Shown piece by piece: positions 1 to 27,089 of a stretch of DNA of 27,089 nt. Source of the stretch: a virus; IMG/VR virus record IMGVR_UViG_3300042866_001815, positions 1 to 27,089 of that record. One strand, written 5' to 3'. The translations under genes were made by a program, and so were the position numbers. How positions within the stretch are numbered: position 1 is the stretch's first letter; each line of letters starts with the position of its first letter. Below the pieces are notes generated by a model. That model was not told the DNA's origin. It did not search any database and was given only the letters and a program-made list of their open reading frames with translations.

Positions 1-144
1 GTCTGTCGTGATCGACTCCAGGTACTTCAGGTCCAGGTCGAACGGGGTATTGCGTTCACTTGCGCGCTTTTTTGCCTTGTGCATCAGGTCCGACAGGAAC
101 CCCGTCTTGGTCCGACGGTACGCACGTTTTCTGGATAAAATCAT
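1..144 (-). CDS. HNH endonuclease-like protein, N-terminal part (runs off window)
   Basis: An open frame starts at ATG 144-142 and stays open to the left edge, giving 48 codons. A near-perfect Shine-Dalgarno (AAAGGAGG, 151-158) lies 7 nt upstream. The visible N-terminus is basic and includes KRAYRRTKTGFLSDLMHKAK and later NTPFDLDLKYLES. This pattern (basic helix, then a PFDLDLxYL segment before a C-P motif) is typical of the start of small phage HNH endonucleases, but the catalytic HNH part is outside the window, so the family call rests on the N-terminus only. The ATG overlaps the stop of the zincin-like gene (ATGA), suggesting translational coupling, and the gene overlaps the VRR-NUC gene by 89 bases in another frame. 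Confidence 0.55.
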   Translation of the reverse strand, partial: MILSRKRAYRRTKTGFLSDLMHKAKKRASERNTPFDLDLKYLESITTD

Positions 145-388
145 CGACTGCCTCCTTTGATCGCAATACGGTAACTGGGAACCCCAGGCTTTCGAGTTGC
201 TGAAACACCAGTTTTTGGCGCTCCGACAGAATCCCCTTTTCGGTCTTCAGTTCCACCATCCGCAGGCAGTTGGGTAGGATTACTATCCGGTCCGGCACTC
301 CGCTGATCGTGCTGATCCACTTGAGGCTCAGACCCCCCAGTTCCTTTACCCTTTTTCCGAGATGTTGCTCGATCTTCTTTTCTAGCAT
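56..388 (-). CDS. VRR-NUC domain nuclease
   Basis: A 110-residue protein with the PD-(D/E)XK-type VRR-NUC pattern: GVPDR at residues 30-34 (catalytic Asp33) followed by VELKTEKG at 45-52 (Glu46, Lys48) and the SERQ segment after it. VRR-NUC proteins are structure-specific or Holliday-junction-type nucleases; in phages they commonly sit beside a helicase and act in recombination or replication fork processing. The primase-helicase two genes upstream fits this. The domain ends near residue 85, and the last 25 residues overlap the HNH-like gene. The first 248 bases of the gene are also covered by the C-terminal frame of the zincin-like gene. The ribosome-binding site is weak (AGAAAAG). Confidence 0.85.
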   Translation of the reverse strand: MLEKKIEQHLGKRVKELGGLSLKWISTISGVPDRIVILPNCLRMVELKTEKGILSERQKLVFQQLESLGFPVTVLRSKEAVDDFIQKTCVPSDQDGVPVGPDAQGKKARK

Positions 389-785
389 TCTTTTCTACGT
401 GCATCTTAATACCGGCAAATATCTGACGAACCAGATGCTCCGTCAGGTACGCGCGAGACTCTTCCCCGATCTCGTCCTTCTGCTCGCCAATATGGTCAAA
501 CACCCGGCAAACCGCGTGTGTGGCCTCGTGGGCGATAACCCCGACCAAGTACGACGGATCCTCATCGATACATTCGTCCAGGTCGAACACCACGATGATC
601 ACCGCGTTTCGGCCGTCGGCGATGAAGTGCGTCTCCGCGACTCCATCGACCAGGGCCTCCGCCCGCAGGGTGATGTTGTGGTCCTCCAGGATTTTCTGGA
701 AACTCTTGCGGTCAAAGCACAGTTTCATCTGTGCAGGAAAGTGCCCGCAATCGACGTGATAGTAGCCCCAGTCTTTCTTACTCAA
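141..785 (-). CDS. Zincin-like protein with HExxH motif
   Basis: A 214-codon frame starting with TTG (785-783), which overlaps the primase-helicase stop (TTGA) and has GGAGG at 795-799. Residues 86-90 read HEATH, the HExxH zinc-binding signature of metallopeptidases, in the helix context VGVIAHEATHAV. A following acidic helix (IGEESRAYLTEHLV, about 107-119) could provide the third ligand. Phage proteins of this look are usually about 130 residues long. Here the frame continues for about 80 more hydrophilic, Gly/Pro/Lys-rich residues that overlap the VRR-NUC gene and end exactly at the ATG of the HNH-like gene. The zincin core is convincing. Whether the tail is functional is uncertain, and proteolytic activity is not shown. 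Confidence 0.7.
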   Translation of the reverse strand: MSKKDWGYYHVDCGHFPAQMKLCFDRKSFQKILEDHNITLRAEALVDGVAETHFIADGRNAVIIVVFDLDECIDEDPSYLVGVIAHEATHAVCRVFDHIGEQKDEIGEESRAYLTEHLVRQIFAGIKMHVEKNARKEDRATSRKKGKGTGGSEPQVDQHDQRSAGPDSNPTQLPADGGTEDRKGDSVGAPKTGVSATRKPGVPSYRIAIKGGSR

Positions 786-3085
786 AATTCCGTACCTCCG
801 GTGTCGATGCTGTCCAAGTACTTCTTCGCCTCGTTGGTAAATCGTACGCCTTCATAAACATAGGCCCGGTCCTCGGCGCCTGTGCGTCGTTGCTTGGCCT
901 TGATTGGAAGGTGCTGCGTCGCGGCCAGGAATTTACGCTTGAATGCGAGACTGCTTCCCACAACGATATTTCGATTATGACACCATTTCTTATAAACTGT
1001 AAACACATCTTCTTTCAGGACAAAACCGGCGGGCTCCAGGACAAGCACGTCGTCGAAGAATGTGCCCAGGGGGTTAGATACCTCTTCCATCATCTCGGTC
1101 AGTTCCTGGCCGGTCTTGGGTTGGATGAAGTATCCGCCACGGTTTACGCGCCGGCGCAGGCCTTCCAGGGACCAGTTGAAGATACCCGGCAGTTCCGCCA
1201 TCAGTTTGTTGGACAGATCCGCATCTTCCTTACCGTAGAACGAATTGGTCATGCGCAGCACAACCATTCGGCCGGTCAGGGCGTTGCTGTTTTCACTGAG
1301 TTGCAGAATTTCGTTCGAGTAAATCACGATACGGGTCGGCAGATACCCGTTCCAGGCTTCCTTGTTCTTGCGGTTGACGGTGACAGTATCTCCGCCCACG
1401 ATCCGCAGCAGTTGCGAGACGACGGCACCGCGGTTGCGCTCCGGCGCGCGTGCGTCCGTGAACGATGCCAGGAGTTTGCCTAGCCAGGGTTGCAGGCCGA
1501 AGGTATCGCATAGCTCGCCCAGTTCCGGCGCCACGGTATTGTGCTGCCCCAGAAGGGCCACCAGGACCTTGTTGATCGTGCCCTTGCCGGAGCGGCGCGG
1601 GCCGATCACGTTGAAGAACTTCTGCTGCCGGGTATCGCCCGACAGGATATAGCCAAAGATTTCCTGGAGACAGTCGATCGACTCCTGGTCCTCGGGCCAA
1701 ATGTCCTTCAGAAACCGCTCCCAGGTCGGGCAGTCCGCAGCCGGGTCGTAGGCAAACGGCAGGCTGTTCTTGGTGAAGAATTTCAACGTGTGCGGGAGTA
1801 GCACGCTGTCCTCGGAATGGAACAGGCCATTCTCCAGGCTCACCAGTTTGGAGGCCTCTGGCCGGTCCTTGGCTGCGTCGCCCAACCACACTGGGGGCTT
1901 GACCTCTTGCTTGTCCGCCAGGATCACCAGGGCCCGGGTAGCGTCCAGGGCGGCGGATACCGACTGGGGTGTCGGCGCGAACTTCAGGATCTCGCCCTTC
2001 GGGCCCAGTTTCTGGCAGCGGTCCAGGAACTGGTATAGCTGCGATCGGACAACCGCTTCTTCCACCATTTCGTAGTGCGTGCCGGTGTACACGAAGAAAT
2101 CCTGCGTGTAGTAAACCAGTTGCGTGCCCTCTTCGGACGAGTAATACGCCTCCAGGAATTCGCGTGCGTGATTCAGCGGGCCGGCCGGCAGGATGATATT
2201 GCCGTTGCGCATCGATTCTTCGCGCTTCGTGCGGTTGGCCGTGAATATCAGCGATCGCAGGGTAGCGCCGCCGCGCTTTTGAAAGGTAGCCCACTTGGTC
2301 TCGCATGCGCCGTGCGAATGCTTCGGGCAGTTTCCGTCCTGGTAGCTCCACCGCTCCCAAAGCTCCAGGGCCTCGAAGTCGCCGCGAAACTGGTGGTGCA
2401 GGGCCATGCCCACCTTCAGCCAGTCGGTGTAGCCACAGTTGGGGTCGAAGTAAGGCAGAAGCTCCGTCTCGACGCGGGCCAGATCGTACGAATCCACGGG
2501 CGCGCTGTAGTCCGCAAAGTCGTCGCCCGGGTTCATGGTCGATCGGGCCGGCACCAGGGCCGACAGGTCCACCACGGTGTCCGGAACGGCGCCGCCCAGG
2601 GTGTGCCCCGTCACGGTGAAGTAGCGGCCGCGCGGATAGATTTCGATGCCGGTCTCGTGGTCCACGTGCGAGGCGCCCATGTTGCCCAGGGTGAAAATCT
2701 TCACGCCGGTGCCGGTGGGGGAAATCTCGCAGTACCCAGGCACCTTGGCCGGCAGATCGGCGTGCGGGCCGTGCAGCTTGCCCTGTTCCAAATCGTAACA
2801 GTCATCCAGGTCGATGCCGACCAGATTGTCGGATCCGTCGAACACGAACCCCACCCCGTCGAATGCGCCGGTTGCGTATGCCTCTTCGGCGGACAGGAAG
2901 TCGGTCCACGTGGCCGGGTTGGTGCTACTGGCGGCCATACCGGTCGCCTGGAGCGGCAATTTAGCCCATCGCTTACCTTCCCCTTCCCCAAGCTCCACGA
3001 AGCGCCAGAGGACCCATCTGGGCACCTTCTTGAGGCTCAGAGGGATGTTGGTGAAGATAACGGGCAGTGCGGTCGGTTTGGTCAT
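782..3085 (-). CDS. Bifunctional primase-polymerase / D5-like superfamily 3 helicase
   Basis: A 767-residue replication protein. Residues about 20-180 look like a PrimPol (archaeo-eukaryotic primase) domain: GVGFVF at 77-82, the acidic VGIDLDDC at 89-96, SPTGTGVKIF at 122-131 and GIEIYPRGRYFTVTG at 146-160. A PriCT-2-like linker follows (about 200-280). The C-terminal half is a D5/SF3 helicase with Walker A GPRRSGKGT at 495-503, a Walker B-like segment SFTDAR at 541-546, sensor Asn591 in IVIYSNE and a probable arginine finger at Arg606. Such fusions prime and unwind phage DNA at the replication fork. It is the first gene after the promoter-like region at 3.15-3.23 kb and its stop overlaps the next start. 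Confidence 0.92.
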   Translation of the reverse strand: MTKPTALPVIFTNIPLSLKKVPRWVLWRFVELGEGEGKRWAKLPLQATGMAASSTNPATWTDFLSAEEAYATGAFDGVGFVFDGSDNLVGIDLDDCYDLEQGKLHGPHADLPAKVPGYCEISPTGTGVKIFTLGNMGASHVDHETGIEIYPRGRYFTVTGHTLGGAVPDTVVDLSALVPARSTMNPGDDFADYSAPVDSYDLARVETELLPYFDPNCGYTDWLKVGMALHHQFRGDFEALELWERWSYQDGNCPKHSHGACETKWATFQKRGGATLRSLIFTANRTKREESMRNGNIILPAGPLNHAREFLEAYYSSEEGTQLVYYTQDFFVYTGTHYEMVEEAVVRSQLYQFLDRCQKLGPKGEILKFAPTPQSVSAALDATRALVILADKQEVKPPVWLGDAAKDRPEASKLVSLENGLFHSEDSVLLPHTLKFFTKNSLPFAYDPAADCPTWERFLKDIWPEDQESIDCLQEIFGYILSGDTRQQKFFNVIGPRRSGKGTINKVLVALLGQHNTVAPELGELCDTFGLQPWLGKLLASFTDARAPERNRGAVVSQLLRIVGGDTVTVNRKNKEAWNGYLPTRIVIYSNEILQLSENSNALTGRMVVLRMTNSFYGKEDADLSNKLMAELPGIFNWSLEGLRRRVNRGGYFIQPKTGQELTEMMEEVSNPLGTFFDDVLVLEPAGFVLKEDVFTVYKKWCHNRNIVVGSSLAFKRKFLAATQHLPIKAKQRRTGAEDRAYVYEGVRFTNEAKKYLDSIDTGGTEF

Positions 3086-3150
3086 GGTGTGTTCTTCCAG
3101 GGAGTCTTAGGTGTCATGGGGTCATGGCTCAAGATCGTGCATACCTTTTA

Positions 3151-3232
3151 CTATAGCACTTTTCTCTTCTTTTTTCTTTTTCTTCTCTTTTCATGAAAAA
3201 AGGTAAGACAGTTAAGACAATAGAAAGAAAGG
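3151..3232 (-). promoter_or_regulatory. Promoter-like module A upstream of primase-helicase
   Basis: Read on the minus strand, this stretch has a CTTTCTT run, two TGTCTTA heptamers 9 bp apart (3219-3213 and 3210-3204), a long A/G-rich tract and TGCTATAGTA (3158-3149), which contains an extended -10-like TGnTATAGT. No good -35 hexamer is present. The same order of parts recurs on the plus strand at 16208-16273. The location between the upstream operon and the primase-helicase start fits a promoter; the assignment is inference. Confidence 0.45.
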
Positions 3233-3265
3233 GTAGAGGATTGCAGGGCTAAGTGCTTGATTTCA

Positions 3266-3300
3266 AACGACCTGGACAAACACGCGTTTGTCCTGGGTCG
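3266..3300 (-). terminator. Hairpin at the end of the upstream operon (possible terminator)
   Basis: GGACAAAC (3274-3281) and GTTTGTCC (3286-3293) form a perfect 8-bp stem with a 4-nt loop, extended by a few more pairs outside an asymmetry (GACC against GGGTC). It lies 23 bases after the stop of the secreted-protein gene. There is no clear U-tract, so it may be a weak or factor-assisted terminator, or an RNA-stabilising hairpin. Confidence 0.4.
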
Positions 3301-3322
3301 CCGTCTTGGATTCGTTTTTGAC

Positions 3323-3631
3323 TCAAGTGCGCAGATCCCGGGGACCCGCTTTTTGGGTCGTGGCAGGCAGAACCAGGACCTTTCCGTCCTCCGTAACCAG
3401 TTCGATCGTCTGTCTGGAGGGGCTGTAGGCCCAACAACCCATGACAAGAGCGCCGGCTTTAGGCAAGACAAGTGCCGACTTCAGGTCCTGGAACTTGCCG
3501 TCCCCAAGTTGGCAGGGCCGGTCCGTGAACAGGATCTCCGTGCCGTTTGGGAACTTCATGATGTGCTGTTCCGTGGTCTGGGCGGAGGCCACGCCGGCGG
3601 CCATGAGAAGAATGGCGATAAGTTTTTTCAT
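3323..3631 (-). CDS. Small secreted/periplasmic protein, two cysteines
   Basis: A 102-residue protein with a clear Sec signal peptide: MKK, hydrophobic LIAILLMAAGVASA, and a likely cleavage after ASA (about residue 17). The mature part is a short beta-rich domain with TDRPC and MGCW, whose two cysteines could form a disulfide. Proteins of this pattern occur in phages of beta-proteobacteria as hypothetical proteins; I know no function. The start overlaps the stop of the 37-residue membrane peptide (ATGA), so it is translationally coupled as the last gene of the operon. With the lipoprotein and membrane peptide it forms an envelope-targeted trio. Confidence 0.8.
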   Translation of the reverse strand: MKKLIAILLMAAGVASAQTTEQHIMKFPNGTEILFTDRPCQLGDGKFQDLKSALVLPKAGALVMGCWAYSPSRQTIELVTEDGKVLVLPATTQKAGPRDLRT

Positions 3632-3741
3632 TGCGTGATGAATTTGACGATTAGGGCAAGTGTTACAAAAGGTGCCAGGAGGACCACGGCATAAAACGCG
3701 GTCACCCAGGCAACTGCTACGAATTCAAAAAGGGTTTTCAA
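3628..3741 (-). CDS. Small membrane protein, 37 residues
   Basis: The start is a TTG (3741-3739) overlapping the lipoprotein stop (TTGA), with GAGGGA about 8 nt upstream. The product has a short N-terminus and one long hydrophobic segment from about residue 7 to 33 (FVAVAWVTAFYAVVLLAPF and on to LIV), then KFITQ. It is either one long or two short membrane spans. Its end overlaps the next gene (ATGA). The same frame is open further upstream, but there it lies inside the lipoprotein gene and has no convincing start. Function unknown; position between a lipoprotein and a secreted protein suggests an envelope role. Confidence 0.68.
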   Translation of the reverse strand: MKTLFEFVAVAWVTAFYAVVLLAPFVTLALIVKFITQ

Positions 3742-4067
3742 TATTGGGTCCCTCGCTTTTGCAGGCTGTATCCATCCACGCCCTTCACCCACTCCAGGTG
3801 GCCCTGGCCGACGAGTCGCTGCACGCCGGACCAATACTCCATGTGCGGGCGGATAGCTTCCTGGTGGGATTCCAGATCCTCGGCAGTCATATCCTCGTCG
3901 GCGCCGGCGTTCAGATTTTCATCGGCGCCGGCGTTGATCATGTACATCACGTCGTGGTCCATTTGGAATGCGGTCGGTCGTTCTTCGTCCGCAACTCCGC
4001 CGCATGCGACGATCGCCGCGGTGATGGCAATGGTGGCCGCCAGGGCCCAGGTTCTAGCGTTTTTCAT
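3738..4067 (-). CDS. Putative lipoprotein
   Basis: A 109-residue protein with a lipoprotein signal peptide: MKNAR, a hydrophobic stretch, and the lipobox IVAC at residues 19-22, giving lipidated Cys22 followed by Gly-Gly. The mature part has an internal repeat (NAGADEN, NAGADED at about 46-59) and is acidic, with a C-terminal segment around HMEYWSGVQRLVGQGHLEWV that may fold as a small helical domain. The start overlaps the preceding 59-residue gene by 14 bases. Candidates for function are an outer-membrane spanin, an exclusion lipoprotein or an adhesin-blocking protein; nothing in the sequence decides between them. Confidence 0.8.
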   Translation of the reverse strand: MKNARTWALAATIAITAAIVACGGVADEERPTAFQMDHDVMYMINAGADENLNAGADEDMTAEDLESHQEAIRPHMEYWSGVQRLVGQGHLEWVKGVDGYSLQKRGTQY

Positions 4068-4233
4068 TGTGGGGTTTCCTTTCAGGGGGTTTAATTTCGG
4101 CCAGGACCCGGCGCAATTGGTAGCGCGCGTCCGGCCGGCTTGCGAACCACCGGCTTAATTCCTTGCTGTCATCTTGCAACAGCCCCGGAGGCCAACCGGT
4201 GCGGCCTCCATTCTTTTCTTTGTGGGATTCCAT
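4054..4233 (-). CDS. Small basic hypothetical protein, 59 residues
   Basis: The frame runs from ATG 4233-4231 to TAG 4056-4054 and fills an otherwise empty gap in a gapless operon. The product begins MESHKEKNGGRTGWPPGLLQ and contains SRWFASRPDARYQLRRVLAE; it is basic and likely helical. It starts 6 bases after the stop of the gene before it and its end overlaps the lipoprotein start by 14 bases. The ribosome-binding site is purine-rich (AGAGAAGAAA) rather than canonical. Function unknown. Confidence 0.62.
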   Translation of the reverse strand: MESHKEKNGGRTGWPPGLLQDDSKELSRWFASRPDARYQLRRVLAEIKPPERKPHNEKR

Positions 4234-4239
4234 TTTGAG

Positions 4240-4440
4240 TCATTTCTTCTCTTTCAGTCGTTCGCGCAGGGCGATTGCGGTGTTGCAGATAACCACGCCA
4301 CTAGCATACGTTCGCTGCATCACGTGGTTCTCAAGACAGTCCAACGCCTGCCGCAGCAGGGCGGTGTCGTCGGGTGTGAGTTTGGGTTTGGGTATTCCGC
4401 CACACAGCGGGTATCCGTCAATCAAAGGCTCATTGCTCAT
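4240..4440 (-). CDS. Hypothetical protein, 66 residues
   Basis: It starts at an ATG overlapping the stop of the upstream zinc-ribbon-like gene (ATGA), with a GGGGGAA ribosome-binding site. The N-terminal third contains GYPLCGGIPKPKLTPDD; the rest is a predicted helical segment ending in RERLKEKK. No family recognised. Context is the tightly coupled early operon. Confidence 0.78.
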   Translation of the reverse strand: MSNEPLIDGYPLCGGIPKPKLTPDDTALLRQALDCLENHVMQRTYASGVVICNTAIALRERLKEKK

Positions 4441-4748
4441 ACTTCCCCCTTCTTCAATGGCGGCGGCCTGGACGACAGCCGTTGGGCGTCGAGAAGTCGG
4501 TCGAAATTAATTCCCCAGGCCCGGATATTTTCTGCCGCCTCCTCCAGTGCAGCAGTCCGCAGACCATCGGTGTGCAAGGCCATGTATTCACACACCTTCG
4601 CACACGCCTCACGCTCGTCGGCCACTTCCTTCATCAGTTGGTCCATCGGCACGAACTTATGCCAACAACTTTTGCAGGCCCACATAATGGGGCCGCCGGC
4701 GTTGGCCGGGTCGTAGAAAGAAACAATCTCATCGTGCTTACAGTTCAT
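4437..4748 (-). CDS. Hypothetical protein with zinc-knuckle-like N-terminus
   Basis: A 103-residue protein. The N-terminus has Cys3-Lys-His5 and then CKSC at about 25-28, an arrangement that could bind one zinc. A helical segment, EREACAKVCEYMAL to AAENIRAWG, follows and resembles a common small phage motif (ER.ACAKVC...AA..IRARG). The next gene carries a similar segment, so the two may be distant paralogues. Coupled by ATGA overlaps on both sides. Function unknown. Confidence 0.78.
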   Translation of the reverse strand: MNCKHDEIVSFYDPANAGGPIMWACKSCWHKFVPMDQLMKEVADEREACAKVCEYMALHTDGLRTAALEEAAENIRAWGINFDRLLDAQRLSSRPPPLKKGEV

Positions 4749-4981
4749 GTCTGCCCCCTGGCTCGAATAGCGTCGGCGCAGCGGCGCGCTTCCATATCTT
4801 CGCGGTTGTTGTCGCCCATATACCGGCCTTCACAGGCCCGCGCGCATTCCACACGCTCGGCCACAATAAGGTTGTGTGCGAAATTCAGAATCTCTTTGCG
4901 GGTCAGGACCCAGAAGTCGCTGTCGTAGGGATCCGGTGCGGTGGATTTCTGCACCATGCTCATGATTTCGTTGTCGGTCAT
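4745..4981 (-). CDS. Hypothetical protein, 78 residues (EREACA-type helix)
   Basis: It begins MTDNEIMSMVQKS and has a helical segment VAERVECARACEGRYMGDNN followed by RRCADAIRARG, a pattern frequent in small phage proteins of unknown role and similar to the neighbouring 4437-4748 product. The ATG overlaps the methyltransferase stop; AAGGA lies 8 nt upstream. No function can be assigned. Confidence 0.78.
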   Translation of the reverse strand: MTDNEIMSMVQKSTAPDPYDSDFWVLTRKEILNFAHNLIVAERVECARACEGRYMGDNNREDMEARRCADAIRARGQT

Positions 4982-5508
4982 ATGCTTATCCTTGAGGGTT
5001 TGATTGCTTGCAGCACGAATCGGAATGTGTCCTTGTCATCGTGCGAATAGATAATCTCAAAATCTGCCTTGTACACGAATCGGAAATCGGACATTGCTGT
5101 GTGGCCGACTTGCCGCGTGTACTCCGGCTGTGACAGGAAGATCATCGACTCGGGCGTGATCAAGCGGCTGTGTGACGGGTCGCCCCAGGCCCAGGCAGAG
5201 TGCCGCGACGGGCATGTGCCTAGAAGGTGCCCGCCGGGCTTCAGGACGCGCCAGTAGTCGCTGAACTGGCGGAAGAACGTCCGCCAGTCTCCTTGCGCTC
5301 CCAGGTGCTCCAGGACCTCGTACGCGTGCATCTCGTCGAACGTGTCGCTGTCGAAGGGTAGCTCCGGCCGCATCAGGTTCCACACCACGTCTGGCTTGTG
5401 GTCCGCGTTGTAGTCCAGAGTCGTCAGGTCTTCCCAGGTGTTCGTGCCGTTGCACGTCATGCGCTTGTCGCGCGCAGACCCGCAGCCGATTAGTAGTTCG
5501 CGCCTCAT
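4978..5508 (-). CDS. Class I SAM-dependent methyltransferase
   Basis: The start is set at ATG 5508-5506, overlapping the stop of the membrane peptide gene (ATGA), with AAGGG upstream; a longer frame to 5604 lies inside that gene. The 176-residue product shows motif I LLIGCGS (5-11), an acidic strand LDYNADHKPDVVWNL (36-50), the post-II segment FDEMHAYEVLEHLG and the YWRVLKPGGHLLG strand-turn typical of Rossmann-fold methyltransferases. The family includes many phage proteins whose substrates (small molecule, tRNA, DNA or glycan) are unknown. There is no NPPY or DPPY motif, so an N6-adenine or N4-cytosine DNA methylase is unlikely. Confidence 0.85.
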   Translation of the reverse strand: MRRELLIGCGSARDKRMTCNGTNTWEDLTTLDYNADHKPDVVWNLMRPELPFDSDTFDEMHAYEVLEHLGAQGDWRTFFRQFSDYWRVLKPGGHLLGTCPSRHSAWAWGDPSHSRLITPESMIFLSQPEYTRQVGHTAMSDFRFVYKADFEIIYSHDDKDTFRFVLQAIKPSRISI

Positions 5509-5678
5509 TGGCAGATACCCTTCACTTGCTGCAATAGGTCCCCAATATAGGGCTTCAGTGCAATCATCAGGATAATGTCCAGGGTCAGGAGCGGCACGCT
5601 CCACAACACAATCTTGCGCAAGTAGTGAATCTCGTGCTTTTCAATGCGCGGGGAAAAGGCTTGTACAAATGCGTTCAT
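5505..5678 (-). CDS. Small membrane protein, 57 residues
   Basis: It starts at ATG 5678-5676 overlapping the thyX stop (ATGA), with AAGGA 9 nt upstream, and ends overlapping the methyltransferase start. The product has a basic amphipathic N-terminus (SPRIEKHEIHYLRK) and one hydrophobic helix (IVLWSVPLLTLDIILMIAL, about 23-41), then a short tail ending KGICQ. Single-pass membrane topology is likely. Function unknown. Confidence 0.75.
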   Translation of the reverse strand: MNAFVQAFSPRIEKHEIHYLRKIVLWSVPLLTLDIILMIALKPYIGDLLQQVKGICQ

Positions 5679-6316
5679 GTCGTTGATTCCTTGGTTTGGT
5701 CAAATGCTTTCATGCTCATCGGGAAACACTCTGCCAGGATGCGTTTGCATTCCATGGCAACGTCCCGGTGTTCTTTCTGGGTCGATGGGTCCGTGCGAAT
5801 ATCGACGTAGTGCAGCCAACTGCGCAGGGACCCGTTCATGTATAGCCGGCTCATGGTCAGGCCTTCGGGCAGGACCTTGCGCGCGACTTCCTTGGCGATG
5901 CCGGCGTTCAGTGCGGCTCCATACGCTGCCTTGGCCGCGATCAGAACGTCGCGCTGCTGCTCTTCCCAGAACTGGTGCAGTTCACGGTCCTGGACCGGGA
6001 TACTGTTCTGCCGGTTCTTGGCGTCTTGCAGGCGCGGCTCTGAATACTCGTACTCGTCCGCCACTGCGTAGCGTTGGCTGAACTCCTGGAAGGTGAAACT
6101 ACGGTGGCGCAGGATCTGGCGCGCAATGTCGCGCGTGCACTCGATCTCCAGGCACGCGTTGACCATCTCGAACGGGCTCCAGTGTTTGTGCCGGATGAGA
6201 TACCGAATCAGTCGATCGTAGTCCGGGTTGTCCTGGTTCTGCGGATTGGATACGCGCGCCATGTACCCGATATTCAGGTCGGCGCCGGGGGTTGCCCACA
6301 CGAGTTTTACTTTCAT
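5675..6316 (-). CDS. thyX: FAD-dependent thymidylate synthase ThyX
   Basis: A 213-residue flavin-dependent thymidylate synthase, which makes dTMP from dUMP using methylene-tetrahydrofolate and NADPH. The signature RHRSFTFQEFSQRY at residues 70-83 matches the ThyX motif RHRxxSxNxxSxR with substitutions at some variable positions. A C-terminal segment, LRSWLHYVDIRTDPSTQKEH, matches the family's conserved dUMP/FAD region. The length is normal. The start is placed at the ATG overlapping the preceding stop (CTATGA) with GAGG just upstream; an ATG 12 bases further upstream is less well placed. The enzyme probably boosts thymidylate for phage DNA synthesis. Confidence 0.95.
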   Translation of the reverse strand: MKVKLVWATPGADLNIGYMARVSNPQNQDNPDYDRLIRYLIRHKHWSPFEMVNACLEIECTRDIARQILRHRSFTFQEFSQRYAVADEYEYSEPRLQDAKNRQNSIPVQDRELHQFWEEQQRDVLIAAKAAYGAALNAGIAKEVARKVLPEGLTMSRLYMNGSLRSWLHYVDIRTDPSTQKEHRDVAMECKRILAECFPMSMKAFDQTKESTT

Positions 6317-6504
6317 AGCTCCTCGCATTTCTTAACCGGAGTATTCCAGGCCCAGTGCACAACATCCTTGCGGTCCTCGGTTGTGCAATAGCTGAACAAA
6401 CCGTCCAGGTGATGGAATATGAAGACCTTGTGCGTAAGGCCTTCAGGGTCGCTTAGTCCGGAGACGACAAACCGGTCGCCGCGTTCTAAATCTTTGAGTA
6501 GCAT
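6313..6504 (-). CDS. Hypothetical protein, 63 residues
   Basis: It starts one base after the stop of the preceding gene and overlaps thyX by ATGA. The product begins MLLKDLERGDRFVVSG and continues with short strands (HKVFIFHHLDGLFSYCT), consistent with a small beta-barrel of the SH3-like kind seen in many tiny phage proteins. No specific function recognised. Confidence 0.78.
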   Translation of the reverse strand: MLLKDLERGDRFVVSGLSDPEGLTHKVFIFHHLDGLFSYCTTEDRKDVVHWAWNTPVKKCEEL

Positions 6505-6505
6505 G

Positions 6506-6898
6506 TCAAAACATTCCTTTCTGCGCCAGGACGCTCTTCAGGCACAGTGGCTCGCCACCCTCGATCTGCTTCTTGGCTGCGTTCATGGCATCGACGACAC
6601 CTTGAAGGTATGCCTCTTCGGGCCCGCTCAGGAACATGCGCTCTTCGTCGTATGTGGGGTCGTCCACCACCTGATCGACCTCCTGGCCGGCCAACCATCG
6701 GTCGATCATCACGTGCAGGCGGGCCCGGTTGCGCTCGCCCACAGAGAATCCCTGGTCGGTCATGCGCGGGTCGTTGAAGGCCACCTCGAACGTCTCATTC
6801 TTTTCCAGGACAAGTTGGGCAGGCCGCACGTCGAACGACAGCGAAATGCCAGGGGGTGTCATGGTCACGAAACTACCGGTTTTGCGGGGCGTGGTCAT
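6506..6898 (-). CDS. Hypothetical protein, 130 residues
   Basis: The start at ATG 6898-6896 overlaps the preceding stop (ATGA) and has AAAGGA 8 nt upstream; a longer frame upstream lies inside another gene. The N-terminal half is beta-rich (PGISLSFDVRPAQLVLEK); the C-terminal half is acidic and helical (EEAYLQGVVDAMNAAKKQIE). No family recognised. It belongs to the coupled operon downstream of the sigma factor. Confidence 0.78.
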   Translation of the reverse strand: MTTPRKTGSFVTMTPPGISLSFDVRPAQLVLEKNETFEVAFNDPRMTDQGFSVGERNRARLHVMIDRWLAGQEVDQVVDDPTYDEERMFLSGPEEAYLQGVVDAMNAAKKQIEGGEPLCLKSVLAQKGMF

Positions 6899-7098
6899 TC
6901 GATTAGTCCTTTCGATTGCAGGATGTGCTTTACCCATTCGTGGAATTCCTTTTGCTTTTCTGGGGTCTGCTCGTCTCGCTCGTCCCACAGAAAATCCAGG
7001 ATGTGCTCGCCGGTGTCGGCGTTGGTGACGATAACCTTGGTGATGTGGTCGTCATCGGTTTTGACGGTCTGCATGTGGACCGGTGTAATGTCGCTCAT
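6895..7098 (-). CDS. Hypothetical protein, 67 residues
   Basis: A small acidic protein (begins MSDITPVHMQTVKTDDDHIT) with a strand-rich N-terminus and an amphipathic C-terminal helix (EKQKEFHEWVKHILQSKG). The ATG overlaps the sigma-factor stop (ATGA) and AGAGGAAA lies upstream, so it is translationally coupled to the sigma factor. Whether it acts on that protein, for example as an anti-sigma, is untested. Confidence 0.78.
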   Translation of the reverse strand: MSDITPVHMQTVKTDDDHITKVIVTNADTGEHILDFLWDERDEQTPEKQKEFHEWVKHILQSKGLIE

Positions 7099-7676
7099 TC
7101 TTCGATTTCCTCTCGTGGCCGTCCTTGGCCCTGGTTTGCGTCGATCGACATGGGCTCCAGGCTGTCGATCGACATTAGTTCCTCGATCCTGCTCTCATGC
7201 AGTTTCAGTGCATCGGCAAGCTCGTGGTGGGTTGGTTTACGTTTCAATTCTTGAGTCAGGCGCCGCTCGGTGTAGCGCAGATTGCGGATCTGCTCTGCCA
7301 CGTTCACGGGGATGCGAATCATGCTCCATTCGTTGTCCAGGGACCGGCGGATGCCGCGTTGAATGAATCCCTTGGCATACGTGGAGAACCGCGCACCATT
7401 CTTCGGTGTCCATCGGCGTGCGGCCTTCAGTAGCTCCGCGTTGCCGATACCGATTAGGTCGTCAAAGGGTATGCGACTGGCAGCATATTGCGGGCTCGAC
7501 TTGATCACATAAACGACGAAGCGCATATTGTGAGTGACGAGTCTTTCCAATGCTGCCGCGTCGCCGGCACGTATCATGCCCGACAAGGCTTCCTCTTCCG
7601 CATGCGAAAGTGTTTGGAACTTGTGCAGGCGTCGAAGGTAATTGGTCAGTGACGAACTATCGTTTTGAGTCGGCAT
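7095..7676 (-). CDS. Phage sigma-70-like factor lacking region 4
   Basis: A 193-residue sigma factor. Residues 10-60 match regions 1.2 and 2.1 (LTNYLRRLHKFQTLS, NMRFVVYVIK). FDDLIGIGNAELLKAARRW (71-89) is region 2.2, the core-RNA-polymerase-binding helix. ARFSTYAKGFIQRGIRRSL (95-113) covers 2.3-2.4, which melts and reads the -10 element. IRIPVNVAEQI (120-130) is region 3.0 and ELKRKPTHHELADALKL (143-159) region 3.1. The protein then ends in an acidic tail with no region 4 helix-turn-helix, so it should not read a -35 hexamer unless a partner supplies that contact. It probably redirects host RNA polymerase to phage promoters. The start has a GGGGT ribosome-binding site and overlaps the preceding membrane peptide gene by 20 bases. 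Confidence 0.85.
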   Translation of the reverse strand: MPTQNDSSSLTNYLRRLHKFQTLSHAEEEALSGMIRAGDAAALERLVTHNMRFVVYVIKSSPQYAASRIPFDDLIGIGNAELLKAARRWTPKNGARFSTYAKGFIQRGIRRSLDNEWSMIRIPVNVAEQIRNLRYTERRLTQELKRKPTHHELADALKLHESRIEELMSIDSLEPMSIDANQGQGRPREEIEE

Positions 7677-7794
7677 GTATACCCCAGAGAAGAAACGCTA
7701 GGCCCACGGCCATCATCGCGTAAATCTCCATTGTATATCCGCCCGTAGAGAAAAGCCACCCGAGAATCAGAATAATGATGCCGAAGGTTTTCAT
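7657..7794 (-). CDS. Small membrane protein, 45 residues
   Basis: It runs from ATG 7794-7792, overlapping the upstream stop (ATGA) with GGAGG about 10 nt away, to TAG 7659-7657 inside the sigma gene. The product has two hydrophobic helices: TFGIIILILGWLFSTGG (3-19) and YAMMAVGLAFLLWGIH (25-40). The topology resembles small holin-like or membrane-stress peptides, but no lysis gene is adjacent, so function is open. Confidence 0.74.
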   Translation of the reverse strand: MKTFGIIILILGWLFSTGGYTMEIYAMMAVGLAFLLWGIHADSKR

Positions 7795-8000
7795 TCCCAG
7801 TCGTCCTCCAAATGGTCAGGGCTTATGAAGGTAAACCCTAGGTTGACCCGATCTGCAAGATCCGGGTCGCCCGGATCGTACAGATGGGTATATAGCTTGT
7901 TTGGTGAGGACCGGGGAATACCGAATACATCGTACTGGTAGTCCCGGTCGCCCCAATCCACGTGATCGTTCCGGATCAGGTGACTAGGCTGCCGCGGCAT
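7791..8000 (-). CDS. Hypothetical protein, 69 residues
   Basis: The start is chosen at ATG 8000-7998, which overlaps the preceding gene by 17 bases and has AAAGGCGG upstream; longer starts lie within that gene. The acidic product contains HVDWGDRDYQYDVFGIPRSS and ends DHLEDDWE. No family recognised. Its stop overlaps the membrane peptide start. Confidence 0.75.
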   Translation of the reverse strand: MPRQPSHLIRNDHVDWGDRDYQYDVFGIPRSSPNKLYTHLYDPGDPDLADRVNLGFTFISPDHLEDDWE

Positions 8001-8232
8001 TCTGGGCCGCCTTTCTGGCCTTCTCTGCCGCGTCATTGGCCGCGGTCTCGACCTCCGCCGCATCGGCGGCCGCCAGGATCTGTGCCGCGATCCGGCGCGC
8101 GTCCGCGATCGACCAGTACATGGTCGTAGACAGCGGTTGGGAATCCTGGCAGAAGATAACCCCACCGTCAGTCTCGATCGCGCGGATCGTGAAACTGTTG
8201 TCGAATTCGGTTTTGTAGTATTCGTAGCTCAT
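7984..8232 (-). CDS. Hypothetical protein with alanine-rich tail, 82 residues
   Basis: It starts at ATG 8232-8230 (ATGA overlap; AAAGG upstream). The first half forms a small strand-rich domain (SFTIRAIETDGGVIFCQ) and a helix (SIADARRIAAQILAAAD); the last 25 residues are an alanine-rich helix ending NAAAA. Many phages carry a comparable short protein with a beta domain plus a helix of the ARRIAAQILAAAD type. Function unknown. Confidence 0.78.
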   Translation of the reverse strand: MSYEYYKTEFDNSFTIRAIETDGGVIFCQDSQPLSTTMYWSIADARRIAAQILAAADAAEVETAANDAAEKARKAAQNAAAA

Positions 8233-8459
8233 TTGATTGCCTTTCCAAATTGTTTGGTGTGCCATTGGATATACGCGCGTGCGTTATCCTTTGCCAGTTC
8301 CAGGGTTGTGTGCTCGTTGATGGCGATACGGTGCAGTAATCGCTGTGCGCCGGTCTTGTCGCGCAGGAAGATACTCAGGGCATCCGCATGCTCGACCGGC
8401 ACGGCGCGGTCAAAACCATCGACGACTTGGCGTGTGGGTACGGTGTCGTAAATGCCCAT
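8229..8459 (-). CDS. Hypothetical protein, 76 residues
   Basis: It begins MGIYDTVPTRQVVDGFDRA and is mainly helical in its C-terminal half. It starts one base after the stop of the preceding gene and overlaps the next start (ATGA). No recognisable domain; listed because of its coupling and coding continuity. Confidence 0.77.
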   Translation of the reverse strand: MGIYDTVPTRQVVDGFDRAVPVEHADALSIFLRDKTGAQRLLHRIAINEHTTLELAKDNARAYIQWHTKQFGKAIK

Positions 8460-8460
8460 G

Positions 8461-8748
8461 TCAGTTCAGCTTCATCGGATCGACCTTGGTATAGAAAATG
8501 GGGTTCTGCATTTCCTTGACCTCGTACTGCGCGCGGATGGCGCGCTCGCGCGCCACACGTTGCAGCTTGTCGGTGTCGGCCAGGAGATTGAAGGCCCGCA
8601 GGACGTTGATAGCTTCCTGCTCCGGGATGTGCTCTCTGTAGTGCTCCATGAACTCGGTCAGCAGGCCCAGGAACGTGATCCAGTGCTGCGTTGTGCACAG
8701 GGGGTCGTCCATGGGGTTCAGGGGACCGGTGACGGGGATCTTAGCCAT
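8461..8748 (-). CDS. Hypothetical protein, 95 residues
   Basis: The start is set at ATG 8748-8746, overlapping the preceding stop by 8 bases; the longer frame is inside the upstream gene. The product (MAKIPVTGPLNPMDDP...) is mostly helical, with WITFLGLLTEFMEHYREH and a basic RVARERAIRAQYEVKE helix. No family recognised. Confidence 0.8.
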   Translation of the reverse strand: MAKIPVTGPLNPMDDPLCTTQHWITFLGLLTEFMEHYREHIPEQEAINVLRAFNLLADTDKLQRVARERAIRAQYEVKEMQNPIFYTKVDPMKLN

Positions 8749-9073
8749 GATGTAGTGCCTTTCTAGCCTCTCGGGCTTCGTTGATGTAGCGGTTGATGCT
8801 GAAGAGAATGAACAATTTGTGGCCGCCGATCTGCCAAAGCTCGATCTGCTCCACAGTGGGCCCCTTCGGGCCCAGGTATCGGCGCCCATTGCGCCAGTTA
8901 TAGATGGTGCACACCGCACCATCGTCGAATTCAATATCCCATTCGGCGTCTGAATCCTCGCCCAGTGGGGCGCGGGGTTGACCGAATATCTCGACCAGTT
9001 CTCGGTACTTGATAACCATGCAGCCCTGCTCGTGGGCTCCGTTGGTTTTAATGTCGTCGGTGTTGATCTTCAA
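8741..9073 (-). CDS. Conserved phage protein, 110 residues
   Basis: It begins at TTG 9073-9071 with an ideal AGGAGG 7 nt upstream; the TTG overlaps the stop of the preceding gene (TTGA). The core AEWDIEFDDGAVCTIYNW followed by YLGPKGPTVEQIELWQIGG is a recurrent phage domain of unknown function (acidic strand, DG turn, then GPxG and a W-x-IGG motif). It resembles small beta-rich proteins that accompany phage early genes. Function not known to me. Confidence 0.82.
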   Translation of the reverse strand: MKINTDDIKTNGAHEQGCMVIKYRELVEIFGQPRAPLGEDSDAEWDIEFDDGAVCTIYNWRNGRRYLGPKGPTVEQIELWQIGGHKLFILFSINRYINEAREARKALHHG

Positions 9074-9231
9074 AATGGGGCCTCCTGGTAACCCTCCGCC
9101 GGGTCGAACGGATCGAACTTCGGCGGAGGTGTGAACTTGTCAGGGTTCCACCCTGGCGGGAGTAGCTGTTGGCCGTTCTCGTCATACTGCGGGAACGGCC
9201 AATGCGGGTCGTATTGCTTGCGTGGTTCCAT
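9070..9231 (-). CDS. Proline-rich small protein, 53 residues
   Basis: It runs from ATG 9231-9229, overlapping the preceding stop (TAATG), to TGA 9072-9070, overlapping the next TTG start. The product is rich in Pro, Asp and Phe (for example LLPPGWNPDKFTPPPKFDPF) and likely unstructured. The perfect fit between two coupled genes supports it. Function unknown. Confidence 0.74.
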   Translation of the reverse strand: MEPRKQYDPHWPFPQYDENGQQLLPPGWNPDKFTPPPKFDPFDPAEGYQEAPF

Positions 9232-9629
9232 TACTTGATCCGGTAGTGCCTGATGACACGGCAGCGCGCTCCGCAGCCGCTCGGGTGTGCGTCATGGTAC
9301 ACACCGTCGATCAGGGCCACCATGTGGCCGCGTTTGCTGACGACGAAGTGTCCGACGGGGTTTTCTTTTGCGAACTGGGCAAACGTGGGCCGCTTTGCGC
9401 TCATGTATTCCCAGGTCCAGACTGCCTTCGCTTTGGGGTCTCCGGTCAGGGCCTTGAGTGCATCGTCGATCTGGTTGGCGTACATGCCACGTCCGGGCTT
9501 GCGTCCGGCCGCTGCGCATATCGCGTGCACGTCCTGGTACGCGCGGTTGAATGCCAGGGACAGTGCACGGACCACGCAGTCTCTGTGCTCGTTCATTGCG
9601 GTGCGGGGGTTTGCTGCTGCGAATTTCAT
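9231..9629 (-). CDS. Papain/C39-like cysteine peptidase-fold protein
   Basis: A 132-residue protein with the arrangement HRDCVVRALSLAF (candidate nucleophile Cys18 at a helix start) and GHMVALIDGVYHD (candidate His102, then an Asp-Gly turn). This is the layout of a compact papain-like/C39-like family common in phages and bacterial genomes, with PTFAQFAKENPVGHFVV between. Proposed activity is a cysteine hydrolase or peptidase; the target is unknown. GAGGT precedes the ATG. It is the first gene downstream of dispersed element copy 1 and heads the long coupled operon. Confidence 0.82.
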   Translation of the reverse strand: MKFAAANPRTAMNEHRDCVVRALSLAFNRAYQDVHAICAAAGRKPGRGMYANQIDDALKALTGDPKAKAVWTWEYMSAKRPTFAQFAKENPVGHFVVSKRGHMVALIDGVYHDAHPSGCGARCRVIRHYRIK

Positions 9630-9656
9630 GGTTTACCTCACTTGGTTGACAGGGTT

Positions 9657-9685
9657 GTACTACACTGGTTTTTCATGGGTACTTC
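9657..9685 (-). promoter_or_regulatory. Dispersed 29-bp element, copy 1 (divergent)
   Basis: On the minus strand it begins GAAGTACCCATGAAAAACC and ends in GTAGTAC; it differs from the consensus at two positions (C-to-T in the CACG part and C-to-G in TCTAG). It lies 27 bases upstream of the 9231-9629 start and 37 bases after the preceding stop, in a 93-base gap containing nothing else. Confidence 0.6.
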
Positions 9686-9722
9686 GCGGAAACTTGCCTT
9701 TTATCACCGCGGGCAATGTGTG

Positions 9723-10274
9723 TCAGAATGTAACACCCTCGCCCAGGCAATTCGGGCAGTCGGTCCAGACCGGTGACAGTTCGTCGTTCGAGATGCCGAA
9801 ATGGTCTGCGCACACATCACACCCGTGCGTGCCTATCCATAGGGCTGCGGCTTCCTGGTCCACCTCGTCCAGGCATTCGTAGAACACCCGGCGCAGGGTT
9901 GCCGGCAGTTCGTCCATGTCTTCGGGGATCGCGCAACACTCCAGGGCGGGCTCCGATACGTTGATCAAACGCATATTCGTCGAATCGTTGATGCCCTCGA
10001 CAATCGAGTGCATGCTGATGTGCGTGATTAACCACCCGCGCTTTTCCAGGGTCCGCCAGGACCCCAACTGCCGCAGTTCATCTCCGTAGTACCACCGGTC
10101 CTGCTCTTTCTCGGTTGTGTCACGGATGAGAAAGCCGATCGAAGGCCCGCATTCTGTGTACTTGTACGCGTTGCGGTACACCTCGAAGGGGCTCTCGAAA
10201 TCGCCGAAGGCCACCTCCACGTAGATGTTGTCGGGACCGTCGTACTCGGTGATGGTGGGCTCAGTTGTCTTCAT
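9723..10274 (-). CDS. Hypothetical protein with C-terminal zinc-ribbon-like cysteines
   Basis: A 183-residue protein, acidic in its N-terminal two thirds. Near the C-terminus are CDVC (about 152-155) and CPNC (173-176), an arrangement that could coordinate one zinc. A segment IVEGINDSTNMRLIN and a helix ATLRRVFYECLDEVDQEAA precede it. The start overlaps the preceding gene by 14 bases with GGAG further upstream. No family recognised. Confidence 0.8.
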   Translation of the reverse strand: MKTTEPTITEYDGPDNIYVEVAFGDFESPFEVYRNAYKYTECGPSIGFLIRDTTEKEQDRWYYGDELRQLGSWRTLEKRGWLITHISMHSIVEGINDSTNMRLINVSEPALECCAIPEDMDELPATLRRVFYECLDEVDQEAAALWIGTHGCDVCADHFGISNDELSPVWTDCPNCLGEGVTF

Positions 10275-10551
10275 GGCGGGTAGCTCCGTAGAAACATTCG
10301 TTGAACAGTGCGGATGCGGTCCACAAGGGCTCGGTATCCAGGGCGCCCATTTCCTGCCATTTGCGCAGGGTAGGGTAGATCAGTGTCATGGCCTGGGATG
10401 GGTCCCTGGCGGCCGCGACGGCCGCCTCTGCGGCGCGGTTCAGTTCCTCGCAGGCCACGTCCACCCCTTCCATGCTGCTATACAGTGCCCACTGGTCAGG
10501 GGTCAGGTTGATGGTCGCGGTGACGCGACGTTCGATCGATACGTTCTTCAT
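10261..10551 (-). CDS. Hypothetical protein, 96 residues
   Basis: The start is set at ATG 10551-10549, one base after the preceding stop, with GAGGA upstream; longer starts lie within the neighbouring gene. The N-terminus MKNVSIERRVTATINLTPDQ is a beta strand followed by a helix, the rest alanine-rich helices (AAEAAVAAARDP). The strand-plus-helix start is reminiscent of small DNA-binding or regulatory proteins, but nothing decisive is visible. Confidence 0.78.
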   Translation of the reverse strand: MKNVSIERRVTATINLTPDQWALYSSMEGVDVACEELNRAAEAAVAAARDPSQAMTLIYPTLRKWQEMGALDTEPLWTASALFNECFYGATRHEDN

Positions 10552-10552
10552 T

Positions 10553-10828
10553 TCAGTATTCGTCCTCGTCATAGGTAGGGCTCTCCAGGTTTGCAAGGAT
10601 CCGACAGACACGCAGGGCACGTTCCCGTAGGTGGTCCGTGGGTGCGTCGGCCATCTCGGCATAGAACTGCTCGTGTTGCAACATGAACAGGAATTCCTGC
10701 GGCGTGATCAGTTCCTGCTCGGCCAGGGCATCGTAATAATCCTGCGCATGCAGGAAATTCATGGGGTCGATCGGCATGCGTGTGCGGTGGTCGATCGTGC
10801 GGATGAAATCGGATTGGTAGGGCTGCAT
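10553..10828 (-). CDS. Hypothetical protein, 91 residues
   Basis: ATG 10828-10826 with GGAG 8 nt upstream, 17 bases after the preceding stop. Contains ALAEQELITPQEFLFMLQHE, a helical SHOCT-like stretch, and ends with an acidic YDEDEY. No specific function recognised. Confidence 0.78.
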   Translation of the reverse strand: MQPYQSDFIRTIDHRTRMPIDPMNFLHAQDYYDALAEQELITPQEFLFMLQHEQFYAEMADAPTDHLRERALRVCRILANLESPTYDEDEY

Positions 10829-10845
10829 GATGTACTCCAGGTTGA

Positions 10846-11103
10846 TCAGGGATGGAAACTGTCGTAGGACCGGATGGGGCTGCGCTTGTCCGTGAACTTG
10901 TCGGTGATGTTGACCTCACCGAAGTGTCGCGCGATCGACAGGAACAGAGACGCGTCGCAATCCTCTTCCAGATACACGGTGGCGCCACGTTGGTAGCTAT
11001 AGGTGCTGATCCGGTGCAGGAGGTGCAACTGCTCCAGGATGTGCCGCTTAACGGCCAACCACCCATGGCCCGGGTCCGAATAAAACGTCGCGTTGATCTT
11101 CAT
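10846..11103 (-). CDS. Conserved small protein (HGWL...YLEEDCD family)
   Basis: The start at ATG 11103-11101 has GGAG 7 nt upstream, inside the end of the preceding gene. The 85-residue product carries DPGHGWLAVKR, ISTYSYQRG, VYLEEDCDASLFL and TDKRSPIRSYDSF. This combination of motifs marks a well-conserved family found on phages and plasmids of many Gram-negative bacteria, which I know only as a protein of unknown function. Length matches the family. Confidence 0.85.
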   Translation of the reverse strand: MKINATFYSDPGHGWLAVKRHILEQLHLLHRISTYSYQRGATVYLEEDCDASLFLSIARHFGEVNITDKFTDKRSPIRSYDSFHP

Positions 11104-11105
11104 GA

Positions 11106-11396
11106 TTACACTCCAGTCACTTCCAGGATTGTGTCGCGGTTGATGGCACGGTATGCACCCTTGGTCATGTCGTAGACCGTGACAAACTGGGATGCGTCCA
11201 GGGTTGACGTGCCACCCTTGAGGTGCTTGGTGACACCGACGCGTGCGTTCATCTTGCGCACGGTGCCATCCTTCTTGACGAAGGTCACGGTGATGAAACC
11301 GGTCGATGCGTCGATCTTGTCCGCCAGGGCCCGCGAGCGGGTCTTCAGGTCGGCAGAGTTGGCGAAGGTGAGCAGGAAGTCGATTGCTGTGGTCAT
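11106..11396 (-). CDS. SH3-like beta-barrel phage protein
   Basis: A 96-residue protein. VTFVKKDGTVRKMNARVG, VTKHLKGG, VTVYDMTKGAYRAIN and RDTILEV are the conserved strands of a widespread phage family annotated as SH3 beta-barrel fold proteins (function unresolved, possibly nucleic-acid related). AAAGG precedes the ATG by 8 nt. Dispersed element copy 2 lies 34-62 bases upstream of the start. Confidence 0.83.
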   Translation of the reverse strand: MTTAIDFLLTFANSADLKTRSRALADKIDASTGFITVTFVKKDGTVRKMNARVGVTKHLKGGTSTLDASQFVTVYDMTKGAYRAINRDTILEVTGV

Positions 11397-11429
11397 GATG
11401 GTGCCTTTCTTGGCTGTGGTTGATTGCTG

Positions 11430-11458
11430 ATACTAGACTGGTTTTTCGTGGGTACTTC
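11430..11458 (-). promoter_or_regulatory. Dispersed 29-bp element, copy 2
   Basis: Nearly identical to the consensus, with the CTAGTAC end changed to CTAGTAT. The TGA stop of the upstream gene (11459-11457) lies within its start. It precedes the SH3-like gene. Confidence 0.7.
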
Positions 11459-11678
11459 AGGCCGGGTCGTCGATGGGGACCCACACCCAGGCCTGGACCC
11501 AGGTGCCCAGGGCCGCCTCACTGGTCAGCGCGTTGTAGTCCACTTGCACGTCGTCGTTCTGGTACATATCGCGCGCCTTGTCGATGGCGGGATGGGGTTC
11601 GTGGAAGGCCTCCAGGGCCTCCCCTGCGGTCAGGCCGGCTTGGATTGCGGCGTCGAGCAGCTTGCGTGATGTTTTCAT
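11457..11678 (-). CDS. Hypothetical protein, 73 residues
   Basis: It begins MKTSRKLLDAAIQAGLTAGE, a predicted helix pair, and ends with tryptophan-rich strands (WVQAWVWVPIDDPA). The ATG overlaps the preceding stop (ATGA). The stop codon is embedded in dispersed element copy 2. No family recognised. Confidence 0.77.
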   Translation of the reverse strand: MKTSRKLLDAAIQAGLTAGEALEAFHEPHPAIDKARDMYQNDDVQVDYNALTSEAALGTWVQAWVWVPIDDPA

Positions 11679-12058
11679 TGCTTGGACTCCTCGTCTAAAA
11701 CAGCCTGTGCGGCCTTGCGTACCATGTCCAGAGACACGGCGCCGGTGCTGATGAGCTTTTCCAGAACATCGACCGAGAAAACGTCGGCGTGTGAAAATCC
11801 CATGTCCATCATCAGGTCCGCGAATGTCGTGGGCATGTGGGGTTGGCTGTTCTTGAAAAATTCTTCGGCCAGACCGCTCAGGTTTCCACCACCCTTCAGG
11901 AACACGGTGCCTAGCGTGCTCACGTCCGGTTGCGGTGCACGATAATCAAATACAGTGCCGGCAGGGAATGATTCCCGTGCGTCGGGTCCGTACTTGCGGC
12001 GCCGATCGAAGTTGGGGTTCTTAACGTCCTGTGTCAGGATGCGAATTTCTGATGCCAT
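11675..12058 (-). CDS. Hypothetical protein, 127 residues
   Basis: An ATG with GGAG 7 nt upstream, preceded by dispersed element copy 3. The N-terminal half is beta-rich (GTVFDYRAPQPDVSTLGTVF); the C-terminal half helical (VDVLEKLISTGAVSLDMVRK). The C-terminal helices resemble a short helical bundle without known function. It couples to the next gene by ATGA. Confidence 0.8.
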   Translation of the reverse strand: MASEIRILTQDVKNPNFDRRRKYGPDARESFPAGTVFDYRAPQPDVSTLGTVFLKGGGNLSGLAEEFFKNSQPHMPTTFADLMMDMGFSHADVFSVDVLEKLISTGAVSLDMVRKAAQAVLDEESKQ

Positions 12059-12061
12059 GAT

Positions 12062-12460
12062 CTACTCCGGTTGTGTTGTGGTACTAGACTGGTTTTTCGT
12101 GGGTACTTCGTCCACCCACACGTCAATGCGCCACTCTTCCACCCAGGGGATATAGTCCCAGTCGGCCATGGCCTGGGGGCTCTCTGCCCAGTTGATGCCA
12201 CAGCAGATTTCAAGCCGGTGGGCGCCCAACATGCGCGCGTCTTCGATCGCGGACCGTAGCTGCTTCATGGTGCCATTCCAAGGGTGGGATTCGGCCTCGC
12301 CGGCCATGACGTTGCCCTTGTCGTCGAATGCGTAGAAATACCGGCCGCGCGATGCGAACACGCCACCGAATCCCATTTCGCGTTTGGCGCGAATCAAGGC
12401 CTTCTGGTGTTCTTCCGAGCACGCGTGTTGTAGGGATTTCAGATTGTGAAATTTGTTCAT
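12062..12460 (-). CDS. Hypothetical protein with element-encoded C-terminus
   Basis: The start is set at ATG 12460-12458 with GGAGG 7 nt upstream; a TTG two codons earlier is less likely. The 132-residue product is helical at first (FHNLKSLQHACSEEHQKAL) and then strand-rich with RLEICCGINWAES. Its final 15 or so residues (EVPTKNQSSTTTQPE) are encoded by dispersed element copy 3 and its flank, so this tail is probably a by-product of the element rather than part of the original fold. Function unknown. Confidence 0.78.
   Translation of the reverse strand: MNKFHNLKSLQHACSEEHQKALIRAKREMGFGGVFASRGRYFYAFDDKGNVMAGEAESHPWNGTMKQLRSAIEDARMLGAHRLEICCGINWAESPQAMADWDYIPWVEEWRIDVWVDEVPTKNQSSTTTQPE
12081..12109 (-). 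promoter_or_regulatory. Dispersed 29-bp element, copy 3 (inside a coding frame)
   Basis: Consensus sequence apart from its first base, followed on the minus strand by CACAACACAACCGGAG and the ATG of 11675-12058. Unlike the other copies it lies inside the 3' end of the 12062-12460 gene, which reads through it. Confidence 0.7.
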
Positions 12461-12462
12461 GA

Positions 12463-12639
12463 TCAAGCCTCCATTAGCCAGTCACTGGCAATGCTGCGCG
12501 CCTCGTGGATCGTGTCTGCGCAGCCTACGAATGTCTTGCACTCGGGTTCTGCGAATAGTTCATAGGTTTCGGCCGTCGGGTCCCACAGGGACCACACTTC
12601 GCGGCCGTTAACACGCAGAACAAATTGTGGGTATTCCAT
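12463..12639 (-). CDS. Hypothetical protein, 58 residues
   Basis: It runs from ATG 12639-12637 (GGAG 9 nt upstream) to TGA 12465-12463, two bases before the next ATG, filling an otherwise empty 194-base gap. The product begins MEYPQFVLRVNGREVWSLWD and ends in a helix (IHEARSIASDWLMEA). It looks like a small strand-rich protein with a C-terminal helix. Function unknown. Confidence 0.74.
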   Translation of the reverse strand: MEYPQFVLRVNGREVWSLWDPTAETYELFAEPECKTFVGCADTIHEARSIASDWLMEA

Positions 12640-12654
12640 GGTTATGTGCTCCGA

Positions 12655-12876
12655 TTAGGATTGACGATATGCGGCGCCTTTGTCACGGTACCGTGTGGAC
12701 TCGTTGATCATTTTCAGGTCTTGTGCCAGGGCAATTAGTTCGTCATACGTGTAGTGCCCGGTCAGGCGGATTGCCCAGGATCCGTCGTCCGGCAGGACCG
12801 ACGTTTCGGCAGCGATCGCGCCGGTGGACTTGAAGGTGCGCGGATAATCGTCGCGGATTTCTTCGATGGTGAACAT
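12655..12876 (-). CDS. Hypothetical protein, 73 residues
   Basis: It begins MFTIEEIRDDYPRTFKSTGA and contains a helix YDELIALAQDLKMINES. GGAG lies 8 nt upstream of the ATG, and dispersed element copy 4 lies just before that. No recognisable family. Confidence 0.77.
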   Translation of the reverse strand: MFTIEEIRDDYPRTFKSTGAIAAETSVLPDDGSWAIRLTGHYTYDELIALAQDLKMINESTRYRDKGAAYRQS

Positions 12877-12898
12877 GGTGTGCTCCGGTTGTGTTGTG

Positions 12899-12927
12899 AT
12901 ACTAGACTGGTTTTTCGTGGGTACTTC
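12899..12927 (-). promoter_or_regulatory. Dispersed 29-bp element, copy 4
   Basis: Consensus with the CTAGTAT ending. The TGA stop of the upstream membrane peptide gene is built into its first bases. It precedes the 12655-12876 gene by 22 bases. Confidence 0.7.
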
Positions 12928-13051
12928 ACAGACCCTTGCGGTCCGTGTAAATCATCAGCAGCACCACCGATACGAACAGCACGAACATGGGTGCGTACAT
13001 TGCGAATGACATGATGAGGTTGATCATGTTGGTGAGTTGGGTCAGTTCCAT
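12926..13051 (-). CDS. Single-pass membrane peptide, 41 residues
   Basis: ATG 13051-13049 overlaps the preceding stop (TAATG) and has GGAG 6 nt upstream. The product is MELTQLTNMINLIMSF followed by a strong hydrophobic helix (APMFVLFVSVVLLMIY, about 20-35) and a short basic end DRKGL. N-out, C-in single-span topology is likely. It could be holin-like or a host-membrane modulator; no evidence beyond topology. Confidence 0.74.
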   Translation of the reverse strand: MELTQLTNMINLIMSFAMYAPMFVLFVSVVLLMIYTDRKGL

Positions 13052-13260
13052 TATTTGCTCCAGATGCTGTTGAAAATTGTCAATGGGTCGGTCTTGGAAG
13101 GGACCGGTGCTGCGCACGTCGCGTGCGTCTTCAGGAATGTGGCGCGCATGCGTCGCGCGCCAGGGTATAGGTACAGGGTTGTGTGGCACCGTGTGCACAG
13201 CAGGGCCTCGGGTTTCCCCTTGGCCGGCGCCACGGTGCTGATGTTGTCTGTAGGTTTCAT
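13051..13260 (-). CDS. Small zinc-finger-like protein, 69 residues
   Basis: Contains CTRCHTTLYLYPGARRM and later KTHATC, giving Cys-x2-Cys-His and a more distant Cys that may bind zinc. The ATG overlaps the preceding stop (ATGA). The protein is basic, consistent with nucleic-acid binding, but no family is recognised. Confidence 0.77.
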   Translation of the reverse strand: MKPTDNISTVAPAKGKPEALLCTRCHTTLYLYPGARRMRATFLKTHATCAAPVPSKTDPLTIFNSIWSK

Positions 13261-13850
13261 TTCGGGGCCTTCGGTCGTTGGATGATGGTCTGTGGCACAC
13301 CCTCGCGCACTTCGTGGGCCTTGACCGTCGCTGTGATGGTGAAGGGCACATTCTGCTCGCGGATATTGTCACCGTCCCAGGAAATGCAGTCCGCGTTACC
13401 CTTGTACACAATCACGTTGCGGTCCGCGTCTTCCATGATGAAGATCGACAGGGACCCATACTGGGTGTCCACGAAAATGCGACGCACCACGGACAGGGTA
13501 AGGGTCAGCTTTTCACCCACAGTGCCGACGTGCACGCGTCGCGCATTCAATTCGGCACGCTCGGCATCCCACTGTGCACGCTTGGCAGCACGTGCGTCGA
13601 TACCCTTCAGCACGGCCGCGGACTGGGCATCAGTGAGCTTGCCAAACCGATCGAAGGCCTGCGCCAGGGAACCCAGGAAACCGTCGATATAGCGCACGAA
13701 TGACATGCCATCGTGCTCACGGCCGGCACAGAGCGCGTCTTCAATTTCGGTGGCACGTGGGGTATTGGCGCGCCACGTCTTCTTCGCGTTTTCCACAATG
13801 TAATGGTGGGTTGCACGTTGGTATGCGTCGGGGTTGCGAATGTCGGCCAT
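13257..13850 (-). CDS. Conserved phage protein, helical N-terminus plus OB-like C-terminus
   Basis: The start is set at ATG 13850-13848 with GGAG 9 nt upstream and dispersed element copy 5 before that. The 197-residue product has a helical half (ending RAAKRAQWDAERAELNAR) and a strand-rich half: EKLTLTLSVVRRIFV, GSLSIFIMEDADRNVIVYKG and VPFTITATVKAHE. Strand order and the terminal FTxTATV segment recall OB-fold-like domains in a common phage family that is often found near single-strand DNA functions. DNA binding is plausible but unproven. Confidence 0.82.
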   Translation of the reverse strand: MADIRNPDAYQRATHHYIVENAKKTWRANTPRATEIEDALCAGREHDGMSFVRYIDGFLGSLAQAFDRFGKLTDAQSAAVLKGIDARAAKRAQWDAERAELNARRVHVGTVGEKLTLTLSVVRRIFVDTQYGSLSIFIMEDADRNVIVYKGNADCISWDGDNIREQNVPFTITATVKAHEVREGVPQTIIQRPKAPK

Positions 13851-13874
13851 GGTGCTGTGCTCCTGGGTTGTGTC

Positions 13875-13898
13875 GTACTGGTTTTTCGTGGGTGCTTC
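13875..13898 (-). promoter_or_regulatory. Dispersed element, copy 5 (5-bp deletion)
   Basis: A shortened copy: five bases of the ACTAG part are missing and GTACCC is changed to GCACCC. The stop codon of 13897-14271 is embedded in it. It precedes the 13257-13850 start by 24 bases. Confidence 0.6.
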
Positions 13899-14271
13899 AG
13901 ACAGGGATGGGGTTGAAATTATTGTTCCAGGTCGGGGTGATTTTGAATTGCTTTCCTTCGTATTCCACAATGTCGCCGGCCTGGACCTGGGGCGCATTTG
14001 CCCACCGTGCAGCCTCACGATCGTAGAACCCAGGATCGCCACACAGGACCGACCCGTGCAGGGTAATCCAGTACAGGGGATGATGCTTGGATGCAGCACG
14101 TGCGACAGCCTCGTCCAGGTCTTCGTTTTCACCATACGTAACATTGTTGTACATGGTGTAGCTGCGCACGCTGCTAAACGAGCACTTGCGGCCGTTGATG
14201 AAGATCAATGCGCCACCGTGCTCTTCCATGTTGGGAACCAGGGTGGGGATGGTGTTGGTGGTGTTGGTCAT
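13897..14271 (-). CDS. Hypothetical protein, 124 residues
   Basis: ATG 14271-14269 with GGAG 9 nt upstream is preferred over a TTG 15 bases earlier. The product starts MTNTTNTIPTLVPNMEEHGG and is strand-rich: FINGRKCSFSSVRSYTMYNN, YWITLHGSVLCGDPGFYD, AGDIVEYEGKQFKITP. The last part reads like a small SH3-like barrel. Function unknown. Confidence 0.8.
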   Translation of the reverse strand: MTNTTNTIPTLVPNMEEHGGALIFINGRKCSFSSVRSYTMYNNVTYGENEDLDEAVARAASKHHPLYWITLHGSVLCGDPGFYDREAARWANAPQVQAGDIVEYEGKQFKITPTWNNNFNPIPV

Positions 14272-14290
14272 GATGGTTTGCTCCAATGAG

Positions 14291-14315
14291 GTTGGGTTGG
14301 GTTGGGTTGTGTTGT
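14291..14315. repeat. Pentanucleotide repeat (GTTGG/GTTGT)5
   Basis: Three GTTGG units followed by two GTTGT units on the plus strand, directly next to dispersed element copy 6 and within the 5' leader of the 13897-14271 gene. Slippage here would alter spacing between the element and the start codon. Confidence 0.75.
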
Positions 14316-14316
14316 G

Positions 14317-14345
14317 GTACTAGACTGGTTTTTCGTGGGTACTTT
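14317..14345 (-). promoter_or_regulatory. Dispersed 29-bp element, copy 6
   Basis: Consensus except for its first base. The TAA stop of 14344-14544 overlaps its start. It is separated from the 13897-14271 start by the pentanucleotide repeat. Confidence 0.7.
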
Positions 14346-14544
14346 AATCGTGACCCCAATCCTTGCAGAATCGCTCGCTCTCTGCTTCGTCGTATCCTTC
14401 GTTGTAGGCAAGGATTTCGTTTTCTGTCATGCGGTCGGATTCGACCCTATCACCCATGGCATCGAAATAATGGGGACGACGGTTGCGACCGTAGTACGAA
14501 TCGGCACGGCCGCGTGATTCTGGGCTGACGTATTGGAATGGCAT
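14344..14544 (-). CDS. Hypothetical protein, 66 residues
   Basis: The start is set at ATG 14544-14542, just after dispersed element copy 7; upstream codons in the same frame only translate the element. The product is hydrophilic, with SRGRADSYYGRNRRPHYFD and an acidic helix ENEILAYNEGYDEAESERF ending KDWGHD. This basic-then-acidic short protein looks like the conserved GYxE(A/G)... small phage proteins of unknown role. Confidence 0.76.
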   Translation of the reverse strand: MPFQYVSPESRGRADSYYGRNRRPHYFDAMGDRVESDRMTENEILAYNEGYDEAESERFCKDWGHD

Positions 14545-14569
14545 GATGATGTGCTCGTGTTGTGTTGTG

Positions 14570-14598
14570 GTACTAGACTGGTTTTTCGTGGGTACTTC
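14570..14598 (-). promoter_or_regulatory. Dispersed 29-bp element, copy 7
   Basis: Exact consensus, 25 bases upstream of the 14344-14544 ATG. Its upstream end merges with the right arm of the 14595-14628 hairpin (minus-strand sense). Confidence 0.7.
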
Positions 14599-14628
14599 AG
14601 CCGGCATGGATAACCACACCGGCTGAAG
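14595..14628 (-). terminator. Strong hairpin after the GP88-like gene
   Basis: CTTCAGCCGG (14595-14604) and CCGGCTGAAG (14619-14628) form a perfect 10-bp stem with a 14-nt loop, 5 bases after the TAA of the 14634-15380 gene. No U-tract follows on the minus strand, so it may be an attenuator or mRNA 3'-end stabiliser rather than a classical terminator. Confidence 0.5.
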
Positions 14629-14633
14629 GGTTA

Positions 14634-15380
14634 TTATGCAGCCTGGAGGATCGGGATGATGCGTGGGGTGTCAACCACGAAACCGGTTGTATCCTTCTTG
14701 GCAGGACCCTTGGCATACAGGGCAACCACCACACCCTGGGGCTCTAGGTGGCGCACGTCGGAATCATCACCACCAATGCACTCCATACCCTGGAATGTGG
14801 CAGGGATGGAATCCTTGGTGCGGAAAACGACAGCAATACGCATGCCATTGGCACGTGCTTGCTGCGCATACTTGTCGAATGTCGCAACACCGGACCAGGA
14901 AAACGTCAGGTCATAATTCGCAGGAATATCCTTGCGATTTGACAGCTTGGTGTAATCGTAGAATTGCACGTCAGGGAAGCACTCGAAAATGGTGCGGCCG
15001 TCGGCCATGCGCACAGATTCCCACCGAATATCGGACGTGCCATTGAGACGCACCAGGGGTGTGAGACCCTTGCGTGCAGCCTTACGCACCAGGGATTCAA
15101 TGTCACGCACCAATTGCTGCATGAACCATTCGCGGTCCGTGAAGAACAGCACCGTGCGATTCATGCGCGCGGTCTGGACCGACGACATGGCACCACGGCC
15201 GGCTGTGAACAAGCACGGTGCTTCGCAGCCTGCCAGTTTTGCCATGGGACAGACCTGGAAACCCGATTGGGCAGCCGGCGCCATGTACAGGATACCGGTC
15301 AGGAAACCCAGGGTCTGACCTTTCACGGTCTTGGCATTGGTGTCGATAGACAGCAGGGTGTTGGGACGATAGGTTTGCAT
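14634..15380 (-). CDS. GP88-family phage protein with cysteine cluster
   Basis: A 248-residue protein resembling the phage gene product 88 family. Near the N-terminus Cys44, Cys52 and Cys56 (VCPMAKLAGCEAPC) form a tight cluster followed by AGRGAMSSVQTARMNRT. Then come segments LVRLNGTSDIRWE, VQFYDYTK and LTFSWSG at spacing that suggests a TIM-barrel-like alternation of strands and helices. A three-cysteine cluster plus such a barrel recalls radical-SAM-type enzymes, but the Cys spacing is not the canonical CxxxCxxC. The family is widespread in phages and its function is not known to me. It is the first gene left of the non-coding region, preceded by dispersed element copy 8. Confidence 0.8.
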   Translation of the reverse strand: MQTYRPNTLLSIDTNAKTVKGQTLGFLTGILYMAPAAQSGFQVCPMAKLAGCEAPCLFTAGRGAMSSVQTARMNRTVLFFTDREWFMQQLVRDIESLVRKAARKGLTPLVRLNGTSDIRWESVRMADGRTIFECFPDVQFYDYTKLSNRKDIPANYDLTFSWSGVATFDKYAQQARANGMRIAVVFRTKDSIPATFQGMECIGGDDSDVRHLEPQGVVVALYAKGPAKKDTTGFVVDTPRIIPILQAA

Positions 15381-15405
15381 GATGGTTTGCTCATGTTGTG
15401 TTGTG

Positions 15406-15434
15406 GTACTAGACTGGTTTTTCGTGGGTAGTTC
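15406..15434 (-). promoter_or_regulatory. Dispersed 29-bp element, copy 8
   Basis: Consensus except GTACCC changed to CTACCC. It is the outermost copy, 25 bases upstream of the GP88-like start and next to the non-coding region, so it heads the whole leftward array. Confidence 0.68.
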
Positions 15435-15590
15435 AGGGAACCAGTGGGGTGAAAAAATTGGGGTGTTGCGCTATCCCCACATCCCCTATGTCGCGCGCGC
15501 ATCAGGTCATGCAAAACGTGCATAGATGCCACATCAGTGCATGCTAATATGCGCATGTGCTTATATAAGCCGCGGCGCATATATGCCACC

Positions 15591-15683
15591 CTGGCATGGT
15601 TCTTGCATAGGCAATATGCGTGCCATGGCACACTGGCATGCTTCTTGCTTTGGCATGGTTCTTGCATAGGCAAGATGCGTGCC
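15591..15683. repeat. Three copies of a 23-bp repeat (YTGGCATGSTTCTTGCWTWGG)
   Basis: Copies at 15591-15613, 15633-15655 and 15650-15672; the last two share six bases. The first and third extend to 33 bp with one mismatch (15592-15624, 15651-15683). A TGCCATGGCA palindrome (15621-15630) sits between copies 1 and 2. Each copy has TTCTTGC; the CTTGCAT form recurs near 18808 and 23225. Confidence 0.8.
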
Positions 15684-15724
15684 TGCTCACATTCTGTTAC
15701 ACGGATGAGCCTGCTCACCAAGGC

Positions 15725-15840
15725 GAGATATGTCAACCGCGGGCATGAGATATGTCAAGAAGGAGATTGAGGATTCTCACCAGGGTGAGAAATGTCAATG
15801 TCGCGCTTGAGGTATGTCAACGGGGGGCTTGACTTTTCTC
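15725..15840. repeat. Iteron-like repeats GAGRWATGTCAA (4 direct, 1 inverted)
   Basis: Direct copies at 15725-15736, 15747-15758, 15787-15798 and 15809-15820, an inverted copy with one mismatch at 15829-15840. Start-to-start distances are 22, 40 and 22 bp, so two pairs each separated by about two helical turns. A perfect inverted repeat TTCTCACC/GGTGAGAA (15774-15791) lies in the middle. Confidence 0.8.
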
Positions 15841-15903
15841 AGGCACCCCCTCAACGGGTCCCTTGAGCGGGGTCAAGTGGGGGGCCCACTAATCCCCCGA
15901 GCC

Positions 15904-15943
15904 TGTTAAATTTTTTTGTAAATTTTTTGTATGTTAAAGTGTT
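15904..15943. other. AT-rich tract, possible DNA unwinding element
   Basis: A roughly 40-base stretch of mostly A and T with two T6-7 runs, between the GAGRWATGTCAA and TGTCACGGRT repeat groups and surrounded by GC-rich DNA. Confidence 0.5.
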
Positions 15944-15958
15944 GCTTTTATGCCACAA

Positions 15959-16000
15959 TGTCACGGGTCCAAAATGTCACGGATCTTGCGTGTCACGGAT
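15959..16000. repeat. Three TGTCACGGRT iterons at 16-bp period
   Basis: TGTCACGG at 15959, 15975 and 15991: two exact 16-bp steps, in direct orientation, next to the AT-rich tract. Confidence 0.8.
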
Positions 16001-16207
16001 TTGGGGGCTTGGAGACCATGCAATCTTGGAGCGCCGGCGGCGTTTTTTCCAGGTTAGGACCCGCCGCCCGCATTTTGGAACGGTCAAGTGTGTGCATTTG
16101 TAACAGAAATCTTGGGTTTATCTAAGGCGCGCTTGGGTTTGTTTGGGCCTACCCAAGACAGAAATTTTCCTTTGAAATCAATGCTTTACTCCCTATATCC
16201 TTTCTTT

Positions 16208-16273
16208 TGTCTTATTTGTCTTAATAAAAAAAAGAAAGAAGTAGAGTAATAGGAAAGGGTAAACACTCTATAG
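16208..16273 (+). promoter_or_regulatory. Promoter-like module B upstream of the head module
   Basis: Two TGTCTTA heptamers 9 bp apart (16208-16214, 16217-16223), an A/G-rich tract, then CTATAGG at 16268-16274. It matches module A (minus strand, 3151-3232) in order and spacing: 44 against 47 bases between the second heptamer and CTATAG. CTTTCTTTT and AAAAGAAAG around the heptamers (16200-16237) can also pair. It lies 137 bases upstream of the first rightward gene. Confidence 0.45.
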
Positions 16274-16409
16274 GAACAGAATACACTGGACCACTTCCAC
16301 CCAAGAAATCGAGACACCCAAGACAGAACCCCCTGGAAGGGTGCGGCACCCCGGCCTCCAACCTGGAGAGATGCCGACAAGCACGGGGCGCTTTTAGTTC
16401 GCCATTTGT

Positions 16410-17357
16410 ATGAGTTGGATAATGGCAATAACGGCAGATACGCCGGTCCCTACCCCGGATTCATGGGTACTGGCGCGAGACCTACGTAAGGGGGATATTG
16501 TTTTCGATAACCTGGGCGCGCCCATGGTGATTGAGGCGACGCAGGAGTACACGCCGGATGTTTGCTACCGGGTGGGGTTTAGGGACGGCACGACATTCAA
16601 GGGCGACGGTAAGGCGAGTCTAGGACTGGCGACGAGAAAGTACCGGATCAAGCAATGCGAATACCGCGCGCGGCCCATCAAACCGTACCGCAAGCGTTTC
16701 CGGATGCAGTTGGCTACCTTGACCCTGGCCGAACTGGCGGAGCGGCCTCTGAAGGACAAGAACGGCCGCCTGGAGTATGCGGTGCCCATGGCCGCACCCC
16801 AGTACCCATGGCGCGATCTGCCGGTGCCTCCGTACGTGTTTGGGGTGTGGTGGGGCTCCAAGGCCAAGGCAAGGATTCCGAAAGGCACCAAGGACGTACA
16901 GAACATCCGGGCGAAGTTCCGGCAGTATGGCTATGAGGTGGTGGAGAGCCGGAAACATTTTGAAATTCGACCGTCGATACCGCACGCGTTCCTGTTTGCC
17001 GGCGCCGACATTCCGAATTCCCTGCCGTTTGCGTACTGCCAGTCGTCGATTGAGCAACGGCAGCAGCTTCTGGAGGGGTTTATCGACGCTCAGGCAACAA
17101 ACCAGAACGTCGATCGCAAGCAACTGTCGTTCCACACCCCGAATTGGTACAACGCACGACGGTTCCAGGCCCTGGTGGAGTCACTTGGCTACCGAACTAG
17201 CCTCAATCAAGCTGCAAAGTACGAGGTAAATTTTAGAATTCGCTCACAACAGCACCATCTGTTGTGTCAGATTGAGAAAATACCGCCAGAATTGTGCGTG
17301 TTTGTACAAACACCGCGTCGAATGATGGTCGGAGAAGGTTTTATACCGGTATGTTGA
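16410..17357 (+). CDS. Stand-alone intein-derived Hint protein with degenerate LAGLIDADG domain
   Basis: A 315-residue protein that reads like a whole intein without exteins. Residues 6-19, AITADTPVPTPDSW, match the start of Ala1-type inteins, followed by LRKGDIVF and CYRVGFRDGTTF. The block B His is absent (GDGKASLGL at 65-73). PYVFGVWWGSK (141-151) and LLEGFIDAQA (220-229) sit where the two LAGLIDADG helices should be, but both catalytic acidic positions are replaced (GDG to GSK, DxDG to DAQA). The end, MMVGEGFIPVC, resembles an intein C-terminus but lacks the terminal His-Asn. It is therefore probably inactive for splicing and cutting and kept for another role. A second ATG at 16422 would start the protein directly before the intein's first residue. 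Neither start has a good ribosome-binding site. The end overlaps terL by 7 bases. Confidence 0.8.
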   Translation: MSWIMAITADTPVPTPDSWVLARDLRKGDIVFDNLGAPMVIEATQEYTPDVCYRVGFRDGTTFKGDGKASLGLATRKYRIKQCEYRARPIKPYRKRFRMQLATLTLAELAERPLKDKNGRLEYAVPMAAPQYPWRDLPVPPYVFGVWWGSKAKARIPKGTKDVQNIRAKFRQYGYEVVESRKHFEIRPSIPHAFLFAGADIPNSLPFAYCQSSIEQRQQLLEGFIDAQATNQNVDRKQLSFHTPNWYNARRFQALVESLGYRTSLNQAAKYEVNFRIRSQQHHLLCQIEKIPPELCVFVQTPRRMMVGEGFIPVC

Positions 17358-18787
17358 ACAAGACCCAAGAGAAAATCCTGTCGGATTTTGCAAAAAGTCA
17401 CAAACACTGGCCCAAACCGGAGCTAGAGGCCGCACTTTGGCAAGTCCGGTGGGAATTGAGTGCCCTGCCGCACCAAAAAGAGCCCGAGGATGGGGAATAC
17501 GACACGTTTCTCATGCTTGCAGGCCGCGGATCCGGCAAAACCCACACGGCGAGCCACTGGATCGGCATTCGGGCGTGGAAATACCCCAATACGCGGTGGC
17601 TTGTCACGGCCCCGACGTACAACGACATTCGCTCGACCTGTTTTGAGGGTGATTCCGGGCTGTTGAACATCATTCCGCGATCGATTATTGCGGACTACAA
17701 CAAGTCCCTGTTCGAGATCACGCTGATCAACGGGTCCATCATCCAGGGCATACCGGGCTCTGAGCCAGAACGGTACCGCGGTAAGCAGTATCATGGCGGA
17801 TGGTTCGACGAGTTGTGCGCGTTCGAGTATATCGATGACGCGTACGATCAGGTGCAGTTCACGATGCGTCTGCGCGACCCGAATATCAAACGGGTGCAGC
17901 AGATCATCACGACAACCCCCAAACCGCGGGAGTTGATCGTGGACCTGAACGAGGGCAAGGTTGGTGGCGACGTGTATGTGGTTAACGCGTCGTCCTACGA
18001 CAACAAACAAAACCTCTCGTCCACCTTCTTCAAGCAGCTTGAAACGTACGAAGGCACCGACCTTGGTAAGCAGGAGATTTACGGGGAGATTCTGAACCCG
18101 GAAGATTCCGGCGTTATCAAGCGCAAGTGGTTCCGCATGTGGCCGGCCAAACGCGAGACCCCGACCCTGGAGTATGTGATCGCGTCGTACGATCCGGCCA
18201 CGTCGGAGAAGACCTACAACGACCCAACCGCGTGCGAGGTCTGGGGTGTGTTTGAGCAACCCGACCAGGGCACGAGCGTGATCCTCCTGGACGCGTGGGA
18301 TGCCCATCTGGCCTATCCGGAGTTGCGCAAGAAGGTGATCGCGGACTTCAAGGAGGTTGTGTACGGTGCGGACAATACGTTTGCAAAGGGCCGGAAGTCG
18401 GACCTGATCCTGATGGAGGATAAGTCGGCAGGCATCTCGCTGATCCAGGAGTTGCAAGGTGCGGGTGTGCCGGTGCGGGGGTATAACCCTGGCAAGGCCG
18501 ACAAATTGCAGCGTGTGAACATCATCGCCCCACTAATCGCTAAGGGCAAGGTCTACATTCCGGAGGATCCCAAGAAACCTGGGGAGTTTGCGGAGTGGTC
18601 GAAGAAATTCCTGCGTCAGGTGTGCTCGTTCCCAGAATCTGGTGGGCATGACGACTATGTGGATTCGCTTTCCCAGGCCCTTCGGGTATTGCGGGATTCG
18701 GGGTGGATTCAGCTTGATCCTCTGCCGGCCCGGGACTATTCGTACGCCGACGATAAGAAGCAACGTGTTAATCCGTACGCACAATAA
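17351..18787 (+). CDS. terL: Terminase large subunit (ATPase/nuclease)
   Basis: The 478-residue DNA-packaging motor. Walker A AGRGSGKT at 57-64, Walker B GGWFDEL at 149-155 (Asp153, Glu154), coupling motif TTTP at 187-190. The RNase H-like nuclease domain has Asp281 in ASYDPA, Asp357 in MEDKSAG and Asp434/Asp435 in GGHDDY. The start is set at ATG 17351 with GGAGAAGG 12 nt upstream, inside the end of the Hint gene; a longer frame from 17294 lacks a ribosome-binding site. The protein is continuous and carries no intein. Length and N-terminus are normal for the family. The gene overlaps the preceding stop (GTATGTTGA), suggesting coupled translation. Confidence 0.95.
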   Translation: MLNKTQEKILSDFAKSHKHWPKPELEAALWQVRWELSALPHQKEPEDGEYDTFLMLAGRGSGKTHTASHWIGIRAWKYPNTRWLVTAPTYNDIRSTCFEGDSGLLNIIPRSIIADYNKSLFEITLINGSIIQGIPGSEPERYRGKQYHGGWFDELCAFEYIDDAYDQVQFTMRLRDPNIKRVQQIITTTPKPRELIVDLNEGKVGGDVYVVNASSYDNKQNLSSTFFKQLETYEGTDLGKQEIYGEILNPEDSGVIKRKWFRMWPAKRETPTLEYVIASYDPATSEKTYNDPTACEVWGVFEQPDQGTSVILLDAWDAHLAYPELRKKVIADFKEVVYGADNTFAKGRKSDLILMEDKSAGISLIQELQGAGVPVRGYNPGKADKLQRVNIIAPLIAKGKVYIPEDPKKPGEFAEWSKKFLRQVCSFPESGGHDDYVDSLSQALRVLRDSGWIQLDPLPARDYSYADDKKQRVNPYAQ

Positions 18788-18838
18788 GGGCCACTCCCGA
18801 CAATTTCTTGCATAAGTGAGCATAGGGAGACCTACATA

Positions 18839-20158
18839 ATGATTAACCCAATCAAATCTCGGCGCGAAATGCTCATGGAAATGGCGGGCATGCCGCGCTA
18901 CAACGTCGGCAGCAAAGTCGTTAAGGCTATTGCGCCGAAGGTTGCGCCTCAGTTCGAGAAGCAAATTGCCGCGTCCACGGATCGTTTCCGTACGCTCTTC
19001 GGCCGTGATCCTTCGCCGGAAGAGACCCAGACCCTGACGAAGTACCTGGAGTCTTTGTCCAAGCCGACCACGCCGCCGGCGCCGGACACCCCTGCGACCC
19101 GCGCGCGAGCCCAGTTCGCATTGCGAACAGACCCGAACATCAACAGCCCACGTGCTCCGGACGTGGCGCCGGACCCGTTCCTGACCAAGGCATTGACCGG
19201 TCGCACGGTCAAGGGCACGTACCTTCAGCCCCAGGCCTACGACATTGCCGCGCCTGAGATTGCCCAGAAGATCGAGCAACAGCAGGCCATGGGAGCCCTG
19301 GATGAACTGATCCCTGGCGCGTCACGCGGCTCGATCACGCCGTCGTCGGACTACTTTGGCGAAATGTCGTCGCTCCTGGAGCAGGGCAAACTGGCGCAGC
19401 CGATCCGTCGCAAGGGTGCACCCGACACGACCCTGTTCGACGAACTGAAGGCGGAGTTCCAGGCCAAGACCGGCCGATTCCCTGGCGAGGACGAACTTAA
19501 CGCGCTGATCGCGGACTACAACCCCCTGCGCCACCAGTACGGTTCGCGTGGCGCGTCGATCATCAGCGAGCGCCCGCGCAGCCGCACCGGCATGGAAGAG
19601 TTCCGTCGTCGTGCCCGTGCTGAGGGCATCGAGGAAAGCGCGCTGATGAAGCCTCCGGCTGACTATCCGCAGCACCTCAAGGACGAGTTGCTGATTCAGC
19701 GCGGCGAACTGCCGGCTAAGGCTATGGGTGGTCTGGTTGCGATGCCGATGGCCGGTGGCGGCTCATCGTCGTATGCCATGGACATGCTCCGTGGCATGCG
19801 CGACTCGTCGCGGGCCATGGGCCAGGACTACGCGAACATGGCCTTTGGCATGGGCCGCGAGCCCTCGATGGAACCTGAGATGCGCGCAGGCCCTGCCAAC
19901 CCGCTGCCCCTGCCGGAGACCCAGAGCCTGCCGTATCGAATCGGCAACACGGCCATGGACTTCCTTGGTGACCCGGTGGGCGTATTGGCGACCCCGTTCA
20001 TGAGCCCGATGGCGAAGGCCGGTATGAAGGCCCTGCGGATGGTGCGTCAGAACCCGCGCAAGCTCGGTGCCATGCTTGGCCTTTCGCCGGCCGCGGGCAT
20101 GCCCACGACCCCCGAAAACGAATACCGCTCTGTGCTTGAGCGCCGTTACGGAAACTAA
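18839..20158 (+). CDS. Hypothetical head-module protein between terL and portal
   Basis: A 439-residue protein with GGGAG upstream of the ATG. The N-terminus has a basic helix RREMLMEMAGMPRYNVGSKV, the middle is Pro/Ala/Thr-rich and probably disordered, and the C-terminal third is Gly/Met/Ala-rich (KAMGGLVAMPMAGGG, SYAMDMLRGMRDSSRAMG, MGREPSMEPEM). Its end overlaps the portal start by one base. The MAGMPRY...GG motifs recur in phage proteins of unknown function found near portals. Candidates are an internal or ejected virion protein or a packaging accessory. No enzymatic motif. Confidence 0.8.
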   Translation: MINPIKSRREMLMEMAGMPRYNVGSKVVKAIAPKVAPQFEKQIAASTDRFRTLFGRDPSPEETQTLTKYLESLSKPTTPPAPDTPATRARAQFALRTDPNINSPRAPDVAPDPFLTKALTGRTVKGTYLQPQAYDIAAPEIAQKIEQQQAMGALDELIPGASRGSITPSSDYFGEMSSLLEQGKLAQPIRRKGAPDTTLFDELKAEFQAKTGRFPGEDELNALIADYNPLRHQYGSRGASIISERPRSRTGMEEFRRRARAEGIEESALMKPPADYPQHLKDELLIQRGELPAKAMGGLVAMPMAGGGSSSYAMDMLRGMRDSSRAMGQDYANMAFGMGREPSMEPEMRAGPANPLPLPETQSLPYRIGNTAMDFLGDPVGVLATPFMSPMAKAGMKALRMVRQNPRKLGAMLGLSPAAGMPTTPENEYRSVLERRYGN

Positions 20159-22971
20159 TGATGCAACCCATCCTTCCGCTGCAACAAGGCAAGAACCTTG
20201 GCGCCCTGAACCTGGAGCAAGAAGAGGACCTTCAGACTGCCGAGATGCAGGAGGACGAGCTTGAGCATATCGAAGAAGTGCTCGACCTTGACCCGGGCGA
20301 AGCGGAGGAAGAGGTCATCGAACTGCCTGACGGGTCGGTAATCGTCAACTACACGAAGACCCAGAGCCCGAATGAGAACCCCGAGTTCTATGCGAACTTG
20401 GCGGAGACCATGCCGGAGGATGTGCTTCAGAAACTTGCCACGGACTTCCTGGAGTATGTCGAGGTAGACCGTGAGGCGCGCAAGGAGCGCGACAAGCAGT
20501 ACGAAGAAGGCCTGCGCCGCACCGGCCTGGGCAAGGATGCCCCTGGTGGGGCCACGTTCGATGGCGCGTCCAAGGTTGTGCACCCGGTCATGGCCGAGGC
20601 ATGCGTGGACTTTGCTGCGTCGAGCGCGCGTGAACTGTTGCCGCCAGACGGTATCGTCAAGTCAGAGATCAAGGGCGAGGCCGATCGTACCCAGGTCGAT
20701 ACGGCAGACCGCAAGGTCACGTTTATGAACTGGCAGTTGACGGAGCAGATCGAAGAGTACCGCGACGAGATGGAGCAGATCCTGACCCAGTTGCCCCTGG
20801 GCGGGTCGCAGTACTTCAAGTGGCGTTGGGACTCGGAGCAGCGCCGGCCGGCCTGTGAGTGGATCCCGATCGACAACATCCTGCTGCCGTACGCTTCGAC
20901 CAACTTCTACACGGCACAGCGCGCCACCGAAGTCCAGGACATTACCCAGGACATTTTCGAGCAGCGCATCGAGCAAGGCATCTACCGTGATGTTGAAGTG
21001 TTCAAGGCCGAAATCGACCTGAACGAAATGACGCGCTCGGAGCAGGCCAACAACAAGATCGAAGGCAAGTCACTGCCCTCGAAGAATGTTGATGGTGTGC
21101 GCCGCGTGTATGAAATCACGGCGTACTTGCGCCTGACTGAAGACGAGCGGACTGAAGGCTCGCGGGCACCGTACATCCTGATGGTTGACGAGGCCACGGA
21201 GAAGGTCCTGGGCCTGTATCGGAACTGGGCCGCGAACGACGAAAAGATGACCAAGCTCGACTGGATCGTCGAGTACAAGTTCATTCCTTGGCGAGGTGCA
21301 TATGCTATCGGCTTGCCTCATCTCATTGGTGGTCTTTCTGCCGCTCTCACTGGCGCCCTTCGTGCTCTCCTGGATGCAGCACACATTAGCAACAGCCAGA
21401 CAATGCTCAAGCTCAAGGGTGGACGCATTTCTGGACAATCTGATCGAATCGAGCCTACCCAAGTACTAGAGATTGAGGGCGCTCCTGGTGTTGATGACGT
21501 GCGCAAGTTGGCGATGCCGCTGCCGTTCAATCCGCCTTCGAGCGTGCTGTTCAACCTCCTGGGGTGGCTGACTGATGCGGCCAAGGGCGTTGTCACGACG
21601 GCCGAAGAGAAGATCAGCGACGCCAACGCGAACACGCCGGTGGGCACGACCCAGGCACTGATCGAGCAAGGCGCGAAGGTGTTTTCGAGCATCCATGCTC
21701 GCCTGCACCGCAGCCAAGCCAAGTCGCTCAAGATCCTGTCGCGCATCAACCACTGGTACCTCGAAGACATGGACAACGAGTCCGGCTCCGAGATTGAGGT
21801 ACGCGACTTTGCTTCCAACAACGATGTGCGGCCGGTCTCCGACCCGAACATCTTCTCTGAAACGCAGCGTCTTGCCCAGGCACAAGCCGTGCTCCAGATG
21901 GCAAGTTCTGCGCCCCAGTTGTACGATTTGCGGGCTGCCCACCGACGTGTTCTGAAGCAGCTAAAAGTTCCTGCCATCAATGAGATTTTGCCCGATCCAG
22001 AAGGTATCAAAGAGGCCAACCCGGCCCTGGAGAACGTAGCAATGTCCATGGGCCGTCCCGCGGCGGCTTTCCCTGATCAGGACCACTTGGCACACCTCAA
22101 GGTTCACTTGTCGTATGCAAAGGACCCCAATTACGGGGGCAGCCCGCTCATCGGTCCGGCATTCACGCCGCATGTCCTGGAGCACATCAAGCAACACTTG
22201 ACGCTGCATTATTTGCAGTCGATGCGCCAGTATGTGGCGCAAGCTGCCGGTGGTGAAGACTCGATGCGCTTGAACCAGGAGAAGCCCCTGTCGCAAGAGG
22301 ATCAGCAGGCCCTGGCGCTTGCATCCATGATGGTGTCAGAGGACTCGCAGATGGTCTTCCAAGAAGATCAGCCGCAGATCCTCGAACTGGTGAAGAAGGT
22401 GCAGCAGGCACAGCAGGCCGCGGCACAGCAGGCCGCCAACGCGGATCCGACGGCCCAGGCCCTGATCAAGACGCAGATGGCGGAGACGCAGCGTAAGGCG
22501 CAGGAGTTCCAGACGCGCATGCAGGCCGAGGTCCAGAAGCAAGAGCAGCAGTTCAAGCTCCAGGTGGCCGAGTTGCAGCGCAAGGTTCAGGAACTGCAAG
22601 CCAAGTACGAGACGCAATCGACGGTCGATGCGCAGCGCAACGCCACCAACATCGCTACGGCCGCGCTCAACAACACCTCGCGTGAGCGTGTTGCCATGAT
22701 CAACGCCGGCGCGCAGCAGGACGTTCTGTCGCAGCAGTTGGACCACGAGCAGGATATGTCCGCGCTCCAGGCCCTCCAGGCGGCAGAGCAGGACATTCGG
22801 CAGCATGGCATCCGTACGGAGCAGGCTGTGATGAAGGAGCAAGCCGATATGGTGCGATCGGCCATCGAGACGGAAAGGCAAGCTGCCTTGGCCGATCAAC
22901 AGCACCAACAGGCTATGGTCCAACAGGCCACACCCCAACCACAACCCCAACCCCCCACAGGAGAAATCTAA
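20158..22971 (+). CDS. Portal protein with long glutamine-rich coiled-coil C-terminus
   Basis: A 937-residue protein forming the head-vertex dodecamer through which DNA passes. An acidic N-terminal tail (about 20-60) is followed by a portal core: FDGASKVVHPVMAEACVDFA, the clip/stem-like RGAYAIGLPHLIGGLSAALTG (about 382-402) and NANTPVGTTQALIEQGAKV. From about residue 742 to 925 the chain is a long Gln/Ala-rich helix with heptad-like repeats (KTQMAETQRKAQEFQTRMQA), ending Pro/Gln-rich. Portals usually have 450-750 residues, so this tail is an extension, perhaps a barrel as in some podoviruses or a scaffold contact. The start is ATG 20158 (TAATG overlap); a second ATG follows at 20161. Confidence 0.9.
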   Translation: MMQPILPLQQGKNLGALNLEQEEDLQTAEMQEDELEHIEEVLDLDPGEAEEEVIELPDGSVIVNYTKTQSPNENPEFYANLAETMPEDVLQKLATDFLEYVEVDREARKERDKQYEEGLRRTGLGKDAPGGATFDGASKVVHPVMAEACVDFAASSARELLPPDGIVKSEIKGEADRTQVDTADRKVTFMNWQLTEQIEEYRDEMEQILTQLPLGGSQYFKWRWDSEQRRPACEWIPIDNILLPYASTNFYTAQRATEVQDITQDIFEQRIEQGIYRDVEVFKAEIDLNEMTRSEQANNKIEGKSLPSKNVDGVRRVYEITAYLRLTEDERTEGSRAPYILMVDEATEKVLGLYRNWAANDEKMTKLDWIVEYKFIPWRGAYAIGLPHLIGGLSAALTGALRALLDAAHISNSQTMLKLKGGRISGQSDRIEPTQVLEIEGAPGVDDVRKLAMPLPFNPPSSVLFNLLGWLTDAAKGVVTTAEEKISDANANTPVGTTQALIEQGAKVFSSIHARLHRSQAKSLKILSRINHWYLEDMDNESGSEIEVRDFASNNDVRPVSDPNIFSETQRLAQAQAVLQMASSAPQLYDLRAAHRRVLKQLKVPAINEILPDPEGIKEANPALENVAMSMGRPAAAFPDQDHLAHLKVHLSYAKDPNYGGSPLIGPAFTPHVLEHIKQHLTLHYLQSMRQYVAQAAGGEDSMRLNQEKPLSQEDQQALALASMMVSEDSQMVFQEDQPQILELVKKVQQAQQAAAQQAANADPTAQALIKTQMAETQRKAQEFQTRMQAEVQKQEQQFKLQVAELQRKVQELQAKYETQSTVDAQRNATNIATAALNNTSRERVAMINAGAQQDVLSQQLDHEQDMSALQALQAAEQDIRQHGIRTEQAVMKEQADMVRSAIETERQAALADQQHQQAMVQQATPQPQPQPPTGEI

Positions 22972-23186
22972 TGGCTGACGAAAATCTCAAGGGCTTCCGC
23001 CAAACCTACCAAGAGACTGGCAAGCTGTCGAGCGGTGGCGGTCCCGCCGCCAAGATCGATTCCGGCGCGTCCGGCTCGCATCGTGACAATAACTGGAAGA
23101 AGGGCGCCGCTCAATCCAAGCTGCGTCTGGCCGGCAAGATTGGCCCCTTCAACAATCTGCGCGGCACGTCCGGATCGCTGTATTAA
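22971..23186 (+). CDS. Small basic head-module protein, 71 residues
   Basis: The ATG overlaps the portal stop (TAATG) with AGGAGAAA upstream. The product is hydrophilic and basic: GFRQTYQETGKLSSGGG, then NWKKGAAQSKLRLAGKIGPF. Coupling to portal suggests a virion or assembly role; no family recognised. Confidence 0.8.
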   Translation: MADENLKGFRQTYQETGKLSSGGGPAAKIDSGASGSHRDNNWKKGAAQSKLRLAGKIGPFNNLRGTSGSLY

Positions 23187-23212
23187 AAAATTTCCGCCCC
23201 GGTGGGGCGGAA
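23185..23212 (-). terminator. Rho-independent terminator in minus-strand orientation
   Basis: TTCCGCCCC (23192-23200) and GGGGCGGAA (23204-23212) form a perfect 9-bp stem with a 3-nt loop. On the minus strand it is followed by A and six T (23191-23185), the layout of an intrinsic terminator. On the plus strand no U-run follows the hairpin, so it should mainly stop transcription coming leftward against the head operon. Confidence 0.7.
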
Positions 23213-23240
23213 GTGAGCGATTACTTGCATTTGTACATTT

Positions 23241-23435
23241 ATGAGAGATGTAGTCTCTGAAATTTTGCGTCGTGTAAATGACGCTAAGAAGATACTAGAA
23301 GCGACCGTGGCATCTGGTACCGGCGTCGATACTTTCGATAAGTATCAGCGTCTGGTGGGAAAAACGCAAGGTCTCGACCAAGCGTTAATGATTATCAACG
23401 ATATTCTGACGGAGAATGACGAAGAGGCTGTATAG
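23241..23435 (+). CDS. Conserved small head-module protein, 64 residues
   Basis: A helical protein: SEILRRVNDAKKILEATVAS, GTGVDTFDKYQRLVGKTQGL, then MIINDILTENDEE. The pattern (charged helix, ASGTGVxTxxxYQRLVG, second helix) is common in small phage proteins between portal and capsid genes. No ribosome-binding site is visible; the ATG follows the terminator hairpin and a CTTGCAT motif by a short AT-rich leader. Translation may therefore be weak or leaderless from a local promoter. Function unknown. Confidence 0.82.
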   Translation: MRDVVSEILRRVNDAKKILEATVASGTGVDTFDKYQRLVGKTQGLDQALMIINDILTENDEEAV

Positions 23436-23451
23436 CCGGAGGTAATGCCGT

Positions 23452-23892
23452 ATGGCATATGACTTGTCCAAGAAGGAAGAACCGGATCTGCGATCGGAAG
23501 CGGAATGCTTCCCTGAAGTTGACCCGGGCATTGATGTAGCAGGCGATCGAGTACTGGTGCAACTGCGCCGGGAAAAGGTTGCAAGCAAAGGCGGAATTAT
23601 CCTGGTGCAAGAAACCAGGGAAACCCTGCGGTTTAACGAGACTGTAGCCAAGGTGGTCCAGATCGGTCCCCTGGCGTACAAGAGTCCCGACACTATGGAG
23701 CCGTGGCCCGAGGGCCCCTGGTGCAATGTCGGTGATCTGGTCCGAACCATCAAGTATGGCGGCGATCGTTTCGTGGTAAACCCTGAAGATGGTGGCGCAC
23801 CGGTGGTGTTCATCACGATCCAGGCCAGGGAAGTCATCTCGCGCATTCGTAATTTCGAGTATGCGCAGCGGATGAAAGCCTTTGTAGATTAA
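23452..23892 (+). CDS. GroES-like co-chaperonin
   Basis: A 146-residue Cpn10-family protein. GDRVLVQLRREKVASKGGIIL (31-51) matches GroES strand 1 plus mobile loop; GIIL (48-51) corresponds to the hydrophobic tripeptide that docks on GroEL. ETVAKVVQIGPLAYKSP (63-79) and VGDLVRTIKYGG (93-104) match the later strands. GroES itself is about 97 residues; this one has an N-terminal extension of about 30 and a C-terminal helix. Like T4 gp31 it probably caps host GroEL to fold capsid protein, inferred from its place just upstream of scaffold and capsid. GGAGG lies 9 nt before the ATG. Confidence 0.88.
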   Translation: MAYDLSKKEEPDLRSEAECFPEVDPGIDVAGDRVLVQLRREKVASKGGIILVQETRETLRFNETVAKVVQIGPLAYKSPDTMEPWPEGPWCNVGDLVRTIKYGGDRFVVNPEDGGAPVVFITIQAREVISRIRNFEYAQRMKAFVD

Positions 23893-23909
23893 GACTTTGA
23901 AAGAAAGTT

Positions 23910-24893
23910 ATGGCTCAGGAAAACAAGGTTGAAAAGGACCTGCCCGTTAAGGAGCAGGAAGACGGCACCCTGTTGGTGGCCGTCGAGGCGGAGAATGATC
24001 CGTTTGCCGAAGATAAGCAGGACGACGACGATGTAGAAGAAAAGGCCGAAGGCGGCCAAGTCGATTCTGATGATGACGACGGCGACGGTGAGACTGAAGA
24101 CGAGCGCGAACGAATCCGTGAAGCCCGCCGCGAAGAGCGCCGGCTGAAGAAGGATCTGGCAAAGCAGCGCGAGGCTTCGGCAAAGCACAAGATTAGCGCC
24201 CTGGAGCGGCGCAACGAGGAACTGGCACGACGACTGGCCGCGGTTGAATCGACGGCAACGTCGTACCAATTCGCTCAGGTTGACAAGGCACTCGAAGACG
24301 AGGCAACTCGTGTCGAATATGCCAAGATGAAGTTGCTTCAGGCGTCGCAAGAGGGCAACGCTGAAGCGCAAGTTGAGTTTCTTGACCAGTTGCAGGAAGC
24401 CAAGAATCGCCTCGCGCAGATTCAGGCCTACAAGAAGCAGCAGCTTGAGGTGGCAAAGCGGCCTCCGCAGAATGTGCCGAATCCGGCCGCTGAGACTGTC
24501 CGCGACAATGCTACTTCCTGGCTGTCACGAAACAAATGGTACGACCCCCAGGCGCGCGACACTGACAGTCGCATCGCCAAGGTGATTGACAACGAACTAG
24601 CCGCTGACGGTTGGGATCCTGCGGACCCGGAGTACTGGGACGAACTGGATAGCCGATTGTCAGCACGATTGCCCCATCGGTATGCGTCAAAGGGTGGCAA
24701 TTCACGATCGAAGCCGAATACTACAGCTTCGAGCCGAACTGCCAACCCTTCGGGTAGGACCACGACGACTGTCTCCCTTAGCCGGGAGCGCGTCCAAGCG
24801 ATCAAAGATGCCGGAGCGTGGGATGACCCCGCGAAACGGAACAAAATGATCCGAGCCTACACCGAGTATGACAAGCAACAGAAGCGGGGTTAA
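23910..24893 (+). CDS. Capsid scaffolding protein
   Basis: A 327-residue protein. A very acidic N-terminal region (residues 30-65, Asp/Glu-rich) leads into a long coiled coil (about 65-180; RIREARREERRLKKDLAKQR onward), then a small domain with NKWYDPQARDTDSRIA, a Ser/Thr-rich linker, and a basic C-terminal helix SRERVQAIKDAGAWDD...YTEYDKQQK. This order (acidic, coiled coil, terminal helix binding capsid) is the usual one for scaffolds of phages with this type of head module. It lies between the co-chaperonin and the capsid genes. Confidence 0.88.
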   Translation: MAQENKVEKDLPVKEQEDGTLLVAVEAENDPFAEDKQDDDDVEEKAEGGQVDSDDDDGDGETEDERERIREARREERRLKKDLAKQREASAKHKISALERRNEELARRLAAVESTATSYQFAQVDKALEDEATRVEYAKMKLLQASQEGNAEAQVEFLDQLQEAKNRLAQIQAYKKQQLEVAKRPPQNVPNPAAETVRDNATSWLSRNKWYDPQARDTDSRIAKVIDNELAADGWDPADPEYWDELDSRLSARLPHRYASKGGNSRSKPNTTASSRTANPSGRTTTTVSLSRERVQAIKDAGAWDDPAKRNKMIRAYTEYDKQQKRG

Positions 24894-24896
24894 TAG

Positions 24897-25445
24897 ATGA
24901 ACAGCAGAATTAAACGGGACCTGGATGATCGCCTGGAAGAGCGCGTTCAAGAGGTCCGGGATCGAAATACCGCTAACGCGGATGATGTGGCGCGAAAAGA
25001 AAGGCTTGATGCCTTTCGTGATAAGTGGCAGAACAGCGCCCTGCCGGATATTCCCCAGAACGCAATTCCGGGGTTTCATCTGTGTTGGTTGAGCACTACC
25101 AACCAATACGACAGCATCGACAAACGTCTCGCACTCGGTTATGAGCCAGTGAAAGCCGCCGAACTCGGTAAGGGCTTTGAAGCACTTGGCAAGATGAACT
25201 CAGGCAAGTTTGAAGGCTGTGTTTCATGTAACGAGATGGTTCTCTTCAAATTGCCAGAAGAAATCTATCAGGAAGTAATGCGCATGCTGCACCTTGAGGA
25301 TCCCTTGGAGCATCAGCGCAATATCACGGCTGCGGTCCGAAGCAACTCGCAAGAGGGCAAAGGTGGTCGGTCTATCCTGGAGGGCGGTATTCTGGAAATG
25401 GAAAAAGAGGCCGCGAAGGCGAACTCAGGTGTTCGCTTCCGTTAA
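24897..25445 (+). CDS. Conserved head-module protein of unknown function
   Basis: A 182-residue protein starting 3 bases after the scaffold stop. Conserved-looking segments are IPGFHLCWLSTTNQYDSIDK (58-77), RLALGYEPVKAAEL and FEGCVSCNEMVLFKLPEE. These occur together in a family located next to scaffold and capsid genes in many phages; I know no function. The N-terminal 45 residues are a charged helix; the last 50 residues are hydrophilic. It might be a head-assembly co-factor. Confidence 0.85.
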   Translation: MNSRIKRDLDDRLEERVQEVRDRNTANADDVARKERLDAFRDKWQNSALPDIPQNAIPGFHLCWLSTTNQYDSIDKRLALGYEPVKAAELGKGFEALGKMNSGKFEGCVSCNEMVLFKLPEEIYQEVMRMLHLEDPLEHQRNITAAVRSNSQEGKGGRSILEGGILEMEKEAAKANSGVRFR

Positions 25446-25479
25446 TCCCTTCAATCTTCTTTCAAAGGAAACTTAAAAT

Positions 25480-26142
25480 ATGTCTACGACATACAAGCCC
25501 TTTGGTCTGAAGCCTGTTTACCACCCGAGTGGTTTGGACCGTGCCACGGCTTTCGTCGGCACCAACACCTACATCACTGGGACCACGTTTAGTGCCCCCT
25601 TCGGCATTATCGCGGGTCAGGCTTTTTACCAGTATCAGCCGGTGGCGATCAACGCTTCCGGTCAACTCGTGATCGCTGAAGCCGCAGCCGCCAGTGGCCG
25701 CGTGTATGGTGTGTTCGACGGTGTGGAGTTTACCGACTCCCAAGGTCGTCGCTCCGTCGCCAAGTGGGCCTCGTACGAAACGCTCGCCGCCTCCACCCAG
25801 ATCGTTTTCTGGATCTGGACGGATCCGGTGATTGTGTACGAAGCACAGGCCAACGGCTCTGTGACGACGGCCAAGATGGGTTTCCAGTACAACTTCGACA
25901 CGACCGCGGGTTACACGCCTGCTTCCGGCACCTCGATTGGTGTTGGCGGCGCGGGTTTCTCGACCATGGGTCTCGCAGCCGCTTCGCAGGCTTCGGGCGC
26001 TCAGGGCCAAGTGCGCGTTGTTGGCCTGGGCCGTGAAGTGGCCTATCCGACCGGCGAACTGAATGCTTGGGGTGATGCTAAAACCATCGTCCAGGTTCAG
26101 ATCGCTAACCACCAGTTCGTCTACCCGACGGTTCTCATCTAA
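25480..26142 (+). CDS. Head decoration-like protein
   Basis: A 220-residue beta-rich protein directly upstream of the capsid gene, with AAAGGA upstream of its ATG. The N-terminal YKPFGLKPVYHPSGLDR is typical of phage capsid-associated proteins that begin with FG-x-RPV...SG, followed by repeated Gly/Ala/Thr-rich strands (YNFDTTAGYTPASGTSIGVG). Length and position fit a capsid decoration or cement protein, or a head fibre base. The family is not certain. Confidence 0.78.
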   Translation: MSTTYKPFGLKPVYHPSGLDRATAFVGTNTYITGTTFSAPFGIIAGQAFYQYQPVAINASGQLVIAEAAAASGRVYGVFDGVEFTDSQGRRSVAKWASYETLAASTQIVFWIWTDPVIVYEAQANGSVTTAKMGFQYNFDTTAGYTPASGTSIGVGGAGFSTMGLAAASQASGAQGQVRVVGLGREVAYPTGELNAWGDAKTIVQVQIANHQFVYPTVLI

Positions 26143-26159
26143 TACGAAAGGAGTAGCAT

Positions 26160-27077
26160 ATGGCAGCCCCGATGCGCAGTACTGACTTTCGTGCGGTAGT
26201 CGAACCGATTATCAACGAAGTCTTTGATGGTGTCTACGAGCAGCGCGACGATGAATGGAAAGGATTCGTCGAGCAGATCCAAGGCATCCCCCGTAACTAT
26301 CACGAAGAAGTGATGCTGTTTGGTATGAATGCCGCTCCGGCCATGCCTGACGGCACCCCGGTCTCTTATGACCAGGGCGGTACGTTGTACATCACCCGAT
26401 TCATCTATCAAATCTATGGTCTGGCTTATGCCCTGACCAAGGTTCTGATGGAAGACGGTGATCACATCCGTATCGGCAGCACCTTCGCCAAGCACCTTGC
26501 TCAGTCCATGATTGAGACCAAGGAAACCCTGTGCGCCAACTTGCTGAACTTCGCGTTCACCCCCGGTTACGTGGGTGGCGACGGCGTGACGCTCGTTAAC
26601 ACGGCTCACCCCGTGGCTAACGGTCTGACGTACAGCAACCAACTGACGACTGCCGCCAACTTGTCGCAAACGTCCGTGGAGCAGATCCTGATCCAGATCC
26701 GCGGCGCGATCGACAACAACGGCAAGCGTATCCGTCTGCGTGCGGAGCAGTTGGTGGTGCCTCCTGCCCTGGAATTCCAGGCTGAGGTGATCCTGAAGTC
26801 GGTTCTGCGTAGCGGCACCGCCGACAACGATCTGAACCCGATCAAGTCTACTGGTATGCTGCCGAAGGGCACCCACGTGGTGACCCGTCTGTCGTCCAGT
26901 AAGGCATGGTGGGTGCAGACCGATGCGGAGAACGGTCTGATGCTCGTGATGCGTCGTCCTATGGAGAAATCTATGGAAGGGGACTTTGAGACTGACTCGA
27001 TGCGCTACAAGGCCACCGAGCGGTACGCCACGGGCTGGCACGACGCCCGCAACATCTATGGTACCGCGGGCGTGTAA
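26160..27077 (+). CDS. Major capsid protein
   Basis: A 305-residue protein with AAAGGAG just before its ATG. It shows features of Mu gpT-like/HK97-fold capsid subunits: helical N-terminus (FRAVVEPIINEVFDGVYEQR), YGLAYALTKVLMEDG (spine-like helix region), FTPGYVGGDGVTLVNTAHP, a strand-rich RLRAEQLVVPPALEFQ, and the terminal SMRYKATERYATGWHDARN segment. No N-terminal cleavable delta domain is present, consistent with a separate scaffold gene. Codon use is strongly biased to GC-ending codons, as expected for a highly expressed gene. It is complete. Confidence 0.9.
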   Translation: MAAPMRSTDFRAVVEPIINEVFDGVYEQRDDEWKGFVEQIQGIPRNYHEEVMLFGMNAAPAMPDGTPVSYDQGGTLYITRFIYQIYGLAYALTKVLMEDGDHIRIGSTFAKHLAQSMIETKETLCANLLNFAFTPGYVGGDGVTLVNTAHPVANGLTYSNQLTTAANLSQTSVEQILIQIRGAIDNNGKRIRLRAEQLVVPPALEFQAEVILKSVLRSGTADNDLNPIKSTGMLPKGTHVVTRLSSSKAWWVQTDAENGLMLVMRRPMEKSMEGDFETDSMRYKATERYATGWHDARNIYGTAGV

Positions 27078-27089
27078 CCACTCCCCACT

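Follow-up and report, generated by a model that had tools for sequence, protein, structure and literature searches.

A free-standing intein-like gene at the start of terL

What does a phage gain from a gene that resembles an intein stripped of its exteins and of its catalytic residues and set directly against terL? This question is raised by an IMG/VR virus record of 27,089 bases, analyzed over its full length (hereafter the window), in which an ORF on the + strand (16410-17357) runs uninterrupted up to terL. The first-pass annotation had described this ORF as a complete Ala1-type intein, apparently dead for splicing and cutting, and had placed its start at 16410. Comparison with relatives favors the ATG at 16422: their start codon (ATG, GTG or TTG) stands directly 5' of the intein residue Ala1, mostly as (M/V)A(I/V/L), and the ATG at 16422 is therefore most likely the true start. 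With this start, the gene (named hint; 16422..17357, +) encodes a free-standing Hint-LAGLIDADG protein of 311 aa plus stop. Ala occupies intein position 1 (16425..16427, +), as in 55 of 59 copies in the alignment, and would be expected as the N-terminal residue of the window protein if Met is removed.

The frame is intact, as annotated, and its stop overlaps the terL start by 7 nt (ATGTTGA, 17351..17357, +). The terL gene itself (17351..18787, +; PF03237 E=1e-17, PF17289 E=5e-8; PHROG terL) is intact and has no intein. A ribosome-binding site for terL had been assigned to GGAGAAGG (17331..17338, +); it does lie within the GEG codons of hint, and purine-rich GEG codons are found at nearly all distinct junctions, but its distance of 12 nt from the terL ATG is a longish spacing and we call it only possible. 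In the window, hint is the first gene of the + strand late operon; apart from it, no + strand gene is evident between the early genes and terL.

Intein ancestry and predicted fold

Searches of phage DnaB and TerL inteins by tblastn gave a best match to the window protein of E=2e-25 (30% over 287 residues), and PHROG terL profiles that include an intein matched it at 4e-12. Pfam alone produced a sub-threshold homing-endonuclease match and missed the Hint domain. In agreement with the intein assignment made at first pass, the family profile matches the solved class 3 DnaB inteins 6bs8 and 6rix (E=3e-9). When aligned with ten phage inteins trimmed at their splice junctions, the window protein runs from Ala1 to block G, that is, over a full intein without exteins; the inteins end in ..PTHN|T and the window protein in ..FIPVC-stop. 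All ten inteins have the block B Trp and the block F Cys of class 3 (Trp-Cys-Thr), for which a mechanism has been described (PMC5050341). The label of Ala1-type thus holds for the residue at position 1, while the alignment points to a class 3 ancestor, with the block F Cys, the class 3 nucleophile, still in place (17295..17297, +; 58/59 copies).

The replacement of the remaining key residues, annotated for this one protein, was found to extend across the family, for which residues were counted in 59 distinct versions under 95% identity. In block B (16614..16622, +), the His of inteins is Ala and the class 3 Trp is Leu; both residues are present in 10/10 inteins, and neither occurs in any free-standing copy (0/59 each). 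In the first LAGLIDADG helix (16830..16862, +), the catalytic Asp position is Ser (16857-16859), with Asp in 10/10 inteins and mostly Asn, Thr or Ser in the free-standing family. In the second helix (17058..17096, +), the corresponding position is Gln (17091-17093); Asp occurs there in 0/59 versions, and 47/59 have a basic residue (Lys 36, Arg 11). No copy has the terminal His-Asn, because the ORF stops before the C-terminal Asn and the +1 Ser/Thr/Cys, and instead of lying in frame between exteins it begins and ends at the intein edges with a start and a stop codon of its own, as an ORF distinct from terL. Splicing and cutting residues are thus both lost, and, as LAGLIDADG homing endonucleases have an acidic residue in each motif, endonuclease activity is presumably not retained.

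An AlphaFold2 model built from 34 window-clade sequences (mean pLDDT 88.8, pTM 0.84) predicts the Hint beta fold split by a LAGLIDADG insertion, the architecture of the Hint superfamily. In a Foldseek search of the PDB, the best matches were full-length inteins with LAGLIDADG domains (TliVMA 7qsu, E=6e-11), and PI-SceI structures, including the DNA-bound 1lws and 1lwt, gave a TM of about 0.7 on the query. The confidence of this prediction speaks against one of the refutations named at first pass, a protein with no Hint fold.

Conservation and selection across the family

A protein that has lost its catalytic residues could be a recent wreck or a decaying parasite on its way to loss. Four near-identical contigs contain the hint gene. 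Among TerL relatives at 75-100% identity (60 loci), a free-standing Hint ORF precedes terL wherever the record extends far enough upstream. Scanning with the hint alignment gave 374 IMG/VR relatives, and the same hint-terL arrangement was present in all of the best 80 of the 374; most records are fragments and may be incomplete. The phages are environmental, probably from freshwater, and one relative is placed in a beta-proteobacterial metagenome bin. Full length is kept in 101 of 103 copies, and dN/dS in close pairs is 0.01-0.11 for hint and 0.015-0.06 for terL. None of the 59 versions has the catalytic set intact, and the free-standing family forms one clade against the ten inteins tested with support of 100/100, a value to be read with caution given the long branches between both groups. 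Low dN/dS, the recurring arrangement, full-length copies and monophyly rule out a recent wreck, and length, monophyly and dN/dS, together with co-inheritance with terL, refute decay, to which we give practically no probability. Retention under selection, as proposed at first pass, is thus supported. The Hint copy in L035:1583-2392 lacks 54 residues, in frame, relative to the related one in L034; this may be a natural variant or an assembly artefact.

The coupling to terL is equally widespread. Of 70 distinct junctions, 67 show an overlap of 4, 7 or 10 nt; in two others the genes are separated by 3 nt, and in the last by a 647-nt insertion. A frameshift fusion to TerL as a general rule was rejected on account of the three junctions with a gap of 3 or 647 nt; by eye, no canonical slippery site was seen either. 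The overlaps, along with a possible terL ribosome-binding site in GEG codons whose E and G are invariant, would suit a leader ORF that does nothing but control terL translation, a role that the first-pass annotation had listed. As the sole job, it would not account for the protein itself: purifying selection acts on the amino acids, the full fold and a uniform basic charge are kept, and 311 structured residues would be needless for a leader. We therefore regard this role as distinctly improbable.

The two neighboring genes differ in their divergence. Median identity is 37% for Hint vs 82% for TerL, and in pairs of different hint types nucleotide identity rises from ~55% to ~85% at the terL start. 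Hint and TerL distances correlate (Spearman 0.64; 0/2000 permutations as high) and the two trees have many subclades in common, which rules out pure allele swapping. Some replacement is likely; the pairs L021-L041 and L019-L031, for example, are alike in TerL divergence and very different in hint divergence.

All 59 hint proteins have a pI of 9.1-10.0, compared with an average of 7.7 in the ten related inteins. Variability is highest in the saddle strands (entropy 2.45; LAGLIDADG helices, 1.37) and lowest in the Hint strands and the helices of the LAGLIDADG interface. Basic charge and a variable saddle would fit a DNA-reading protein of changing specificity.

Small terminase in sister phages

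A point absent from the first-pass annotation is that hint occupies the position which the gene for the small terminase subunit (TerS) has in sister phages, and that no TerS was detected in hint phages. In the phage collection, the nearest TerL outside the hint group is that of MW202545 (51%), a phage with similar synteny (portal, GroES) and a TerS (PF20901, E=3e-40) before terL. The more distant Caulobacter phage GB2A also has a PF20901 TerS. We fetched 80 relatives of the MW202545 TerL (L150-L229): all but three have a match to the MW202545 TerS, two of those three being truncated at or near a contig edge, and the hint gene is absent from all 80. In a TerL tree of 98 tips, the hint (56) and TerS (38) labels are split by one change (SH-aLRT 99).

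Profiles for PF20901, PF05119 and the sister-clade alignment A3 had no match in 16-18 hint-clade records, and PF03592 gave one sub-threshold match there (G005, E=6e-4, within a 610-aa frame), which was not accepted. As positive controls, A3 found 7/7 sister records tested and PF20901 found 4/10, the other six having other TerS types. The window contains no homologue of the sister TerS and no PF20901, PF03592 or PF05119 match, and a TerS hidden in it was rejected on these grounds; as TerS proteins are very divergent, one that profiles do not recognize may be present elsewhere in hint genomes.

The TerS proteins encoded upstream of terL in the sister clade (L150-L229) are modular, with unrelated, swapped N-terminal parts and one conserved C-terminal tail, VIEHNxNVFGELLKxIKxxRQ, which is presumably the TerL-binding piece. 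This tail is absent from the hint protein. In one sister-clade contig (L161:774-2716), TerL seems to be partly duplicated.

The two clades also bear on the origin of hint. The first-pass annotation had suggested that the intein moved out of terL. No TerL intein was seen in the hint or the sister group, and the family forms one clade apart from 10/10 inteins; an exit from the phage's own terL is thus untraceable and the suggestion is not supported. As a dead homing protein, hint might also protect the Walker-A site of terL from invading inteins, given that phage inteins are often located in the terL ATPase domain (PMC5050341) and that none is seen in TerL of the hint clade. The sister clade, without a hint gene, also shows no TerL inteins, so that there is no protection signal, and the saddle diverges far more than its supposed target. 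A shielding role is accordingly very improbable.

Other genes and elements near the locus

Small HNH/endonuclease VII-like or N-terminal-only genes lie just 5' of hint in many relatives, but not in the window (L125:306-830, L055:3702-4127, L041:3843-4061 and others). Some members of the clade (L109:3730-4035 and about 30 others) have a second small, conserved gene (MNKYVYQIQGALE...RWVLENFYGN) that overlaps the start of hint. The small upstream genes (NPxTG..RGD type and MNKYVYQIQGALE type) were considered as a universal TerS and rejected, being absent from the window and several other records.

The HNH/endonuclease VII-like genes would be in keeping with an accessory role of hint in packaging, alongside an unrecognized TerS, much like that of the HNH proteins encoded next to many terminases. 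HNH packaging proteins work as nucleases, and hint has none of the nuclease Asp residues; moreover, profiles detected no TerS in hint records, and between its early region and terL the window shows no further evident gene. We consider an accessory role unlikely, although it is the strongest of the alternatives.

An intergenic repeat, ACTGGTTTTTCGTGGGTACTT, occurs in eight copies in the window (9664-9684, 11437-11457, 12088-12108, 12906-12926, 13877-13897, 14324-14344, 14577-14597 and 15413-15433), with up to 60 nt conserved. The copies precede ATG codons on the minus strand by ~20-50 nt, most of these being starts of small early genes, and the repeat likely represents early promoters or leaders. 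Relatives seem to have diverged forms of it. A phage-encoded RNA polymerase sigma factor (7095-7676, -; PHROG 351, E=1.8e-27) is a candidate reader of the repeat. The window also encodes a conserved phage protein (14634-15380, -; PHROG 1617, E=4.5e-71), with a similar protein at the same position in several relatives, and a GroES-like co-chaperonin among the capsid genes (23452-23889, +; PHROG 3188, E=1e-8); in MW202545, a GroES gene is likewise found downstream of the portal region.

Because hint opens the + strand late operon, it might be a DNA-binding transcription regulator of that operon, for which the LAGLIDADG-derived WhiA, a regulator related to homing endonucleases, offers a precedent (PMC3781837). 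The strict overlap with terL and the exchange with TerS suggest a packaging partner rather than a regulator, and the window phage already has its own sigma factor. Such a role appears even less likely than an accessory one.

Proposed role in DNA packaging

Domestication of the hint gene is well supported: the family is a conserved stand-alone intein derivative under selection, as in domesticated inteins of the HO kind. The reading that we consider reasonably probable is that hint is a domesticated class 3 intein, now a protein that binds DNA without cutting it and serves in place of TerS. A little less firmly, we favor the view that a dead intein replaced the small terminase across this whole phage lineage and that its LAGLIDADG saddle now reads the packaging site. 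The new job expected at first pass, probably in packaging or DNA recognition, is supported to that extent.

According to this model, the Hint fold and the DNA-binding saddle would have been kept while the splice junction residues, the block B His/Trp and the endonuclease Asp residues were lost, with a catalytic Asp exchanged for an often basic residue. The saddle would bind the DNA of its own phage at a specific site and leave it uncut, and the hint protein would hand the bound DNA to TerL. Overlapping translation of a shared transcript probably yields both proteins and may set their ratio. Since hint would bind phage DNA and pass it to TerL, it could have replaced TerS in this lineage. The homology, the residue losses, purifying selection, coupling to terL, mutual exclusion with TerS on the TerL tree and the basic charge are observed and the fold is predicted, while DNA binding, site specificity, contact with TerL and a part in packaging initiation, like the TerS role as a whole, are inferred.

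In HO and other known domesticated derivatives of inteins, the nuclease is retained; the hint family has lost the residues for both activities and keeps the intein fold. It would thus be an example of a virus adopting the DNA-recognition half of an intein as a permanent component. Should hint act as TerS, one part of the packaging motor would have been exchanged for a non-homologous one, and its natural variation would make it a new recognition module with which to study the DNA choice of terminases. The two sister lineages, which differ in one component (hint vs TerS), provide a natural test set.

Comparison with known systems

Among open-licence papers, mostly at the level of title or abstract, no precedent was found for a link of terminases with free-standing inteins or exapted homing endonucleases, or of TerS with inteins. 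One comparison is with the class 3 inteins of phage TerL and DnaB proteins (for example mycobacteriophage TerL; a solved relative is the M. smegmatis DnaB intein 6bs8). These are like hint in Hint sequence, Ala-type position 1 and block F Cys, and the phage inteins have the LAGLIDADG insertion as well; hint differs in being a separate gene without exteins, the block B His/Trp, the terminal His-Asn and the nuclease Asp. Yeast HO endonuclease and WHO proteins are likewise intein-related, stand-alone and without exteins or motif G, but they cut DNA and have a zinc finger (PMC7282813); the hint family lacks the nuclease residues, and no zinc-finger domain was found in it. WhiA, like hint, is LAGLIDADG-derived and has been reused as a DNA-binding protein (binding by hint being our inference), but it has an HTH and no Hint domain and is a cellular regulator. 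The HNH proteins beside terminase genes also place a homing-type nuclease fold next to terL, yet their fold is different and the nuclease is kept, unlike in hint. With phage TerS (Sf6 type PF20901 and others), hint shares the position before terL, fast divergence relative to TerL and, in the present data, a mutually exclusive distribution. TerS is a helical ring former of 15-21 kDa with an HTH (PMC9611059), whereas hint is a protein of about 35 kDa and 311 aa with the unrelated Hint and LAGLIDADG fold, in place of an HTH and a helical oligomerization core. By its predicted structure, hint would therefore fall outside the TerS family; encoded with terL and taking the place of TerS in the distribution, it is proposed only to work like one.
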